This document shows positions 1 to 64,000 of a stretch of DNA of 64,000 bases, in pieces (position 1 is the stretch's first letter; each line of letters opens with the position of its first letter). Below the pieces are notes generated by a model. That model ran no database searches. It was given only the letters and a program-made list of their open reading frames with translations, and had not been told where the DNA came from. The position numbers and the translations under genes were made by a program. Where the stretch lies: positions 1 through 64,000 of the forward strand of contig NZ_QGSY01000136.1 of the NCBI RefSeq assembly GCF_003857035.1. The letters run 5' to 3'. This DNA is from Micromonospora arida. GTDB lineage: Bacteria > Actinomycetota > Actinomycetes > Mycobacteriales > Micromonosporaceae.

Positions 1-51
1 GCAAGCGGGCCGGAGCGGCAAGCGGGCCGGCGCGGCAAGCGGGCCGGCGCG
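1..51. repeat. Three tandem 17-bp repeats at the window edge
   Basis: Three head-to-tail copies at 1-17, 18-34 and 35-51. Copies 2 and 3 are identical (gcaagcgggccggcgcg) and copy 1 differs at one base. The array touches the window edge, so more copies may lie upstream. Confidence 0.85.
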
Positions 52-158
52 GGATGGAGCCGGAGCGGGAGGCGAAGGGCCGTAGGAGCGGACGGCGCGG
101 CCTCGGGGAAATCCGCTCGCGTGGCCGCGAGGTTCGGGGTGATGATCTCGCGGTGAGG

Positions 159-1043
159 ATGCACGCCGATCAGGTGGACGTGAGCGTGGACGTGGTGTCC
201 GCGCTGGTGGCCGAGCAGTTTCCGCGGTGGCGGGGCCTGCCGGTCCGGCCGCTCCCCTCGACCGGCACGGTGAACGCCCTGTTCCGGCTCGGCCCGGACA
301 TCGTGCTGCGGTTTCCGCTGCTCCCCTCGACCGATCCCGAGCTGCGCGCCGAGCTGCGGCGCGAGCAGGAGCACGCCGTGCTGCTCGGCGGGCACCTGCC
401 GGTCGCGGTGCCCGAACCGCTCGGCCTCGGCGAGCCGGGCGACGGGTACCCCGGGCCGTGGACGGCGTACCAGTTCATTCCGGGGCAGACGGCCCAGCCC
501 GACCGGATCGCCGACCTCGACGTCTTCGCGCGGGACCTGGCCGGCGTGGTGACGGCACTGCGCGGCATCGACACCGGCGGGCGGATCTGGTCCGGTAACG
601 GGCGCGGCGGGCGGCTGGCAGCCGAGGACGCCGGCGTGCGGGCCGCGCTCGCGGTCAGCGGCGCGCTCACCGACACCACCGCGCTCAGCGAGGTGTGGGA
701 GCGGTGCCGGGACGCGCGCCGCGACGACCCCGCCGACGTGTGGATCCACGGCGACCTGATGCCGGGCAACCTGCTGGTCCGCCACGGCCGGCTGGCCGCC
801 GTCATCGATCTGGGCGCGGTCGGCGTGGGCGACCCCGCGGTGGACCTGATGCCGGCGTGGAACCTGTTCGACGCGGGTTCCCGCGAGACGTACCGGCGGG
901 CGTTGGGCGTGGACGACGCGACGTGGGAGCGGGGGCGCGGCTGGGCCCTGGAGCAGGCGATCAACGCGCTGCCGTACTACGTCGAGACCAATCCGGTGAT
1001 GGCCCGCATCGCCCGGCAGACGCTGCGGGCCGTGCTCGTCTGA
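159..1043 (+). CDS. Aminoglycoside phosphotransferase (APH) family kinase
   Basis: A 294-residue protein with the APH/choline-kinase fold. The catalytic loop HGDLMPGNLLV lies near residues 197-207 and the metal-binding segment IDLGAVGVGDPAVDL follows. The N-terminal lobe has the family-like stretch FPRWRGLPVRPLPSTGTVN. Members phosphorylate aminoglycosides or other small hydroxylated metabolites with ATP or GTP; the substrate cannot be read here. The frame is open back to 54, but the upstream codons look non-coding, so ATG 159 (or GTG 153) is preferred; no strong ribosome binding site is visible. It stands alone, 24 bp before an unrelated small gene. A general metabolite kinase is at least as likely as a resistance enzyme. 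Confidence 0.85.
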   Translation: MHADQVDVSVDVVSALVAEQFPRWRGLPVRPLPSTGTVNALFRLGPDIVLRFPLLPSTDPELRAELRREQEHAVLLGGHLPVAVPEPLGLGEPGDGYPGPWTAYQFIPGQTAQPDRIADLDVFARDLAGVVTALRGIDTGGRIWSGNGRGGRLAAEDAGVRAALAVSGALTDTTALSEVWERCRDARRDDPADVWIHGDLMPGNLLVRHGRLAAVIDLGAVGVGDPAVDLMPAWNLFDAGSRETYRRALGVDDATWERGRGWALEQAINALPYYVETNPVMARIARQTLRAVLV

Positions 1044-1054
1044 GTCGGCTCGCG

Positions 1055-1060
1055 TACCGT
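1055..1060 (+). promoter_or_regulatory. -10 box TACCGT for a leaderless start
   Basis: TACCGT ends seven bases before the GTG at 1068, the spacing expected when transcription begins at the start codon in actinobacteria. No convincing -35 box was seen. Confidence 0.4.
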
Positions 1061-1067
1061 CGGCGTC

Positions 1068-1535
1068 GTGGGTGAGCGAGACGCCCGGGAGTGGCGGGAT
1101 CAGCAGCGGCAGGCGGTGCGGGCACACGCCGACGCGGACGCGCGGCGGCGGGCCGCCGAGCACGCGGAGGCGGCGGAGCTGGTGGCCTGGTTCGTGGCCG
1201 AGGCGACCCGGCGAGGGCTGCCCACCACGCGCCTGGTCGCCCGGGGATACGACGGGCGTGGGCGCTACCGCACGGGGCTGACCGGCTGGTACGTCGATCG
1301 AGCCGAAACCCGCGCGGTGGACGTGGCTGGCCGGTTCCACCTGCTGACCGTGCCGGGCGGTCTGCGGGCCCGACTGTTCGGCGTCGACCCGCAGCCCAGC
1401 CCGGCGCCGTTGGTCGTCGGAGCGGGGGGTCGCGACGGTGAGTCGATCCCGCTGCGGACCCTGCTCACCCGGCTGCTGAACGACGGCCCCGGCGGGCCAG
1501 GCTCCACCACCATGCCTGCCGCACCACGAGGGTGA
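1068..1535 (+). CDS. Unknown small actinobacterial protein
   Basis: A 155-residue protein that I do not recognise. The first 50 residues are very rich in Arg, Ala and Glu and probably form one long helix. The middle has an aromatic segment (TGLTGWYVDRAETRAVDV) and a hydrophobic strand-like stretch (FHLLTVPGGL). No signal peptide or membrane segment is evident. The GTG start lacks a Shine-Dalgarno sequence but follows a -10 box at leaderless distance. Codon use is typical of the window, supporting a real gene. The last ten residues lie in a region that also looks coding on the opposite strand. Confidence 0.65.
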   Translation: MGERDAREWRDQQRQAVRAHADADARRRAAEHAEAAELVAWFVAEATRRGLPTTRLVARGYDGRGRYRTGLTGWYVDRAETRAVDVAGRFHLLTVPGGLRARLFGVDPQPSPAPLVVGAGGRDGESIPLRTLLTRLLNDGPGGPGSTTMPAAPRG

Positions 1536-1686
1536 GCAGGCCAGCCGCCTCGTCCCGCACTCGGTAGGCGGCCACCGTCACGTCCGCCGCCGCCGCCGGC
1601 AGGGTGACCAACGAGGTCAGCGCCCGCACCGGGCTGCCGGACGTCTTCCACGGCACCGTGAGCAGTTTCAGCTGCGTGCTCCACAC
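1465..1686 (-). other. Possible gene remnant on the minus strand
   Basis: A 73-codon frame with extremely GC-biased third positions and an internally protein-like composition (for example LTSLVTLPAAAADVTVAAYR). It overlaps the end of the forward gene, starts at GTG without a ribosome binding site and matches no family I know. It could be a fragment of a gene broken at the cluster border, or simply a shadow of biased composition. Part of the otherwise gene-free stretch 1536-1831. Confidence 0.25.
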
Positions 1687-1831
1687 CGAATACCGGGAAC
1701 GGTCGTTTACTCATAGAAGCGACTTCTATTATTGATTCATCCCTATATCACCGGTTCAACCTAAAGGCTCAAGTGGTGAATCTCGTACATATTAAAGAGG
1801 ATCCTCACTTCTTTTCCGCAGGAACCACGCC
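1687..1831 (+). promoter_or_regulatory. AT-rich upstream region of the polysaccharide cluster, with inverted repeat
   Basis: This stretch is far lower in GC than its surroundings. It contains a perfect 7-bp inverted repeat with a 3-bp spacer, atagaagcgacttctat at 1713-1729, suitable as a dimeric regulator site or short hairpin. No -35/-10 pair with good spacing could be fixed. It is the natural place for the promoter of the first genes of the polysaccharide cluster. Confidence 0.4.
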
Positions 1832-2869
1832 ATGCTGAGTGTTCCGCTCGCTGGCGGAATCGTGCTCGCACTCGCCGTCGGCACCCTGCTGCAGCCACTG
1901 ATCCTTCGCCTGCTGAGAGCAGCCGCGGTTCTCGACATACCGTCGGAGCGTTCCTCGCACAGCACACCGATCCCGCGCGGCGGTGGCGTGGGAGTGGCCG
2001 CCGCGGCAGGGCTCGCACTTCTCCTGAACGAGCACGCACGATCCATCGCCGTACCGCTGCTCTTCTTCGCGGCGATCGGGCTCCTGGAAGACCTCCGGGG
2101 TGTCCCGATCCGCAGCCGGCTGCTTCTGCAGTTGCTCGCCGGCGTGGGCACGGCCCTGGTCCTGGTGCCCGGTGGGCAGGCGTTGTACGTCCACGTGCTT
2201 CTGGTACTCGCCCTGGCGGCCTGGCTGACCTCGTATGTGAACGCCTTCAACTTCATGGACGGCATCAACGGCATCTCGGCCGTGCACGCGATCCTCGGCG
2301 GAGTGGTGTACGCCGTGCTGGGAGTGCTTACAGACCTCCCGCTGCTGACCGCGGCCGGCAGTCTGATCGCCGCCGCATCCCTGACATTCCTCCCCTGGAA
2401 CGCCTGGGTCGCCAGGGTCTTTCTCGGTGACGTCGGGTCCTACGCCCTCGGCGGCGCGCTCGCCACGATCGCCGCGTACGCCGTCGTTCGCGGCACCCCG
2501 CCCGAGGCGGCCGTGGCGCCACTCGCCCTCTATCTCGCCGACACGGGTTGGACGCTCCTGTGCCGTATCCGTAACGGCGAGGCCTGGTATCACCCGCACC
2601 GCCACCATGCCTACCAGCGGTTGACCGACGGCGGGTGGTCACACCAGCGGGTCACCGTGGCGACGGCCGTCGCCGGGGCGGCGGTGGCCGCCTGCCTGGT
2701 TGCCGCGTCCTTCAGCGGGCCGATCACCCGCGCCGCACTGGACGCCACGGCCCTCGCGATCCTCGCCGCCTACCTCGCTGCCCCGGGGTGGCTCGCCGCC
2801 CAGCGACGACAGCCTTCGTCGGAAGGAAGGACGATCCATGCCAGAACTGTCAGTTCAACGAGCCGGTGA
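1832..2869 (+). CDS. WbpL/WecA-like undecaprenyl-phosphate sugar-1-phosphate transferase
   Basis: A polytopic membrane protein of 345 residues (about ten hydrophobic segments) of the MraY/WecA family. The N-terminal motif DIPSERSSHSTPIPRGGG and the catalytic loop NFMDGINGI (near residues 139-147) are typical of the WbpL branch, and HPHRHHAY near residue 255 is the cytoplasmic His-rich loop. The enzyme should start repeat-unit assembly by moving a HexNAc-1-phosphate (GlcNAc, QuiNAc or FucNAc) from UDP to undecaprenyl phosphate. ATG 1832 follows gcagga at a usable distance. The end overlaps the next gene by 32 bp. It is the first gene of the cluster, consistent with the priming step. Confidence 0.88.
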   Translation: MLSVPLAGGIVLALAVGTLLQPLILRLLRAAAVLDIPSERSSHSTPIPRGGGVGVAAAAGLALLLNEHARSIAVPLLFFAAIGLLEDLRGVPIRSRLLLQLLAGVGTALVLVPGGQALYVHVLLVLALAAWLTSYVNAFNFMDGINGISAVHAILGGVVYAVLGVLTDLPLLTAAGSLIAAASLTFLPWNAWVARVFLGDVGSYALGGALATIAAYAVVRGTPPEAAVAPLALYLADTGWTLLCRIRNGEAWYHPHRHHAYQRLTDGGWSHQRVTVATAVAGAAVAACLVAASFSGPITRAALDATALAILAAYLAAPGWLAAQRRQPSSEGRTIHARTVSSTSR

Positions 2870-3941
2870 CCTCGCCGGCCGCCCAGGGAGCCGGCCGATC
2901 GACAAGGTCGCGGTGCTCGGCAGCAGCGGCTTCGTCGGTCGAGCGGTCGTCGCCGAGTTGGGCAACCGGGGCGTCAAGGTCCAGCCCGTCGCCGCGCCGC
3001 GCTTGTCGTGGCCGCTCACCCACGCTCTTCGCGCAGATTCGGTGCCCGCAGATCTCTACGAGGATGTCGTCGACGCACTCGCCGCGCAGCTCGACGGCGC
3101 CCAGATCGTGATCAACACGGCCGGACTACCGAACGGGTCCGCCCCGGACAGCGCGGAGTTGTACGGCGGAAACACCCTGCTACCCACACTGGTCGCCCGA
3201 GCCAGCGCTCTGGTCAACGCCAGGCGACTGGTCCACGTCAGTTCTGCGGCAGCGCAGGGGCAGATGGCGCTCGACGAGACAGCACGGACGATGCCGTTCT
3301 CGCCGTACTCGCGTTCCAAGGCAATCGGTGAACGCCTGCTGCGGCGCGAGGACTGCATCGACACTGTCATCTACCGGTCGACCTGGGTGCACGACGTGGA
3401 TCGGCCGAACACCCGTGCCCTCATCCGGCTCGCACAGTCGCGCGCGAGCTGCGTCGCCGGGGACGGCACCGCACCAACGCCCCAGGTCCTCATCGACGAT
3501 GTCGCCACGGCGATCACCCATCTCGGGCTCGTCGACGGATCAGTACCGCCCATCGTTCTCCAGCCCTACAACGGCATGACGACCGGGCTCCTGCTCCGCC
3601 TTCTCGGTGGTCGCGAGCCACTGCACCTTCCACCGCGGGTGGCGCGGTACGCGACGCGCTGCTTCACCGCGTACGGGCGGACGAGTCTGAACGCCAACGC
3701 GCATGCCCGTCGCGTGGAGATGCTCCTGTTCGGCAAGCGACAGGTGCCGGGCTGGCTCGCCGACCAGGGGCTGGCGCCGCAGCTGCGCCCCGAGGCATGG
3801 GAGCGGCTGAGAACCGCCGGGACCGGGCCGACACCCGCCTCGTCACCGAGCGCCGAGGCCCTCGCGCGACCGAGAACAGGTGACTCGCAACCGCAGGACA
3901 CCAGCGGAGCGGCCGGGGCCGACCGGTATCTGACGAAGTAG
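2838..3941 (+). CDS. Extended SDR nucleotide-sugar reductase/epimerase
   Basis: A 367-residue extended short-chain dehydrogenase. The NAD(P)-binding motif GSSGFVGRAVV is near the N-terminus and the active-site YSRSK (YxxxK) is in the middle, preceded by VSSAA. The start ATG 2838 has ggaaggaagg seven bases upstream, which rules out longer in-frame starts. It lies between the priming transferase and, further on, a CapD/WbpM dehydratase. By analogy with WbpV/WreQ it may reduce the 4-keto group of UDP-4-keto-6-deoxy-GlcNAc to give UDP-QuiNAc or UDP-FucNAc; this assignment is inferred from context. The last 60 residues are Pro/Ser/Thr-rich and probably disordered. A plain sugar epimerase is the alternative. 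Confidence 0.75.
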   Translation: MPELSVQRAGDLAGRPGSRPIDKVAVLGSSGFVGRAVVAELGNRGVKVQPVAAPRLSWPLTHALRADSVPADLYEDVVDALAAQLDGAQIVINTAGLPNGSAPDSAELYGGNTLLPTLVARASALVNARRLVHVSSAAAQGQMALDETARTMPFSPYSRSKAIGERLLRREDCIDTVIYRSTWVHDVDRPNTRALIRLAQSRASCVAGDGTAPTPQVLIDDVATAITHLGLVDGSVPPIVLQPYNGMTTGLLLRLLGGREPLHLPPRVARYATRCFTAYGRTSLNANAHARRVEMLLFGKRQVPGWLADQGLAPQLRPEAWERLRTAGTGPTPASSPSAEALARPRTGDSQPQDTSGAAGADRYLTK

Positions 3942-3966
3942 CTCCGCCCAAACAGGAAGGTTCTCC

Positions 3967-4044
3967 ATGACTCTCGCCCTCGTGTCGGGCTCGGCTGGCC
4001 TGATCGGTTCCTTGGCTGCTCCGGCTGCGGTGACACCGCGGTGA
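3967..4044 (+). pseudogene. 25-codon stub of an NAD-dependent epimerase, coupled to the next gene
   Basis: A short ORF with a strong ribosome binding site (aggaagg, 3954-3960, six bases before the ATG). Its first residues MTLALVSGSAGLIGS carry the GxxGxxG dinucleotide-binding start of an NAD-dependent sugar epimerase, but the frame ends after 25 codons. Its stop overlaps the GTG of the following glycosyltransferase as GTGA, so its translation probably feeds that gene. I read it as an internal deletion that removed most of an epimerase gene and left a translated leader. A sequencing error is unlikely, because no epimerase-like sequence follows in any frame. Confidence 0.6.
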
Positions 4045-5291
4045 GAATCGGGATCATCACGCAGTGGTACGACCCGGAGGGTGGCTCTGCCGTCCTGCCG
4101 GGGATCATCAGTCGGTCGCTCGTCGCACTTGGGCACGAGGTGCACGTGCTCACCGGCTTCCCGAACTATCCGTCCGGCCGACTGTCTCCGGGGTACCGGA
4201 TCCGTCCGTACCGGTTCGAGAAGATGAACGGGGTCTCGGTGCACCGGGTGCCGCTGGTGCCCAGCCACGACCGGTCAGCAGTCAGACGGGCTGCCAACTA
4301 TCTCAGCTTCGCGGCCTCGGCGGCGGCCCGGTTGGATCTGCTCCGCAAAGTCGACGTGTGGCTGGTCTACTCTTCGCCGGCGACTGTGGCGCTGCCCGCG
4401 ATGATGGCCCGTTGGCTGCACGGACGCCCGTACGTGATCCTCATGGAGGATCTCTGGCCGGACACCCTGGCGGAGAGCGACTATGTCCGCCCTGGCCGTC
4501 GCACCGACCTGATAATCCGGTTGCTCAACCGGTTCTGCGACTCGGCGCATCGGAACGCATCGTCGGTTGCCGTCATCGCGCCGGGTATGGCCGACATCCT
4601 GAACAGCCGCGGAGTCCCGCGAGACAAACTGTCGGTTGTCTACAACTGGGTCGACGAGCGGGTCTTCCGCCCGAGAACACCCGATCCGCAGATGGCTGGC
4701 TCCCTCGGGCTGAAGGGCTTCGTCGTCATGTACGCGGGAAGCATGGGGAACCTCCAAGGGCTCGATGTCGCCGTCGACGCACTGGAGTACCTCGCCGACA
4801 TCCCGGACCTGACGCTCGTGTTCGCGGGCAGCGGCGTGGAAGAGCGGCGGCTACGCGAATCGGCCGCACGGTACGCACCCGGCCGGGTGGTCTTCCTCGG
4901 CCAGCAGCCGATCGAGCGGATGGTCGAGCTGATGCCACTCGCGGACGTCCAGTTGATCTCTTTGCGCGATCAGCCCTTCCTCCGCTCGATCATGCCCAGC
5001 AAGGTGCAGAGCACCCTCGCGTGCGGCCGTCCCATCGTCGCCGCCCTGGCGGGTGACGCGGCCCGGCTCGTCGACGAGTCCGGTGCCGGATTCGTCGCTC
5101 CCCCCGGCGACCCTTACGCCCTGGCCGACGCGATCCGTCGGATGTACGAGTTGGGCGCCGAGAAACGTGAAGAGCTGGGCCGCAGCGGCCGGCAGTTCTA
5201 CCTGGAACGACTCTCGGAACGGGTCGGCAGCGTTGCCCTCGCCAGGCACCTGGAGAAGGCGGTCCGGGACCACGTCCCGTCCGATCGGTGA
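4041..5291 (+). CDS. WbuB-like family 4 glycosyltransferase
   Basis: A 416-residue GT-B fold retaining glycosyltransferase. The N-terminus IGIITQWYDPEGGSAVLPG and TGFPNYPSGRL resemble the WbuB group. The C-terminal half has the donor-binding strand VVMYAGSMGNLQGLD and the segment MPSKVQSTLACGRPIVA. In E. coli O26, WbuB adds N-acetyl-L-fucosamine, which fits the UDP-L-FucNAc genes at 7.6-10.9 kb; the exact linkage is inference. GTG 4041 overlaps the stop of the preceding 25-codon stub by four bases and has no good ribosome binding site of its own, suggesting translational coupling. No membrane segment is evident, so it acts at the inner face of the membrane. Confidence 0.82.
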   Translation: MRIGIITQWYDPEGGSAVLPGIISRSLVALGHEVHVLTGFPNYPSGRLSPGYRIRPYRFEKMNGVSVHRVPLVPSHDRSAVRRAANYLSFAASAAARLDLLRKVDVWLVYSSPATVALPAMMARWLHGRPYVILMEDLWPDTLAESDYVRPGRRTDLIIRLLNRFCDSAHRNASSVAVIAPGMADILNSRGVPRDKLSVVYNWVDERVFRPRTPDPQMAGSLGLKGFVVMYAGSMGNLQGLDVAVDALEYLADIPDLTLVFAGSGVEERRLRESAARYAPGRVVFLGQQPIERMVELMPLADVQLISLRDQPFLRSIMPSKVQSTLACGRPIVAALAGDAARLVDESGAGFVAPPGDPYALADAIRRMYELGAEKREELGRSGRQFYLERLSERVGSVALARHLEKAVRDHVPSDR

Positions 5292-5476
5292 CCAGCGCGC
5301 CGGTGGCGCCGCCGAACCCAGCAGCTCACGCCGCAGCACCGGTGGGCGAAACCGGACGGCGGCGGCTCTGACCGTGACAGCGGCCAGGCTCACTGGGCGG
5401 CCAAAAGGATAGCCGGATCTTCGGCTCAGATAACCCGAAAACGGCCAACAGTGCCGCTTCGCCCTGTAACAAGGAC

Positions 5477-5495
5477 AAGGAGCGCAAAGCTCCTT
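5477..5495 (+). other. Small hairpin in the leader of the capD-like gene
   Basis: aaggagc and gctcctt form a 7-bp stem with a gcaaa loop, about 48 bp before the capD-like start. It is the only clear structure in the 251-bp gap 5292-5542. One arm is a Shine-Dalgarno-like aaggag, but it lies too far from the start to serve it. Its function is unknown. Confidence 0.3.
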
Positions 5496-5542
5496 CTGCC
5501 GGGCGGCGGAAGTAGTCGGAAGACGGGACAGGGAGCCAGTAC

Positions 5543-7417
5543 ATGCCCCAGGACACGGAGCACACGGAGCGGCTGGACCAGCGGACGCGGCGAGCCAGGG
5601 CTCGCCGCCGGGCCATCGGATTTCTCGCGGCCGACACCACCGCCTGGGTCGGCGGCTCAGTCGCCGCCGCTTGGACCCGATCCGAGTTCCAGCTTCCTCC
5701 CGGCCAGTTCGGCCGAGCCGCAGCGGTCGGGACGGCCGCGGCGGTCATACACGTGGCAGTGGCGGCGTTGCGTCGGCTCTACTCCGGACGACACCCGCTG
5801 GGCAGCCTGCAGGAGGTCCAAGGCGTCGCCGGCACCACCATCACGACGGCCGGGATCGTGCTGCTCGGCCTGCTGCCGTCCAGCGAGCGACCGGTTCCGG
5901 CGAGCACCCCTCTGGTCGGCGGCGCGCTCGCCCTGCTGTTCATGCTCGGCGCCCGGTTCGCGTACCGGCACCGCCGCGACCTCGCCATGCGGCCGGATGT
6001 CCGGTCGTCGACGCCGGTGCTGCTGTTCGGGATGGGAGATGCCGGCCAGGGGCTGCTCCGGGCCATGCTCAGCGACCCGCGCGGTCGGTACCTACCGGTC
6101 GGCGCCCTCGACGACGACCCGGACAAGCGCGACCTGCGCATCGGTCGGGTCCGCGTCCTGGGCGGACGGAACGATGTCGCCACCTCGGTCCGGCGTACCG
6201 GTGCCACCGCCGTCATCTTCTCGGTGGCCAACGCGGACGCCGCGCTGATCCGCCAGATCCGTGGGGCGACCCTTGACGCTGGCGCGGTGTTCAAGGTGCT
6301 GCCCCCGGTGCGGGACCTGGTCGACCACCGGATCACCGTCACCGACGTCCGGGACGTGCAGATCGACGATCTGCTCGGCCGCCGTCAGGTGGTCGGTGAC
6401 CTGCCGCTGAGCACCAACAGCCTGACCGGGCGGCGGATCCTCGTCACCGGCGCCGGCGGATCCATCGGCTCCGAACTCTGCCGCCAGGTGATGAAGGCCA
6501 ACCCTGGTGAGCTGATGATGCTGGACCGGGACGAGTCGGCGCTGCACAGCCTCCAGATGTCGCTCGTCGGCCGGGCCATGTTGGACGGCCCCGAGCTGAT
6601 CCTCGCCGACCTGCGGGACGACGAGGGCATTCGGCGGATCATCCGGGAGCGCCGACCGGAGGTCATCTTCCACGCGGCGGCGCTCAAGCACCTGACCCTG
6701 CTGGAGCGGCACCCGGGCGAGGCGGTCAAGACGAACGTCTGGGGAACCCTGTCGGTGCTGGACGCCTGCCAGGATGTGGCGAAGTTCGTCAACATCTCCA
6801 CCGACAAGGCGGCCAACCCGATCAGCGTCCTCGGCTACTCGAAACGGATCACCGAGCGACTGACCGCACACGCCGGGTCCCGGTTCCCGGGGACCTTCCT
6901 CAGCGTCCGGTTCGGCAATGTGCTGAGCAGCCGCGGCTCGGTGGTGACCGCGTTCCAACGGCAGATCGAGGACGGACGGCCGCTGACCGTCACCCACCCC
7001 GACGTCACCCGCTACCTGATGACCGTCCAGGAGGCGGTCCACCTGGTGCTCCAGGCCGCCGAGATCGGTCAGGACGGCGAGGCACTGGTGCTCGACATGG
7101 GTGACCCGGTCCGTATCACCGACCTGGCCCGACAGATGGCCGATCAGGCGTCCAGTTCCGTTCCGATCGTCTACACCGGCCTTCGCCCCGGGGAGAAGCT
7201 GCACGAAGACCTCCTCGGCACCGGCGAGGTGGACACCCGGCCGTTCCATCCCCTGGTGTCGCACGTGGCCGTCCCGGCGCTCGATCCGATAGAGGTCAGC
7301 GGGCTCGACCCGTACGACGACACGGCGAAGATCGTCGAGCACCTCGCGCTGCTCTGCGCCCAGCCGGTCGGTCCGATGGCGAAGGGTCCGCTGGGCGTAC
7401 CCCTGCAACCGCACTGA
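5543..7417 (+). CDS. CapD/WbpM-type membrane nucleotide-sugar 4,6-dehydratase
   Basis: A 624-residue polysaccharide biosynthesis protein. About four membrane segments occupy residues 25-145, followed by a first Rossmann-like domain (VLLFGMGDAGQGLL) and the dehydratase domain with VTGAGGSIGSE near residues 301-311. The active-site segment reads SVLGYSKRITE: the usual catalytic Tyr position is Leu, as WbpM/CapD proteins commonly replace it with Met, and the Lys is kept. It should convert UDP-GlcNAc to UDP-4-keto-6-deoxy-GlcNAc, feeding UDP-QuiNAc or D-FucNAc made with the SDR protein encoded at 2838. ATG 5543 has caggga eight bases upstream. The gene ends before strong hairpins facing the convergent capG-like gene. 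Confidence 0.85.
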   Translation: MPQDTEHTERLDQRTRRARARRRAIGFLAADTTAWVGGSVAAAWTRSEFQLPPGQFGRAAAVGTAAAVIHVAVAALRRLYSGRHPLGSLQEVQGVAGTTITTAGIVLLGLLPSSERPVPASTPLVGGALALLFMLGARFAYRHRRDLAMRPDVRSSTPVLLFGMGDAGQGLLRAMLSDPRGRYLPVGALDDDPDKRDLRIGRVRVLGGRNDVATSVRRTGATAVIFSVANADAALIRQIRGATLDAGAVFKVLPPVRDLVDHRITVTDVRDVQIDDLLGRRQVVGDLPLSTNSLTGRRILVTGAGGSIGSELCRQVMKANPGELMMLDRDESALHSLQMSLVGRAMLDGPELILADLRDDEGIRRIIRERRPEVIFHAAALKHLTLLERHPGEAVKTNVWGTLSVLDACQDVAKFVNISTDKAANPISVLGYSKRITERLTAHAGSRFPGTFLSVRFGNVLSSRGSVVTAFQRQIEDGRPLTVTHPDVTRYLMTVQEAVHLVLQAAEIGQDGEALVLDMGDPVRITDLARQMADQASSSVPIVYTGLRPGEKLHEDLLGTGEVDTRPFHPLVSHVAVPALDPIEVSGLDPYDDTAKIVEHLALLCAQPVGPMAKGPLGVPLQPH

Positions 7418-7444
7418 TCGACCCCGCCGCAGCGGCGGCGGTGC

Positions 7445-7475
7445 ACGGGGTGACGCCGCGGCGGCGTCACCCCGT
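7445..7475 (+). terminator. 14-bp perfect hairpin after the capD-like gene
   Basis: Arms 7445-7458 and 7462-7475 pair perfectly around a 3-nt loop (cgg), 28 bp after the stop codon. There is no U tract, which is usual for GC-rich actinomycete terminators. Confidence 0.7.
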
Positions 7476-7535
7476 TCCGTTGGCTGAAGGGCCCCGCGGT
7501 CACCGCACCCCGCGCGCGCGGGCCGGGACCAGGCA

Positions 7536-7591
7536 CACCGACACCAGGGCCGGCGACCACAGGTTCGTGGTGGCCGGCCCTGGTGTCGGTG
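7536..7591. terminator. 19-bp hairpin between convergent genes
   Basis: caccgacaccagggccggc (7536-7554) pairs exactly with 7573-7591 and the loop holds a further accac/gtggt pair. It ends 8 bp from the stop of the minus-strand capG-like gene, so it can serve as that gene's terminator and as a second barrier for the plus-strand gene. Confidence 0.75.
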
Positions 7592-7598
7592 CTGCTGG

Positions 7599-8723
7599 TC
7601 AGCGGCGGATGCCCGCCCAGTCGTGGTGTCGGCGCACGGTGGAGAGGATGAAGTCGACCACGCGTCGGGAGGTGTCGGGCACCTGGTAGTCGACCGGGCA
7701 GGGCACCCCCTCCGCGGCGACCTGCGCCACCATCACCTCGACAGCCTCGACCACGCCCTGCGGGTCCAGGCCGGTCATGATGATGCCGCCGGCGTCGAGC
7801 GCCTCGGGGCGTTCGATCGACTCGCGCAGCGTCACCGCGGGGAAGCCCAGGATGGCGGCCTCCTCGCTGATCGTGCCGCTGTCCGAGAGGGTGCAGTAGG
7901 CCTTCGTCTGCAGATGTACGTAGTCGAGCAGCCCGAACGGGTCGTGGAAGGCGATGCCGTCGAGCCCGGTGGCATCCGGGGCCAGTGCCTCCAGCCGCTT
8001 ACGGGTGCGCGGGTGGGTGGAGACCAGCACCGGGAAGCCCCACCGGTCGCGAACCGCGACCAGGCAGTCCAGCAGCCGCTGGAGCCGGTCGGGGCGATCG
8101 ACGTTCTCCTCCCGGTGCGCGCTGACGAGGAAGTAGCGACCCTGGGCGAGTTCCAGTTGACTCAGGATGGTCGAGCTGGCGATCGGCGTCCGGTAGTGCT
8201 CCAACACCTCCCGCATCGGCGAGCCGGTGTGCAGGATCCGGCGCGGGTGCAACCCTTCGGCGAGCAGGTTTCGCCGTGCGTGTTCGGTGTAGACGAGGTT
8301 GAAGTCGGCCACATGGTCGACCAGGCGCCGGTTGGTCTCCTCCGGCACGTTCAGGTCGAAGCACCGGTTGCCGGCCTCCATGTGGTAGACCGGCACCCTC
8401 ATCCGGCGGGCCATCAGTGCGGCGATGCAGCTGTTGGTGTCACCGAGCACCAGCAGCGCGTCCGGCCGCACCTCGGCGATCGCCGCCTCCATGCCGACAA
8501 GCACCCCGCCGAGGACCCGGCCCAGTGATGAGGTGTCGACGCGGAGGAACCGATCCGGCTCCCGCAGGCGCAACTCCTTGAAGAACACGTCGGACAGGGT
8601 TGTGTCCCAGTTCTGCCCGGTGTGCACCAGCGTGTGATCCACCGTGTCGTCGAGTCGAGCGATCACCCGGGAAAGCCTGATGATCTCGGGTCGGGTGCCG
8701 ACCACCGTCATGATCCGGGTCAT
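7599..8723 (-). CDS. capG: CapG-like UDP-HexNAc 2-epimerase (UDP-L-FucNAc synthesis)
   Basis: A 374-residue protein of the non-hydrolysing UDP-GlcNAc 2-epimerase family (GT-B-like fold). The N-terminal VVGTRPEII, the segments LGDTNS and HMEAGNRCFD, and VSAHREENVD are family landmarks. Position directly after capF- and capE-like genes makes the CapG/WbjD/FnlC role most likely: C2 epimerisation that completes UDP-N-acetyl-L-fucosamine, rather than WecB/ManNAc synthesis. ATG 8723 has agagga upstream; the gap to the preceding capF-like gene is 37 bp. It is the last gene of the three-gene minus-strand operon and ends at a large hairpin. Confidence 0.88.
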   Translation of the reverse strand: MTRIMTVVGTRPEIIRLSRVIARLDDTVDHTLVHTGQNWDTTLSDVFFKELRLREPDRFLRVDTSSLGRVLGGVLVGMEAAIAEVRPDALLVLGDTNSCIAALMARRMRVPVYHMEAGNRCFDLNVPEETNRRLVDHVADFNLVYTEHARRNLLAEGLHPRRILHTGSPMREVLEHYRTPIASSTILSQLELAQGRYFLVSAHREENVDRPDRLQRLLDCLVAVRDRWGFPVLVSTHPRTRKRLEALAPDATGLDGIAFHDPFGLLDYVHLQTKAYCTLSDSGTISEEAAILGFPAVTLRESIERPEALDAGGIIMTGLDPQGVVEAVEVMVAQVAAEGVPCPVDYQVPDTSRRVVDFILSTVRRHHDWAGIRR

Positions 8724-8760
8724 GCCCGTCCTCTCTCTGCTGTCACGTGAGCGGTCGACC

Positions 8761-9888
8761 TCACGCGCTGACCGTCAGTGGCGCCGACGCGGCCGCCTCC
8801 ACCGTCTCGGCCCAGGTGTCCGGCCGGTCCGGGTCGAAGAGCTCGTTGGTCCAGAACATCGTCACCAGTTCGTCCGCGCCGGTGTTCACCAGCTTGTGCA
8901 CCCACATCGTGGGCATGTCGATGAGGGCCGGCTCGGCGCCGCTCACCGGGAACCGCAGCACCTCGGAGTCGCCGACCCGGCGCAGGCTGATCTCGGCCGA
9001 GCCGCGCAGCACCACGAACCGTTCCACCTTCGCCAGATGGAAGTGTTCTCCCCGGGTGATCCCCGGACGGGTGGTGGAGCAGAACGTCTGCCCCGCCCCG
9101 CCGTGTACCTTCACCGTCTCGACCAGTTCGCCACGGGCATCGGCCCGCCGGGGCAGTGTGATCGGGTAGTGCGCCGGGAAGCAGTGCGACCGGTACGTGT
9201 TGAACAGCCGTACGTCGTGCCGGCTCAGCAGGGACGGGATCTCCCCGGTCCGGTACGTCGCGGCCATCCCGGTGAGTCGGTCCGCGAGAGCCTGGACGCC
9301 GATGCGCAGCGCCGGCATGGCCGGATCCCACGATCCGCCGCCTGGCACCCCGATGAGACGCGCCGCGGCGTCGGTGACGTGCACCAGGCTCAGCTCGCGA
9401 TCGGCGTGCACCTCGGGCCGCCCACCCTCGGCGAGCAGCCGGCAGAAGGTCGCCACCGCCGAGTTGTAGTAAGGACGACCGTGCTCGCCGTACAGGTTCG
9501 GCAGCAACACGTCGTCGAGGTCGACGCCGGTGTCTGCCAGCACCCGGGCGGCAGCGGCCTTGGCGTCGCCGTACGGTGTGCCGTTGCCGGACTGCACCGA
9601 GTTGGCGTAGACCACCCGCGCCGGCGGGTCCGCGCAGTGCTTGAGCCCGTCGGCGAGCTGGGCGGCGAGCTGGATGTTGCCGGCGGCGACCTCGGCCGGC
9701 TCTCCACGGTTGACGCCGGCCAGGTGCAGCAGACGGTCGTGGCCGGCGATCTTCGCCGCGGTCACGCCGGGGTCGGCCAGATCGGCGCGGCTGAGCACTG
9801 TCGGCTCCGGCCAGCCGAGCACGCGCAGCAGCACCCGGACGTGCCAGCCGAGAAAGCCGCCGCCACCCGTGACGGCGAACCTCAGCAC
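8761..9888 (-). CDS. capF: CapF-like bifunctional epimerase/reductase
   Basis: A 375-residue two-domain protein. The N-terminal SDR domain has TGGGGFLGWH, and the C-terminal cupin includes the metal-site-like GEHFHLAKVERFVVLRG. This pairing is diagnostic of CapF/FnlB/WbjC: the cupin performs C3 epimerisation and the SDR domain NADPH-dependent C4 reduction of the CapE product, giving UDP-L-6-deoxytalose-NAc. GTG 9888 overlaps the capE-like stop (GTGCTGA, 7 bp), which fixes the start and implies translational coupling. The SDR part lacks an obvious YxxxK but has PYGDAKAAAA at that place. Confidence 0.88.
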   Translation of the reverse strand: MLRFAVTGGGGFLGWHVRVLLRVLGWPEPTVLSRADLADPGVTAAKIAGHDRLLHLAGVNRGEPAEVAAGNIQLAAQLADGLKHCADPPARVVYANSVQSGNGTPYGDAKAAAARVLADTGVDLDDVLLPNLYGEHGRPYYNSAVATFCRLLAEGGRPEVHADRELSLVHVTDAAARLIGVPGGGSWDPAMPALRIGVQALADRLTGMAATYRTGEIPSLLSRHDVRLFNTYRSHCFPAHYPITLPRRADARGELVETVKVHGGAGQTFCSTTRPGITRGEHFHLAKVERFVVLRGSAEISLRRVGDSEVLRFPVSGAEPALIDMPTMWVHKLVNTGADELVTMFWTNELFDPDRPDTWAETVEAAASAPLTVSA

Positions 9889-10922
9889 GCCAACACCGGG
9901 TCCCGCAGGGCCAGCTCCGCCCGCACCTCGGGCAGCGTCTTGAGCAACTCGACAATCTCGGGTACGCCGAGCTGCGGCGCGTTCGACGAGTTGAAGTCTT
10001 CGGTCAGCCCGTCGCCGAACTCTCCCTCGGAAACGTAGAGCGCGTAGTTGAGGTCGCGACCGTCCAGCGGCACCCGGAGAAAGTCCCCGAAGTCCTCGGC
10101 CTGGATGAGTTCCTCCCGGCTGGCCAGCGTCTCGGCCTGCTTCTCGCCGTGCCGTACGCCGATCACATCGAGCTTGGCGGGCACGTCGAAGAGCTGACAC
10201 ACCGCCTCGGCCAGGTCGCCGACGGTGCAGGCCGCCGCCTTACGAATGAAGATGTCACCGGTACGGGCGTGCTGGAACGCATGCTCGACCAGCTCGACGG
10301 AGTCGGCCAACGACATGACGAACCGGGTCATTCCCGGGTCGGTCACGGTGGGCGCCCGGCCCGCCTTGATCTGCTCGATGAAGAGCGGGATCACCGAGCC
10401 ACGCGAGTACATGACATTGCCGTACCGCACGCAGGAGACCGTGGTGGCGCTGTTCGGGTTGTTCCGGGCGTGCGCCTGGACGACCTTCTCCATCATCGCC
10501 TTGCTCATGCCCATCGCGTTCACCGGGTAGACGGCCTTGTCGGTGCTGAGGACCACCACCGAGCCGACACCGTTACGCTCGGCGGCCTCGACGACATTGC
10601 TGCTGCCCAGCACGTTCGTCCGTACCGCCTCAAGTGGGAAGAACTCACACGACGGCACCTGCTTGAGAGCGGCCGCGTGGAAGATGTAGTCGATACCCCG
10701 GCTCGCCTTGAGCACCGAGTCGTAGTCCCGGATGTCCCCGACGTAGTAGCGGACCCGTTCGTCACCGAGCAGCCGACGCATCGCGTCCTGCTTGGCCTCG
10801 TCGCGGCTGAGCACCCGCACCTCGCCGACGCCGCGTGCGAGGAGCCGGCGAACCATGGTCTGGCCGAAGGAACCCGTACCGCCGGTGATGAGCACGCGGC
10901 GTCCGGTGGTCGCGAAAGTCAT
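9882..10922 (-). CDS. capE: CapE-like UDP-GlcNAc inverting 4,6-dehydratase
   Basis: A 346-residue soluble SDR enzyme. The NAD(P)-binding motif ITGGTGSFG is at residues 12-20, and the active-site triad region STDKAVYPVNAMGMSK places Met137 and Lys141 where CapE/FlaA1 enzymes have Met and Lys. The enzyme dehydrates UDP-GlcNAc and inverts C5, the first step to UDP-L-FucNAc. ATG 10922 has a good ribosome binding site (gggagg), so the 43 upstream in-frame codons are left out. It heads the capE-capF-capG operon, divergent from the wzy-like gene. Unlike the CapD-like enzyme encoded at 5543 it lacks membrane segments. Confidence 0.9.
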   Translation of the reverse strand: MTFATTGRRVLITGGTGSFGQTMVRRLLARGVGEVRVLSRDEAKQDAMRRLLGDERVRYYVGDIRDYDSVLKASRGIDYIFHAAALKQVPSCEFFPLEAVRTNVLGSSNVVEAAERNGVGSVVVLSTDKAVYPVNAMGMSKAMMEKVVQAHARNNPNSATTVSCVRYGNVMYSRGSVIPLFIEQIKAGRAPTVTDPGMTRFVMSLADSVELVEHAFQHARTGDIFIRKAAACTVGDLAEAVCQLFDVPAKLDVIGVRHGEKQAETLASREELIQAEDFGDFLRVPLDGRDLNYALYVSEGEFGDGLTEDFNSSNAPQLGVPEIVELLKTLPEVRAELALRDPVLAC

Positions 10923-11384
10923 TGGTCCTCCCGTGTCGTCGATTCGCCGGTCCGCTACCCGACGACTCGACAAAGGAGCCGGGGCATCGCCCACGCATCC
11001 GTCCGGAGCAAGGGCCGTCTCGGCCGGTTGCAGCACCGGGGACAACGACATGTCGGCTCAACAGATACGCGCGTCTCCGCTAAGTCGTCGTAAAGTATGA
11101 CAAAGAAGAAACGACCGCCCCTTTACCGGCGGCCCAACTGACGTCCAATTCATGAAACATCCGAAGTAACGGACCGACCCTTGCTATAACACCCTTACGC
11201 ACTGGTGACGCCCCCATCCGGTACGCCCCCGTCTGCGACCTGGCCTACCCCAGAGGCGACACGTCGTTGGTCATTGCGTGTGCCCACGGACGGCGAGCCT
11301 GGCGGCGCACAGCGGGGACGAGCGGAACGACCACTACCGGGAGGCACCCGGCGGAGCGGACCACTGACGCGGGAGCACAGCTGG
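10923..11384. promoter_or_regulatory. 462-bp divergent intergenic region (capE-like / wzy-like)
   Basis: No gene is supported here. The core, about 11085-11200, is clearly lower in GC than its surroundings and should hold both divergent promoters. I found no convincing -35/-10 pair on either strand; TATAAC at 11185 lacks a partner at the right spacing. The plus-strand frame is open from 11205, but those codons do not look like protein. Confidence 0.4.
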
Positions 11385-12794
11385 ATGAGCACGACAACAC
11401 CAGACCTCACCAAACGTCGATTCGCGCCGCCGTCGGCGTTGCCAGGACCAAACCACAATCCACTGGTCCTGTTCCGTGGCTCCTTGCGGGCCTGGCTGCC
11501 ACTGCTGCTGGCTGGCGGTTGGATGCTGGGGACATTCGGCCTCTTCTGGGCCGGGGCATTGGCGCAGGAGGTACCAAACCCAGGCACGCTGTGGCTGTTC
11601 GTGATGAGCGCTACCGGCGCCTTTGCCGTCGGTTATGTCGCCCAGCTCTTCCGCAGCGATTTTCGGCCGAGGGCCAGCACGACACGGTCCACCGACGTGC
11701 TGCGGGCGCGCCGGCTGGTCCTGGCTGGCGGCATCTACTACGTGCTCTTCGGCCTGGCCCTGTTGTTCGAATACGGGGCGACCGGCCCGGGCAGCATCAT
11801 CGCCAGCCTGCAAGACCCCGCAGGTGCGTACCTCAACAAATTCACTGTCTACCAGCAGCAGGAGGACAACGGACGGACGAACCCGGTCATCCAGGTACTG
11901 ACCCTGCTCGGCGTTCTCGGCACCGCGCTTGTCCCACTGCTGGTCGTCCACTGGCGACGGCTGTCGGGTGGTCTGCGACTGGTCGGGCTGGCGGGCATCG
12001 GGGTCTACAGTCTCTTCTTTCTCTACATCGGCACACTCAAGGGCCTCGGGGACTTCGTCCTGATGATTGCTGCCGGGCTTCTCATCGCCTCGTCGCGAAA
12101 TCGCGACCGCGCCGCACAGAGGGTGAAGCGGCGGCGTGCGACAGTGCTGGTGGCAGTCGTGTTCGCGCTCTTCTGCGCCTACATGATGAGCAGTCAGGCC
12201 GATCGGGTCGACCAGTTCGGCACCCACGACCGCGTCCGTGCCAATCCGACAGTTGAGCGGGTTGCCGGTGAACAGGTCGCTACGGGTCTCGCCGCGCTGG
12301 TGATCTACCCAACCCATGGCTATCTCGGCCTCGCGTACAACCTCGAAACGCCGTTCGTTTGGTCCCACGGGCTGGGCAGCACTCCGGCGATCACCTCGTA
12401 CGGCAGCCAGTACCTCGGCATCGAGGCCGACCAGTACCCGGCCTACCCGGTCCGCACCGAGGGCCGGACCGGATGGCCCGCAGGCATGTACTGGTCGACG
12501 ATCTATCCCTGGTTGGCCTCGGATCTCACCTTCCCGGGAACCGTGCTCTTCATGGCCTTCCTTGGTTGGTTCTTCGCCCGGCTCTGGCGCGAGGTGAACC
12601 TCGCGGGCGGCATCCTGCCGACCTTGATCTTCGTTCAGATGTGTCTGCTCGTCGCCTACATTCCCGCGAACAACCAACTCGGCATGTCGCGCCCGGCGGT
12701 GATCGGTCTCGCCACTCTGCTGTTCCTTTACCTGTGGACCGCCCTCACCCGGAGCGTGAAGGGCTCAGCGCCGCCCGAGCGGGTGCTGCGGTAG
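11385..12794 (+). CDS. Wzy-like oligosaccharide repeat-unit polymerase
   Basis: A 469-residue integral membrane protein with roughly ten to twelve hydrophobic segments and large polar loops, one near residues 275-340 facing the outside. Such proteins diverge too far for firm motif calls. Composition, size and position among flippase, transferases and nucleotide-sugar genes support a Wzy role: joining lipid-linked repeat units outside the membrane. ATG 11385 has gggag ten bases upstream; earlier in-frame codons look non-coding. The 3' end overlaps the convergent glycosyltransferase gene by 30 bp, with no terminator between them. A ligase-like function is the alternative. Confidence 0.7.
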   Translation: MSTTTPDLTKRRFAPPSALPGPNHNPLVLFRGSLRAWLPLLLAGGWMLGTFGLFWAGALAQEVPNPGTLWLFVMSATGAFAVGYVAQLFRSDFRPRASTTRSTDVLRARRLVLAGGIYYVLFGLALLFEYGATGPGSIIASLQDPAGAYLNKFTVYQQQEDNGRTNPVIQVLTLLGVLGTALVPLLVVHWRRLSGGLRLVGLAGIGVYSLFFLYIGTLKGLGDFVLMIAAGLLIASSRNRDRAAQRVKRRRATVLVAVVFALFCAYMMSSQADRVDQFGTHDRVRANPTVERVAGEQVATGLAALVIYPTHGYLGLAYNLETPFVWSHGLGSTPAITSYGSQYLGIEADQYPAYPVRTEGRTGWPAGMYWSTIYPWLASDLTFPGTVLFMAFLGWFFARLWREVNLAGGILPTLIFVQMCLLVAYIPANNQLGMSRPAVIGLATLLFLYLWTALTRSVKGSAPPERVLR

Positions 12795-14093
12795 CTCACC
12801 CTTCCCCGTCGACACGCGGCCATGACGGTGGGTAGCGGTCATCAGTTCGACCAGGAAGGACCGAATCCGCTCGCCCTGTGCCGCAGGCCCCCGCGTCTGT
12901 CGTACGAATGCGGCTCCGGCCCTGCCGATAGCGCCCCTGTCCGCAGGAGACATGGCGAGCACCCGGAGCAGGGCGTCGCGCAGACCCTTGGCGGTGTCGG
13001 ACTCAGCAAAGCAGAGATACGGATCGTAGTCGGCCGGGATGCCGGGCAGCCGGGTGGTCACAACCGGAATGCCGGTGGACAGGTACTCGATGAGCTTCGA
13101 CGGAAACGAGTACCGGACGAACGATTGATCCACCGGCCTCGGATTCACCAGAACCGAGGCGCGAGCGAGGCGCCGCACCAACCCACCGCGGTCAAGCAAC
13201 TCGGGTGGGGCTATCCGGGGGTCTGCCTTCGCCTGCGTCCGCAGCCACTCCTCCAGCTCTCCCCTACCGAACAGGAACAGACGCAGATCGGGATCGTCCA
13301 TGCCGCGGAACGCCTCGACCAGGCGGTCGACGCCGTAGGCCCGAGTGAGGCCGCCGGCATACACCACGTCCCGGAAGCCAGCTACCGGCGCTCGACTCGC
13401 CGCCCAGGGCCCGTCCGCGTCGAGCGAACCAGCGGGGTCAGACGGTGCTGCCTGGGCAGCCGGCGGGTTGCAGATTCCCTCCATGACAAGACGCGGAAGC
13501 GAAGGCGCGAAATCCTCGGCAAGCGCGGCGGTGAGCACCACGACGCCGGAACACCGACGCAGCGCCATGCGGACCAACGAGTGATCCAGCCGGCGCAGCG
13601 CCCGGACGATCCGGCCGTCATCGGGGAGTACCACCCCGGGGGGATCGGTCAGGACGGGTACAACCCGTGCGGAGCCTCGCCATGCGACCAGGGCACCGAA
13701 CCACAGGAAAGGCGTGTGGACGCCGTGGATGAGCAGGACGTCGTCGCCGTGCTGGCGTAACGCGCGCGAACCTGCACGTACGGCCGCCAGGAACCGCGTC
13801 ACGTGTTTCAGGCCGAGCAGATTGACGAAACCCAGCAACTCTCCCTGCACGCCGGCCTGCTCGAACCGCCCTGACCTGAAGCGGATCTGCCGATTCCGTG
13901 GAAAGGTCGACGCGGGGGCCGCGGAGAGCAGTCGTACCGGACATCCTGCCGCGCGAACGCTCTCGACCAGGGCCCATGCGAACGTGTGGGTCTGGGTAGG
14001 CAGGACGACGTCTCGCGCCACGATGTGCTGGAAGAGGTCGTCCGCAACGGTAAAACCCAGCAGTAGTACGTGGGGATGCGGCTTGTCGGTCAC
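12765..14093 (-). CDS. Family 4-like glycosyltransferase
   Basis: A 442-residue GT-B protein. The N-terminal half has the loop HTFAWALVESVRAAGCPVRLL, and the C-terminal donor site includes VVYAGGLTRAYGVDRLVEAF and SFPSKLIEYLSTGIPVVTT. It should add one sugar of the repeat unit on the cytoplasmic face; donor and acceptor are unknown. GTG 14093 has ggaaggag upstream and overlaps the stop of the preceding transferase gene as GTGA, so the two minus-strand genes are co-translated. Its tail overlaps the convergent wzy-like gene by 30 bp. Confidence 0.78.
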   Translation of the reverse strand: MTDKPHPHVLLLGFTVADDLFQHIVARDVVLPTQTHTFAWALVESVRAAGCPVRLLSAAPASTFPRNRQIRFRSGRFEQAGVQGELLGFVNLLGLKHVTRFLAAVRAGSRALRQHGDDVLLIHGVHTPFLWFGALVAWRGSARVVPVLTDPPGVVLPDDGRIVRALRRLDHSLVRMALRRCSGVVVLTAALAEDFAPSLPRLVMEGICNPPAAQAAPSDPAGSLDADGPWAASRAPVAGFRDVVYAGGLTRAYGVDRLVEAFRGMDDPDLRLFLFGRGELEEWLRTQAKADPRIAPPELLDRGGLVRRLARASVLVNPRPVDQSFVRYSFPSKLIEYLSTGIPVVTTRLPGIPADYDPYLCFAESDTAKGLRDALLRVLAMSPADRGAIGRAGAAFVRQTRGPAAQGERIRSFLVELMTATHRHGRVSTGKGELPQHPLGRR

Positions 14094-15223
14094 ACCGCTC
14101 CTTCCAGGATGCGGCGATAGACGCCATCGAGAGACCGGAGCATGACCGGCAGGCTGTATGCGTCCTGCACCACCTTGCGGCCCGTCTCCCCCACGTGTCG
14201 ACGTTCGGCAGCGTCGGAGAGCAACGGCCCGAGGGCTCCGGCGAACGCCTCCGGATCTCCGGCCCTGACGAGGTGACCACCGCCCTGACGGAGCACCTCG
14301 ACGTTGCCACCAACGGCCGAGGCCACGACGGGCAGCGCGTGCGCCATTGCCTCCAACAAGGCGTTGGACAGGTTCTCGTGCAGGGTGGGGAAGACGAAAA
14401 CATCAGCGGCCGAGAGAAGGTCCGGCACGTCGAGCCGATTGCCGAGCAGCCGTACCTCGGTACCGGGCACGCCGGACAGGGCCTGGGCGATCCCGACCCG
14501 GTCCGGCCCGTCGCCGGCGACCAGCAGGACCCGAGGGCCAGCCTGCGGTGGCAGTCGGCGCAGCGCGTCCGCCAGGACCCCGAATCCCTTGTCCCAGTTC
14601 AACCGCGCTACCGCGATCATGACCAGGTCGTCGTGGGCCAAACCGAGGTCGGCGCGTCGGCCGTTCCTCGCATCTGCGTCGACATGGGCGGGTAGCGGAA
14701 CCCCGTTGGGAATCACGCCGACGAACTTGTCCTCGTACGCTCGCAGGAAACTCCGGCCCGCGGCATACTCACACACGGTGGCGAAGTGGCTGGCCATCCG
14801 CAGAGTGGACGGCTCAGCACCGTGGGCCAGCATCGCGCGACGCCACGTGTGGCCGCCGTGTTTCAGGTCCCGCACGGTGCCGTGCACGGTGACCAGGATC
14901 CGTGGGCAGCCGGCCATCCGGGCGGCGAGCACCCCGTGAAATCCCTCGTTCTGCAGGCCGCGCACGTGCACCAGGTCGGGACGTACCCGGCGCAGGAGTC
15001 GCGTCCATTGACGCAACAGGGGCACGTTGAGGCCACCGTTGCCGCCGAACTGATGCATGCGGACGAACTCGTACTGCTCACTCAACGCTGAGTCCAGCAC
15101 CCGCCGCACGGCGGTCAGTGGCCCGTTGGCACCAGGCGTGCCGGCCGAATGCTGCACAACGATCGGCCGTGCCCGCACGGGCCGCGCACTCGGGCTCTGG
15201 TCGATCCGCCTGGCTGGTTTCAC
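14090..15223 (-). CDS. Family 4 glycosyltransferase
   Basis: A 377-residue GT-B enzyme. The acceptor half has PDLVHVRGLQNEGFHG; the donor half has MIAVARLNWDKGFGVLADAL and the EX7E motif in HENLSNALLEAMA. The frame runs further upstream to 15451, but that part crosses the AT-richer divergent spacer and has no family resemblance. GTG 15223, with tggag five bases upstream, is preferred; GTG 15229 is the alternative. It is the first gene of a two-gene minus-strand unit and ends by GTGA overlap with the next glycosyltransferase gene. Confidence 0.8.
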   Translation of the reverse strand: MKPARRIDQSPSARPVRARPIVVQHSAGTPGANGPLTAVRRVLDSALSEQYEFVRMHQFGGNGGLNVPLLRQWTRLLRRVRPDLVHVRGLQNEGFHGVLAARMAGCPRILVTVHGTVRDLKHGGHTWRRAMLAHGAEPSTLRMASHFATVCEYAAGRSFLRAYEDKFVGVIPNGVPLPAHVDADARNGRRADLGLAHDDLVMIAVARLNWDKGFGVLADALRRLPPQAGPRVLLVAGDGPDRVGIAQALSGVPGTEVRLLGNRLDVPDLLSAADVFVFPTLHENLSNALLEAMAHALPVVASAVGGNVEVLRQGGGHLVRAGDPEAFAGALGPLLSDAAERRHVGETGRKVVQDAYSLPVMLRSLDGVYRRILEGAV

Positions 15224-15340
15224 TGACACTCCATCGTCGACCAGGGGCCATCGGCGGCGCGCCCCGACCTCCGTAACCGTCTCGGTGCGTACAGTAACAC
15301 CGGCATTAGGCGCCAAAAGCCTGAGACACGCTTTATACGA

Positions 15341-16654
15341 ATGGAAAGCATGAAAAGCTACGAGACCCTCACCTCTGCAGCTCAGCCGACCATTGCCCCG
15401 ATGGAGCCCGTTCCACGAGTCGTCATGCTGGCGGCGTATCGGTTCCCGCACGGTGACGCGATGTCGAACCGACTGCTCCAGTTGGCCCGCTCCGCCACCC
15501 CTCCAGGTGCGTCAACCCTGATCATCAATGACTGGCCCGGGAACGACCGCCAGCCGGAATCGGTCGCCCTGCCACCCGAGCTGCGGCTGATCACGCTCTC
15601 CGCTGCTGGCGGAGGCGGCCGATTCCGTCGATGGGCGCACCGACAGAGCCGCCCCCTGCGCGTGCTCAGGGCCCTGCGACAAGCGGGGATACCCACCGGC
15701 GACCTCACCGGGGTCTGCATTCCACTCGGGTTGTGGAACCTGAGCACCTGGACCGTGCTGCGGCTGACGCTGCGCTGCCCGTTGACGGTTGACGTGCTCG
15801 AACGGCACGACCCGGCACAGTTTCGCCACGGGCGACTGGCGCCCTACTTCATCCGGCACCGGTGGCACTCGTTTCTCGCTGCGCGGTTGGCTGATCGGGT
15901 CATCGCGATCTCCACGACGCTGCAACGACGCTTCGCACGGTCGGATCGCGCCACCCTGGTCGTTCCGCCACAGGTCGACTGCGCCGACTACGACCAGCCG
16001 GCGCCGTCGTCACTGCAGGGCGGTCTGCGGTTGCTGTACGCCGGCACCGCGGGGTCCAAGGATCATCTCGCGGGCGTGCTGGAGGGCATCCGTCGGCTGC
16101 CGGAGACGGATCGCCAACGGGTGCGGCTGACAATAGCCGGAATGACCCAGGAGCAGGCCACCGCCGTGTCCGACCTGGACGGCAAGGCGGTGGCGGACCT
16201 CGGCGACCAACTCGTTTTTCTGGGCCGGGTGTCGCGCGACCGGGTTCTCGCCGAACTGCGCGCGGCGCACTTCTCGGTGCTGATCCGGCCCCCTGGGGGC
16301 TACGCGGAGGCGGGCTTTCCGTCGAAGGTTCCAGAGAGCCTGGCCGCCGGCTGCCCGGTTCTACTCAACCACACCAGCGATCTGGCGACGTACATCAGCG
16401 ATGGCCGAGAAGGCATCGTGCTGGCGGGGCCGGGCGCCGATGACGTCCGGGAGGGTCTCCGGCGGGCACTCGCCCTGGATGACGCACAGTGGTGGCAGAT
16501 GAGCCACTCTGCCCGTGAACGGGCCTCAGCGTTCGACTACCGCGCCTGGGCACCGACGGTCAGCGCGTTCGTGACCGGTCGCGCCACTGTCCGGAGCGGC
16601 CAGGACCACGCGGGCGGCCAACCGGCCGTCGCTCCACGACGGAGCGGTGAGTAA
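15341..16654 (+). CDS. Glycosyltransferase, GT-B fold
   Basis: A 437-residue protein. The first part (VVMLAAYRFPHGDAMSNR) resembles the start of GT4 enzymes that act on polysaccharide intermediates. The C-terminal half has LRLLYAGTAGSKDHLAGVL and GFPSKVPESLAAGCPVLL, the nucleotide-sugar site. ATG 15341 and ATG 15350 are both possible and neither has an ideal ribosome binding site. It is divergent from the transferase gene at 14090 across a short AT-richer spacer (15224-15340) and convergent with the acyltransferase gene 10 bp away. Sugar specificity is unknown. Confidence 0.75.
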   Translation: MESMKSYETLTSAAQPTIAPMEPVPRVVMLAAYRFPHGDAMSNRLLQLARSATPPGASTLIINDWPGNDRQPESVALPPELRLITLSAAGGGGRFRRWAHRQSRPLRVLRALRQAGIPTGDLTGVCIPLGLWNLSTWTVLRLTLRCPLTVDVLERHDPAQFRHGRLAPYFIRHRWHSFLAARLADRVIAISTTLQRRFARSDRATLVVPPQVDCADYDQPAPSSLQGGLRLLYAGTAGSKDHLAGVLEGIRRLPETDRQRVRLTIAGMTQEQATAVSDLDGKAVADLGDQLVFLGRVSRDRVLAELRAAHFSVLIRPPGGYAEAGFPSKVPESLAAGCPVLLNHTSDLATYISDGREGIVLAGPGADDVREGLRRALALDDAQWWQMSHSARERASAFDYRAWAPTVSAFVTGRATVRSGQDHAGGQPAVAPRRSGE

Positions 16655-16664
16655 CGCAGCACGA

Positions 16665-17285
16665 TCAGACCGTCGGCTCGGCTGGAGCCGGCGGTCTGCG
16701 TGTCCCGTTGTCGCCCCTCGGTGTCGCCGGCACCGTCCGGTGGTCGCGCGGGCCCGATACGCCGTAGATCTCGCGGATCACGGCAGCCTTCTCCTGAGCC
16801 GGCAGGTGGCCACAGCCGAGTGACTTGGCCTTCATCGCGGCGAGGTACTCGTCCGTGCTTCGGAGAACGCGGGCGGGTACGCCGGCGGCGACACTGCCGT
16901 CCGGAACGTCACGGGTCACGACCGAGCCAGCCCCGATGATGCACCGATTCCCGATTCGCACACCCGGCATGATGATCGATCGCACACCTATGTAGACGTC
17001 GTCGCCGATACTGATCGGCGCGGTCCATTCAAGATCGGGATGTTCTCTGCGCAGAATGAGAGTGCCACCGTCGTGAGTGAGGAACTGCACCCCGGCCGTG
17101 ATGTAGACATTGTCGCCCAAGGTGATCAGCCATGGCTCAGAGCCGAACATGCTCCGGTTGACGCCGTAGAAGCGCACCCGTCCGCGCATGTTCACCCCGA
17201 TCGAACGCGCGAACTCTTCCGGATCACGGGCCGCCGCTCGCCGATCACGCAGGGCTGCGACGATGCCGCGGAGTGTACTCACCAT
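16665..17285 (-). CDS. Hexapeptide-repeat (CatB/WbbJ-like) acyltransferase
   Basis: A 206-residue left-handed beta-helix acyltransferase. Imperfect hexapeptide repeats run from ITLGDNVYITAGV through ISIGDDVYIGVRSIIMPG to IIGAGSVVTRDVPDG, followed by VAAGVPARVL, typical of sugar O-acetyltransferases. His in FLTHDGG is a candidate catalytic base. It probably acetylates a repeat-unit sugar or an amino sugar. ATG 17285 lies inside the end of the flippase gene (41-bp overlap) with a ggag nearby; GTG 17282 is equally possible. The tail after residue 185 is Pro/Arg-rich. Confidence 0.82.
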   Translation of the reverse strand: MVSTLRGIVAALRDRRAAARDPEEFARSIGVNMRGRVRFYGVNRSMFGSEPWLITLGDNVYITAGVQFLTHDGGTLILRREHPDLEWTAPISIGDDVYIGVRSIIMPGVRIGNRCIIGAGSVVTRDVPDGSVAAGVPARVLRSTDEYLAAMKAKSLGCGHLPAQEKAAVIREIYGVSGPRDHRTVPATPRGDNGTRRPPAPAEPTV

Positions 17286-18759
17286 CATGCTCCATCTCGA
17301 TCGAATTCGACCTTTTCGCTGGAACGCTGGCCAACGCCTTGCGATACCCGACGACGGCGGCTGGAAGTACGGTGACCCCGTACGACAGCGCCGAGGCGAG
17401 CGCGACACCCGACAGGCCACCCCGGCCCGCCAGAAGGATCTTCAGCGGCACGGCGACGACAAGGCAGGCCGCCCAACCGACGAACTGCGGCCCCAGCAGT
17501 CCGATGCTGTTCTGCACCATGAACAGCGGAGCCGCGACCGCAACGAGAATCGACCACACGGCGAGCGCGGCGAACAGCGGTGTCGGCACCTGTTCGAGGT
17601 CGTCCGAACGTACCCAGAACTGCAGAATGTCGTTGCCGCTCAGGACGAGGCACAGCGCGGGCAGAGTCACCGCCGCGGCGGACAGGTAGACCATCCGTCG
17701 GGTGCTGCGCCGGACCCATCCCACATCGCCCCGAGCGAGCGCCTCGCCGTTGGCTGGCCACAGCGGCAGGTTGACCAGGGTCACGAACAGGGCCAGTACC
17801 GCGAACATCCGCAATATCACCGCGTAGTTGGCGGCCGCGTGCAGACCGAGCACCCGACCGACCAGGAAGCCGTCGAGGTTGAGAGCGATGGAACTCAACA
17901 AGGAGAGCCCGAAGAAGCGGGAACCCAGCCTGAGCAGTCCGCGCGCTACCGGCGCACGAACATCCTTGACGCGTGGTCGGAAGGCGGGTTGCTGCCAACC
18001 GAAATAGCAGATCGAGTTCGCCAGGTTCATCAGGGGCACGGCGAGCACCGCGGCCGCGATCACCAGCGCCGGACTGGCGTCCGTGGCGACAGCTGCCACC
18101 ACCAGGCCCGCCGAACCAAGACTGCCAGCGGCCTGCCAGAGGTTGCTCTGCGCAACCTGCTGGTGGGCGTACTGCACCCGCTGGATGAGTGCCAACGGAA
18201 TGTTGACCAGGAATGCGCCGAAGCAGAGCAACACCACAGCTCGGGCATCCCGAGCCACCACAGGGTCCGCGACGTTCAGCAGCGCCGACCAGGGAACCAG
18301 CCGGACAGCGACCAGCAACACCAGCAGCAGGGCCACCGCCAGTGCACCAAGTACGGCGTAGGCACTAGCGATTTCCCGGGCTGCCGCGCGCCGCTCACCG
18401 GTGGCGTACAACCGAGAGAGCCTGGTGAGTAGGCCGTTTCCGAGTCCGAAGTCGGCGAACAGCGCCATCGCGGTCAGTGAGGTGATGGCCATCCACATGC
18501 CGTACCGCTCGGCCCCGAGATAGCCGAAGGCTATCGGGGTGATCAGCAGTGGCGCGACCAGGCCGACAGCCTTGCCGGCGAGCGAAGAGGCGATGCCGGC
18601 GACCAGCGCGCGACCACGCGACCGCCGCGCCATCGACGTGTCGCCCTCGTGTAACTCCGGCCCCGCCGTCGCGGTCGGTACCTCTGAAGGGGTTGCAGCG
18701 GTGGTGCCGCCGACCAGGACGGTCGGGGCCGCACCGGCGGCCGGAGGCCGGTCGACCAT
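17245..18759 (-). CDS. Wzx-like polysaccharide flippase
   Basis: A 504-residue polytopic protein of the MOP/polysaccharide-transport superfamily with about 12-14 membrane segments. Landmarks are LVAPLLITPIAFGYLGAERYGMW and FADFGLGNGLL near the N-terminus. It should flip undecaprenyl-linked repeat units to the outer face for the Wzy-like polymerase. ATG 18759 shares one base with the stop of the upstream epimerase gene (TGATG), so the two are coupled. About 40 polar residues precede the first helix, so a later start (ATG of MARRSRGRALV) is possible. Confidence 0.85.
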   Translation of the reverse strand: MVDRPPAAGAAPTVLVGGTTAATPSEVPTATAGPELHEGDTSMARRSRGRALVAGIASSLAGKAVGLVAPLLITPIAFGYLGAERYGMWMAITSLTAMALFADFGLGNGLLTRLSRLYATGERRAAAREIASAYAVLGALAVALLLVLLVAVRLVPWSALLNVADPVVARDARAVVLLCFGAFLVNIPLALIQRVQYAHQQVAQSNLWQAAGSLGSAGLVVAAVATDASPALVIAAAVLAVPLMNLANSICYFGWQQPAFRPRVKDVRAPVARGLLRLGSRFFGLSLLSSIALNLDGFLVGRVLGLHAAANYAVILRMFAVLALFVTLVNLPLWPANGEALARGDVGWVRRSTRRMVYLSAAAVTLPALCLVLSGNDILQFWVRSDDLEQVPTPLFAALAVWSILVAVAAPLFMVQNSIGLLGPQFVGWAACLVVAVPLKILLAGRGGLSGVALASALSYGVTVLPAAVVGYRKALASVPAKRSNSIEMEHDGEYTPRHRRSPA

Positions 18760-19706
18760 CAGGCCTGCTGCTTCAACACATGCGCCTCGAACCACTCCAC
18801 GGTGGCCCGTAGACCGTCGATGCGAGGGGTCGGCACCACGTCGGGAAAGAGCGAGCGGAGCACCCTGTTGTCGGCCTCGGAGTGTCGGACGTCCCCAGGG
18901 CGCGGCGCCACGTGCCGCCGCGTGATCGGGCGGGTGATGATCTGCTCCAACTCGGAAACCACCGTGTGCAACTCCGCCCGGGCGCCAAAAGCGAGATTGA
19001 CCGGCTGCGGATGGGAGACCGAACGCTCCACCGCGTCGAGCAGCACCGCGCAGACAGTCTCGACATAGGTGAAGTCGCGTGACTGCCGACCGTCCCCGTG
19101 GAGTTCGACGGGCTCACCGCGCAGTGCCGCGTAGACGAAGCGGGGGATGACAGCCGCGTAGCCGTGATCGTGCCGCTGGGCCGGGCCGTAGACGTTGAAG
19201 AACCGGAACGCGAGCGTAGGCAGGCCGAAGGACGCCTGGTAAGCAAGTGCGTAGGCCTCGGTGGCCAGTTTGCTCACCGCGTACGGACTGAGCGGGCGGG
19301 TCCAGGCGAGTTCGGTCTTGGGCAGCACCGGGTTCGCGCCGTAGACCGAGGAGGACGAAGCGACGACGACGTGGTTCACATCATGCCGGCGAGCGGCCTC
19401 CAGCACCCGCAGTGTGCCGGTGGCGTTGGCGTGGTGTGACGCGATCGGATCACGTAGCGAACGCGGCACGCTGGGCAGCGCCGCCAGGTGCACCACCGCG
19501 TCCCGGCCGGTCATCGCCCGGTCCAGCGCCTCGTCGTCGAGCATCGAACCCGGAGTGGTGTCGACGTCGAGACCATCGAGGTTGCTCATCCGCCCCGTTG
19601 CGAGATCGTCGAGGATCCGGATGTCGGAGACGGTGCGGCGCAGGACCGCCGCGCGGGCCAGATTCGAGCCGATGAATCCCGCGCCGCCGGTGATGAGTAG
19701 TCGCAT
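18759..19706 (-). CDS. NAD-dependent UDP-hexose epimerase/dehydratase
   Basis: A 315-residue extended SDR protein. MRLLITGGAGFIGSN opens the Rossmann fold, the active site is SPYAVSK with VASSSSVYG upstream, and RFFNVYGPAQ is the usual substrate-side motif. It resembles GalE and related C4 epimerases, giving for example UDP-Gal, UDP-GalNAc or a uronic acid epimer; specificity cannot be read. ATG 19706 has ggcggg upstream, and the 25 upstream in-frame codons are left out. It is coupled to the flippase gene by a TGATG overlap. A dehydratase role is the main alternative. Confidence 0.82.
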   Translation of the reverse strand: MRLLITGGAGFIGSNLARAAVLRRTVSDIRILDDLATGRMSNLDGLDVDTTPGSMLDDEALDRAMTGRDAVVHLAALPSVPRSLRDPIASHHANATGTLRVLEAARRHDVNHVVVASSSSVYGANPVLPKTELAWTRPLSPYAVSKLATEAYALAYQASFGLPTLAFRFFNVYGPAQRHDHGYAAVIPRFVYAALRGEPVELHGDGRQSRDFTYVETVCAVLLDAVERSVSHPQPVNLAFGARAELHTVVSELEQIITRPITRRHVAPRPGDVRHSEADNRVLRSLFPDVVPTPRIDGLRATVEWFEAHVLKQQA

Positions 19707-19823
19707 TCGTCCCGCCTTCACGCCCCGTTGAGTGGTCATCCGGTCCAACGACTCTCGACAGCGGCCGTCACGCTTCGTCATTGTGCGACTACGAGATGGT
19801 GCTGACGGGCCGGCCGAGCGACA

Positions 19824-20504
19824 TCAGCGACCGGCAGCTGCGGATGAGACTGGCCGGACTTCAGACCCCGGAAGGTCCGACAACGCCGCCAGCTCCGCCG
19901 GGGCCAGCCGGCGTTCCGGCGGGTAGAGCTGCTGTTCGTGCGAGATGATCGTCTCCACCGGCCAGCGCAGCCGGATCACTCGCGCCGGGTTGCCGGCGGC
20001 GACCGCGTAGGGCGGCACCGGACGCGTCACCACAGCGCCCGCCCCGATCACCGCACCCCGACCGATCGTCACTCCGTGCAGGATGACGGCACGGGTGCCC
20101 ACCCACACGTCGTCGCCGATCGTCACTCCCCGGTCCAGAGCCGCGTCCGAGGGAGCCTTCTCGACGGAGATCATCGGGGCGCCGACCCGGTCGATCCGAT
20201 GATTGCCGCCCCGGATGGTGACCTCGGGCCCGAACATGACGTTGTCACCGATCCGGATCCGGGATCGAGCGGCCATGATGACCGGACGGTGACCGAGGTC
20301 GACGTTACGGCCGACCTCGATCGTCTCGTAGGTGTAGATGCCGTCCGGGTCGAAGGTGAAGTTGTCACCCCGGGCGGCGAAGCGGCCGGCGCTCGCCAGG
20401 CCGCGGACGGCCCTGCGAACCCGCATGCCGCTGACGCAGATCAGGTCCAGAAGACGGGCGACCCCCACGACCACACGCGCGGGGCGGTGCGACGACACGC
20501 GCAT
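19824..20504 (-). CDS. Hexapeptide-repeat acyltransferase (WbbJ/CatB-like)
   Basis: A 226-residue protein. Beta-helix repeats run from YETIEVGRNVDLGHRP through RIRIGDNVMFGPEVTIRGG to GVTIGDDVWVGTRAVILHG, ending with VAAGNPARVIRL. RGGNHRID supplies the conserved His. An acetyl- or other acyl-CoA dependent modification of the polysaccharide is likely. ATG 20504 has no strong ribosome binding site. It is the right-hand end of the polysaccharide cluster and reads leftwards towards the epimerase gene, 117 bp away. It is only distantly similar to the other acyltransferase of the cluster (gene at 16665), so the two probably modify different positions. Confidence 0.82.
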   Translation of the reverse strand: MRVSSHRPARVVVGVARLLDLICVSGMRVRRAVRGLASAGRFAARGDNFTFDPDGIYTYETIEVGRNVDLGHRPVIMAARSRIRIGDNVMFGPEVTIRGGNHRIDRVGAPMISVEKAPSDAALDRGVTIGDDVWVGTRAVILHGVTIGRGAVIGAGAVVTRPVPPYAVAAGNPARVIRLRWPVETIISHEQQLYPPERRLAPAELAALSDLPGSEVRPVSSAAAGR

Positions 20505-20843
20505 CAGGCGCTACACCGCCCAGTAACGACCGCTTCCCGCTGGACCACATTGTGGATCTGACGCATCGAACCCTTCCCTCGCCTGATTGCGGCGACACCA
20601 CTTCGGACACGAGCGAGCGTACGGGCTATTTGTCGGCTTGATGTGGTAATAAGCGTTTCCCGACGACCGGCAGACTTCGGTCACCGCGCAGGCATCTTGC
20701 GGCAGACAACCCGCAGCGCCCGCAGCCGTCACGTGCGGCAGCCGCGTCGACACGGGCAGCGACCTTGCGCCCATCGACCGATTGACAGCGATCAGTCCAC
20801 ACCGAAGGCTCGCGCCTACAGGTCCTTCACCCAAGGAGGCGCG
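20505..20843. promoter_or_regulatory. 339-bp divergent region; weak promoter before the M14 gene
   Basis: No gene is seen. On the plus strand TTGACA (20782-20787) and AAGGCT (20805-20810) are 17 bp apart, a plausible though imperfect housekeeping promoter that would give a leader of about 25 nt. A small palindrome ccacattgtgg is also present near 20547. No minus-strand promoter could be fixed. Confidence 0.35.
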
Positions 20844-23800
20844 ATGAGACCGAGACGACTGGCGATCGCCGGCGTGGTCACCCTGCTCGGCGCACTGGCA
20901 CTGACCCCACCGGCCAGCGCGCGGCCGCCGTCCGACCCGGGCGTCCGCGACGGCCTGGAGGTGTACGTCGGCACTGTCGACGCGAAACAGCGGGAGCAAC
21001 TGCGCGCGGCGGGGGTCGACCTCGGCCACGACGCGAAGGCGGACGCGTCCGGCCGTACGACGGTCGAGACGGTCCTCAGCCGACGGCAGGCGAAGCGGTT
21101 GACTGACAAGGGCGTACCGCTGTCGGTGAAGAAGGTGCGAGGCAAGGACGCGTCGCAGGCGCTGCGGGAGCAGGCCGCGGCCGGCTGGACGAGTTTCCGT
21201 CCCTATGGTGAGCCGGGCGGCCTGCGAGACGAGCTGAACGCCACCGCGGCCCGGTATCCCAAGCTGACCAAGGTGGAGACGATCGGCCGCAGCCAGCAGG
21301 GGCAGCCGATCGTCGCCGTGAAGGTCACCAAGAACGCGCCGACCGTCGCGGACGGGAAGCGGCCCGCCGTGCTCTACGCCGGCGCGCAGCACGCCCGCGA
21401 GTGGATCACGCCGGAGATGACCCGCCGGCTGATGCATCACGTGCTGGACAGCTACGGCACCGACCGGGAGATCACCCGACTCCTGGACACGACCGAGCTG
21501 TGGTTCCTGCCGGTCGCCAACCCGGACGGCTACGACTTCACGTTCACCCCCGGCAACCGACTGTGGCGCAAGAACCTGCGGGACAACAACGGCGACGGCC
21601 AGATCGGCTCCGGCGACGGCGTCGACCTCAACCGCAACTTCAGCTACAAGTGGGGGTACGACAACGAGGGTTCGTCACCGGAGCCGAACAGCGAGACCTA
21701 CCGGGGCCCGGGCCCCAACTCCGAGCCGGAGACCAAGGCGCTGGACCGGCTCTTCAAGCGGGTCGGGTTCGAGTTCTTCGTCAACTACCACTCGGCGGCC
21801 GAGCTGCTGCTCTACGGCCTCGGTTGGCAGGTGAGCACTCCCACCCCGGACGACGAGATCTACAAGGCGATGGCCGGTGACGACGCGCACCCGGCGGTGC
21901 CCGGCTACGACCCGGACATCTCCGCCGAGCTGTACACCACGAACGGTGACACCGACAGCCACGCCACCGTTCGGTACGGCACGCTGGGCTTCACCCCGGA
22001 GATGTCCACGTGTGAGGCCGCCTCGGCGGTCGACCCCGACGACGAGTGGCGCCCGGAGGACTGCGTCAGCGGCTTCATCTTCCCCGACGACGAGGAGTTG
22101 ATCGCTGGGGAGGTGGGCAAGAACCTGCCCTTCGCGCTGGCCGTGGCCAAGTCGGCGGCGGACCCGGACGAGCCGGTCTCGGTCGTCGGACGGAGCACCC
22201 CGGACTTCGTGGTGGACGCCTTCGACACGTCGTACGGGCGCACCCAGCAGGTCGCCGCGATCACCCGGCGGGCGCTGAAGAACGTCAAGATGCACTACAC
22301 GGTCAACGGCGGGCGGCCGAAGACCGTCTCGGTCCGGGAGTGGCGCGGCGGTGAGCGGTACGGCGGCACGCACGACGACTACTACGCGGAGCTTCGCGGC
22401 AGGGTGGGCGGCACGAAGCCGGGCGACCGGGTGGAGGTCTGGTTCACCGGCAACAAACCCCGGTCCGGGGTGGTCGCCAGCGAACACTTCACCTACCGGG
22501 TGCACACCGACGTCGGAGGGGACGTGCTGGTCCTCGCCGCGGAGGATGTCACCGGCCTCAGCCCGGCGCAGACCGGCACCACCGCGAAGTACGCCGACGA
22601 GGTCGCGGCATCGCTGAGCGCCGCCGGGCGCACCAGCGACGTGTACGACTTCGACGCGATGGGCCGCAAGGCGCCGCACCCGCTCGGCGTGCTGTCGCAC
22701 TACGAGGCGGTGGTCTGGGAAACCGGCGACGACGTGATCATGCGCTCCCCCGGTCAGGTGGCCGGCACGACGGCCAGGGCGGCGCTGGAAACTGAGCTGG
22801 CCGTTCGGGACTACCTGAACGAGGGCGGCAAACTGCTGGTCAGCGGCCAGTACGCGTTGTTCGCACAGGGCGCCAACGGGTCGTACGTCTATCACCCGGA
22901 CGCGCCACCGGAGTGCACCGACGCCGAGGCCGCCAGCTGTCTGCCGCTGTTGAACGACTTCCAGCAGTACTGGCTGGGCGCACACACCTACGTGAGCGAC
23001 GGCGGAACCAGCCCGGACGGGGAGCCGTTCCCGGTCGTCGGGACCGACGCGGCGTTCACCGGCTTCGACGGGCAGCTGAACGCCTCCGGCTCGGCGGAGA
23101 ACCAGGCGCACACCGCGTCGTTCCTGACCACGTCGAGCTTCCTGCCGCCGGACGAGTTCCCGCAGTTCGCCAGTTCCGCGCCGGTGGGCTGGACCCGACC
23201 GGGCGGCGCGCCGTTCGATCCGCGTACGGGTGAGTGGTACCTGTACAGCGGGCAGACCGACGAGTCGTACAAGCGGCTCACGCGCACGGTGGATCTCACC
23301 GGGGCGAGCAGCGGAGAGTTGCGCTTCTTCACCTCCTACGAGATCGAGCAGGACTGGGACTTCATGTTCGTCGAGGCGCACGAGGTGGGTAGCGACGACT
23401 GGACGACCCTGCCGGACGCCAACGGCAAGACCAGCACGGTCACCGGGGACAGCTGCGTCGAGGGTTGGGTGGAGCAGTTGCATCCGTTCCTTGCGCACTA
23501 CCAGGGCGCGGACTGCTCCCCCACCGGGAGCACCGGCAGCTGGAACGCGGCGAGCGGGTCGTCGGGAGGTTGGAAGGAGTTCGTGGTCGACCTGTCGGGC
23601 TACGCCGGTAAGCAGGTCGAGGTGTCGATCACGTACGCCTCGGACTGGGGCACCCAGGGTCTCGGCGTCTTCCTGGACGACGCCCGGGTGCTGGTCGACG
23701 GGTCGACCGTGGCGGAGACCTCGTTCGAGTCGGCCGACCTGGGTGGCTGGACGGTGGCCGGCCCACCGCCCGGCTCCGCTGGCAACGCCAACGACTGGTC

Positions 23801-23951
23801 GCGCAGCCAGCAGGCGTTCGAGGAGGGCTCGGTGGTGGTCACCGGGGACACGGTGTACCTGGGCTTCGGGTTGGAGGGTCTGCCTCCGGCGGACCGCGAC
23901 GACCTGGTCGCCCGCTCGCTGACCCACCTCACCGGGCAGCCCCGCCCCTGA
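20844..23951 (+). CDS. Secreted M14 zinc carboxypeptidase with large C-terminal region
   Basis: A 1035-residue secreted metallopeptidase. A signal peptide (RR start, cleavage likely after ASA at residue 26) is followed by a propeptide-like stretch and the M14 domain from about 115. Zinc ligands are His183 and Glu186 (QHAREW) and His316 (VNYHSA); Asn263-Arg264 bind the substrate carboxylate; Glu386 (GFTPEMS) is the general base. The roughly 500 residues beyond contain an Ig-like part and a segment with paired Cys and YEIEQDWDFMFVEA, resembling the adhesive domain of immune inhibitor A peptidases. It probably trims extracellular proteins or peptides. ATG 20844 has aaggagg four bases upstream. 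Monocistronic, ending at a perfect palindrome. Confidence 0.9.
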   Translation: MRPRRLAIAGVVTLLGALALTPPASARPPSDPGVRDGLEVYVGTVDAKQREQLRAAGVDLGHDAKADASGRTTVETVLSRRQAKRLTDKGVPLSVKKVRGKDASQALREQAAAGWTSFRPYGEPGGLRDELNATAARYPKLTKVETIGRSQQGQPIVAVKVTKNAPTVADGKRPAVLYAGAQHAREWITPEMTRRLMHHVLDSYGTDREITRLLDTTELWFLPVANPDGYDFTFTPGNRLWRKNLRDNNGDGQIGSGDGVDLNRNFSYKWGYDNEGSSPEPNSETYRGPGPNSEPETKALDRLFKRVGFEFFVNYHSAAELLLYGLGWQVSTPTPDDEIYKAMAGDDAHPAVPGYDPDISAELYTTNGDTDSHATVRYGTLGFTPEMSTCEAASAVDPDDEWRPEDCVSGFIFPDDEELIAGEVGKNLPFALAVAKSAADPDEPVSVVGRSTPDFVVDAFDTSYGRTQQVAAITRRALKNVKMHYTVNGGRPKTVSVREWRGGERYGGTHDDYYAELRGRVGGTKPGDRVEVWFTGNKPRSGVVASEHFTYRVHTDVGGDVLVLAAEDVTGLSPAQTGTTAKYADEVAASLSAAGRTSDVYDFDAMGRKAPHPLGVLSHYEAVVWETGDDVIMRSPGQVAGTTARAALETELAVRDYLNEGGKLLVSGQYALFAQGANGSYVYHPDAPPECTDAEAASCLPLLNDFQQYWLGAHTYVSDGGTSPDGEPFPVVGTDAAFTGFDGQLNASGSAENQAHTASFLTTSSFLPPDEFPQFASSAPVGWTRPGGAPFDPRTGEWYLYSGQTDESYKRLTRTVDLTGASSGELRFFTSYEIEQDWDFMFVEAHEVGSDDWTTLPDANGKTSTVTGDSCVEGWVEQLHPFLAHYQGADCSPTGSTGSWNAASGSSGGWKEFVVDLSGYAGKQVEVSITYASDWGTQGLGVFLDDARVLVDGSTVAETSFESADLGGWTVAGPPPGSAGNANDWSRSQQAFEEGSVVVTGDTVYLGFGLEGLPPADRDDLVARSLTHLTGQPRP

Positions 23952-23958
23952 CGCGGCG

Positions 23959-23994
23959 AGGTGCGCCGACGGTCCGCGGACCGTCGGCGCACCT
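23959..23994 (+). terminator. 36-bp perfect palindrome after the peptidase gene
   Basis: The two 18-base halves are exact reverse complements, centred on cgcg, and begin 8 bp after the stop. As RNA this is a very stable hairpin without a U tract, the usual form here. Confidence 0.75.
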
Positions 23995-24041
23995 TCGGTG
24001 TACGGCGGGTACGGTCGCCGCCGATGTGGTGAGCTGTACGG

Positions 24042-24962
24042 GTGTCGGGGCTGGGACTTGTGCTGCACCCCACCCGGGATGTCACCGAGGTGGTCGGGAT
24101 CATCGAACGGTGGGCGAAGCGTCACCACAAGACGCTGATGGTGCGCGAGGAGGACCAGCACCGCGTCTCGTCCTGCATCGTGCCGGTGCCGGCGGACGAG
24201 GTGGCGGCCCGCGCCGACGCCTTGATCAGCATCGGCGGCGACGGCACCATGTTGGGTGCGCTGCGCTCCGCCATCCACGACCCGAAGCCGGTGCTCGGCG
24301 TACACCTGGGTCATCTGGGGTTTCTCGTCGAGATCGAGCCGCCGGAGCTGCCCGACGCGTTGAGCCGGCTGCTGTCGAAGGACTTCACCATCGAGTCGCA
24401 CGCCTGCCTGGCCTGCGACGTGTGCGGTGACGACGTCGTGGCGTTCAACGACATCGCGCTGGTGCGCCAGCCCGGCTCCGGCTTCGTGAGCGTCACCCTC
24501 GCCATCGACGGCCAGCAGTACGGCTACTACCGCAGTGACGCCGTTGTGGTCAGCACCCCGATCGGCTCGACGGCCTACAGCTACGCCGCGGGCGGCCCAC
24601 TGATCTCCCCCGCCGCCGACTCGGTGGTGATCACGCCGTCAGCGCCGATGGCCGGCATCTCCCGGTCGGTGGTGCTCTCGCCGGACGAGAACATCCGGTT
24701 GGAGCTCCGACCCGACTCGTCGCCGGTCGTGGTGGAGATGGACGGGCTGGTGTTCCGCGACGCGGCGACGGAGGGGGCCGTGGACATCACGTACCGCCGC
24801 AAGGCTGGCCTGGTGGTCCGCTTCGACCCGCTGCGCTACCAGGAGCGCAACCAGTTGAAGATGACTCTGCTCGACCTGCCGTTCCTCCCCGAGCAGCTCC
24901 GTGAGCTGCTCCCCGAGGAACTACGCCGACGAGCCCAACAGGAAATCCCCCCACCCTGCTGA
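24042..24962 (+). CDS. nadK: NAD kinase
   Basis: A 306-residue NAD(P)+ kinase. The diagnostic ISIGGDGTML lies near residues 66-75, and the NAD-site segments FNDIALVR and TPIGSTAYSYAAGGPL follow. It phosphorylates NAD with ATP or polyphosphate to give NADP in the cytosol. GTG 24042 gives a normal family length, though it has no clear ribosome binding site. It is downstream of the peptidase terminator and convergent with pgm. The gene order does not link it to a pathway here. Confidence 0.92.
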   Translation: MSGLGLVLHPTRDVTEVVGIIERWAKRHHKTLMVREEDQHRVSSCIVPVPADEVAARADALISIGGDGTMLGALRSAIHDPKPVLGVHLGHLGFLVEIEPPELPDALSRLLSKDFTIESHACLACDVCGDDVVAFNDIALVRQPGSGFVSVTLAIDGQQYGYYRSDAVVVSTPIGSTAYSYAAGGPLISPAADSVVITPSAPMAGISRSVVLSPDENIRLELRPDSSPVVVEMDGLVFRDAATEGAVDITYRRKAGLVVRFDPLRYQERNQLKMTLLDLPFLPEQLRELLPEELRRRAQQEIPPPC

Positions 24963-24996
24963 CCACACCCACCCCCTCGCCCGTTCTGTCGCCGTC

Positions 24997-25051
24997 GACC
25001 ATGAGGTTGTTGCTGCGACACGCCGAGGCGGAGGGCAACAACCTCATGATC
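24997..25051. repeat. Palindromic element between nadK and pgm
   Basis: catgaggttgttgc (25000-25013) pairs exactly with gcaacaacctcatg (25035-25048) around a 21-nt loop, and three more positions extend the stem with one mismatch. It lies between two convergent genes and is less GC-rich than its surroundings. It could terminate both transcripts or belong to a dispersed palindrome family. Confidence 0.65.
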
Positions 25052-25075
25052 AAGGCGGGCGTTCGGGGGCGCGGG

Positions 25076-26716
<1,641 letters not shown>

Positions 26717-26747
26717 TGCGGGATCCTCCTCGGGGAGTGCCTGTCGG

Positions 26748-27980
26748 TCACGGCACGACCTTCTGGCCCTTGCCGATGACCACGATGCCGTTGTCGGAAA
26801 CGGTGTAGCGCTGCCGGTCCTTCTCCAGGTCGACGCCGATCTCGACGCCCTCCGGGACGAACACGTTCTTGTCCAGGATGGCCCGCCGGACCACGGCGTG
26901 CCGGCCGATCTCCACACCCTCCATGAGCACCGAGCCCTCGACGTGCGCCCAGGAGTGCACCCGCACCTTCGGCGAGACGATCGAGTTCTCCACCAGCGAG
27001 CCGGAGATCACCACACCCGGGGAGACCATCGAGCCGACCGCGCGGCCGACCCGCTCACCCCACTGGTGGACGAACTTCGCCGGCGGCCACGGCGGTTGCT
27101 CGGTGTAGATCGGCCAGTCGAAGTTGTACATGTTGAAGACGGGGTGCACGTTGATCAGATCCATGTGCGCGTCGTAGAACGAGTCGAGCGTCCCCACGTC
27201 CCGCCAGTAGCCGCGATCACGGTCGGTGCTGCCCGGCACCTCGTTGTCGCGGAAGTCGTAGACGTTGGCCTCGCCGCGTTCGACGAGCATCGGGATGATG
27301 CTGCCGCCCATGTCGTGCTTGCTGGACTTGTCTTCGGCGTCGCGCTCGACCGCCTCGCAGAGCGCCCGGGTGGTGAAGACGTAGTTGCCCATCGAGGCGT
27401 AGATCTCGTCCGGTGCGTCGGGCAGACCGACCGCGTCGGTGGGCTTCTCGCGGAACGCCCGGATCCGCTTGCCGTCCTCGCCGACCTCGATGACGCCGAA
27501 CTGGTCGGCGGTCGACAGCGGCTGGCGGATGCCGGCGACGGTCACCGCCGCGCCGGAGGCGATGTGGTCCTCGACCATCTGCCGCGGGTCCATCCGGTAG
27601 ATGTGGTCGGCGCCGAAGACGATCACGTAGTCGGGCTGCTCGTCGTTTATCAGGTTGAAGCTCTGGTAGATGGCGTCGGCCGAGCCGGCGAACCACCACG
27701 GGCCACGACGCTGCTGCGCGGGCACCGGGGTGACGTAGTTGCCGAGCAGCGTGGACATCCGCCAGGTCTTGGTGATGTGTCGGTCGAGGGAGTGGGACTT
27801 GTACTGGGTCAGCACGACGATCTTGAGATAGCCGGCGTTGGCCAGGTTGGAGAGGACGAAGTCGACCATGCGGTACATCCCGCCGAACGGGACGGCCGGC
27901 TTGGCCCGATCCGTGGTGAGTGGCATCAGGCGCTTGCCCTCCCCACCCGCCAGGACGATCGCGAGCACCTTGGCAGCCAT
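26748..27980 (-). CDS. glgC: Glucose-1-phosphate adenylyltransferase
   Basis: A 410-residue ADP-glucose pyrophosphorylase. [13 protein letters not shown] is the nucleotide-binding start, [10 protein letters not shown] the catalytic Asp region and FREKP the glucose-1-phosphate site; the C-terminal part is a beta-helix ([18 protein letters not shown]). It makes ADP-glucose for the alpha-glucan synthase encoded divergently next to it. ATG 27980 has no strong ribosome binding site but sits 6 nt after TAGCGT, fitting a leaderless transcript. It lies upstream of pgm with a 31-bp gap. Confidence 0.95.
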
Positions 27981-27986
27981 GCCCCG

Positions 27987-28044
27987 ACGCTATCCACCCG
28001 CGTCCCACTTCACCACTCGTACGGGGAGTCTTCTGCACTAGGGT
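27987..28044. promoter_or_regulatory. Back-to-back -10 boxes for leaderless glgC and glgA
   Basis: In the 72-bp spacer, TAGCGT (minus strand, 27987-27992) is 6 nt from the glgC ATG and TAGGGT (plus strand, 28039-28044) is 8 nt from the glgA ATG. Both spacings suit transcription starting at or within a base or two of the start codon. No clear -35 boxes were seen. Confidence 0.45.
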
Positions 28045-28052
28045 GCGGGGTC

Positions 28053-29261
28053 ATGAACGCACCCACCCCGCTGCGCGTCGATCTGCTCACCCGCGAGTAC
28101 CCACCGGAGGTCTACGGCGGCGCGGGCGTGCACGTCGAGTACCTGGCTCGGGAGTTGCGCCGCCTCGCCGACGTACGGGTGCACTGCTTCGGCCTGCCGC
28201 GCACCGAGCCGGGGGTCACCGCGTACGCCGAACCGCCGGGCCTGACCGGCGCGAACGCCGCGCTGCGCACGATGGGCGTGGACCTGGAGATGGCCGCCGG
28301 CGCGGCCGGCACCGACGTGGTGCACAGCCACACCTGGTACGCGAACCTGGCCGGCCACACCGCGAAGCTGCTGCACGGGGTGCCGCACGTGGTGACCGCG
28401 CACAGCCTGGAGCCGCTGCGGCCGTGGAAGGCCGAACAGCTCGGCGGCGGTTACGCGCTCTCCTCCTGGATCGAGCGCACCGCGATGGAGGCCGCCGACG
28501 CGGTGATCGCGGTCAGCGGCGGGATGCGCAACGACGTGCTCACCGCGTACCCGCAGATCGACCCCGACCGGGTCCGGGTGGTCTACAACGGCATCGACAC
28601 CATCCAGTACGCCCCGGATCAGGGCACCGACGTGCTCGACCGGCTCGGCGTCGACCCCTCCCGCCCCAGCGTGGTCTACGTGGGCAGGATCACCCGGCAG
28701 AAGGGGCTCCCGTACCTGCTGCGGGCCGCCCGGGAGTTGCCGGCGGACACGCAGCTCGTCCTGCTCGCCGGCGCGCCGGACACCGCCGAGATCGCCGCCG
28801 AGGTGGAGGAGTTGGTCGCCGAGCTGCGGGCCAACCGCTCCGGCGTGGTCTGGGTGGCCGAGATGCTGCCCAAGGCGGAGGTGATCCAGGTGCTCACGCA
28901 CGCCACGGTCTTCGCCTGCCCGTCGGTCTACGAGCCGATGGGCATCGTCAACCTGGAGGCGATGGCCTGCGAGACGGCCGTGGTGGCGACCGCCACCGGC
29001 GGCATCCCCGAGGTGGTGGCCAACGGCGAGACCGGTCTGCTGGTGCCCATCGAGCAGGCCACCGACGGCTCCGGCACCCCACTGGACCCGGACCGCTTCG
29101 TGGCCGACCTGGCGGCCGCGATCAACACGCTGCTCGCCGACCCGGCGCGCACCGAGCGGTTCGGCCTGGCCGGCCGGCGTCGCGCGGTGGAGCACTTCTC
29201 CTGGGACGCCATCGCCCGGCAGACCCTGGACGTGTACCGCTCGGTCCGCGCGGCGGGCTGA
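28053..29261 (+). CDS. glgA: Actinobacterial GlgA/GlgM-type ADP-glucose glycosyltransferase
   Basis: A 402-residue GT4 enzyme of the corynebacterial GlgA type. YPPEVYGGAGVHVEYLARELR is the N-terminal glycine loop region, VVYVGRITRQKGLPYLL opens the C-terminal domain, and the EX7E motif is in YEPMGIVNLEAMA. The M. tuberculosis relative (GlgM, Rv1212c), also divergent from glgC, makes maltose-1-phosphate from ADP-glucose and glucose-1-phosphate; with glgE at 33 kb that role is the more likely one here, by analogy. Glycogen synthase is the older annotation. ATG 28053 gives a compact start and follows a -10 box at near-leaderless spacing. Confidence 0.9.
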   Translation: MNAPTPLRVDLLTREYPPEVYGGAGVHVEYLARELRRLADVRVHCFGLPRTEPGVTAYAEPPGLTGANAALRTMGVDLEMAAGAAGTDVVHSHTWYANLAGHTAKLLHGVPHVVTAHSLEPLRPWKAEQLGGGYALSSWIERTAMEAADAVIAVSGGMRNDVLTAYPQIDPDRVRVVYNGIDTIQYAPDQGTDVLDRLGVDPSRPSVVYVGRITRQKGLPYLLRAARELPADTQLVLLAGAPDTAEIAAEVEELVAELRANRSGVVWVAEMLPKAEVIQVLTHATVFACPSVYEPMGIVNLEAMACETAVVATATGGIPEVVANGETGLLVPIEQATDGSGTPLDPDRFVADLAAAINTLLADPARTERFGLAGRRRAVEHFSWDAIARQTLDVYRSVRAAG

Positions 29262-29270
29262 CCCGCCCTG

Positions 29271-29720
29271 TCAATCTGCCGAGGCGCGGGTGTCGTACGT
29301 CGCGCGGTTGCCGAGCACCTCGTCCATGTGCGTCTCGGCCCAGCCCTTGAGGCCGCGCATCATCTGGTGCAGCGAGAGGCCGAGAGCGGTCAGCTCGTAG
29401 GTGACAGTGACGGGCACGGTCGGTGTCGCCGTGCGGGTGATCAGGCCGTCGCGTTCCAGGGCGCGCAGCGTCTGGGTGAGCATCTTCTGGCTGACGCCGG
29501 CCAGTAGGCGCGACAGCTCGGAGTAGCGCAGCGGGCGGGGTTCGCCGGCGCAGTCAGCGCCGAACCGGTGGGAGCCGTCGCTGCCCAGCGCGGCCAGGAT
29601 CAACGTGACCCACTTGTCGGAGATCCGGTCGAGCAGTTTGCGGCTGGGGCACCCGGCCAGGAAGGTGTCGTACTCCGCCTTGGTCTGTGCTCTCTGTTGG
29701 GCCGCCGTCGTCGTCACCAT
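29271..29720 (-). CDS. HxlR-family transcriptional regulator
   Basis: A 149-residue MarR-like winged-helix protein. Cys29 in LAGCPSRKLLDRISDKW is the conserved near-N-terminal Cys of the family, sometimes redox-sensitive. RYSELSRLLAGVSQKMLTQTLRALERDGLI is the recognition helix region. ATG 29720 has gggag eight bases upstream. It is divergent from the aldo/keto reductase gene, and the spacer holds two palindromes, so autoregulation together with control of the reductase is likely. The inducer is unknown; members sense aldehydes, quinones or disulfide stress. Confidence 0.87.
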   Translation of the reverse strand: MVTTTAAQQRAQTKAEYDTFLAGCPSRKLLDRISDKWVTLILAALGSDGSHRFGADCAGEPRPLRYSELSRLLAGVSQKMLTQTLRALERDGLITRTATPTVPVTVTYELTALGLSLHQMMRGLKGWAETHMDEVLGNRATYDTRASAD

Positions 29721-29750
29721 CCGCGCCGCTCCCACCGGTCGGTGTGTTAC

Positions 29751-29783
29751 GCACTTGAAAGTGCCTACTTCCTGTCAGGAAGT
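29751..29783. promoter_or_regulatory. Two adjacent palindromes, likely HxlR operators
   Basis: gcacttgaaagtgc (29751-29764) and acttcctgtcaggaagt (29767-29783) are both perfect palindromes, three bases apart, in the 138-bp spacer between the regulator and reductase genes. Both have ACTT/AAGT arms like known HxlR sites, which suggests binding by two dimers. Confidence 0.5.
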
Positions 29784-29858
29784 TACCTGACCATAGTGAA
29801 GCAGGCACCTGAGGGGTGCCGATCGCGCCGCACTCCACCTGAAATCCGAGGTCTGACC

Positions 29859-30767
29859 ATGCGCTCCACCTCCCTTCCCGACGACGCCCGCACCTTTTCC
29901 GGCGGCAACCCTTCCCTTCCCGGGGGCACCTGGATGCTGGGCGACCTGAGCGTCACCCGCTTCGGCTACGGCGCCATGCAACTCGCCGGCCCCTGGGTCA
30001 TGGGGCCGCCCGCCGACCCCGACGGCGCGCTCGCCGTCCTGCGCGAGGTCGTCGAGCTCGGCATCACCCACATCGACACCAGCGACGCCTACGGGCCGCA
30101 CATCACCAACAAGCTGATCTGGGAGGCTCTGCACCCGTACCCCGAATCGCTGCACGTCGTCACCAAGGTCGGCGCCACCCGCGACCAGCAGGGCGGTTGG
30201 CCCCCCGCCCGGAATCCCGACGACCTCCGCCGGGCAGTCCACGAGAACCTGGAGAACCTCGGTGTCGAGGTGCTCGACCTGGTCAACCTACGGCTCGGTA
30301 ACGCCGAGGGCCCGCAACCCGGCTCGCTCGCCGAACCGTTCGAGACGCTCGTCGACCTTCAGCGGCAGGGCCTGATCCGGCACCTGGGTGTGAGCACCGC
30401 GACGGCGCAGCAGGTCGCCGAGGCGCAGGCGATCGCGCCGATCGTGTGCGTGCAGAACATGTACAACCTGGCCTTCCGCCAAGACGACGAGCTGATCGAC
30501 ACGCTCGCCGAACAGGGCGTCGCCTATGTGCCCTACTTCCCGCTCGGCGGCTTCAGCCCGCTACAGTCCGCGGCCCTGTCCGCCGTGGCGGCCAGGTTGG
30601 CCACCACGGCGATGTCGGTCGCCCTGGCCTGGCTGCTGCGGCGCTCGCCAAACATCCTGCTCATTCCGGGTACGTCGACAGTCGCGCACCTGCGCGAGAA
30701 CGTCGCCGGCGCGGGCCTGTCGCTCTCCGACGAGGACCTCGTCGACCTGGACAAGATCGGCAACTGA
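29859..30767 (+). CDS. Aldo/keto reductase
   Basis: A 302-residue TIM-barrel oxidoreductase. The catalytic tetrad is visible as Asp and Tyr in HIDTSDAYGPH, Lys in VVTKVG, and the fourth position within VNLRLGNAEG, where the usual His is not evident. NADPH binding is supported by LLIPGTSTVAHLREN near the C-terminus. It probably reduces reactive aldehydes or ketones, consistent with control by the neighbouring HxlR protein. ATG 29859 has cgagg upstream. The missing His is seen in other actinobacterial members and may change the substrate range. Confidence 0.85.
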   Translation: MRSTSLPDDARTFSGGNPSLPGGTWMLGDLSVTRFGYGAMQLAGPWVMGPPADPDGALAVLREVVELGITHIDTSDAYGPHITNKLIWEALHPYPESLHVVTKVGATRDQQGGWPPARNPDDLRRAVHENLENLGVEVLDLVNLRLGNAEGPQPGSLAEPFETLVDLQRQGLIRHLGVSTATAQQVAEAQAIAPIVCVQNMYNLAFRQDDELIDTLAEQGVAYVPYFPLGGFSPLQSAALSAVAARLATTAMSVALAWLLRRSPNILLIPGTSTVAHLRENVAGAGLSLSDEDLVDLDKIGN

Positions 30768-30824
30768 CGACGCGTCGGTGTCGTCCATCGACCGGGCGCG
30801 CTGCGGTGGTCAGGTTGGCGCGGG

Positions 30825-31220
30825 CTAGAGCAGGCTGCCGATCCACAGGCCGAGCGCCGCCAGTACGAGGCTGGCGCAGAGGCTGCCGAGCATGTTGAAG
30901 GCCTCGACAGAGGCGTTCTTGCGCAGCAGTCCCAGGGTGTGCCATTCCTCTGTGGAGAAGGTGGTGTAGGCGCCCAGGAAGCCGACGCCGACGATCGCGT
31001 TGAAGTCCTGCGCGCCTCCGGCGGTGTGTTTTACCGCGTAGCCGGTGACGATGCCGAGCACGAAGGCACCGGAGACATTGATCAGGAAGGTGCTCGCCGG
31101 GAAGGCCTTGCTGGAGCCGGTGACCCGCCGGCTCCACCATGGCTTCACCAGCGCGTCGACCCCGGCGCGGCTCAGTGCCCCGAGCCCGCCGGCCAGGAAC
31201 ACCCCGATTCCCACCCACAT
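30825..31220 (-). CDS. crcB: CrcB/Fluc fluoride channel subunit 2
   Basis: A 131-residue protein with four membrane segments. GGLGALSRAGVDAL, STFLINVSGAFVLG (with the conserved Asn) and GFLGAYTTFSTEEW are Fluc landmarks. It exports fluoride from the cytoplasm. ATG 31220 shares its A with the stop of the other crcB (TGATG), so the two subunits are made together and probably form a heterodimer. Between the membrane segments, WWSRRVTGSSKAFPA is a positive loop. No terminator follows before the convergent reductase gene. Confidence 0.9.
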   Translation of the reverse strand: MWVGIGVFLAGGLGALSRAGVDALVKPWWSRRVTGSSKAFPASTFLINVSGAFVLGIVTGYAVKHTAGGAQDFNAIVGVGFLGAYTTFSTEEWHTLGLLRKNASVEAFNMLGSLCASLVLAALGLWIGSLL

Positions 31221-31630
31221 CAGGCGCTCCGTCCCGCCGGACGCCCCACCCGCAGTTCCGCGAGGCGGGCCCCGAGCGCCGCCGCGATCACTCCGACGAT
31301 GATGGACAGGACGAGGTAGATGATGCCCACTCCGCTGCGTCGCGCCCCGATCAGCTGATCGCTCTCGACGATGAAGTGCGACCAGGTCGTGAACCCGCCG
31401 ATGAGCCCGGTCGAGAGGAACGGCTTGCCCCACGGGCCGGGCAGCCGGTGTGCCGCGAGCAGCGTCATCACCGCGCCGAGAGCGAAGGCACCCACCATGT
31501 TGATCATGAAGGTGACCCAGGGGAAATCAGGTGGCGTGGACGGCGCGAGGCCCAGCCCCAGCAGGTAACGCAGGGTGGCACCGATGCCACCGCCGACGAC
31601 GATAGCGAGGACTGCCATTCGCCCATTCAC
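31220..31630 (-). CDS. crcB: CrcB/Fluc fluoride channel subunit 1
   Basis: A 136-residue four-helix membrane protein with GGGIGATLRYLL, TFMINMVGAFALG and GLIGGFTTWSHF, the standard Fluc sequence with Asn and Phe-box residues. GTG 31630 has ggaggg nine bases upstream; ATG 31618 is the alternative. It is the first gene of the crcB pair. I looked in its 99-bp upstream spacer for a fluoride riboswitch and found none. The C-terminus is Arg-rich and cytoplasmic. Confidence 0.9.
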   Translation of the reverse strand: MNGRMAVLAIVVGGGIGATLRYLLGLGLAPSTPPDFPWVTFMINMVGAFALGAVMTLLAAHRLPGPWGKPFLSTGLIGGFTTWSHFIVESDQLIGARRSGVGIIYLVLSIIVGVIAAALGARLAELRVGRPAGRSA

Positions 31631-31729
31631 TCACCGTCGCCCTCCCCGGACACCCCGGCCGGGCAGCCCTCACTCGTACGGTCGACGCCTCGCCCCGCGG
31701 TCCCCCTGACGCGGTACGAGGGCGACCGC

Positions 31730-32674
31730 TCAGATCGCCGTTCCAGGCGGAGATTTCAGCAACGACGTCGCGTCGGCGCAATGACCACCACGTCCGTTCC
31801 GTAGCGCGCTGGCCGCGATGCGAATGAGGTCGATGTTGACGCCGGCAGCACCGCTCGGATCGTGCACCTTCAGCTTCACGTCGAGGCTCACCGCCGTCTC
31901 ACCCCAACCCTGCGCCTCAAGGTTGAGGTGAGCCACCTTCTGCGACGCGAGGTGCGGCAGGTAGCCGAGCGGAGCCACCTCGACGCTGTCAGCCCCCGAC
32001 AAGGCGTTGAGTTTGGACTGCTTCTTGGTGTTGGGGTTCTCGACCAGGTTGCGGAAGTCCTCGGTGCCGCCGAGATTGACCTGGTAGGAGCTGACCAGGG
32101 TGAGGCCCCGCTCCTTCAGCAGCCGCAGCAGCGCGTTGTGCAGCACCGAGGTGCCGAACTGGCTGGCCAGGTCGTCGCCGAGCAGCGGCAGACCGGCAGC
32201 TTCGAAGCTGTCCAGCAGCCGCGGATCGCGGGCGACCGGGTCGGAGGTGGTGTTGATGAAGGCGACACCGGCCGTGTGAGCTGCCGCGGCGTACGCCTGG
32301 GCGATCTCCGGCCGGCCACTCGGCGCCGAGTAGAGCAGCACCTCCGCACCGACCAGCGCCGTCGCCACCCGCTGCACCTCGCCCGCGTCGACGAGGCCCT
32401 TCGTGACCGGCACACCCGCTCTGGGCAGGTCGCAGTCCAGCCGGGGGAAGTTGTTGGGCGCCAGGAAGATCGCCTCGGTCAGGTCCCGACCGATCTTCTC
32501 CTCGGAGGTCGCGAAGGCCGCCACGACGTCGATGTCCCCCACCCCGAGCCCGTGGATCATCGGCCGGCGGATCCCGACCAGGCTGCCGCTCTGGCGGTAG
32601 AGAGCGAGCCCCTGCACCAGTGCCGACGTGTTGTTCCCGACCCCGACAACCGCGACTCTCACCCGTTCGATCAT
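31730..32674 (-). CDS. Inositol-1-phosphate synthase-like protein
   Basis: A 314-residue relative of myo-inositol-1-phosphate synthase, which makes inositol phosphate from glucose-6-phosphate with NAD. The NAD-binding start RVAVVGVGNNTSALVQG, the segment INTTSDPVARD and the catalytic-domain pieces GTEDFRNL and KLKVHDPSGAAGVNIDLIR are visible. It is shorter than the approximately 360 residues usual in actinobacteria, mainly in the tetramerisation region, so it may be a paralogue. ATG 32674 sits 6 nt after TAGCCT, fitting a leaderless start. No partner gene for mycothiol or phosphatidylinositol lies nearby. Confidence 0.82.
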   Translation of the reverse strand: MIERVRVAVVGVGNNTSALVQGLALYRQSGSLVGIRRPMIHGLGVGDIDVVAAFATSEEKIGRDLTEAIFLAPNNFPRLDCDLPRAGVPVTKGLVDAGEVQRVATALVGAEVLLYSAPSGRPEIAQAYAAAAHTAGVAFINTTSDPVARDPRLLDSFEAAGLPLLGDDLASQFGTSVLHNALLRLLKERGLTLVSSYQVNLGGTEDFRNLVENPNTKKQSKLNALSGADSVEVAPLGYLPHLASQKVAHLNLEAQGWGETAVSLDVKLKVHDPSGAAGVNIDLIRIAASALRNGRGGHCADATSLLKSPPGTAI

Positions 32675-32702
32675 GGCCGGAGGCTACGTCACCCTCGGCT
32701 CG

Positions 32703-32933
32703 GTGATGTGCCCCCGCCAACACCGGAAGGTGTCGTACAAGTTGCCGACCATCGCTGAACTCGCCCGCCAGTACAACTCGTCCGACAACCCGATCAAGCG
32801 GGCTCTCTGGATCTTGGATGAGCGGGGCGTCAAGGTCACGCTCGAACCAGGATGTAGTGGCATCGCCGGCGCACTGATACCACTACAACCAGGATGTTGC
32901 GCGATCTTGCGGCCTGCGGGTCGGCCACCGTGA
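32703..32933 (+). pseudogene. Degenerate GntR-like winged-helix fragment
   Basis: A 76-codon frame whose middle resembles the DNA-binding half of short GntR regulators: YKLPTIAELARQYNSS followed by IKRALWILDERGVK. The first helix of the domain and the wing end are missing, no ribosome binding site is present, and the rest runs into a palindromic repeat. It therefore looks like a remnant, not a working gene. Part of the 345-bp stretch 32675-33019, which otherwise holds that repeat and the glgE -10 box. Confidence 0.4.
32845..32897. repeat. Inverted repeat flanked by 11-bp direct repeats
   Basis: tgtagtggcatc (32853-32864) and gataccactaca (32876-32887) pair with one mismatch. The copies of aaccaggatgt at 32845-32855 and 32887-32897 border the hairpin as direct repeats, 42 bp apart. 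The layout is like a small non-autonomous palindromic element or a terminator. Confidence 0.5.
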
Positions 32934-33007
32934 CCGCTTCGCGCCGCCCAGTTTCCCGTACCCGCCAGCGTCCGGGGCTTGGCCGCGCGCGAACGGATCT
33001 CGCGCAG

Positions 33008-33013
33008 TAGGTT
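33008..33013 (+). promoter_or_regulatory. -10 box TAGGTT of leaderless glgE
   Basis: TAGGTT ends six bases before the GTG start of glgE, the distance expected for transcription starting on the start codon. No Shine-Dalgarno and no clear -35 box are present. Confidence 0.45.
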
Positions 33014-33019
33014 TGCGGG

Positions 33020-35200
33020 GTGACTGGACGGTTCCCGATCGAAGACGTCTCCCCCGTCGTCTCGTGCGGGCGATACCCGGCCAAGGCGGTGGTCGACGAA
33101 CCGGTTCCGGTGTCGGCGCGCGCCTACCGGGAGGGGCACGACGCGCTGGGCTGCAACGTGGTGTGGGCTGGTCCGGACGGCGCGAGCCGGCCGTTCACCC
33201 GGATGCGCCCCGGCGAGCCCGGCCAGGACGGCTGGCACGCCACCATCACGCCGGACGCCGTCGGCTCGTGGACCTTCTCCGTGGAGGCGTTCCAGGACCC
33301 GTACCTGACCTGGCAGAACGCGGTGACCAAGAAGATCGCCGCCGGGCAGGGGCCGGAGGACCTGGCCAACGACCTGGCCGAGGGTACGCGGGTGCTCGCC
33401 GCCGCCCGGGGCCTCGTGCCGACCGCCGACCGGCCCCGGGTCGCCGACGCGCTCACCGCGCTGGTCGACACCGACCTGCCGCTGGCGCAGCGGGTCGACC
33501 CGGCGCTGGCGCTGGCCGACCTGCTCTGGGAGCACCCGGTCCGGGAGCTGGTCACCGCCGGTGACACGTACACGATCTGGGTTGACCGCAAGCGGGCGCT
33601 CTACTCGGCCTGGTACGAGTTCTTCCCCCGCTCCGAAGGGGCGGTAGGCGGGCGGTCCGGCACCTTCGCGACCGCCACCGAGCGGCTGCCGGGGGTGGCC
33701 GCGATGGGCTTCGACGTGCTCTACCTGCCGCCGATCCACCCGATCGGCCGGGTCAACCGCAAGGGCCCGAACAACGCGCTCACCGCCGGGCCGACCGACG
33801 TGGGCTCGCCGTGGGCGATCGGCGCCGCCGAGGGCGGCCACGACACGATCCACCCCGATCTGGGTACGCCGGCGGACTTCCGGGCCTTCATCCAGGCGGC
33901 GGCGGCACAGGGCCTGGAAGTGGCGATGGACCTGGCGTTGCAGTGCGCGCCGGACCACCCGTGGGTCACCGAGCACCCGGAGTGGTTCACCACCCGGGCC
34001 GACGGCAGCATCGCGTACGCGGAGAACCCGCCGAAGAAGTACCAGGACATCTACCCGGTCAACTTCGACAACGACCCGGAGGGCATCCGGGCCGAGGTGC
34101 TGCGGGTGGTGCTGCACTGGGTCGGCGAGGGCATCCGGATCTTCCGGGTGGACAACCCGCACACCAAGCCGTTCGACTTCTGGCACTGGCTGATCGCCGA
34201 GGTGAAGGCGGTCGATCCGGACGTGCTGTTCCTGGCCGAGGCATTCACCCGGCCGGCGATCATGCACGGCCTCGGCAAGATCGGCTTCACGCAGTCGTAC
34301 ACCTATTTCACCTGGCGCACGACGGCGGCCGAGATGCGGGCGTACTGCGAGGAGCTGATCGAGGCGGCCGACTACATGCGGCCGAACTTCTGGCCCAACA
34401 CCCCGGACATCCTGCACGAGTCGTTGCAGCACGGCGGCCCGCCGATGTTCAAGATCCGGGCGGTGCTGGCCGCGCTGCTCTCGCCCTCCTGGGGTCTGTA
34501 CGCCGGTTTCGAGCTGTTCGAGCACGTGGCCCGGCCGGGCGCCGAGGAGTACCTGGACAACGAGAAGTACGAGCTGCGACCCCGGGACTGGGCCGCCGCG
34601 GAGGCTCAGGGCCGTTCGCTGGCACCGTTCCTGACCACCCTCAACCGGGTACGCCGGGACAACCCTGCCCTGCACCAGCTCCGCAACCTGCGCTTCCACG
34701 AGATCGACAACCCGGCGTTGCTCTGCTGGTCCAAGCACGACCCGGAGACCGGCAACACGGTCATCGTGATCTGCTCGTTCGACCCGCGCACCGTGCAGTG
34801 GGGCAACACCACCCTCGACATGCCGGAGCTCGGCTTCGACTGGCACGAACGGTTCACGGTGCACGACGAGCTGACCGGCACCAGCTACGACTGGGGTCAG
34901 CGCAACGCGGTACGGCTCGACCCGTACCTGCAACCCGCGCACGTGTTGACAGTGCGTCGCCCAACCCCGCCGACCCAGCCGCAGCCGGCGGGCGCCGAGC
35001 CGGCCGACCTCACCGTCGCCGAGGTGCCGGACGACCTCTCCGGCGGCACCGCGCCGACGACCCCGGCCACGACGACTCCGGCCACCACGACCCCGGCCAC
35101 GGTGGCGTCCCGGCTGTCCGCCGCCCGTTCGGCCGCCGCCCGCTCGTCCCGTTCCGCGCCGACCGCTCCCGCCCCGAAGGACGACCGATGGACCAGCTGA
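33020..35200 (+). CDS. glgE: Alpha-1,4-glucan:maltose-1-phosphate maltosyltransferase
   Basis: A 726-residue GH13_3 enzyme that extends alpha-1,4-glucan with maltose from maltose-1-phosphate. An N-terminal beta-sandwich is followed by the (beta/alpha)8 barrel: nucleophile Asp in [14 protein letters not shown] near residue 377, acid/base Glu in FLAEAFTRP near 405, the third Asp in [10 protein letters not shown] and [14 protein letters not shown] beyond. The C-terminal 70 residues form a low-complexity tail with three ATTTP-type repeats and Ala/Ser/Arg, unlike the compact family end. GTG 33020 is supported by a leaderless -10 box. The gene overlaps glgB by 13 bp. Confidence 0.94.
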
Positions 35201-37290
35201 TCTCCGGCGCGACGCACGACCCGCACGCGCTGCTCGGCCCGCACCCCGCCGACTCCTCCACCACGATCCGCACGATGCGCCGGGGCGCCGGCGACGTCGC
35301 GCTGCTCGTCGGCGACGAGCGGTACCCGATGAAGCAGGTGCACGACGTGGGTGTCTTCGAGGCGCAGGTCGACGGCGTCGTGCTCGACTACCGAGTGGAG
35401 GTCGACGGCACCGCGCACGACGACCCGTACCGCTACCCGCCGACCCTCGGTGAGCTGGACCTGCACCTGATCCGCGAGGGCCGGCACGAGCGACTGTGGG
35501 AAGCGCTCGGCGCACGGGTCTTCGACGAGGGCGTGGCGTTCAGCGTCTGGGCGCCCAACGCCCAGGGCGTCCGGGTGGTTGGCGACTTCACCGGCTGGGG
35601 CGCCGACGACGGCTGGCCGATGCGGTCGCTCGGCTCCAGCGGGGTGTGGGAGCTGTTCGTCCCCAACGCCCGGGCCGGAGCCCGCTACAAGTACCGGGTG
35701 CTGGGTGCCGACGGGCAGTGGCGGGACAAGGCCGACCCCCTCGCGGCGTACGCCGAGGTGCCGCCGGCCACCGCCTCGGTGGTGCACCACTCGACGTACC
35801 GGTGGGACGACGCGGACTGGCTGGCCCGGCGGGCCGAACGGCAGCCGCACCAGGAACCGATGAGCGTCTACGAGGTACACCTCGGCTCGTGGCGGCCCGG
35901 CCTGAGCTACCGCGAACTGGCCGAACAACTCACCGCGTACGTCACCGAGCTGGGCTTCACGCACGTGGAGTTCCTGCCGGTGATGGAGCACCCGTTCGGC
36001 GGCTCCTGGGGCTACCAGGTGACCGGCTACTACGCGCCGACCTCCCGATTCGGCAACCCGGACGAGTTCCGCCACCTCGTCGACCGGCTGCACGCCGCCG
36101 GCATCGGCGTACTCCTGGACTGGGTGCCCGCGCACTTCCCGAAGGACGAGTGGGCGCTGGCCCGCTTCGACGGCACCCCGCTCTACGAGCACCCCGACCC
36201 GCGGCGCGGCGAGCACCCCGACTGGGGCACGTACGTCTTCGACTTCGGCCGCAACGAGGTGCGCAACTTCCTGGTCGCCAACGCGCTCTACTGGTGCGAC
36301 CAGTTCCACGTCGACGGGCTGCGGGTCGACGCCGTCGCCTCGATGCTCTACCTGGACTACTCCCGCAACCACGGCGAGTGGGCCCCGAACAAGTACGGCG
36401 GCCGGGAGAACCTGGAGGCCATCGCGCTCATGCAGGAGGTGAACGCGACCGTCTACAAGCACCACGCCGGCGTCGTCATGATCGCCGAGGAGTCGACCGC
36501 CTGGCCGGGCGTCACCCGCCCCACCGCCGACGGCGGGCTGGGCTTCGGGTTCAAGTGGAACATGGGCTGGATGCACGACACGCTGCTCTACACCTCGAAG
36601 GACCCGATCTACCGCCAGCACCACCACCACCAGCTCACCTTCTCCCTGGCGTACGCCTGGAGCGAGAACTACGTGCTGCCGATCAGCCACGACGAGGTGG
36701 TGCACGGCAAGGGCTCACTGGCCGGCAAGATGCCCGGCGACACCTGGCAGCGGCTGGCGAACGTCCGGGCACTGCTGGCGTACATGTGGGCGCACCCCGG
36801 CAAGCAACTGCTGTTCATGGGCTCCGAAATGGCCGACGACCGGGAGTGGAGCGAGGAGCGCGGCCTCGACTGGTACCTGCTGCACGACCCGGCCCGCGCG
36901 GGTGTGCAACGACTCGTCGGTGACCTCAACCGGGTCTACCGGGACACCCCGGCGCTCTGGGCACAGGACACCGAGCCGGCCGGGTTCCGCTGGATCGCCG
37001 GCGACGACGTCGCCAACAACACAGTGTCGTTCGTCCGGATCGCCCCGGACGGCTCGACGCTGGTGTGCGTGGCGAACTTCTCCGCGTCGCCGCTGCACGA
37101 CTACCGGATCGGCCTGCCGGCCGGCGGCACCTGGCAGGAGGTGCTCAACACCGACGCGCACCACTACGGCGGGTCGGGGGTGGGCAACCTGGGCGAGGTA
37201 CGGGCCGAGAACGTGCCGTGGCACGGAATGGTCGCCTCGGCGGCCCTCCAGGTCCCGCCGCTCGGTGCCGTCTGGCTCCGCCAGGGCTGA
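35188..37290 (+). CDS. glgB: 1,4-alpha-glucan branching enzyme
   Basis: A 700-residue GH13_9 enzyme with two N-terminal CBM48-like modules ([19 protein letters not shown] in the second), a catalytic barrel and an all-beta end. The nucleophile Asp is in [11 protein letters not shown] near residue 379, the acid/base Glu in VMIAEEST near 433 and the third Asp in [14 protein letters not shown] near 499. It introduces alpha-1,6 branches into the glucan made by GlgE. ATG 35188 has gaagg seven bases upstream, inside the end of glgE, so the two are co-translated. It ends at a 34-bp hairpin. Confidence 0.95.
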
Positions 37291-37305
37291 CGGGTGAGCG
37301 GGACC

Positions 37306-37339
37306 GTTCCCCCGAAGCGTCGAGACGCTCCGGGGGAAC
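37306..37339 (+). terminator. Terminator hairpin after glgB
   Basis: gttcccccg and cgggggaac enclose agcgtc/gacgct with one a-c mismatch, 15 bp after the glgB stop and 10 bp before the stop of the convergent gene, so it can serve both strands. Confidence 0.7.
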
Positions 37340-37348
37340 AGACGCGGC

Positions 37349-39373
37349 TCAGAGCCGGGTGAGCCGGACGGCGTCGGCTACGACGTACCCCTGGGTGCTG
37401 GTCCAGCGGCTGACCCCGACGACCTGGCGCGTCCCCGCAGCGAAGTCGTAGGTGCCCAGCACCCGCCACTGGCCGCCGCCGCTGCGCTGGTCGACGGAGG
37501 CCGTCACGGTTCCGTTCGCGGTGGCCACCAGGTGCGGCGTGGCGCTGTTGTAGCCGGGGTCGGCCGGGTACCAGACCTCGACCCGGTACGAGCCGGCGGC
37601 GGGCAGCGTGGCGCTGAACCAGGCCGGGTCACTGACCGCCTGCGGCTCGGCGAACCGGTAGTTCGTGCCGTACCGCGCGGTGAGGTACGACGAGGTGCCC
37701 CAGGTAGCGGCGGCGGTGAAGCCACCAGTGGTGGTGTTGTCCACGATCACGCTGAACGTGCCGCCGGTGCCGGTGACCACCCGCGCGTTGCTGGCCGGGC
37801 TCTCGTGGTGCAGCCGGTCCAGGGCGGTCACCAGGTACCGGTAGGTCGAGCCGGCCGCGGCGGTGGCGTCGGTGAACGTCCCGGTGCTGCCCGAGGCACG
37901 CACCGTGCCGAGCAGGTTGCGGGCATCGGCCAGGTCGCAGGGGTCGACCGAGCCGTCGCCGGGCAGTCGGTACACGGCGTACGAGGCCGTGCTGCCGGCG
38001 GCGCCACGCTGCCAGTTCAGCGTCACGCCGCCGGTGCCGCGTACCGCCGAGGTGAGGTTCGGCGCGGCGGGCGCGGCACCGCCCACCCCGGCCGGTGCCA
38101 GGGCGGGCCGGCGGTAGTGGTCGGTCGTCACCCGGGAGACGGCACCGATGCGGTCGGCGCGTACGTCCTTGGCGCTGAAGTGGATGTCACCGAGGATCCG
38201 GGGGTAGGCGCGGTTGAGGGTCAGGTGGTCGGTGAGTTCGGCCGGGTCCTGCCACGCGGCATCCTGCCCGGAGGCCCCGGCGCGGTAGGTGGCCTGCCCG
38301 ACGAGCAACTGCACGGTGGTGCCGTTGACGGTCTCCGACCACCAGCGGACCAATTCCGCGTAGTCGGCCGCGGGGTGGCCGATCTGCCAGTAGATCTGCG
38401 GGGCGATGTAGTCGATCCAACCCTGCTTCACCCAACGTCGGGTGTCGGCGTAGATCGCGTCGTACGACTGGAGGCCGGTGGTGCGCGAGCCGAGCGGGTC
38501 GGTGCCGGCGTTGCGCCAGATGCCGAACGGGCTCACGCCGAGCTTCACCCACGGCTTCGCCGCCCGAATCTTGGCACTCATCTCCTGCACCAGCAGGTTG
38601 ACGTTGTTGCGCCGCCAGTCGGCGATGGTGCTGAAGCCGGCGCCGTACTGGGCGTACGTGGCCTGGTCGGGGAAGCCCCCACCGCTGCCCGGGTACGGGT
38701 AGAAGTAGTCGTCCCAGTGCACCGCGTCGATGTCGTAGCGGCTGACCGCGTCCATCATCGCGGTCTGCACGAAGGCCCGGACGGCGGGGATGCCGGGGTT
38801 GTAGTAGAGCTGGCCGTTGTAGGCGACCGCCCAGCCCGGGTTCTTGCGGGCCGGGTGGCTGGCGGCCAGCTTGGTGAGGTCGGTGTGGGTCGCGACCCGG
38901 TACGGGTTGAACCAAGCGTGGAACTCCAGGTTGCGGGCGTGCGCCTCGGCCACCATGAAGGCCATCGGGTCGTAACCGGGATTGCCTCCCTGGGTTCCGG
39001 TGAGCCACTGCGACCACGGCTCGTACGTCGACGGCCAGAAGGCGTCGGCGGCGGGACGGACCTGCACGACGACGGCGTTCATCCGGCGCTGCTTGGCCAG
39101 GTCGAGCCAACCCCGGTACTCCGCCTGTTGGGCGGCGGCGGTGAGCCCGGTGCGGCTGGGCCAGTCGATGTTGGCCACGCTGGCGATCCACATGCCCCGG
39201 AACTGCCGTTTCGGGGTGGCCGGATCTGTCACGCAGGCTGCCTGGGCGGCCACCGGCACGGTGCCCGGCGGCGTGGTTGCGGAGGGAGGGGTGGCCATGG
39301 GGAGGGCCGCGCCGAGCGTCAGCGCCGCTACCAGCGCCAGCCCGGGAAGGGATCGATGAAAGTCTCTACGCAC
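37349..39373 (-). CDS. Secreted GHL10-type glycoside hydrolase-like protein
   Basis: A 674-residue exported protein. A signal peptide (residues 1 to about 44, Ala-rich) precedes a GHL10/DUF187 TIM barrel from RGMWIASVANIDWPSR to about 400, with conserved acidic pairs in HWDDYFYPYP and PQIYWQIG. A fibronectin type III-like segment (about 435-530) and a golvesin-like domain with RVEVWYPADPGYNSATPH close the protein. The relatives act on cell-wall or extracellular glycans; the substrate is unproven. GTG 39373 lacks a strong ribosome binding site. It faces glgB but reads away from the glycogen genes, so no functional link to them is implied. Confidence 0.85.
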   Translation of the reverse strand: MRRDFHRSLPGLALVAALTLGAALPMATPPSATTPPGTVPVAAQAACVTDPATPKRQFRGMWIASVANIDWPSRTGLTAAAQQAEYRGWLDLAKQRRMNAVVVQVRPAADAFWPSTYEPWSQWLTGTQGGNPGYDPMAFMVAEAHARNLEFHAWFNPYRVATHTDLTKLAASHPARKNPGWAVAYNGQLYYNPGIPAVRAFVQTAMMDAVSRYDIDAVHWDDYFYPYPGSGGGFPDQATYAQYGAGFSTIADWRRNNVNLLVQEMSAKIRAAKPWVKLGVSPFGIWRNAGTDPLGSRTTGLQSYDAIYADTRRWVKQGWIDYIAPQIYWQIGHPAADYAELVRWWSETVNGTTVQLLVGQATYRAGASGQDAAWQDPAELTDHLTLNRAYPRILGDIHFSAKDVRADRIGAVSRVTTDHYRRPALAPAGVGGAAPAAPNLTSAVRGTGGVTLNWQRGAAGSTASYAVYRLPGDGSVDPCDLADARNLLGTVRASGSTGTFTDATAAAGSTYRYLVTALDRLHHESPASNARVVTGTGGTFSVIVDNTTTGGFTAAATWGTSSYLTARYGTNYRFAEPQAVSDPAWFSATLPAAGSYRVEVWYPADPGYNSATPHLVATANGTVTASVDQRSGGGQWRVLGTYDFAAGTRQVVGVSRWTSTQGYVVADAVRLTRL

Positions 39374-39515
39374 GAAAATATGTTCAGTGCTGCAGGACTG
39401 CCACGCAAGTATCCTTCACAGATTTCACTCTGCGAGGTCAGCCACTAACCGTCCGGGACGGGACGCCCACAGGCCGGTCTTGGCGCGAGGCGCGGCCGGC
39501 GCCGTCGGCGGCGGA

Positions 39516-40592
39516 TCAGACCAGGCCGGCGTCGCGCAGCAGCTGCCACAGGCCGGCGCCGTCCGGGGCGGACAGCCACTTCTGCCCCACCGGTCCCGCC
39601 GACGACGAGCCCGCCGGGGCGGGCAGGCTGCCGGCCAGCACCGACTGCGTGGGCGAGAGCCGACGGATCGCCACCCCGGCCACGTTCTGCGGGTGGGCGG
39701 CGGCGAATTCGCGGTAGATCTCCTGGTCGTGCTGCCCGTCGTCGCCGACCAGCAGCCACTTCACGTCGGGAAACTCCTTGGCCATCCGGGCCAGGGTGAC
39801 CCGCTTGTGCTCCCGCCCGCTGCGGAACCACCGGTCGGCGGTCGGACCCCAGTCGGTCAACAGCAACGGCCCGGCCGGGTAGAGGTGCCGGGACAGAAAC
39901 CGGGTCAGCGTCGGTGCCACGTTCCAGGCGCCCGTGGAGAGGTAGAAGACCGGGGCGCCGGGGTGCGCGGTGACGAGCCGCTCGTAGAGCACCGCCATAC
40001 CGGGAACGGCGTTGCGGGCGTGCTCGTCGAGCACGAACGTGTTCCATGCGGCGAGAAGCGGCCGGGGCAGCGCGGTCACCATCACCGTGTCGTCGATGTC
40101 GGAGATGATGCCGAACTTGACCTCCGGGTCGAGGATGCGCACCGGGGCGTCGACCGGCTCGGCGTCCGGGACACTGAGCCGGACCGTACCCCAACCGGGC
40201 GGGAGGTCCGCCTCGACCAGGGTGTCGACGAAGCCGCTGCGGTCGGCCTGCGTCTCGTGGCGCACCCCGCCGGCCTCGATGGTCACCGTGACGTGCTTGT
40301 TGGGCAGCGTCGTGAAGCTGCGCCAGCCGCGGACCTTGTCCAGCCGACCCCGCTGGCGGGTGTCCGGACGGCCCAGCAGCACCCGACACATCACCCGCAC
40401 CCAACCTGGCGCGCCGTAGCCGGTGTACGCGACGATGTTGACCCGCCAGCCGGTGCGCCGCAGCCGGCGCTCGACGAGCTGGTGCACGGCGTCCTCGATG
40501 CGCGCAGCCCGGTGCAGGTTCGGAACGGCCAGTTGGCCGGCGGGAGTGGGTGGCACCCGCCAACCCTGCCACACGTCGACAGTCACGGCCAC
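39516..40592 (-). CDS. App1-like phosphatase (DUF2183)
   Basis: A HAD-like protein of about 358 residues. The catalytic motif SDIDDTVMVT supplies both Asp residues, STGAWN the second motif and LLVGDDGQHD the last. NIVAYTGYGAPGWVRVM is the N-terminal family segment. The yeast relative App1 is a phosphatidate phosphatase; bacterial members are uncharacterised. The start is uncertain: GTG 40592 is chosen because homologous-looking sequence begins soon after it, while the frame stays open to 40742 and overlaps the next gene's start. The gene is divergent from the GT-C protein gene. Confidence 0.82.
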   Translation of the reverse strand: MAVTVDVWQGWRVPPTPAGQLAVPNLHRAARIEDAVHQLVERRLRRTGWRVNIVAYTGYGAPGWVRVMCRVLLGRPDTRQRGRLDKVRGWRSFTTLPNKHVTVTIEAGGVRHETQADRSGFVDTLVEADLPPGWGTVRLSVPDAEPVDAPVRILDPEVKFGIISDIDDTVMVTALPRPLLAAWNTFVLDEHARNAVPGMAVLYERLVTAHPGAPVFYLSTGAWNVAPTLTRFLSRHLYPAGPLLLTDWGPTADRWFRSGREHKRVTLARMAKEFPDVKWLLVGDDGQHDQEIYREFAAAHPQNVAGVAIRRLSPTQSVLAGSLPAPAGSSSAGPVGQKWLSAPDGAGLWQLLRDAGLV

Positions 40593-40729
40593 GCGAGCCG
40601 ACCCCGGCCGCGCCGCTCCGCCCGGCCGCCACGGAGCCGATCCGGCCCCACCCCGGCTGCGCCGATCCACCTCGGCGACCCGGCCGAACGTGAAACACTC
40701 CGGTCGGGACGACGACGGGGGCGCTGGTC

Positions 40730-42385
40730 GTGTCGCATCCAAAGCAGCACCGTGGGCGATGGCGCCCGCGACTCGATCGGCCGGCGCTCGTCGCGCTGCT
40801 GTTCGGGCTCACCGGTGTCGTCTACCGGCTGGTCCTGACGCTGTTCACGGTGCCGGTGTCGAACAGCGACGAGGCGACCTTCGGCCTCGCCGCGCTGCAC
40901 ATCGGGCAGGGCCGGGAACGCCCGGTCTTCCTCTACGGCCAGCACTACATGGGGATGTTGGAGTCGTACCTGGCCGCCCCCCTGGTGGCGGTGGCCGGGC
41001 CGAGCTGGCCGGTGCTGCGCCTGCCGATGCTCGCGCTGTACGCGATCTTCCTCTACCTGATCCACCGGTTGACCCGCCGGCTCGGCACCCCGTGGTTCGC
41101 CGCCTTCGTGGTGGGTCTGCTCGCGCTCGGGCCGGAGCGGGTGGTGCGCGACCAGCTCACCGTCGTCGGTGGGCGGCCGGAGGTGAAGCCGGCGGTGCTG
41201 CTGATGCTGCTGATCACCGTGGGGTTGGCGGCCGGCACGGTCCACCGCCGACGGCTCGCGATCGGCCTGTTCGGGCTGCTCGTCGGACTGGCCGTCTGGT
41301 CGGACTGGCTGATCCTGCCGTACCTCGCGGTGACCGGGTTGGCCCTGGTCTGGGCGGTACGGCGGGAGCTGCTCGGCTGGTCCGGTCTGCTGCTGGTGGC
41401 GGGGGTGGTCGTCGGCGTGGCCCCGATGATCGTGGACAACCTGCGGGCCGGGCCCGGTGAGGACTCGCTGTCGGTGTTCCGGGAGGTCAGCACCAAGGCC
41501 GGGCCGCAGCCGCCGTTGTCCGACCGGGTCCGGGGCGGCCTACTGGAGGGGGTGCCGCTGGCGCACGGGCTCTGCCCGGTGGACGGCTGCGGAAGCTGGC
41601 AACAGTGGTTCGGCGTGCTGTACCCGGTGCTGCTGCTGGCCGGCGCGGCACTCGCGGTGCTCGCGTACCGTCGCGCCGCCGGAGCGCCGCGTGGGGAGCG
41701 GGTCGGACGCGGGGCCGGAGGGCTACGCGGGGAACGGGTCGGGCCGGTCGTGCAGCTCGCGCTGATCGCCGGCGCGGCGTTGACACTGCTGTCGTACGTG
41801 CGCAGTCCGCTCGCCGCGACCAGCCCGCTCGACAACGCCCGGTACCTGTCACTGCTGCAACTGTCGCTGCCGGCGGTGCTCTGGCCGCTCTGGGTGGCGG
41901 CGCTGACCGCCTGGCGGGGCACCAGCAGCGTGCTGGGGCGGTTCACCGGCGCGCTGTCCGCCGCCGTGCTGGCCGCGCTGACCGTGACCACCCTGGTGAC
42001 CACCGTGCTGTTCGCGGCCACCGGCACCGCGGCGTCGCGGACCGAGGAGCGCCAGGCCCGGGAGTTGGCCGCCGCGCTGCGCGCCGACGGACCCCACGAG
42101 GTGTACGGGGACTACTGGACCTGCAACCGGTTGATCTTCAACACGGATGAGTCGGTGGTCTGCGGGGTGCTCGACGGAAACCTGTCGCCGGGGCAGAACC
42201 GATACCGGCCGTACTGGCGGCAGGTGGGGCGGGCCGAGCGGCCGGGTTACGTGGTGGAAGTCGACTCGCCGATGGACCGGCGGTTGCGCCGGTTGCTCGC
42301 CGACCGGGCCGACGCCGCGCCGGTGCGGGAGGTCGGCGGCTATCGCGTGTACCACCCCGACACCCCGGTGCGGCCCTGGCGGTAG
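40730..42385 (+). CDS. GT-C-like membrane glycosyltransferase
   Basis: A 551-residue polytopic protein with about ten membrane segments. The first outside loop carries NSDEATFGLAALHIGQG, whose Asp-Glu pair is the metal/catalytic motif of PMT/GT39-type enzymes using polyprenyl-phosphate sugars. The last 100 residues form a soluble domain with YGDYWTCNRLIFNTDESVVCGV, including two Cys. It probably transfers a sugar to a cell-wall polymer or protein outside the membrane; no motif reveals the sugar. GTG 40730 is the only start that keeps the first helix. YaaA follows 64 bp later. Confidence 0.72.
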   Translation: MSHPKQHRGRWRPRLDRPALVALLFGLTGVVYRLVLTLFTVPVSNSDEATFGLAALHIGQGRERPVFLYGQHYMGMLESYLAAPLVAVAGPSWPVLRLPMLALYAIFLYLIHRLTRRLGTPWFAAFVVGLLALGPERVVRDQLTVVGGRPEVKPAVLLMLLITVGLAAGTVHRRRLAIGLFGLLVGLAVWSDWLILPYLAVTGLALVWAVRRELLGWSGLLLVAGVVVGVAPMIVDNLRAGPGEDSLSVFREVSTKAGPQPPLSDRVRGGLLEGVPLAHGLCPVDGCGSWQQWFGVLYPVLLLAGAALAVLAYRRAAGAPRGERVGRGAGGLRGERVGPVVQLALIAGAALTLLSYVRSPLAATSPLDNARYLSLLQLSLPAVLWPLWVAALTAWRGTSSVLGRFTGALSAAVLAALTVTTLVTTVLFAATGTAASRTEERQARELAAALRADGPHEVYGDYWTCNRLIFNTDESVVCGVLDGNLSPGQNRYRPYWRQVGRAERPGYVVEVDSPMDRRLRRLLADRADAAPVREVGGYRVYHPDTPVRPWR

Positions 42386-42449
42386 GGGCTGGTCGTACGC
42401 TGGCCGGGCCGGCGCGTGGGGCGCCGCCGTTCGCCCGTCGAGGAGACCC

Positions 42450-43247
42450 ATGCTCATCCTGTTGCCGCCCTCGGAGGGGAAGGCCGACGCCGGCACCGGA
42501 CGGCGCTGGGCCCCGGACCGGCTCTCGCTGCCCGAGCTGAACCCGGCCCGCGAGCGGGTGCTGGACGCCCTGGTGGCGCTCAGCGCCGGGCCGGACGAGG
42601 AGGCCGCACGGGCGGCGCTCGGCCTCAGCGAGGGCCAGCGGGGCGAGCTGCGGCGCAACGCCCGACTGCGGGAAGCGGCCACCGCGCCGGCCGAGCGGCT
42701 CTACACCGGGGTGCTCTACGAGGCGTTGGACCTGGCCTCGTTGCCGGCCACGGCGCAACGGGCGGCCCGCCGGTCGATCCTGATCAGCTCCGGGTTGTGG
42801 GGCGCGGTTCGACTGGCCGACCGGATCCCGCCGTACCGCTGCCCGATCGGCGCCCGCCTGCCCGACGTCGGGGCGCTGTCGACGTACTGGCGCAGGGAGC
42901 TGACGCCGGCGGTGGACGGCGCCGCCGGGCGCGGCCCGGTGCTGGACCTGCGCTCCGGCGCGTACGCCGCCACCTGGACGCCGCGCGGTGAGCTGGCCGA
43001 GCGCACTGTCACCGTGCGGGTTCTGCACGAGCGGGAGGTCGACGGCGTGCCGGTCCGCTCGGTGGTCAGCCACTTCAACAAGGCGACCAAGGGGCGTCTG
43101 GTCCGGGACCTGCTCGTCGCCGGCGCCCGGCCGCGCACCGCTGCGGAGCTGGTGGGCACCCTGCGGGAGTTGAAGCACACAGTGCTGGAGCAGGCCACCG
43201 CCGCGGGCCGGGTGCGCCAGGTGGATCTGGTGGTCACCGACCTTTAG
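42450..43247 (+). CDS. yaaA: YaaA/DUF328 peroxide stress protein
   Basis: A 265-residue cytoplasmic protein that begins with MLILLPPSEGKA and contains RLYTGVLYEALD, the two signatures of the YaaA family, and ends with FNKATKGRLVRDLL. In E. coli YaaA lowers free iron and protects DNA during peroxide stress and binds DNA. ATG 42450 has gaggag four bases upstream. It is not coupled to the preceding GT-C gene. No Fur- or OxyR-like box is evident upstream. Confidence 0.9.
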   Translation: MLILLPPSEGKADAGTGRRWAPDRLSLPELNPARERVLDALVALSAGPDEEAARAALGLSEGQRGELRRNARLREAATAPAERLYTGVLYEALDLASLPATAQRAARRSILISSGLWGAVRLADRIPPYRCPIGARLPDVGALSTYWRRELTPAVDGAAGRGPVLDLRSGAYAATWTPRGELAERTVTVRVLHEREVDGVPVRSVVSHFNKATKGRLVRDLLVAGARPRTAAELVGTLRELKHTVLEQATAAGRVRQVDLVVTDL

Positions 43248-43353
43248 CGGCACCGCAGCCGCAAGATTTGCTCAAGGCTGGGCCGGAGGAGTTCCGTAAC
43301 GGCGTGCCAGGGGCCAGGGTAGGGCAACCCAGACTCCGACAAGGGAGCCTCCG

Positions 43354-44106
43354 TTGACCCACGAACCCGCCCTGCTCGACCGGCCCCACACCCCGACCAC
43401 CCCATCCCCGCTGGGCTGGCTGACACTGGGCGACGCGTTCGAGGCTGCCTGCCTGCTGCGTTGCACGCCACCACCGACCGCCGCCCGGCCCAGCGCGGTC
43501 CGGGCCGAGCACACCGCCGGGGTGGAGTTCAACCGGGAGGACGCCGCGCAGCGGATGCGGCAACTGCTCAACCGGCTGGACATCCCGGTCACCCACGAGG
43601 TGGCCGTCGGCGGCCTGCGCCGCCGCTACGAGCTGCACCGGCTGTGGGTGCCCCGGGAGCACCAGGGGGCGTACACCCGGATGTTGGACGCGGGCTGGTG
43701 GCAGGGGCGACGCGAGCTGCTCGGCGGGCCGCTGCCCGGCGCCTCACCGGCCCGCCGACGGTTGGTGACCCGCCTGGCGGAGGCAGCCTGGCGCTCGGCG
43801 TTGCTGGCCGCCGGGCGGCACGTCCGCCGGCACATCCTCGGTGTCCGGCTCACCGACCGGGAGCTGGCCGCGGTGCTGATCCGGGGTGCGGCCGTGCTCG
43901 ACGTGCCGGCCCGGCTCCGCCCCGGCACCGGTTGCTTCCTGGTCAGCGTGGCCGACGGCCCGGACCGGCAGCGGATCCTGCGCAGTGCGGCGTTGGAGCC
44001 GGCGCGCGGCCCGTTGGCGGAACCCGGGACGGCGACGGCGCGCGGGGTGACCCCGGCGTCGGCGCGGGGTGCGGGCGTAGCGCCGGCGGGTCGCGCGGCC
44101 TGCTGA
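43354..44106 (+). CDS. Unknown actinobacterial protein
   Basis: A 250-residue protein, family not recognised. The middle has a homing endonuclease- or WhiA-like look, with EDAAQRMRQLLNRLDIPVTHE and LTDRELAAVLIRGAAVLDVPARL, but no LAGLIDADG motif, so this is only a resemblance. It is soluble with a Gly/Ala-rich disordered tail after about residue 215. The TTG start at 43354 is supported by aagggag at 43341-43347. It is followed 75 bp later by the TAXI lipoprotein gene. Confidence 0.65.
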   Translation: MTHEPALLDRPHTPTTPSPLGWLTLGDAFEAACLLRCTPPPTAARPSAVRAEHTAGVEFNREDAAQRMRQLLNRLDIPVTHEVAVGGLRRRYELHRLWVPREHQGAYTRMLDAGWWQGRRELLGGPLPGASPARRRLVTRLAEAAWRSALLAAGRHVRRHILGVRLTDRELAAVLIRGAAVLDVPARLRPGTGCFLVSVADGPDRQRILRSAALEPARGPLAEPGTATARGVTPASARGAGVAPAGRAAC

Positions 44107-44180
44107 TCGGGTTCCGACCGTCCGGCACGCCGCCGACCCCGAGCTTGCGCGCACCCGCCCGACGGCGCACAGTGCACCGC

Positions 44181-45128
44181 GTGAGTCGTACCTCGTCGCG
44201 CCGCGCCGGCCTGGCCACCCTGTCGGCGGTGCTGCTGATCGCGAACCTGGCCGTCGCCAGTTGCCGGGACGCCCCGACCGAGCCGACGTCGATCCGGATC
44301 GCCACCGGTAGCCCCACCGCCGTCTACTACGCGTTCGGGCAGTCCCTGGCGGCCATCCTCAACCGGGAACTCCCCGGCGTACGGGCCAGCGTGGTGATCA
44401 CCGCCGCCTCGGCGGAGAACGTCCAGCTCGTCGGCTCCGGCGGGGCCGAATTGGGCTTCACCCAGGCCGACGTGCTGCCCACCAGCACGGCGGGAAGCTC
44501 CGCTGTCGACGCCATCGCCCGGGTGTACGACGACCAACTGCACCTGGTCACCACGAGCGGCGGCCCGGTCCGCACGGTCGCCGACCTGCGCGGCCGGCGA
44601 GTCTCCGTCGGCGCGGCCGGCTCGGGCACCGAGATCACCGCGACCCGGCTGCTGGAGGTGGCCCGCCTCGGTGGTGACGAGGTGCACCGGGAACGGCTCG
44701 GACTGGACGACTCGGTGGCGGCGCTACGCTCCGGGCGGATCGACGCGTTCTTCTTCTCCGGTGGACTGCCGGTCCGGGGCATCCAGGAGTTGGCCGACGC
44801 CAGCGCCATCCGGATCGTGGACCTCAGCGAGTGGACCGAGCCGCTGCGCTCACGCTACGGCCAGGTCTACGTCTCCCGGGACATCCCCCGCTCGGTGTAC
44901 GGGGTGGACGCGGTGACCACCGTGGCCAACCCGAACTACCTGATCGTCCGGGCCAACCTGCCGGAGCCGTTGGTCCGTGAGGTGACCCGGCTGCTGATGG
45001 ACCGCCGGGCCGAGCTGGCCGCCGCCCATCCGGCGGCGGGACGGATGAGCCCTCGCTCGGCGATCGTCACCGCGCCGCTGTCGCTGCACCCCGGCGCCGC
45101 GTCCTGGTACCGCGCCACCAAACCGTGA
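44181..45128 (+). CDS. TAXI-family solute-binding lipoprotein
   Basis: A 315-residue exported lipoprotein. Signal residues 1-27 end in the lipobox AVAS with Cys28. The type 2 periplasmic binding domain starts with IRIATGSPTAVYYAFGQ and continues with GSGGAELGFTQADVL and RVSVGAAGSGTEITATRLL, classic TAXI sequence. These proteins usually deliver dicarboxylates or glutamate-like acids to a TRAP permease, but no permease gene is nearby. The neighbours are a convergent histidine kinase gene 10 bp away and its response regulator gene, suggesting a sensing role. GTG 44181 starts the signal peptide. Confidence 0.87.
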   Translation: MSRTSSRRAGLATLSAVLLIANLAVASCRDAPTEPTSIRIATGSPTAVYYAFGQSLAAILNRELPGVRASVVITAASAENVQLVGSGGAELGFTQADVLPTSTAGSSAVDAIARVYDDQLHLVTTSGGPVRTVADLRGRRVSVGAAGSGTEITATRLLEVARLGGDEVHRERLGLDDSVAALRSGRIDAFFFSGGLPVRGIQELADASAIRIVDLSEWTEPLRSRYGQVYVSRDIPRSVYGVDAVTTVANPNYLIVRANLPEPLVREVTRLLMDRRAELAAAHPAAGRMSPRSAIVTAPLSLHPGAASWYRATKP

Positions 45129-45138
45129 CGGCCGGGCC

Positions 45139-46569
45139 TCACCGCGCAGGGGAGGGCCGCAGGTCGGCGGCCGGTTCCTCCACCGCCGGCTCCACCGGAA
45201 GGGTCGGCGTCGGGAACCACAGTGCGGCGATCAGCCCCCGCGACTCCCCCGGGCGCATGGTGAGTCGCCCGTCCGAGGCGTCCACCAGCACGGCCGCGAT
45301 GGTCAGACCAAGCCCCGCGCCGTCGACGTTCTGCACGTCCGGGGCCCGCCAGAACCGCTCGGTCGCCTGCCCGAGCTGACTCTCGGTCATGCCGGGGCCG
45401 GAGTCGCGAACCTCCAGCGCCACCCCGCCGTCGCGGCGGGCCACCGTCACCGTCACCGCTCCGCCCGCCCCGCTGAACTTCACCGCGTTGTCGATGAGCG
45501 CGTCCAGCGCCTGGTCGACGGCGGTCGGCACGGTCTGGGCGTACGCCGGGGCGTCGGTCGTGGCCAGCCGCAACGCGACCGACCGGTGCCGGGCCAGCGG
45601 CGCCCACGCGGCCACCCGGGAGGCGGCCACCGCGGCGGCGTCCACGGTGACGCGCTCGTTCTCCTCGCGTTCGGCCCGAGCGAGGGTGAGCAGCGCGTCG
45701 AGCACCAGCGCGAGCCGGTCGGTCTCCTCCAGGGCCAGCCGGTGCTCGGACCGACCGTCCGGGTCGGTGAGGCTGGGCCCCAACTCCTCCACCCGCAGCC
45801 GCAGCGCGGTGAGCGGGTTGCGTAGTTGGTGGCTGGCGTGCGCGACGAAGGCACGCTGCCGGTCCATCACGTCGGAGACCACGTCGGCCATGTGGTTGAA
45901 GCTGGCCGCGAGGCGGCGCAGCTCCGGCGGCCCCAGCCGGTGCTGCACCCGGGCGCCCCGGTCGCCCTCGGCGATCTCGTGGGTGACCGCGTCCAGTTCG
46001 GTGACCGGGCGCAGCACCCAACCGGCCAGCCCGAACGCGGTGAGCACGCAGGCCAGCACAGCGAGCAGACCGGCCAGGGCGAGCAGCAGCCACCACGCGA
46101 CGACGGCTCGGCGGATCGGGCCGGCCAGGGTCACGATCACCACCGCTCCGAGCACCTCACCCCCGTCGTTGATCGGTACCGCCACCACCACCGGGTCGGT
46201 CGTCCAGGGCCAGACCGACTCGGGGGCGCTGGTCTGCTGCCCGGACAGCGCGACGTCCAGCACCGTCGCGGTCCCCGGGCTGGCCTGCCACCTCGGCGAC
46301 GAGACCGGGATGTTCCGGTCCCGGTCGACGATCGCGGCGCTGATCGCGTACAGGTCGTCGTAGCTGGTCAGCTCCGACTCGATCGGGCCGGGCCCGCCGT
46401 CACGCAACGCCGGGCCGGCCAGCGAGGCGAACCGGGTGGCGTCGGCGAGCCGGTCGGCGCGGACCCGTTCGGTCTCACGGCTGGCCATGGTGGCGGCCAG
46501 TGGGGTCTCCAACGCGATGAGGACGAGGACCATCAGCAGCAGATAGCTGATCACCAGGCGACGGCGCAC
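45139..46569 (-). CDS. Sensor histidine kinase
   Basis: A 476-residue membrane kinase. Two membrane segments (about 5-27 and 155-185) flank a 125-residue extracellular sensor; HAMP follows, and the H-box HASHQLRNPLTAL places the phosphoacceptor at His247. DNAVKFS, DSGPGM and GAGLGL are the N, G1 and G2 boxes of the ATPase domain. It should phosphorylate the regulator encoded just upstream. The GTG start is preceded by gaggag at the end of the regulator gene, with a 9-bp gap. The signal is unknown; the facing TAXI lipoprotein is a candidate partner. Confidence 0.93.
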   Translation of the reverse strand: MRRRLVISYLLLMVLVLIALETPLAATMASRETERVRADRLADATRFASLAGPALRDGGPGPIESELTSYDDLYAISAAIVDRDRNIPVSSPRWQASPGTATVLDVALSGQQTSAPESVWPWTTDPVVVAVPINDGGEVLGAVVIVTLAGPIRRAVVAWWLLLALAGLLAVLACVLTAFGLAGWVLRPVTELDAVTHEIAEGDRGARVQHRLGPPELRRLAASFNHMADVVSDVMDRQRAFVAHASHQLRNPLTALRLRVEELGPSLTDPDGRSEHRLALEETDRLALVLDALLTLARAEREENERVTVDAAAVAASRVAAWAPLARHRSVALRLATTDAPAYAQTVPTAVDQALDALIDNAVKFSGAGGAVTVTVARRDGGVALEVRDSGPGMTESQLGQATERFWRAPDVQNVDGAGLGLTIAAVLVDASDGRLTMRPGESRGLIAALWFPTPTLPVEPAVEEPAADLRPSPAR

Positions 46570-46578
46570 GTCAGCTCC

Positions 46579-47235
46579 TCACGCGTCGCGCAGCCGGTAG
46601 CCGACGCCGCGTACGGTCTCCACCAGGCGGGCGTCACCGAGCTTGCCGCGCAGCGACCCGACGTGCACCTCGACGGTGTGCCGGTCGGCCCAGGTGGTGC
46701 CCCAGGCGTCGAGCAGGATCCGATCGCGGGGCACCGCCACCCCGGGCTGGCGGGCCAGCGAGAGCAGCACGTCGAACTCCTTGCGGGTCAACGTGACGGC
46801 ACGGCCGTCGACGGTCACCGTCCGCGCGGCCACGTCGATGCGGACCGGCCCGGCCTCGATGAGGTGCCGCTCGGGCGCGGCGTTCGCGGCACGGCGCAAC
46901 ACCGCCTCGATCCGGGCCTGCAACTCCACCATCGAGAACGGCTTGACCACGTAGTCGTCCGCTCCCAGGCGCAGACCCAGCACCCGGTCACGTTCCTCAC
47001 CCCGGGCGGTCACCGCGATGATGCCGAGCTGACTGCTGCGCCGACGCAGCTCCCGGCACAGGTCCGTGCCGTCCCCGTCGGGCAGGGTCAGGTCAAGCAG
47101 CACCAGGTCACAGGGTGCGGCGGAGAGCGCGGCGGCGACGGTGGCGGCGTGCTCGACCTCGTACCCCCGGCGGGTGAGGGCGGAGGACAGCGCAGCGGCC
47201 ACCCGGCGGTCGTCCTCCACCAGCAGGATCCGCAC
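46579..47235 (-). CDS. OmpR-family response regulator
   Basis: A 218-residue protein. The receiver domain has the acidic pair in LLVEDD, phosphoacceptor Asp48 (VLLDLTLP), Thr76 (AVTARG) and Lys98 (VVKPF). The OmpR/PhoB winged helix ends with VETVRGVGYRLRDA. The target genes are not visible. It is the first gene of the two-gene unit with the histidine kinase. GTG 47235 has gaggga at moderate distance. No PhoB-type direct repeats were noticed upstream in the short 95-bp spacer. Confidence 0.93.
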   Translation of the reverse strand: MRILLVEDDRRVAAALSSALTRRGYEVEHAATVAAALSAAPCDLVLLDLTLPDGDGTDLCRELRRRSSQLGIIAVTARGEERDRVLGLRLGADDYVVKPFSMVELQARIEAVLRRAANAAPERHLIEAGPVRIDVAARTVTVDGRAVTLTRKEFDVLLSLARQPGVAVPRDRILLDAWGTTWADRHTVEVHVGSLRGKLGDARLVETVRGVGYRLRDA

Positions 47236-47330
47236 CCGTGCCCCCGTCCCTCGCAGCGCTGTTCTGCGAATGGTGGCAGAAGTGCGCGCGAACCGGGAGG
47301 CCGCCCACCCGCGCTGGGCGGGCTCACGCC

Positions 47331-47642
47331 CTAAAGGCCGAAGGTGTCGTCGGCGGTGGCGTCCCGGACGCCGTCGGTGAACCCGCGGAAGCCCGGGTCC
47401 TCGTGGCTGGCCGGCACGCTGGTGACGCTGACCCCGCTGGCCTGGGTGACCGCGTCGACCAGGGCCGGATAGTCGATTTCGGCATCCTGGAAGGCGTCAT
47501 CGTCCGCCTCGGCCAGGTTGATCACGTGCTGCACGTCGTCGGACGACGTGTCCGGGTCGTCGACCCAATCGCTGCCGGCCTGGTAGCACTCGTCGTACAA
47601 CGCGCGCTGGCTGTCGGTCCAGTCATCGTCGTAGCTCTGCAT
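47331..47642 (-). CDS. Small acidic unknown protein
   Basis: A 103-residue, strongly acidic soluble protein, rich in Asp (MQSYDDDWTDSQRALYDECY at the start). I know no family for it. No signal peptide, membrane segment or repeat is present. ATG 47642 is fixed by ggaggg seven bases upstream, and the longer in-frame start at 47675 is disfavoured. Codon bias supports translation. It stands alone between the response regulator and DUF952 genes and could be a regulatory or stress-related protein, but nothing in the sequence says so. Confidence 0.65.
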   Translation of the reverse strand: MQSYDDDWTDSQRALYDECYQAGSDWVDDPDTSSDDVQHVINLAEADDDAFQDAEIDYPALVDAVTQASGVSVTSVPASHEDPGFRGFTDGVRDATADDTFGL

Positions 47643-47743
47643 CGCCCATCCCTCCGCGGCCCTTGACCTGAGCATGCCCGGCGGGAGGCGACGGGCGCGG
47701 CGGTACCGACGAAAACCGGGCGGGCGCGCCGACCACGGCCCCG

Positions 47744-47749
47744 TACGCT
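47744..47749 (+). promoter_or_regulatory. -10 box TACGCT for leaderless DUF952 gene
   Basis: TACGCT lies six bases before GTG 47756, favouring that start over GTG 47753. Confidence 0.4.
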
Positions 47750-47755
47750 GCTGTG

Positions 47756-48094
47756 GTGATCTACAAACTGCTGTCGAGCGCCGAATGGGACGACGCCCTC
47801 GCCACCGGCGCCTTCACCGGCTCCGCGGTGGACCGGCAGGACGGGTTCATTCATCTCTCCGGCGCCGACCAGGTGGTCGAGACGGCGCGGCGGTACTTCA
47901 CCGGTGCGACCGGGTTGACAGTGCTCAGCGTCGAGGAGGAGCGACTGGGCGACGCGCTGCGGTGGGAGCCGTCGCGCGGCGGGCAGCTCTTCCCGCACGT
48001 GTACGGCCCGCTGCCGGTCGCGGCAGTGGTGGCGGCACGGGCGTTGCCGGCGGACCTTCCGGCCGCCGACGCGGTGGCCGCCCTGCTGGGCTGA
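47756..48094 (+). CDS. DUF952 family protein
   Basis: A 112-residue DUF952 protein. The N-terminus IYKLLSSAEWDDA, the central DGFIHLSGADQVVETARRYF and LFPHVYGPLP near the end are the family's conserved segments, probably including a His-based active or binding site. The biochemical role is unknown; some members are annotated as glutathione S-transferase-related without proof. The start is set by the -10 box spacing. Its 3' end lies inside a triplicated 24-25 bp repeat, the second copy of which starts just after the stop. Confidence 0.85.
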   Translation: MIYKLLSSAEWDDALATGAFTGSAVDRQDGFIHLSGADQVVETARRYFTGATGLTVLSVEEERLGDALRWEPSRGGQLFPHVYGPLPVAAVVAARALPADLPAADAVAALLG

Positions 48095-48144
48095 CCCGGG
48101 GCCGCCCTGCTGGGCTGACACGGTGGCCGCTCTACTGGCTGACA
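48072..48144. repeat. Three imperfect 24-25 bp tandem repeats over a stop codon
   Basis: Copies at 48072-48096, 48097-48120 and 48121-48144. The first encodes the end of the DUF952 protein (VAALLG and stop); copies 2 and 3 duplicate it downstream, copy 3 with more changes. Confidence 0.7.
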
Positions 48145-48148
48145 CGGA

Positions 48149-48181
48149 CGCGCCCGACCCGACAGTGTCGGGCCGGGCGCG
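48149..48181. terminator. Bidirectional terminator hairpin
   Basis: cgcgcccg/cgggcgcg and cccgaca/tgtcggg pair around one unpaired base, separated by single mismatches. It sits between the DUF952 gene and the convergent glycerophosphotransferase gene (stop at 48200). Confidence 0.7.
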
Positions 48182-48199
48182 ATGCCGTAGTGGCGGGGC

Positions 48200-49957
48200 T
48201 CAGTGGCAGAGCCGGTCGATCTCCTGCTGGAACCGGTCCATCGGGTTCGCTTCGGCGGGGCCGAGCAGGTAGGTCTTCAGCTCCCGGCGGGCCTCGGTCA
48301 TCGGGTCGTCACCGGCCCGGGTGACCGACACGATCTTCTCCAGCTCGCCGCAGTCCTTGGAGAGCAGGTACGCGGCCCGCGCCGTCGGGTACTCGCGGCG
48401 GAAATCGTCCTCGGACAGGCCGGCCGGGTTGGCCACCACGTACGGCCGTTGGCTCTGCACGAAGTCGGACACCACACTGGAGACGTCGCTGATCAGCAGG
48501 TCGGTCTGGTTGAAGCAGTCGAACAACGCCGGCGTGCGGCCGGTGACCACCAGGTGCGCGGTGCCGTCCAGCGAGGACGCGTCCGGGTTGCCTCCGGCCG
48601 CGCGGATCGCCGTGACGACCCGCTCGTGCACGACCTTCGCCGCCCTGGACCGCGACCCGGTGAGCGGGTGCGGCTTGTAGATCAGGCGGACCCGGGGGTT
48701 CGTGGCGAGCAGCCCCTTGACGATCCGCTCACCCATCAGCACCAGCGAGGTGTGGTACGGGTCGTCGTCGAGCCAACCCTCCCAGGTGGGCGCGTAGAGC
48801 ACCGTGAACGGCCGGTCCACCGACTCGGCGCCGAAGGTGTGCACCCCGGCGAGCTGCGGCCGACCGATCTCGACGATGTCCGAGTCGAGCACCCCCACGC
48901 CGGCCCGCGCGTAGCGCTCCCGGCCGGCAAGGCCGGCGACCCAGACCTCGTCGTACACCTTGCTGTAGGGGTTGACGCTGGCCTGCTTGTCGCTGTCGCC
49001 GTGCCCGACGAAGACGTGCTTCGTACCCGGCTCGCGGAGCATGTGGATGTTCGCGCCGACGTTTGCGGAGTAGAGCGCCGCGCGGATGCCGCCGAGGTCG
49101 AGGTTCATGAAGTCGACCCCGGCCGGTACGCAGATCACCGGCAGCCGGGTGTCGGCCAGCTCCAGGAACGCCTCCCGGCTGCGCATGAGCACGACCGCGC
49201 GCTGCTGGAGCGCCTCGGTCGGGGCGAGCCACATGTTCGCCTGGTAGACGTCCTTCGCCGGGCCGGCGAAGTAGAGCGCCACCTCCGGCCGGTAGCTGTC
49301 CAGCCAACGCTGGACCGCCGGTAGCAGCGGACCCTGCCCCGCGCCCCGACCCCGCAGCCAGGTCAGCGCGATGATGGCGCCCACCAGACCGGTCGCCACG
49401 ACCGCCACCGCGCCGGCCACGAAGAACGGCGTCGGGTCGTGCTGCACCGCGGCGGCCACGCCGGCCGGCACCAGCAGCAGGTTGAGCAGGGGCATCCGGT
49501 CGCCGGCCACCGCCGCCGCCCAGACGGGCGGCTGGGGGGCGCTGGACAGTGGACCCAGATCGATGTTGCGCACCATGGCGGAGAGCGGGTTACGACGCTC
49601 GATCATGGTGGAGAGCGCACCGGCGAAGACCGACACGACCCACACCGCCGCCGGCAGAACGAGCAGCAGGGTCAGTTCGCCGCCGTTGAGCCGCACCTCG
49701 GCGACGACCAGCAACACGGCGGCCAGGTCGCGGGTCAACTGTCGGTACGACCAGTGCAGGCCCACCTTCTCCAACAGCAACTGCGACGGAGGTGACCAGC
49801 GGGCGACGGCGAACTCGCCGATGATGGCGGCCAGCCCGGCGACGGCGAACAGGCCGACCCAGCCGAATACGCCACCGACGAGCATGACCAGGTAGGCCAG
49901 TACCAGCAGCGCACTCTGGGCGGCCACCCCGAGGCGTCCTGTCAACGTGCCGAACAA
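48200..49957 (-). CDS. Membrane-anchored CDP-polyol glycerophosphotransferase-like protein
   Basis: A protein of about 585 residues. Roughly six membrane segments fill the first 200 residues; the soluble remainder is a TagB/TagF-type transferase (VFVGHGDSDKQASVNPYSKVYDEVW, then YAPTWEGW, PHPLTG and DLLISDVSSVVSDF). It should move glycerol- or ribitol-phosphate from the CDP form to a growing teichoic-acid-like chain. Start uncertain: TTG 49957 has gggag nine bases upstream; the frame is open to GTG 50029. N-terminal multi-helix domains are not typical of Firmicutes TagF, which uses an amphipathic anchor. The minus-strand neighbour upstream is a large membrane protein gene. Confidence 0.8.
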   Translation of the reverse strand: MFGTLTGRLGVAAQSALLVLAYLVMLVGGVFGWVGLFAVAGLAAIIGEFAVARWSPPSQLLLEKVGLHWSYRQLTRDLAAVLLVVAEVRLNGGELTLLLVLPAAVWVVSVFAGALSTMIERRNPLSAMVRNIDLGPLSSAPQPPVWAAAVAGDRMPLLNLLLVPAGVAAAVQHDPTPFFVAGAVAVVATGLVGAIIALTWLRGRGAGQGPLLPAVQRWLDSYRPEVALYFAGPAKDVYQANMWLAPTEALQQRAVVLMRSREAFLELADTRLPVICVPAGVDFMNLDLGGIRAALYSANVGANIHMLREPGTKHVFVGHGDSDKQASVNPYSKVYDEVWVAGLAGRERYARAGVGVLDSDIVEIGRPQLAGVHTFGAESVDRPFTVLYAPTWEGWLDDDPYHTSLVLMGERIVKGLLATNPRVRLIYKPHPLTGSRSRAAKVVHERVVTAIRAAGGNPDASSLDGTAHLVVTGRTPALFDCFNQTDLLISDVSSVVSDFVQSQRPYVVANPAGLSEDDFRREYPTARAAYLLSKDCGELEKIVSVTRAGDDPMTEARRELKTYLLGPAEANPMDRFQQEIDRLCH

Positions 49958-50138
49958 ACGAGTTCGCTCCCTACAAGGTTTCGTTGCGGGCAGTGCCCGT
50001 GATGGACCGACGTCACTCCCCCGTCGCACAGCGGCTCAGTCGCGGCCGGCTGCGTGTGACTGCGACCTTAACGCGAGGGGACAGCTCGGTGTCGCTCGGG
50101 TATCCGGCACCATTTCGGGCAAAGTTCCGCACCGGGGC

Positions 50139-50167
50139 GCGCCCGCCCCCATCACGGGGTCGGGCGC
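50139..50167 (-). terminator. Hairpin after the large membrane protein gene
   Basis: gcgcccg and cgggcgc enclose cccc/gggg with one c-t mismatch. It lies 19 bp past the stop of the minus-strand gene ending at 50186 and may separate it from the glycerophosphotransferase gene. Confidence 0.5.
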
Positions 50168-50185
50168 TCGCCGCGGGTGAAGCGC

Positions 50186-52297
50186 TCAGCCGAGCCGCCG
50201 GAAGCAGGTCATCGCACCGGGTGCCTTGCGCTTGGCGAACTCCTGGTAGCCCAGCCGCGACGCGGTGTCGCGGGCGTACTGGTTGCCGTTGTAGACGCAG
50301 ATGGTGCCCACGTCGAGGCGGTCCAGTGCCGGCGTCAGCTCGGCCGGCGTCGGGCTGGCGGTGCCGTCGGCGAAGTCGGAGAGCAGCAGTCGATCCTTGG
50401 CGAACTGGGAGTTGAGGTCGTACTCGACGAGGTAGAAGTCGCGGGGCAGAACGACCCGGACCTCGCTGGTGACGATCGGCGTGGTGCGCATGATCGTCTT
50501 CGGGGCGAGCAGCAGACCCTGCGGACGGTCCAGACCCTTGATCCAGAACGCGATCGCCTGACGCTGCTGCGGGAGCTTCCAGGTGGGGCGGGGGTGCACC
50601 TCGACCCAGCTCTTCGACGACCACATCGGGGTGGCGAACAGCGCGAACGAGGCGACCAGCAGCACCGCGATCCCCCCGGACGCCGCCCGGCGCAGCGCCG
50701 GGGTCGGTGCCGGCACGCGCACGGTGCAGAGCAGACCGATCAGCGTCGGCAGGGCGAGCAGCCACGGCACGCGCCAGAGCACCACCGAGATGCCGCTCAA
50801 CGCGCTCAGCAACTCCAGCACTCCGGGCACGAACAGCACGCTCAGCGCAAGGGCGGCGCCGGCGGCGAGCAGGGCCGGCGTACGCCGACGGGCGAGCAAC
50901 GCGCCGCACCACAGCGCCAGACCGCTGATGACCCCGACCACGCCGAACAGCAGTGTCCGCTTGTAGGTGTACGCCGCGTCGAAGAAGGCGTCGTCCGCAC
51001 CGGTCGCGGTCATCCCGCCGAGCACCAGCCGGGAGACCACGAGCGAGCCGATCGGGTACGCGAGTGCGGCGACCGCCGCGACCACGGCCGCCTTCCAGCG
51101 GCCGACCAGCAGCATGGCGAACCCGGCGGCGCCGACCAGCATCGGCAGGATGATCGCCGCGGTGTTGGTGAGGCCGATCGCGGTGATCGAGAGCGCCACG
51201 ATGAGCAGCAGGCTGCGCCGCGACCGGTTGTCGAACCACTCGGTCAGGTACAGCCACATCAGCGGGATGACCGCCGAGACGAACATGCCCTTGCCCTCGT
51301 GCAACCGCAGCAGGTGGAACGTGCCCAGTGCGGCGTCGTCACCGGCGACGAGGTAGAGGTACGCGATCGCCACCGTGAAGGCGAGCAGCGGACGGCGCGG
51401 GGCCCACCGGTGCGTCAGCCGCCACAGCGCCAGCGCCGCGATCACCGCCATGATCGGCAGTAGCACGTACCAGAGGGCCGAGCTGGCGTGGATGCCGACG
51501 ACGTTGGCGAACGCGCCGTCGAAGACCTCGATCGACGGGATGGGCGGTTGCGAGCCCATCGCCGGCAGGACGTTGTCGGAGAACAGGAAGTCGTTGAGCG
51601 GGATCAGGTCGCGCTCGGCGATCCACACCGACTTGCCGACGTAGTAGACGTCGTCCGGGGTGTTGCGGGCCATGAAGAACGAGGAGATGCCGACCAGGGC
51701 CGAGACGACCAGCGCGTACGCCGACTGCCCCGTGGTGGGCGCCGGGGCGGCCGGGGCGGGCGCGGGGCCGCTCAGCCAGGCCTGGCGCACCAGCAGGAGG
51801 CCACCGACGGCGGCGAGCAGGCCGGCCACCGCCGGGATCCACCAGGAAACGTTGACGCTGGTCCCGGCCGCCCCGGCGGACACGGCGGCCACGGCGGCGG
51901 CGACCAGGACCCCGATCAGCAGACGACGGTCGGTGGCGGGCCGTGCGCTGATGGGCTCCTCAGCAGCGGCCGGCGCTTCGTCGGCCGGGGCGCTGCCGGC
52001 CCGGGCGCGGCGGCGGGCGCGCAGCACGGCCACTACCGCGAGCACCACACAGGCCAGCAGCCAGATCCGGAAGGTCACCGACGGACGCAGGTCTCCCAGG
52101 AAGGCCAGGTGGTAGAGCACCGTGAAGAGCGCGAACGCGATCACCGCGCCGTCGGTGAGCATCGCCGGGGCGGCGGCCACCAGCGCGCGTACCCGGGACA
52201 GCCCCGCGCGAGCGCCGACGGGTCGGGATGCCTGCCCGGTCCGCGGCGTCGGATCCGGTTCGGCGGGCGCTACGGCGATGCTGTCGACGTTGGCCAC
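50186..52297 (-). CDS. Large polytopic membrane protein, unknown
   Basis: A 703-residue protein with about 14 membrane segments, soluble only in its first 40 residues, a loop at about 115-130 and the last 130 residues. The first external loop after helix 5 has ARNTPDDVYYVGKSVWIAER with an Asp-Asp pair, reminiscent of GT-C enzymes, and the C-terminal domain contains VCVYNGNQYARDTASRLG-like sequence. I cannot name the family with confidence. Position between teichoic-type genes suggests sugar decoration of the polymer outside the membrane. GTG 52297 has aagga upstream. Confidence 0.7.
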   Translation of the reverse strand: MANVDSIAVAPAEPDPTPRTGQASRPVGARAGLSRVRALVAAAPAMLTDGAVIAFALFTVLYHLAFLGDLRPSVTFRIWLLACVVLAVVAVLRARRRARAGSAPADEAPAAAEEPISARPATDRRLLIGVLVAAAVAAVSAGAAGTSVNVSWWIPAVAGLLAAVGGLLLVRQAWLSGPAPAPAAPAPTTGQSAYALVVSALVGISSFFMARNTPDDVYYVGKSVWIAERDLIPLNDFLFSDNVLPAMGSQPPIPSIEVFDGAFANVVGIHASSALWYVLLPIMAVIAALALWRLTHRWAPRRPLLAFTVAIAYLYLVAGDDAALGTFHLLRLHEGKGMFVSAVIPLMWLYLTEWFDNRSRRSLLLIVALSITAIGLTNTAAIILPMLVGAAGFAMLLVGRWKAAVVAAVAALAYPIGSLVVSRLVLGGMTATGADDAFFDAAYTYKRTLLFGVVGVISGLALWCGALLARRRTPALLAAGAALALSVLFVPGVLELLSALSGISVVLWRVPWLLALPTLIGLLCTVRVPAPTPALRRAASGGIAVLLVASFALFATPMWSSKSWVEVHPRPTWKLPQQRQAIAFWIKGLDRPQGLLLAPKTIMRTTPIVTSEVRVVLPRDFYLVEYDLNSQFAKDRLLLSDFADGTASPTPAELTPALDRLDVGTICVYNGNQYARDTASRLGYQEFAKRKAPGAMTCFRRLG

Positions 52298-52422
52298 GGG
52301 CGTCCTTACTCGTCAGGCGGATGAGGGGCATCGGCACGGTGACGGCCGGGTGTCAAGGGGGCAGCGTAGCGGAATCGGGCGGGGAGACCGGTGCTGCCGG
52401 CGACCGGGTGTCGGAGGGCTGG

Positions 52423-53061
52423 TCAGCCGGAGATCGGGGCCGCCCGGGGACGGGGCAGCACGCTGGCGGCGCCGAGCCCGGCCGCCACGGATTCGACCAG
52501 ATTGTCGAGGTAGCCGTCGGTGAGGGGGAGACGGGCGATGGCGAGCCGCCAGTAGAGCGGCCCCACGATGAGGTCGACGGCGGCGTCCAGCTCCGTGTCG
52601 GCGGGCAGTTCGCCACGCTGCACGGCCCGGGTGACCAGGTGACCGCCGATCTCCTGCTGCCGGGCGTGCAGCACCTGACGCAGGGTCGCGTCGATGCTGG
52701 GGTTGCGGGCGGCCTCCGCCAGCAGGTCCGGGATGATCTGCGACGCCAGTGGGTGCCGCAGTGCGTGCGCCACCACCTGGAAGAGCAGCGCGAGGTCACC
52801 GCGCAGCGAGCCGGTGTCCAGTGCGGGGAGCTTGCCGTGTGCCGCAGCGGCGACGACCTCCAGCACCAGGTCGAGCTTCGAGCTCCACCGTCGGTAGATT
52901 GCCGTCTTGCTGACGCCGGCCCGCCGGGCCACCGCCTCGATGGAGAGCCGGCCGTAGCCGACCGCGGCGAGCTCCTGCATCAGCGCCCGGCGGATCGCCG
53001 TGGTGATCTCGTCGCGCAGCACCGCCGCGCCGGCCGGTGCCCGCCTCTTTTCGGTGGTCAT
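52423..53061 (-). CDS. TetR-family regulator
   Basis: A 212-residue protein. The N-terminal helix-turn-helix is LSIEAVARRAGVSKTAIYRRW, and the C-terminal ligand and dimer domain has LASQIIPDLLAEAARNPSID as in TetR_C members. It is divergent from the ABC exporter genes and has a palindrome 38 bp upstream of its ATG, so it may repress both itself and the exporter. The ligand is unknown. ATG 53061 has taagag upstream. An unrelated efflux target elsewhere cannot be excluded. Confidence 0.9.
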   Translation of the reverse strand: MTTEKRRAPAGAAVLRDEITTAIRRALMQELAAVGYGRLSIEAVARRAGVSKTAIYRRWSSKLDLVLEVVAAAAHGKLPALDTGSLRGDLALLFQVVAHALRHPLASQIIPDLLAEAARNPSIDATLRQVLHARQQEIGGHLVTRAVQRGELPADTELDAAVDLIVGPLYWRLAIARLPLTDGYLDNLVESVAAGLGAASVLPRPRAAPISG

Positions 53062-53098
53062 CGAGGGCTCTTATCGCAGGTCACGCCGGACAGCGTAG

Positions 53099-53119
53099 CG
53101 CAACGACGGTACGGTTGCG
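53099..53119. promoter_or_regulatory. Candidate TetR operator
   Basis: cgcaac and gttgcg are inverted arms with a 9-bp spacer containing ggtac, in the 180-bp divergent spacer between the tetR-like and ABC permease genes. Size and symmetry suit a TetR dimer. Confidence 0.45.
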
Positions 53120-53241
53120 TCCCGACGTGTTTCGGACTACTGTCCTCGCAGCGACGAGGCGGCGCCCCGCGCAAATTTCCCACTAGGATTCGATCGTCGC
53201 GAGCAACCCCCGTCTGCACGAAAGATCGGAGCGCCATTTCC

Positions 53242-54135
53242 ATGGCCACCACCGCGCTGGTCGACCCCGACACGGGCCTGACCCAGGCGCAGCTGGCCGC
53301 TCGGCACGGGCTACGGGTCGCCGGTGAGCGACCCAGCCTCGTCGAGTACAGCCGCCGACTCTGGGCCTACCGGCACTTCATCGCCGCGTACGCCAATGCC
53401 AAGCTCGTCGCCTCGTACAGCAACGCCAAGCTGGGTCAGCTCTGGCAGGTGCTCACCCCGCTCACCAACGCGGCGGTCTACTACCTGATCTTCGGGGTGG
53501 TGCTCGCACAGAACAGCATCCCGAACTTCATCGCCTACCTGACCACCGGGTTGTTCATCTTCAACTTCACCCAGAGCGCGGTGCTGGCCGGCACCCAGTC
53601 GATCAGCAGCAACCTGGGGCTGATCCGGGCGCTGCACTTCCCCCGGGCCAGCCTGCCGCTGTCCACCACGATCACCCAGTTCCAGCAACTGCTGGCCTCG
53701 ATGGTGGTGCTGGTCGGCATCGTGCTGGTCACCGGCGAGCCGCTCACCTGGGAGTGGTTGCTGATGGTGCCCGCGCTGCTGCTGCAGGCCGTGTTCAACG
53801 CCGGCGTGGTGCTGCTGGTGGCCCGACTGGGCGCCAAGTCGAGCGACCTGAAGCAGGTCATGCCGTTCATCATGCGAACCTGGATGTACGGCTCCGGCGT
53901 CCTCTACAGCGTCACCCTCTTCGACCGGCTGCCCGGCTGGGCGACGACAGTGGTGCAGTACAACCCGCTGCTGGTCTACATCGAGCTGGCGCGGTACGCG
54001 CTGCTCGAGGAGGCGCCGCTGCTCAACGAGTCGCTGACCCAGCTCTGGCTGGTCGGCGCCGGTTGGGCGCTGGTGGCCGGCATCGGCGGGTTCATCTACT
54101 TCTGGCGCGGCGAACAGGAGTACGGCCGTGGTTGA
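53242..54135 (+). CDS. TagG-like ABC transporter permease
   Basis: A 297-residue ABC-2 permease with about six membrane segments. LGQLWQVLTPLTNAAVYYLIFGV is the typical first helix of polysaccharide and teichoic acid exporters, with FIMRTWMYGSGVLYSV nearer the end. With the ATPase encoded by the overlapping next gene it should carry a lipid-linked polymer across the membrane. ATG 53242 has ggag ten bases upstream. It is the first gene of the exporter operon, divergent from the tetR-like gene. Confidence 0.9.
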   Translation: MATTALVDPDTGLTQAQLAARHGLRVAGERPSLVEYSRRLWAYRHFIAAYANAKLVASYSNAKLGQLWQVLTPLTNAAVYYLIFGVVLAQNSIPNFIAYLTTGLFIFNFTQSAVLAGTQSISSNLGLIRALHFPRASLPLSTTITQFQQLLASMVVLVGIVLVTGEPLTWEWLLMVPALLLQAVFNAGVVLLVARLGAKSSDLKQVMPFIMRTWMYGSGVLYSVTLFDRLPGWATTVVQYNPLLVYIELARYALLEEAPLLNESLTQLWLVGAGWALVAGIGGFIYFWRGEQEYGRG

Positions 54136-54946
54136 GCACTTCGACGCCCCCACCGAGGCGAGCGCGACGATGACCCGAACCCAGGAGCGCATCCCGACCG
54201 TGGTCGTGGACGACGCGCACATCATCTACCGGGTGCACCAGGGCGCCGCCGGCGGCACCACGCCGGTGGCCGCGCTGCGCCGGCTGGTCAAGCGCACTCA
54301 TGCGCCGAACGTCCGGGAGGTGCACGCGGTCAAGGGCATCTCGTTCACCGCGTACCGGGGCGAGGCGATCGGGCTGATCGGCAGCAACGGCTCCGGCAAG
54401 TCCACCATCCTGCGGGCCATCGCCGGTCTGCTGCCGGTGAACCGGGGCGCCATCCACACCCAGGGTCAGCCGTCGCTGCTGGGCGTCAACGCCGCCCTGC
54501 TCAACGACCTCTCCGGGGAACGCAACGTCGTCCTCGGGTGCCTGGCCATGGGCATGCACCCCGATGACGTGGCCAAGCAGGCCGCCGGGATCATCGACTT
54601 CTCCGGGATCAACGAGCGGGGTGACTTCGCCAGCCTGCCGATGCGGACGTACTCGTCGGGCATGGCGGCCCGGCTGCGGTTCTCCATCGCCGCCGCCAAG
54701 AAGCACGACGTGCTGCTCATCGACGAGGCGCTCGCCACCGGCGACAAGGGCTTCCGCAAGCGCAGCGAGCAGCGGGTGCGGGAGCTGCGGGAGGGCGCGG
54801 GGACGGTGTTCCTGGTCAGCCACCAGCTCTCCTCCGTACGGGACACCTGCGAACGGACGATCTGGCTGGAATCGGGCGTCATCCGGATGGATGGCCCCAC
54901 CGACGAGGTCATCCGGGCTTACGAGGCGTACGCGAACAGCAAGTAG
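54128..54946 (+). CDS. TagH-like ABC transporter ATPase
   Basis: A 272-residue ATPase. Walker A GSNGSGKST is at residues 85-93, the signature TYSSGMAARLRFS near 176-188 and Walker B VLLIDEALATGD after it, all of the polysaccharide/teichoic acid exporter type, with the H-loop in LVSHQLSS. It lacks the C-terminal carbohydrate-binding extension found in Wzm/Wzt O-antigen systems that recognise chain ends, so export should not depend on chain capping. GTG 54128 overlaps the permease gene by 8 bp. It ends before a strong terminator. Confidence 0.92.
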   Translation: MVEHFDAPTEASATMTRTQERIPTVVVDDAHIIYRVHQGAAGGTTPVAALRRLVKRTHAPNVREVHAVKGISFTAYRGEAIGLIGSNGSGKSTILRAIAGLLPVNRGAIHTQGQPSLLGVNAALLNDLSGERNVVLGCLAMGMHPDDVAKQAAGIIDFSGINERGDFASLPMRTYSSGMAARLRFSIAAAKKHDVLLIDEALATGDKGFRKRSEQRVRELREGAGTVFLVSHQLSSVRDTCERTIWLESGVIRMDGPTDEVIRAYEAYANSK

Positions 54947-54982
54947 AGTTCCAGCGAACGTCCGGCATCGACATGCACTTGA

Positions 54983-55016
54983 GGACCGCGTCGCCCGCGT
55001 TGGGGCGACGCGGTCC
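54983..55016 (+). terminator. Terminator after the ABC exporter genes
   Basis: ggaccgcgtcgccc (54983-54996) pairs perfectly with 55003-55016 around gcgttg, 36 bp after the ATPase stop. Confidence 0.75.
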
Positions 55017-55091
55017 GCGCGTTAAGGTTCATTCCGTCGCCGCTCGGGCGGAAACTTCCGTTAACGCATCCCTGAGAGTGAGGATCCGGCA

Positions 55092-56609
55092 ATGACGCAG
55101 GACCAGACCCCTGGCCCGGACGCCGAAGCGGAGACCCCGACGCCATGGCGGCCCTCACGGACAGTGGCGGTGGTTCTGGCCGGCGGCACCGGGACCCGCC
55201 TGGGCCTCGGCATCCCGAAGCAGCTGCTGAAGATCGCCGGTAAGCCGATCATCGAGCACACCCTGGCGGTCTTCGAGGCGGCACCGGAGATCGACGAGAT
55301 CATCGTGCTGATGGCCACCGGCCACGTCGAGGACGCCCGGCAGATCGTCGAGAAGGCCGGCCTGCGCAAGGTCACCAAGGTGATCGAGGGCGGTGACACC
55401 CGCAACGCCACCACCCGGATCGCCCTGGACGCGGTCGGCCCGGAAGACTGCAACATCCTCTTCCACGACGCGGTGCGCCCGCTGCTCAGCGGCCGGATCG
55501 TGCGCGAGTGCGTCAACGCGCTCTGGAGCTACGACGCCGTGGACGTGGCCATCCCCTCCGCGGACACGATCATCCAGGTCGACGACAACGACTGCATCAC
55601 CGACATCCCGGTGCGCTCCCGGCTGCGCCGGGGTCAGACCCCGCAGGCGTTCCGCTCCCCCACGATCCGGGCGGCGTACCAGATCGCCGAGGACGACCCG
55701 GACTTCGCCGCCACCGACGACTGCGGCGTGGTGCTGCGCTACCTTCCCGGCACCCCGATCAAGGTGATCGACGGTTCGGACGAGAACATCAAGGTCACCC
55801 ACCCGGTCGACGTGCACCTGGCGGACAAGCTCTTCCAGCTCGCCGCCGCGCAGGCGCCCCGACTGACCGACCACCGCAGCTACAGCGAGGAGCTGACCGG
55901 CCGGACCATCGTGGTGTTCGGCGGCAGCTACGGCATCGGCCACGAGTTGACCGAGCTGGCCCGGCGCTACGGCGCCCAGGTCTTCCCGTTCAGCCGTTCC
56001 AGCACGGGCACCCACGTGGAGCGGGCCGAGGACGTCGAGGCCGCGCTGACGACCGCCTTCGAGGCCACCGGCCGGATCGACCACGTGGTGGTCACCGCCG
56101 GCATCCTGGAGAAGGGCGCCCTCGCCGAGATGGACGAGGAGACCATGGACCGGCTGCTCCAGGTCAACTTCGTCGGCCCGGTGACCATCGCCCGCCAGGC
56201 CCTCCCGTACCTCCAGCAGACCAAGGGCCAGTTGCTGCTCTACACCTCCAGCTCCTACACCCGGGGCCGGGCCCGCTACGCGCTCTACTCGGCCACCAAG
56301 GCCGCCCTGGTCAACCTCACCCAGGCGCTCGCCGACGAGTGGGCCGACGTCGGTGTCCGCGTCAACTGCATCAACCCGGAGCGCACCGCCACCCCGATGC
56401 GGACGCGGGCCTTCGGCGAGGAGCCGGAGCACACCCTGCTCGCCGCGGAGGCCGTCGCCCAGTCGTCGCTGGACGTGCTGATCTCCGATCTGACCGGCCA
56501 GGTGATCGACGTACGCCGGGCACCCGGTGACGGGCCCACGCCGAGCGTGCCGGCGCAGTCCGGGTCGGGTCGGGTCGAGACGCCGGCCGGCGCGACGTCC
56601 GCGAACTGA
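55092..56609 (+). CDS. Fused cytidylyltransferase/SDR, likely CDP-polyol synthase
   Basis: A 505-residue two-domain protein. Residues 22-260 are an IspD/TarI cytidylyltransferase (VLAGGTGTRLGLGIPKQ, then HDAVRPL). Residues 270-480 are an SDR reductase (VVFGGSYGIGHEL near 272, active site YSATK near 399). Haemophilus Bcs1/Acs1 has the same order: the SDR part reduces ribulose-5-phosphate and the transferase part makes CDP-ribitol. A CDP-ribitol product is therefore likely here; a different CDP-polyol is possible. The start ATG 55092 has gaggatccggca upstream. It lies between the exporter and a glycerophosphotransferase gene, completing a teichoic pathway. Confidence 0.85.
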   Translation: MTQDQTPGPDAEAETPTPWRPSRTVAVVLAGGTGTRLGLGIPKQLLKIAGKPIIEHTLAVFEAAPEIDEIIVLMATGHVEDARQIVEKAGLRKVTKVIEGGDTRNATTRIALDAVGPEDCNILFHDAVRPLLSGRIVRECVNALWSYDAVDVAIPSADTIIQVDDNDCITDIPVRSRLRRGQTPQAFRSPTIRAAYQIAEDDPDFAATDDCGVVLRYLPGTPIKVIDGSDENIKVTHPVDVHLADKLFQLAAAQAPRLTDHRSYSEELTGRTIVVFGGSYGIGHELTELARRYGAQVFPFSRSSTGTHVERAEDVEAALTTAFEATGRIDHVVVTAGILEKGALAEMDEETMDRLLQVNFVGPVTIARQALPYLQQTKGQLLLYTSSSYTRGRARYALYSATKAALVNLTQALADEWADVGVRVNCINPERTATPMRTRAFGEEPEHTLLAAEAVAQSSLDVLISDLTGQVIDVRRAPGDGPTPSVPAQSGSGRVETPAGATSAN

Positions 56610-56642
56610 CGCCGACGGCGGCGGAACCACGAACGGAGCGAC

Positions 56643-58313
56643 ATGCGCGGCGACCTGGTCCGAAAGCTGGCCGCCCGGTGCCTGACCACCGGGTTGGCCG
56701 TGCTGGCCTTTGTCGTGCTGGCGCTCACCGGCGCCACCGGCTGGGGGCTGGCGTTGGCCGTCGCCGCGCTGGCCGCCTCGGCCGCCGAGCAGCGGATCCG
56801 GCCCGGCGCCGAGCTGGTGGCGGAGACCGCGTTGATCGCCGCGGCGATCCTGGTCGGTTACTCCCGGCGGTTGGACGAGGGGCTCAACCTCGCGCTGGTC
56901 GCCACCGGGCTGGTCCTGCTGGGGCTGGTGCTGCTGGTGGGGCCGCTGCGCACCGCCGGCGGTCTGGAGATCCGGACGGCCAATCTGCCGGTACGCGCCT
57001 GGACGCCGCTGATCGCCGACCGGCTCGGCACGGCCCTGCTCGGGCTGCTCGCCGCCCTGGCGCTCGCCGCCGCGCTCGCCCTGCCGGCCGGTGTGGCCCT
57101 GGCCGCCAGCCTGCTGGTCGGGGCAGGCGCCGGTGCGGTCGCGCTGGACCTGGCCCGGCGACGGTTCCGGCCGCGGGCCGGTGGCGGGTCGGTGGCCGCC
57201 GCGCTGCGCCGGCACCAGCCGGAGTTCCTGCTCTACTTCTCCGCGCCTCCCGGCTCGGAATACCAGGTCACCATGTGGCTGCCCTACCTGGAACGGATCG
57301 GCCGGCCGTTCCTGGTCGTGCTGCGTGAGCCGGAGTTCCTGACCCCGATCGCGGCGGCCACCGACGCGCCGGTGGTCTACTGCCCCACCCTGGGGGCGAT
57401 GGACGAGGCGTTGGTGCCGAGCCTGCGGGCGGCGTTCTACGTCAACCACGGTGCGAAGAACAGCCACTGTGTCCGCTTCACCCAGCTCACCCACATCCAG
57501 CTGCACCACGGCGACAGCGACAAGGCGCCGAGCGCCAACCCGGTGTCGGGGATCTTCGACCGGATCTTCGTGGCCGGGCAGGCGGCGATCGACCGGTACG
57601 CCCGCGCCGGAGTGCAGATCCCAGCGGACAAGTTCGTGGTGGTGGGTCGCCCACAGGTCGAGTCGATCGAGGTACGCCCGGAGCCCGCGCGAGGGTTGGC
57701 GCACCCGACGGTGCTCTACACGCCGACCTGGACCGGGCACCACGCCGACGCCGACTACTGCTCGCTGCCGGTGGCCGAAAGCCTGCTGCGCCGGCTGTTG
57801 GAGCGCGGCGCGACGGTGATCCTGCGGGCCCACCCGTACACCACGCAGAACCCGGCATCGGCCCGCCAACTGGGCCGCCTGACCGAGCTGCTCGTCGCCG
57901 ACCGGGCCCGCACCGGCCGCCAGCACGTGGTCGGCGCGGCGGCTCGGGAGCTGAGCCTGACCGAGTGCGTCAACGCCGCCGACGCGCTGGTCTCCGACGT
58001 GTCCGGCGTGATCTCGGACTTCCTCTACTCCGGCAAGCCGTACGCGGTCACCGACATGGGCGACGAGGGCGACCGGTTCGTGGAGCGGTTCCCGCTGGCC
58101 GGTTCGGGTTACGTGCTGCGGCGGGACATGTCCAACGTGGACGAAGTGCTGACCGCCCTGCTGGACACCGACCCGCTGGCTGCCGAGCGCTGGGCCACCC
58201 GTCGCCGTTACCTTGGCGACTTCCCCGCCGAGTCGTACGCCGAGGCGTTTCTGAGCGCGGCCCGCCGAGAGCTGGCACCGGCTGAGGCACTGACCGCGTC
58301 CACACCGGCGTAA
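56643..58313 (+). CDS. Membrane-anchored CDP-polyol phosphotransferase-like protein
   Basis: A 556-residue protein built like the one encoded at 48200: about six membrane segments in the first 170 residues, then a TagB/TagF domain (YFSAPPGSEYQVTMWLPYLE, IQLHHGDSDKAPSANPVSG, YTPTWTGHHADADY, ADALVSDVSGVISDFLYSG). The shared HGDSDK loop suggests the same chemistry with a different acceptor or primer role. ATG 56643 has ggagcg upstream. The gap to the CDP-polyol synthase gene is 33 bp, so the two form an operon. The final residues run close to the convergent hydrolase gene, 4 bp away, with no terminator. Confidence 0.82.
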   Translation: MRGDLVRKLAARCLTTGLAVLAFVVLALTGATGWGLALAVAALAASAAEQRIRPGAELVAETALIAAAILVGYSRRLDEGLNLALVATGLVLLGLVLLVGPLRTAGGLEIRTANLPVRAWTPLIADRLGTALLGLLAALALAAALALPAGVALAASLLVGAGAGAVALDLARRRFRPRAGGGSVAAALRRHQPEFLLYFSAPPGSEYQVTMWLPYLERIGRPFLVVLREPEFLTPIAAATDAPVVYCPTLGAMDEALVPSLRAAFYVNHGAKNSHCVRFTQLTHIQLHHGDSDKAPSANPVSGIFDRIFVAGQAAIDRYARAGVQIPADKFVVVGRPQVESIEVRPEPARGLAHPTVLYTPTWTGHHADADYCSLPVAESLLRRLLERGATVILRAHPYTTQNPASARQLGRLTELLVADRARTGRQHVVGAAARELSLTECVNAADALVSDVSGVISDFLYSGKPYAVTDMGDEGDRFVERFPLAGSGYVLRRDMSNVDEVLTALLDTDPLAAERWATRRRYLGDFPAESYAEAFLSAARRELAPAEALTASTPA

Positions 58314-58317
58314 CCGC

Positions 58318-59064
58318 TCAGCGGTACGGGTCGAGCAGCGCCAGCACCGCCGACGGGTCCTCCACGTGCGCGTTGTGCCCGAGACCGGGCAGCGTGGCGA
58401 CCGGTACGCCGTACTCCTTGAGCTGTTCGTCGGTGACCATCGGATCGTTCTCCCCGCGCGCCAGCACCACCGGCACGTCGGTCGCCGCCAGCAGCGCGGC
58501 CAGGTCGGGCTCGCCGACGGCGAAGGCGGTCGGATCCATGGCGAGGCGCCACCGGCCGTCGACCTGGCGCAGCCCGGCGTCCACCACCGGGTGGTCCGGC
58601 GAGACCAGGCCGGCCAGCCCGGAGACCCGCAGGTAGCGGCGAGCCGCCTCGGTGCGGCTGGCGAACCAGCTCACCGGACGGGCCGCGACCTCGGCGGCAC
58701 GGGTCAGCTCGGCGGGTGACCAGAGTGCCTTGATGCCCAGCCCGACCACCGCGTCCACCGGCGTCCCGGCGTCGCGGGCGGCCAGCGCCAGGCCGACCAC
58801 CCCACCCAGCGAGTGCCCGAGCACGACCAGCCGGTCGTCGGGGGCGAGGGCCTGCGCGATCTGCTGGGCGAAGCCCGCGAAGGAGTACGACGGCAGCGGC
58901 GACGCCCAACCGTGGCCGGCGAGGTCCGGTGCCAGCCACCGCCCGGGCCAGTGCTGCTCAAGGTAGGGCGCCCAGGACAACCACACGTCCCCGGTCGCTC
59001 CCATGCCGTGCAGCAGCAGCAGGACCGGCCTGCGGCCGGCGTCACCACCCGTCTTCTCCACCAC
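58318..59064 (-). CDS. Alpha/beta hydrolase
   Basis: A 248-residue cytosolic serine hydrolase. The oxyanion His-Gly is in LLLLHGMGATGDVW, the nucleophile Ser in VLGHSLGGVVG, the catalytic Asp probably in LARGENDPMV and the catalytic His in LPGLGHNAHVED. Substrate is unknown; esterase, lactonase or peptidase activities all occur in the family. It begins with GTG 59064 and has no signal peptide. It is convergent with the glycerophosphotransferase gene. Confidence 0.88.
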   Translation of the reverse strand: MVEKTGGDAGRRPVLLLLHGMGATGDVWLSWAPYLEQHWPGRWLAPDLAGHGWASPLPSYSFAGFAQQIAQALAPDDRLVVLGHSLGGVVGLALAARDAGTPVDAVVGLGIKALWSPAELTRAAEVAARPVSWFASRTEAARRYLRVSGLAGLVSPDHPVVDAGLRQVDGRWRLAMDPTAFAVGEPDLAALLAATDVPVVLARGENDPMVTDEQLKEYGVPVATLPGLGHNAHVEDPSAVLALLDPYR

Positions 59065-59129
59065 GGCCGCAGTCTCCCACGGTTCACGGTCGGGTACGAG
59101 AGCCGTCGATGACGGACCGCGTGGACAAA

Positions 59130-59172
59130 CGCCGCGGGCGCCGGCCCCTTGTGGGGGACGGCGCCCGCGGCG
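59130..59172 (-). terminator. Terminator after the C39-like peptidase gene
   Basis: cgccgcgggcgcc (59130-59142) pairs exactly with 59160-59172, and the loop contains cccc-ttgt-gggg as an inner stem. It begins 18 bp past the stop of the minus-strand peptidase gene. Confidence 0.7.
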
Positions 59173-59189
59173 GTCCAGCGTTGCCTGGG

Positions 59190-60026
59190 TCAGGCGGAGT
59201 AGCCCCGGCTGGCGATCCAGTTGGCCAGGTTGATCGTGGTGATCCAGTACGACGCGTCGGCCGGGTTCGCCGAGTCGGCGATCCGCACGGTGCGGCCGTT
59301 GTCCTTGTAACCCACGACAGCGATGTAGTGACCGCCACCGTAGGAGTGCCAGCCGCCGGCAGTGTCGGTGGCGTCGCCGACGACGTTGGCGACCACGCCA
59401 CGGCCGTCGGTGATGGCCTTCACCACGTCGGCCTGGAGCTGGTCCATCTGGGCCGGGCTGGGCGCGCCGGCGAACATCCGGGTCCGGTACGGGGAGCCCT
59501 TCACCTCGGCGTTGAGCACCCGGGTGGTGTCCAGGGCCGAGTTGGTGCCCATCTCGGTGGTGCCCAACTCGGCGCCGAGCTCACTCTGGGTGCGGTCGAT
59601 CCCGGCGGCGCTGAGCGCGTTGCGGGTGGCCGCCGGGCCGCAGTTGTAGTAGGTGTTCTGCGCCTCGTAGTCGTAGTCGAGCACCTTCGTCGCGGGGGGC
59701 TTCGGCGGCGTCGGCTTACGGGTCAGGTCGGGGTTGCTCTTGGCCTTGGCGGCGGGCGAGGCGGCGCTGGTGGCCGGGGCGGCCGTGGTCGGCGCGGCGC
59801 TGGCGGAGGGGGACGCCTCCCGCGCGTCGCCGCGAGACGCGGCGACGTCGCTGCGCATCTCGGCGACCGTTGTCGCGGTGCGCTGGCCGGCCGGGGCGTC
59901 GTCGGCAGTGGTGAGCAGGGCGCCGGTGGTGGTGGCGATCGCGAGCGCCGCGGCGGAGGCAACGACGATCTGGTACGGGCGCTCGGTGGCGAGGCGGCGG
60001 AGCTGACGCTGCAGGGTGTGCTTCAC
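59190..60026 (-). CDS. Exported C39-like cysteine peptidase
   Basis: A 278-residue protein. One membrane segment at about 20-40 (VVASAAALAIATTTGALL) acts as signal or anchor; residues 55-115 are Ala/Ser/Thr/Pro-rich and probably disordered; the papain-like C39_2 domain holds Cys in YYNCGPAATRNAL and His in GGGHYIAVVGYKD, with Asp in IADSANP. It probably cuts peptides or cell-wall material outside the membrane. GTG 60026 is fixed by ggagga seven bases upstream. A 246-nt spacer separates it from a c-di-AMP riboswitch, which should set its expression with turgor and wall state. Confidence 0.82.
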   Translation of the reverse strand: MKHTLQRQLRRLATERPYQIVVASAAALAIATTTGALLTTADDAPAGQRTATTVAEMRSDVAASRGDAREASPSASAAPTTAAPATSAASPAAKAKSNPDLTRKPTPPKPPATKVLDYDYEAQNTYYNCGPAATRNALSAAGIDRTQSELGAELGTTEMGTNSALDTTRVLNAEVKGSPYRTRMFAGAPSPAQMDQLQADVVKAITDGRGVVANVVGDATDTAGGWHSYGGGHYIAVVGYKDNGRTVRIADSANPADASYWITTINLANWIASRGYSA

Positions 60027-60176
60027 GGGGTCCTCCACGGATCGGGGGGTGAGCGGCACACCGGGGCCGGACCGGTATCCGGGCAGGCGCCAGCGCGCGG
60101 ACCGTGGTCCGCGGATGGTGAACCGCTCAGGGGAACGCCCGGCGCGGCCGGGCGGGGAAGGCGATGACCCGGGGGG

Positions 60177-60263
60177 TCAGCTCACCGTCACTGGACGAAT
60201 GAGCGGGTGCACCGCCGCGCCGTGGAGGCGAGGGAACAGCCGAGGGGTGGAAAGGTGCTGCAC
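60177..60263 (-). CDS. Possible 28-codon leader ORF after the riboswitch
   Basis: An ORF from GTG 60263 to TGA 60177 encodes 28 residues, starting VQHLSTPRLFPRL. The aaggag in the 3' part of the aptamer lies ten bases before the GTG, so ligand folding could expose or hide it. GC at third positions is moderate, about 78%, below that of real genes nearby. It may be chance, a leader peptide or a small regulatory protein. Confidence 0.3.
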   Translation of the reverse strand: MQHLSTPRLFPRLHGAAVHPLIRPVTVS

Positions 60264-60271
60264 GAGGATGG

Positions 60272-60410
60272 GACTCCTTCCGACACCGCCTACCGGGTTA
60301 GCTGACGGATTCGGGCGGGAAGACGCCCTACCGCGGGCCGTGGCTCGCGGATTCACCCCGGACTTACTGGTGGGTCCCCGGTTCGTTGATCACGATTAAG
60401 CGGGTCGGCG
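60272..60410 (-). ncRNA. Cyclic di-AMP riboswitch (ydaO/yuaA type)
   Basis: Read on the minus strand, the leader contains in order the family-conserved blocks cggggacccacc, ggggtgaatcc, gtaggg, cccgaatccgtcagctaa, cccggtaggcgg and ggaaggagtc. These are landmarks of the c-di-AMP aptamer known upstream of actinobacterial cell-wall hydrolase and rpf genes, usually shutting the gene off when c-di-AMP is high. It follows a good promoter and precedes the C39-like gene. Edges are approximate. Confidence 0.88.
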
Positions 60411-60452
60411 CGGCGTCGCGTCTTGCGATCGGTTACCGCACCGGACGGGACG

Positions 60453-60481
60453 ACACTACTGGCGTCTCAACGCCCTGCCAA
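60453..60481 (-). promoter_or_regulatory. Housekeeping promoter of the riboswitch/peptidase transcript
   Basis: On the minus strand TTGGCA (60476-60481) and TAGTGT (60453-60458) are exactly 17 bp apart. Transcription would start near 60446, about 35 nt before the aptamer. The 215 bp between here and the gene stop at 60697 show only a hairpin at 60596-60614. Confidence 0.55.
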
Positions 60482-60595
60482 GCCAGGTTCACCTGCGTAA
60501 ACCCCAATCGGCGCGACAATTTCTGCGCGTATTGCAGATGATGTGACTCGATGGGACAACCGGTTACGGCGACGCCTGCGGGCGACAACCGGACA

Positions 60596-60614
60596 GGCCG
60601 CAAAAAACGCGGCC
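60596..60614. terminator. Hairpin with A-rich loop
   Basis: ggccgc and gcggcc pair around aaaaaac. It lies 83 bp past the stop of the minus-strand gene ending at 60697 and might end that transcript. The stem is short. Confidence 0.35.
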
Positions 60615-60696
60615 ACAATCGCGGGAACAATTCTGCCGATCGCGTCGGACGTCCGATTTCGCGATCGGGTGACCGGCCTCACATCACGGATTGGGC

Positions 60697-61467
60697 TCAA
60701 CCCACCCGGGCCGGGCGCCACCGTGCCACGACGGCGGGACGCAACGCTCCGGCCACCGTGCGGCGCGCCGGCACCAGGGTCGGGCGGAGCCGGGCCGCCG
60801 CCGCGTACGCCTCCTCGGCGAGGGCACGAGCCGACTCGGCGGCCAACTCCGCGTCGCGCCAGGCGGCCCGCTCACGGTCGGCGGCCACCTGGTAGTCGGC
60901 CAGCCGCGCATCCCGGACCACCCGGCTGATCAGCACCTCCTGTTCAACCGGGTGTCGCCGGGGATCCCAGCCGCGCCGGTGCCCGAACACGTCGCCGAGC
61001 TGCGCCATGGTCAGGTCGCCCCGCCAGTACGCCGCCATCGCCGCCCGGTGCAGATAGCGTTCCCGGGCGGCGTACTCGGCGGGGGTGTGCGGGGTCTGCG
61101 GGGTGGGCAGCGCCCCGGCCCCAGCGAAGCGACGCGCGGCGGCATCCGCCTCGTCGTACCCGATCCAGGCCTGCTCCAGCTGCTCCTGAGCAGTCAGCCA
61201 GGCGGCACGCCAGCGTTTGGCGGTGGTGGCCGCGCCGGCCGCGGCGACGGCCACCTCCTCGGCGTAGCGGCGCAGGTCGACGGCCTCGGCGGCGGCCACC
61301 TCCCGAGGAGTGGGCCCGGCCGGGAGCGGGTCGTCCGTGGGCCGGTCCCGTTCGGGGCGGGCGGCCAGCACGGCGAGCAGGCCCAGGGTCAGCAGGAACA
61401 GCGTCGACCAGATGGCGGCGGCTTGCGGCACCTCGGTCACGAACTGGTAGAAGACGACGGTCTCCAT
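60697..61467 (-). CDS. Membrane-anchored unknown protein with Ala-rich helices
   Basis: A 256-residue protein with one membrane segment at about residues 18-35 (AAAIWSTLFLLTLGLLAVLA); the rest is cytoplasmic, Ala/Arg/Glu-rich and helical, with a segment RYLHRAAMAAYWRGDLTMAQLGDVFGHRRGWDP. I do not recognise the family. ATG 61467 has gagg eight bases upstream and the longer GTG start is disfavoured. Codon use is typical. It could be a scaffold or a structural envelope protein; nothing points to an enzyme. Confidence 0.7.
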   Translation of the reverse strand: METVVFYQFVTEVPQAAAIWSTLFLLTLGLLAVLAARPERDRPTDDPLPAGPTPREVAAAEAVDLRRYAEEVAVAAAGAATTAKRWRAAWLTAQEQLEQAWIGYDEADAAARRFAGAGALPTPQTPHTPAEYAARERYLHRAAMAAYWRGDLTMAQLGDVFGHRRGWDPRRHPVEQEVLISRVVRDARLADYQVAADRERAAWRDAELAAESARALAEEAYAAAARLRPTLVPARRTVAGALRPAVVARWRPARVG

Positions 61468-61600
61468 GGTCGGCACCTCGGGGAGAGAGCAGTGCGATGG
61501 GGAGCCGCGCCGACCGGCGGGCCATGGCGGGCCACGGGGCGGCGGGTCAGGGAGCGGGTGGGTCGACAGGGCGCGGTGCCGGGACGGTCGTCCCGGTGGC

Positions 61601-62023
61601 TCAGCGCCCGGGTGGGGCCCGGGAAGCCCGACCGCCCGCTGCGTCGACGAGGGACAGCCGGTCGGATTCGGCCGTGCGGGCCGGCAGCACGCCGGCCGCG
61701 ATGGTGCCTTGATCGCCGGGGAACGCCATCAGCGTGTCGACCGACCATGTCGGGACCGCCCCCTCGGCGGCCTCCGGCGGAATCGCCGGGGCCGGGCGGG
61801 CCGCACCGTGCGCCTCGGAGTGCCGGTAGGAGACCGCCAGAGACCCGACGGCGACCGAGGCCGGCACCGCGCTCGACGTCGGCACCGGGCCGGGTGTTGG
61901 CGTGGCGGCCGTGGCCGGGCCTGCGCCGAGCGCCAGGGCCGCGACGACGGCGAGGCTGGTCAGCACCCGAGTCGCCCAGCGCGCCACCCACCACAGCGGA
62001 CAGGTGAGCGCGACCGGAAGCAC
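61601..62023 (-). CDS. Small secreted or membrane-tethered unknown protein
   Basis: A 140-residue protein. Residues 1-40 look like a signal peptide with positive start and a hydrophobic core (VLTSLAVVAALALGAGPATA), cleavage likely near AAT. The mature part is Pro/Ala/Ser-rich, probably disordered, with one more ordered stretch near TWSVDTLMAFPGDQG. Family unknown. The GTG start at 62023 has TAGCGT six bases upstream, fitting leaderless transcription, which supports the gene. No conserved catalytic residue is visible. Confidence 0.55.
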   Translation of the reverse strand: MLPVALTCPLWWVARWATRVLTSLAVVAALALGAGPATAATPTPGPVPTSSAVPASVAVGSLAVSYRHSEAHGAARPAPAIPPEAAEGAVPTWSVDTLMAFPGDQGTIAAGVLPARTAESDRLSLVDAAGGRASRAPPGR

Positions 62024-62029
62024 GTCCCC

Positions 62030-62035
62030 ACGCTA
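62030..62035 (-). promoter_or_regulatory. -10 box TAGCGT for the secreted small protein gene
   Basis: It lies six bases from GTG 62023 on the minus strand, consistent with a leaderless transcript. No -35 box was seen. Confidence 0.4.
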
Positions 62036-62115
62036 CCGTCGCGCCGACCCGGGCGCACCGACCACGGGCGTGTCGGATCACGCCGCGCCGACCCCGTTGA
62101 CCAGGGTGGACGTTG

Positions 62116-63351
62116 TCAGCGCAGGTCGACGTACGTTGATCGACCGTCGGACCGACCGACCTCGTCGGCAGGTCCGTCGACCTCGCCGCGGGCGCTGCTC
62201 GCGGGGTCTCGTGCGTCGTCGTCGCCGGCCGCGCGTTGTCGGGGGACGGGCGCTGGACGGGCCGCACGGCGCGGCGCGAGCCGGCGCATCATCGGGGTTT
62301 CGACGAAGCGGTGCAGCAGCCCGGCAAGGATCAGGTTCGCCGCCAGGAAGCCGAGCACCACGGCCGGGCCACGCCAGCCCGCGAAGCCGATCCCCCAGGT
62401 GCCGCTCCAGCGCAGCACGCTCGTCATCACCAGCACGTGCACCAGGTAGAAGGCGAACGAGACCTCACCGAGCCAGACCACAGGCCGGGACCGCCACGGC
62501 GAGCGCCGACCCCGCACGTCCGCGTCCGCGGCCGCGGTGATCACCAACAGGTACGCGACCGCGAGCAGCGTGGTCCACAGCTCGGCACGGATCCACTGCG
62601 CGGCCGCCACCCAGGTGACCAGGAAGATCCCGCTGGCCACTGTCAGACCGGGACCGCGCCAGAGCCCCCGGCGCATCAACTCGGCCGCCACCGCGCCCAA
62701 CCAGAACTCCAGCGACCGCACCGGCGGGAAGATCTGGGTGAACCACCAGCGGCTCACCTCCGGCACCAACTCCTGCGCCGGCCAGAGCGCGAGGATCAGC
62801 AGCGGTAGCGCGACGATCAGCGCCCAGAGCAGCTTCGGCCGGGCCCGGCGCAGCAGTGGCAGCGCCAGCGGCAGACAGAGGTAGAAGAAGAACTCGCAGG
62901 ACAGCGACCAGCTGACGGTGTTGATGCTGTAGAACCAGCCCGGTCGGGGGTCCCACGCCTGCAACAACAGCAGGTTCTCCAACGCCGCCGCCGGCAGGAC
63001 CGGGTCGGCGAACCACCAGGCGACCGCCAGCGTCGCCACGAACAGCACCAGGTGGTTCGGGTAGATCTTGGCGATCCGTCGCCGCCAGAAGGTGAGCCGG
63101 GAGTCCCCCTCGCGGGCCGACCAGACCAGAACGAAACCGCTGAGGATGAAGAAGAACTGCACCCCGGACAGGCCGAGGGTGAACAGCGCGTCGATGACGG
63201 CCTTGTAGTCCGGCTCGGCGATGATCCGCATGGTGCCGGCGTGAAAGCCGAAGACCAGCAGCGCGGCGATCCAACGCAGCCCGGTCAGCGAGGGCAGCCG
63301 GGGCGGGGCGGGTGCGGGCCGGGCAGCCGACGTCGCGGCGACGCTCGTCAT
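62116..63351 (-). CDS. OafA/YrhL-like acyltransferase 3
   Basis: A 411-residue membrane acyltransferase with about ten helices. The family start RLPSLTGLRWIAALLVFGFHAG has the conserved Arg and His; FFILSGFVLVWSAR and SWSLSCEFFFYLCLPL follow; RFVETPMMRR closes the core. It adds acetyl or a similar group to an extracellular sugar or lipid. The C-terminus is a charged tail of about 45 residues. ATG 63351 is chosen; its ribosome binding site is weak. It may modify either of the two polymers made by this region, but no coupling shows which. Confidence 0.88.
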   Translation of the reverse strand: MTSVAATSAARPAPAPPRLPSLTGLRWIAALLVFGFHAGTMRIIAEPDYKAVIDALFTLGLSGVQFFFILSGFVLVWSAREGDSRLTFWRRRIAKIYPNHLVLFVATLAVAWWFADPVLPAAALENLLLLQAWDPRPGWFYSINTVSWSLSCEFFFYLCLPLALPLLRRARPKLLWALIVALPLLILALWPAQELVPEVSRWWFTQIFPPVRSLEFWLGAVAAELMRRGLWRGPGLTVASGIFLVTWVAAAQWIRAELWTTLLAVAYLLVITAAADADVRGRRSPWRSRPVVWLGEVSFAFYLVHVLVMTSVLRWSGTWGIGFAGWRGPAVVLGFLAANLILAGLLHRFVETPMMRRLAPRRAARPAPVPRQRAAGDDDARDPASSARGEVDGPADEVGRSDGRSTYVDLR

Positions 63352-63649
63352 GCCGGGATCCCGGCGCTCGGCAGGGTCACCAGCACGGTCGTAGCCTCCT
63401 CGTCGCGGCGTCGGACGGCGCGACGGCGACGCCCACGACGACCCGGCAGGGCCGCACCGAGGCACCCTACCGGGTCACTCCCGGGTGAACCGGACGCATC
63501 CCACCCGCCCCACGAGCCCGCGATCCCCGACCCGGAAACCGCCCGCTGGCCGGCGTTAACCTTCCGCTGGGCGGGAGTTCAGAGAGTCCACCATCGGCGG
63601 CAACGTCAGGTTCCGGGGCCGGCCACCCGGGTCGTCGAAGGTGGCGGAC

Positions 63650-64000
63650 GTGGTCAATGAGCCGACGCACGCACCGCTGCTGAGCATCGTCGTGCCCGTG
63701 TACGGCGTCGAGGCGTACCTGTACCAGTGCCTCGAGTCGATCCGGGCCGACATCCCGGCGGGCGAGTCGGACGCGGTCGAGCTGATCGCCGTCGACGACG
63801 CCTCCCCGGACGGCTGCGGCGACATGCTCCGCTCGTACGCGGTCAGCCGCGACGGCGTGCGCGTCGTGCACCTGAGCAGCAACGTGGGTCTGGGGCTGGC
63901 CCGCAACGCCGGGCTCGACGTGGCCACCGGCCGGTACGTCTGGTTCGTCGACAGCGACGACTGGTTACCACCGGGCACGATCGCGGCGGTGCTGGACCGG
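63650..64000 (+). CDS. Family 2 glycosyltransferase, truncated by the window
   Basis: The first 117 codons of a GT-A fold transferase, still open at the window end. LLSIVVPVYGVEAYLYQCLE is the nucleotide-binding start, IAVDDASPDGCGD the second motif, and NVGLGLARNAGLDVATGRYVWFVDSDDW contains the DxD-type Asp triad. GTG 63650 has gaagg nine bases upstream. In actinomycetes such N-termini often belong to bifunctional GT2/CDP-glycerol glycerophosphotransferases, which would fit the teichoic genes nearby; the missing part must decide. Confidence 0.85.
   Translation, partial: MVNEPTHAPLLSIVVPVYGVEAYLYQCLESIRADIPAGESDAVELIAVDDASPDGCGDMLRSYAVSRDGVRVVHLSSNVGLGLARNAGLDVATGRYVWFVDSDDWLPPGTIAAVLDR

Follow-up and report, generated by a model that had tools for sequence, protein, structure and literature searches.

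A conserved upstream ORF lies between a c-di-AMP riboswitch and an exported-looking C39-like peptidase gene in Micromonospora and probably relays its signal

In this study, we report the analysis of a 64,000-nucleotide stretch of the Micromonospora arida genome (contig NZ_QGSY01000136.1, positions 1 to 64,000), referred to below as the window, in which the evidence supports a leader with a c-di-AMP riboswitch ahead of the gene for an exported C39-like cysteine peptidase. Directly behind the aptamer lies a small conserved upstream ORF (uORF), and the sensor probably switches this uORF first, which in turn probably hands the signal to the peptidase. We give slightly better than even chances to an OFF switch whose direct target is the 28-codon uORF, with an anti-Shine-Dalgarno sequence (anti-SD) as relay to the Shine-Dalgarno sequence of the peptidase (SD2). 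The aptamer, the promoter, the Shine-Dalgarno sequence of the uORF (SD1), the uORF, SD2, the complementarity and its conservation can be read from the sequence, while ligand binding, the OFF direction, translation of the uORF, the relay itself and a role in wall remodelling are inferred. All features described are on the minus strand.

The RF00379 (ydaO/yuaA, c-di-AMP) aptamer was located at 60272..60412 (60412-60272, minus strand) by a cmscan search of the whole window, with a score of 87.1 bits against a gathering cut-off of 38 (E 5.9e-19). The match covered positions 1-134 of the 134 of the model, and nothing else in the window reached the gathering threshold of an Rfam model. The covariance search with RF00379, full-length at 87.1 bits, therefore bears out the ydaO aptamer claimed by a first-pass annotation made from the sequence letters. 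The promoter TTGGCA-17-TAGTGT named there is likewise present (60453..60481; −35 box at 60481-60476, −10 box at 60458-60453, spacer of 17 nt) and conserved in the Micromonospora leaders; a strict sigma-70 scan did not list it. Scored by a simple in-house measure, the promoter reached at least 8 in 60 of 61 leaders vs 11.6% of shuffles, and the pattern TTGGC-N18-TA[ACG]TGT was present in 53 of the 61. A promoter of the TTGGCA/TAGTGT type was found 40-41 nt upstream of the aptamer in the 14 leaders inspected. Upstream of the −35 box, a conserved element GTTTACGCAG (60493..60502) was noted which resembles GTTTnnGCAG; by this loose pattern it occurred in 59 of the 61 leaders, 88-92 nt before the aptamer, and it was not seen by eye at the four other c-di-AMP switches of the genome. 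It is possibly an operator, that is, a transcription-factor site.

An intrinsic-terminator scan of 59980-60520 gave 0 terminator-like sites, and a terminator platform of the B. subtilis type was not found there. According to the available text of one report, the c-di-AMP members of S. coelicolor and C. glutamicum also lack an intrinsic terminator, so that it is no requirement of the family (PMC9960051). A GC-rich hairpin (GCCCGGC-CGC-GCCGGGC, 60137..60153) stands in the interval between uORF and peptidase, with its pairs kept in most of 60 leaders; as an intrinsic terminator it was ruled out, since it has no T tract and the scan was negative.

The peptidase start was placed at GTG 60026, which has its own Shine-Dalgarno sequence, SD2. 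The start at 60059 given in the ORF list was rejected because it shows no Shine-Dalgarno sequence and poor conservation, and 60026 was preferred for its GTGGAGG Shine-Dalgarno sequence and the conserved KHTLxRQLRR N-terminus. This GTG is 246 nt past the aptamer. Aptamer and peptidase gene do not adjoin: 245 nt with a conserved uORF intervene. SD1 (GGAAGGAG, 60274..60281), at the 3′ end of the aptamer match, is invariant in the 60-leader alignment. The uORF (60177..60263), which is recognised by the conservation of its start codon and SD1, begins with GTG 60263, 10 nt behind SD1, and encodes the 28 residues VQHLSTPRLFPRLHGAAVHPLIRPVTVS before a stop that ends at 60177; this last base of the stop codon is also the lower bound that had been given to the feature in the first-pass annotation. 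The statement that the riboswitch controls the peptidase is hence retained insofar as the leader is that of the peptidase gene, but the conserved uORF holds the directly controlled position.

The leader was found throughout the genus wherever the orthologue was compared: besides the locus of the window, RF00379 was present at all 60 congeneric orthologue loci, from 58 genomes, and orthologues without the leader, the case named in advance as contrary evidence, did not arise within the genus. The nearest named relatives, with 94-95% identity, belong to Micromonospora. Peptidase orthologues with at least 60% identity occur in 59 genomes of a genus sample of 61, the two without one being G009 and G052; as an observation apart, these two still carry 5 and 3 c-di-AMP switches, respectively. 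It must be noted that some leaders needed individual treatment. L046 has two in-frame ATGs, of which the second was chosen manually as the uORF start, and the peptidase start of L033, missed by the pattern, was manually assigned to TTG, this leader being absent from the first leader alignment and included in later counts. L069, a collapsed leader without a separate uORF stop, was excluded from the 60-leader alignment and from the duplex, pairing and codon counts and kept in the distance count.

SD1 and a uORF directly behind the aptamer were found in all 61 leaders, with the start codon 7-11 nt after SD1 (58 GTG, 2 TTG and 1 ATG). The uORF has a stop in 60 of the 61 after 14-34 codons, which is TGA in 58 of these 60. 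Although the distance from the start to CTCCAC/CTTCAC takes several values, it is divisible by 3 in 51 of the 58 motif-bearing leaders; L028 was scored out of frame for no other reason than an additional CTCCAC ahead of the real one. The peptide, for its part, is weakly constrained: the synonymous share is 0.38 vs 0.26 and 0.32 in the shifted frames, and differences are evenly spread over codon positions 1, 2 and 3 (406, 470 and 454, respectively). An LHG core is found in most Micromonospora uORFs, the uORF peptides of Dactylosporangium and Planosporangium are alike around an RR motif (by eye), and the sequences diverge between genera. Conservation of start and frame together with weak constraint on the peptide suggests that translation itself matters more than the exact product.

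The genome carries five RF00379 switches. The four others precede an NlpC/P60 protein, an Rpf-like transglycosylase plus LysM protein, and two exported-looking coiled-coil proteins (switches L001 and L002) which share a similar C-terminal region and have no Pfam match at E ≤ 0.01. This set of genes fits a wall regulon, as had been proposed. At these four switches the Shine-Dalgarno-near start of the exported protein, assigned by hand, sits 1-14 nt behind the aptamer, and it is this same slot which the uORF occupies in the window leader.

Within the uORF lies CCUCCACGG, the complement of CCGUGGAGG of the peptidase. More precisely, the anti-SD CCTCCACGG (60220..60228), in the codons of R-L-H-G, is the reverse complement of 60040-60032, the SD2 region CCGTGGAGG (60032..60040). 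Such complementarity of an anti-SD to the downstream SD2 is present in the window leader and in the genus, and across genera as a group. In the 60-leader alignment TGGAGGA at SD2 is invariant (60/60), and 97.0% of the cells in the anti-SD/SD2 columns are paired, vs 45-68% when the partner is slid by 1-3 columns. When the window leader is folded, SD2 pairs with the uORF anti-SD with a predicted probability of 0.89. Over the 60 leaders the predicted SD2-uORF pairing was 0.93 vs 0.35 with a dinucleotide-shuffled uORF; it exceeded 0.5 in 57 of the 60 (all except L066, L070 and L071, which lie below 0.5) vs 248 of 720 shuffles, and 34 of the 60 leaders scored higher than every one of their 12 shuffles. 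When the uORF was kept open, as if covered, the mean SD2 pairing fell from 0.97 to 0.78, with a drop of more than 0.2 in 27 of 60 leaders and a rise of more than 0.2 in 0. The release of SD2 by a covered uORF is thus no more than partial.

In that alignment no double compensatory change between anti-SD and SD2 was observed within the genus, and swapping partners among sequences left the pairing unchanged. Both sides are nearly invariant, which accounts for the absent covariation, and therefore the within-genus pairing rests on conservation. Duplex energies per leader were only moderately unusual (a median of 8 in 100 shuffles were as good, and 5 or fewer in 15 of the 60 leaders), and the best duplex site for SD2 lay inside the uORF in 48 of 60. 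The exact anti-SD motif is missing from L033, L047 and L066. CCTCCAC is retained in another frame in L038, L050, L053, L058 and L063, and also in L104 (by eye), and its persistence where the frame differs points to a role as RNA. A local uORF hairpin, CACGGC-NNN-GCGGTG, was considered as a conserved element and not adopted: 77.2% of its cells are paired and a slide of −3 is nearly equal (73.0%), with a G-G mismatch in 59 of 60 leaders and no covariation. A second CCTCC-containing site (CTCCTCCGCG-like) between uORF and SD2 is the best SD2 duplex partner in ten leaders (L031, L037, L038, L042, L043, L044, L046, L055, L057 and L059), and is a possible second anti-SD.

In other genera the complementarity was assessed by in silico hybridisation of uORFs with SD2 regions, using the window leader and 19 leaders of other genera. 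After subtraction of row and column means, own pairs were better than swapped ones by 1.85 kcal/mol. This preference was reached in 4 of 10,000 permutations with the 20 leaders, which include leaders without a clear anti-SD, and in 3 of 10,000 with a thinned set of 16. With one leader per genus label p was 0.0005, and with an alternative choice of 12 leaders 0.0197. As related leaders are not independent, these cross-genus p values are guides. Among the controls, shuffled uORFs gave −0.03 ± 0.42 and the aptamer segment no signal (p 0.30); the segment behind the uORF also favoured its own SD2, though less strongly (p 0.015, and p 0.043 when each genus was represented by one leader). As a group, then, the uORFs appear to carry complementarity that tracks the SD2 of their own genus (4 of 10,000 permutations). 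The clearest pairs are two of genus g44, in which the SD2 GTCGAGGTA meets the uORF sequence TACCTCGAC (L092) and the SD2 GTCGAGGTG meets CACCTCGAC (L096). Taken singly, only L084 (20/500) and L092 (5/500) stood out in a shuffle test of 13 other-genus leaders, and in the majority of leaders from other genera no clear anti-SD is seen within the uORF. Some members of the family may therefore lack the relay, or it may rely on different sites there. The other-genus peptidase starts were assigned by hand as those bearing a Shine-Dalgarno sequence, and wrong picks would blur both the cross-genus and the shuffle results.

Two leaders within the genus are collapsed. That of M. qiuiae (L069/L178) is ~180 nt shorter than the leader of the window and reads CCTCCACG-GCCCT-CGTGGAGG, so that anti-SD and SD2 form a single perfect 8-bp local hairpin, and its uORF continues in frame into the peptidase. 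The collapsed leader of M. sonchi (L165) is likewise ~180 nt shorter with a uORF in frame with the peptidase, and its equivalent stem has one mismatch (by eye).

From these elements we infer the following mechanism. At low c-di-AMP, ribosomes would load at SD1, on the 3′ edge of the aptamer, and translate the uORF; in doing so they would cover the anti-SD CCUCCACGG and leave the peptidase SD2 accessible. When c-di-AMP is high, the aptamer would close and SD1 would stay unused, so that the anti-SD of the untranslated uORF could pair with SD2 ~180 nt downstream and turn the peptidase off. The untranslated C-rich leader may additionally attract Rho. The OFF direction is presumed for the window switch from C. 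glutamicum nlpC (PMC9960051) and S. coelicolor rpfA (PMC10117811), as described in the available parts of these reports. A more demanding form of this proposal, which we put forward tentatively and hold to be somewhat short of an even chance, is a two-stage switch in which c-di-AMP never acts at the ribosome site of the peptidase and instead gates a mini-ORF whose translation removes the long-range anti-SD. The peptidase would then be the AND of low c-di-AMP and translation capacity, with the complementarity re-tuned between genera.

Rho must be considered a serious partner or rival of the relay, given the lack of an intrinsic terminator and the C-rich uORF stretch. As a rival, c-di-AMP would stop translation of the uORF, the naked C-rich leader would recruit Rho and transcription would end before the peptidase, the anti-SD/SD2 pairing being secondary. 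Over the first 78 nt of the uORF the C/G ratio is 1.68, a value that about 98% of the stretches of this length in the window do not reach, and this agrees with such a course, as do the negative terminator scan, the use of Rho by the Mtb Mbox (PMC12810186) and the premature termination reported for S. coelicolor rpfA (PMC10117811). However, termination by Rho does not predict a complementarity that follows the SD2 of each genus; moreover, the S. coelicolor c-di-AMP switch is cited as Rho-independent and control in C. glutamicum is translational, according to the available text of PMC9960051. We consider this explanation unlikely, at roughly one chance in four.

It is less probable still that the uORF is incidental and that the aptamer governs the elongation or stability of an mRNA with a long 5′-UTR. 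Open frames come easily in high-GC DNA, the peptide is weakly constrained and the GC-rich hairpin at 60153-60137 is kept in most leaders, all of which favours this view. Nevertheless, an incidental frame accords poorly with SD1 and a start codon in 61/61 leaders where GTG, TTG and ATG interchange, with a frame maintained through indels, and with the position of the uORF in the slot that protein starts occupy at the four other switches; the terminator scan was also negative. The lowest standing is given to the view that the product of the uORF acts, either as a stalling leader peptide or as a small protein, with the complementarity as a by-product of the R-L-H-G codons. The shared LHG core in most Micromonospora uORFs and the likeness of the Dactylosporangium and Planosporangium uORFs around RR (by eye) speak for it, but coding constraint is weak, CCTCCAC is retained when the frame differs and the peptides diverge between genera, which makes it quite improbable.

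A relay by the uORF to SD2 has its closest known counterpart in the Mg2+ riboswitch (Mbox) of Mtb pe20, with its uORF1 and uORF2, in which the aptamer likewise ends in an SD1 and is followed by a uORF, an anti-SD rich in pyrimidines and, further downstream, an SD2 (PMC12810186), and for which its authors propose a relay and/or Rho termination (PMC12810186). It differs in ligand and aptamer, and its SD2 serves a second uORF before a PE/PPE operon (PMC12810186), whereas that of the window serves an exported peptidase. The B12 riboswitches of Mtb metE and ppe2 likewise turn translation off and have uORFs which affect the expression of what lies downstream (PMC11260477); in ppe2, however, stop and start overlap with reinitiation (PMC11260477), while the uORF stop and the peptidase start in the window are 150 nt apart. 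C. glutamicum nlpC shares the RF00379-type OFF switch, a wall peptidase gene, an actinobacterial host, the lack of a canonical terminator and translational control, but there nlpC is directly controlled and the available text describes no uORF (PMC9960051). S. coelicolor rpfA is alike in aptamer family, kind of regulon and OFF direction (PMC10117811), and differs by premature transcription termination of the hydrolase mRNA, again with no uORF described in the available part of the report (PMC10117811). In the S. meliloti metA SAM-II case, the riboswitch Shine-Dalgarno sequence also governs translation that starts further downstream (PMC9373788), but within one in-frame ORF and over 74 nt, with no separate stop-bearing uORF in the accessible description (PMC9373788).

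In S. lividans, six c-di-AMP riboswitches have been reported before secreted peptidases, an NlpC/P60 protein, a transglycosylase and a lysozyme-like LysM protein (PMC8079986). Riboswitches for c-di-AMP before wall hydrolases were already known, as were riboswitch-uORF systems for B12 (PMC11260477) and Mg2+. No c-di-AMP riboswitch with a uORF was present among the matches listed in the open-access literature, where no paper joins Micromonospora, c-di-AMP and riboswitch; an earlier mention elsewhere is possible. With the present leader, a C39-like peptidase joins the kinds of c-di-AMP target known from Actinobacteria. The leader further suggests that the aptamer-uORF-anti-SD-SD2 relay may be a wider actinobacterial riboswitch solution where intrinsic terminators are rare, and it predicts that the direct target can be overlooked when annotation assigns an aptamer to the annotated gene that follows.

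The peptidase gene (59190..60026) encodes 278 aa and matches Peptidase_C39_2 (PF13529) with 71.3 bits against a cut-off of 24 (E 1.6e-19), in agreement with the exported C39-like cysteine peptidase that the first-pass annotation had placed behind the aptamer. At its N-terminus, read by eye, basic residues precede a hydrophobic segment and an Ala/Pro-rich linker comes next, and the protein looks exported or membrane-anchored. The candidate triad C129, H233 and D251, which is proposed from the sequence, is invariant in 39 aligned orthologues. An AlphaFold2 model built with these 39 orthologues had a mean pLDDT of 74.7, with 145 of 278 residues at or above 90; the blocks within 111-278 averaged 90-98, and the stretch 18-93 was of low confidence. 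Foldseek matched the model to 3erv (C39-like, 2.1e-5) and to the ComA peptidase domain (2.3e-5), and its neighbours in all included exporter peptidase domains, the P210 CD lyase, papain-like toxins, phytochelatin synthase and the pseudomurein endoisopeptidase PeiR. Model, Foldseek matches and conservation agree with a papain-like fold bearing Cys-His-Asp residues; no relative was found in the PDB by sequence at E ≤ 0.1. The protein may function in cell-wall remodelling, with peptidoglycan as a possible substrate, although its structural neighbours are of mixed function.

With respect to other genera, a family search gave matches at E ≤ 1e-30 in 34 of 81 genomes, of which 30 are outside the genus and 26 of these gave loci. 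RF00379 was present at 16 of the 26. The ten loci without switch (L085, L086, L088, L089, L091, L093 and L097-L100) may be paralogues, since their matches begin at query residue 37 or later, but the switch-bearing L084 and L090 likewise match only from residues 56 and 104. At the order level, 4 of 55 genomes outside the genus had a relative at E ≤ 1e-20, and 0 of these four loci carried RF00379 in their flanks. In a further set of 80 loci, which overlaps that of genus and family, 78 matched a pattern made up of the tail of the riboswitch, SD1 and the start of a uORF. L190 has tail, SD1 and uORF start with GAAAGGAG, and L188, which has just 310 nt upstream, was left out of the judgement.

C39 copies number six in the genome of the window. 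One is a C-terminal fragment that lies at the start of a contig, so that the part upstream of it is missing from the assembly; leaving this fragment aside, the window copy is the only one of five that lies near a c-di-AMP switch, judged by coordinates. Additionally, paralogous C39 peptidases with at most 55% identity were observed in inverted pairs ~60-75 kb apart in G002, G022, G026, G045, G047 and G053, which look as if they were the ends of an element or of a duplicated locus.
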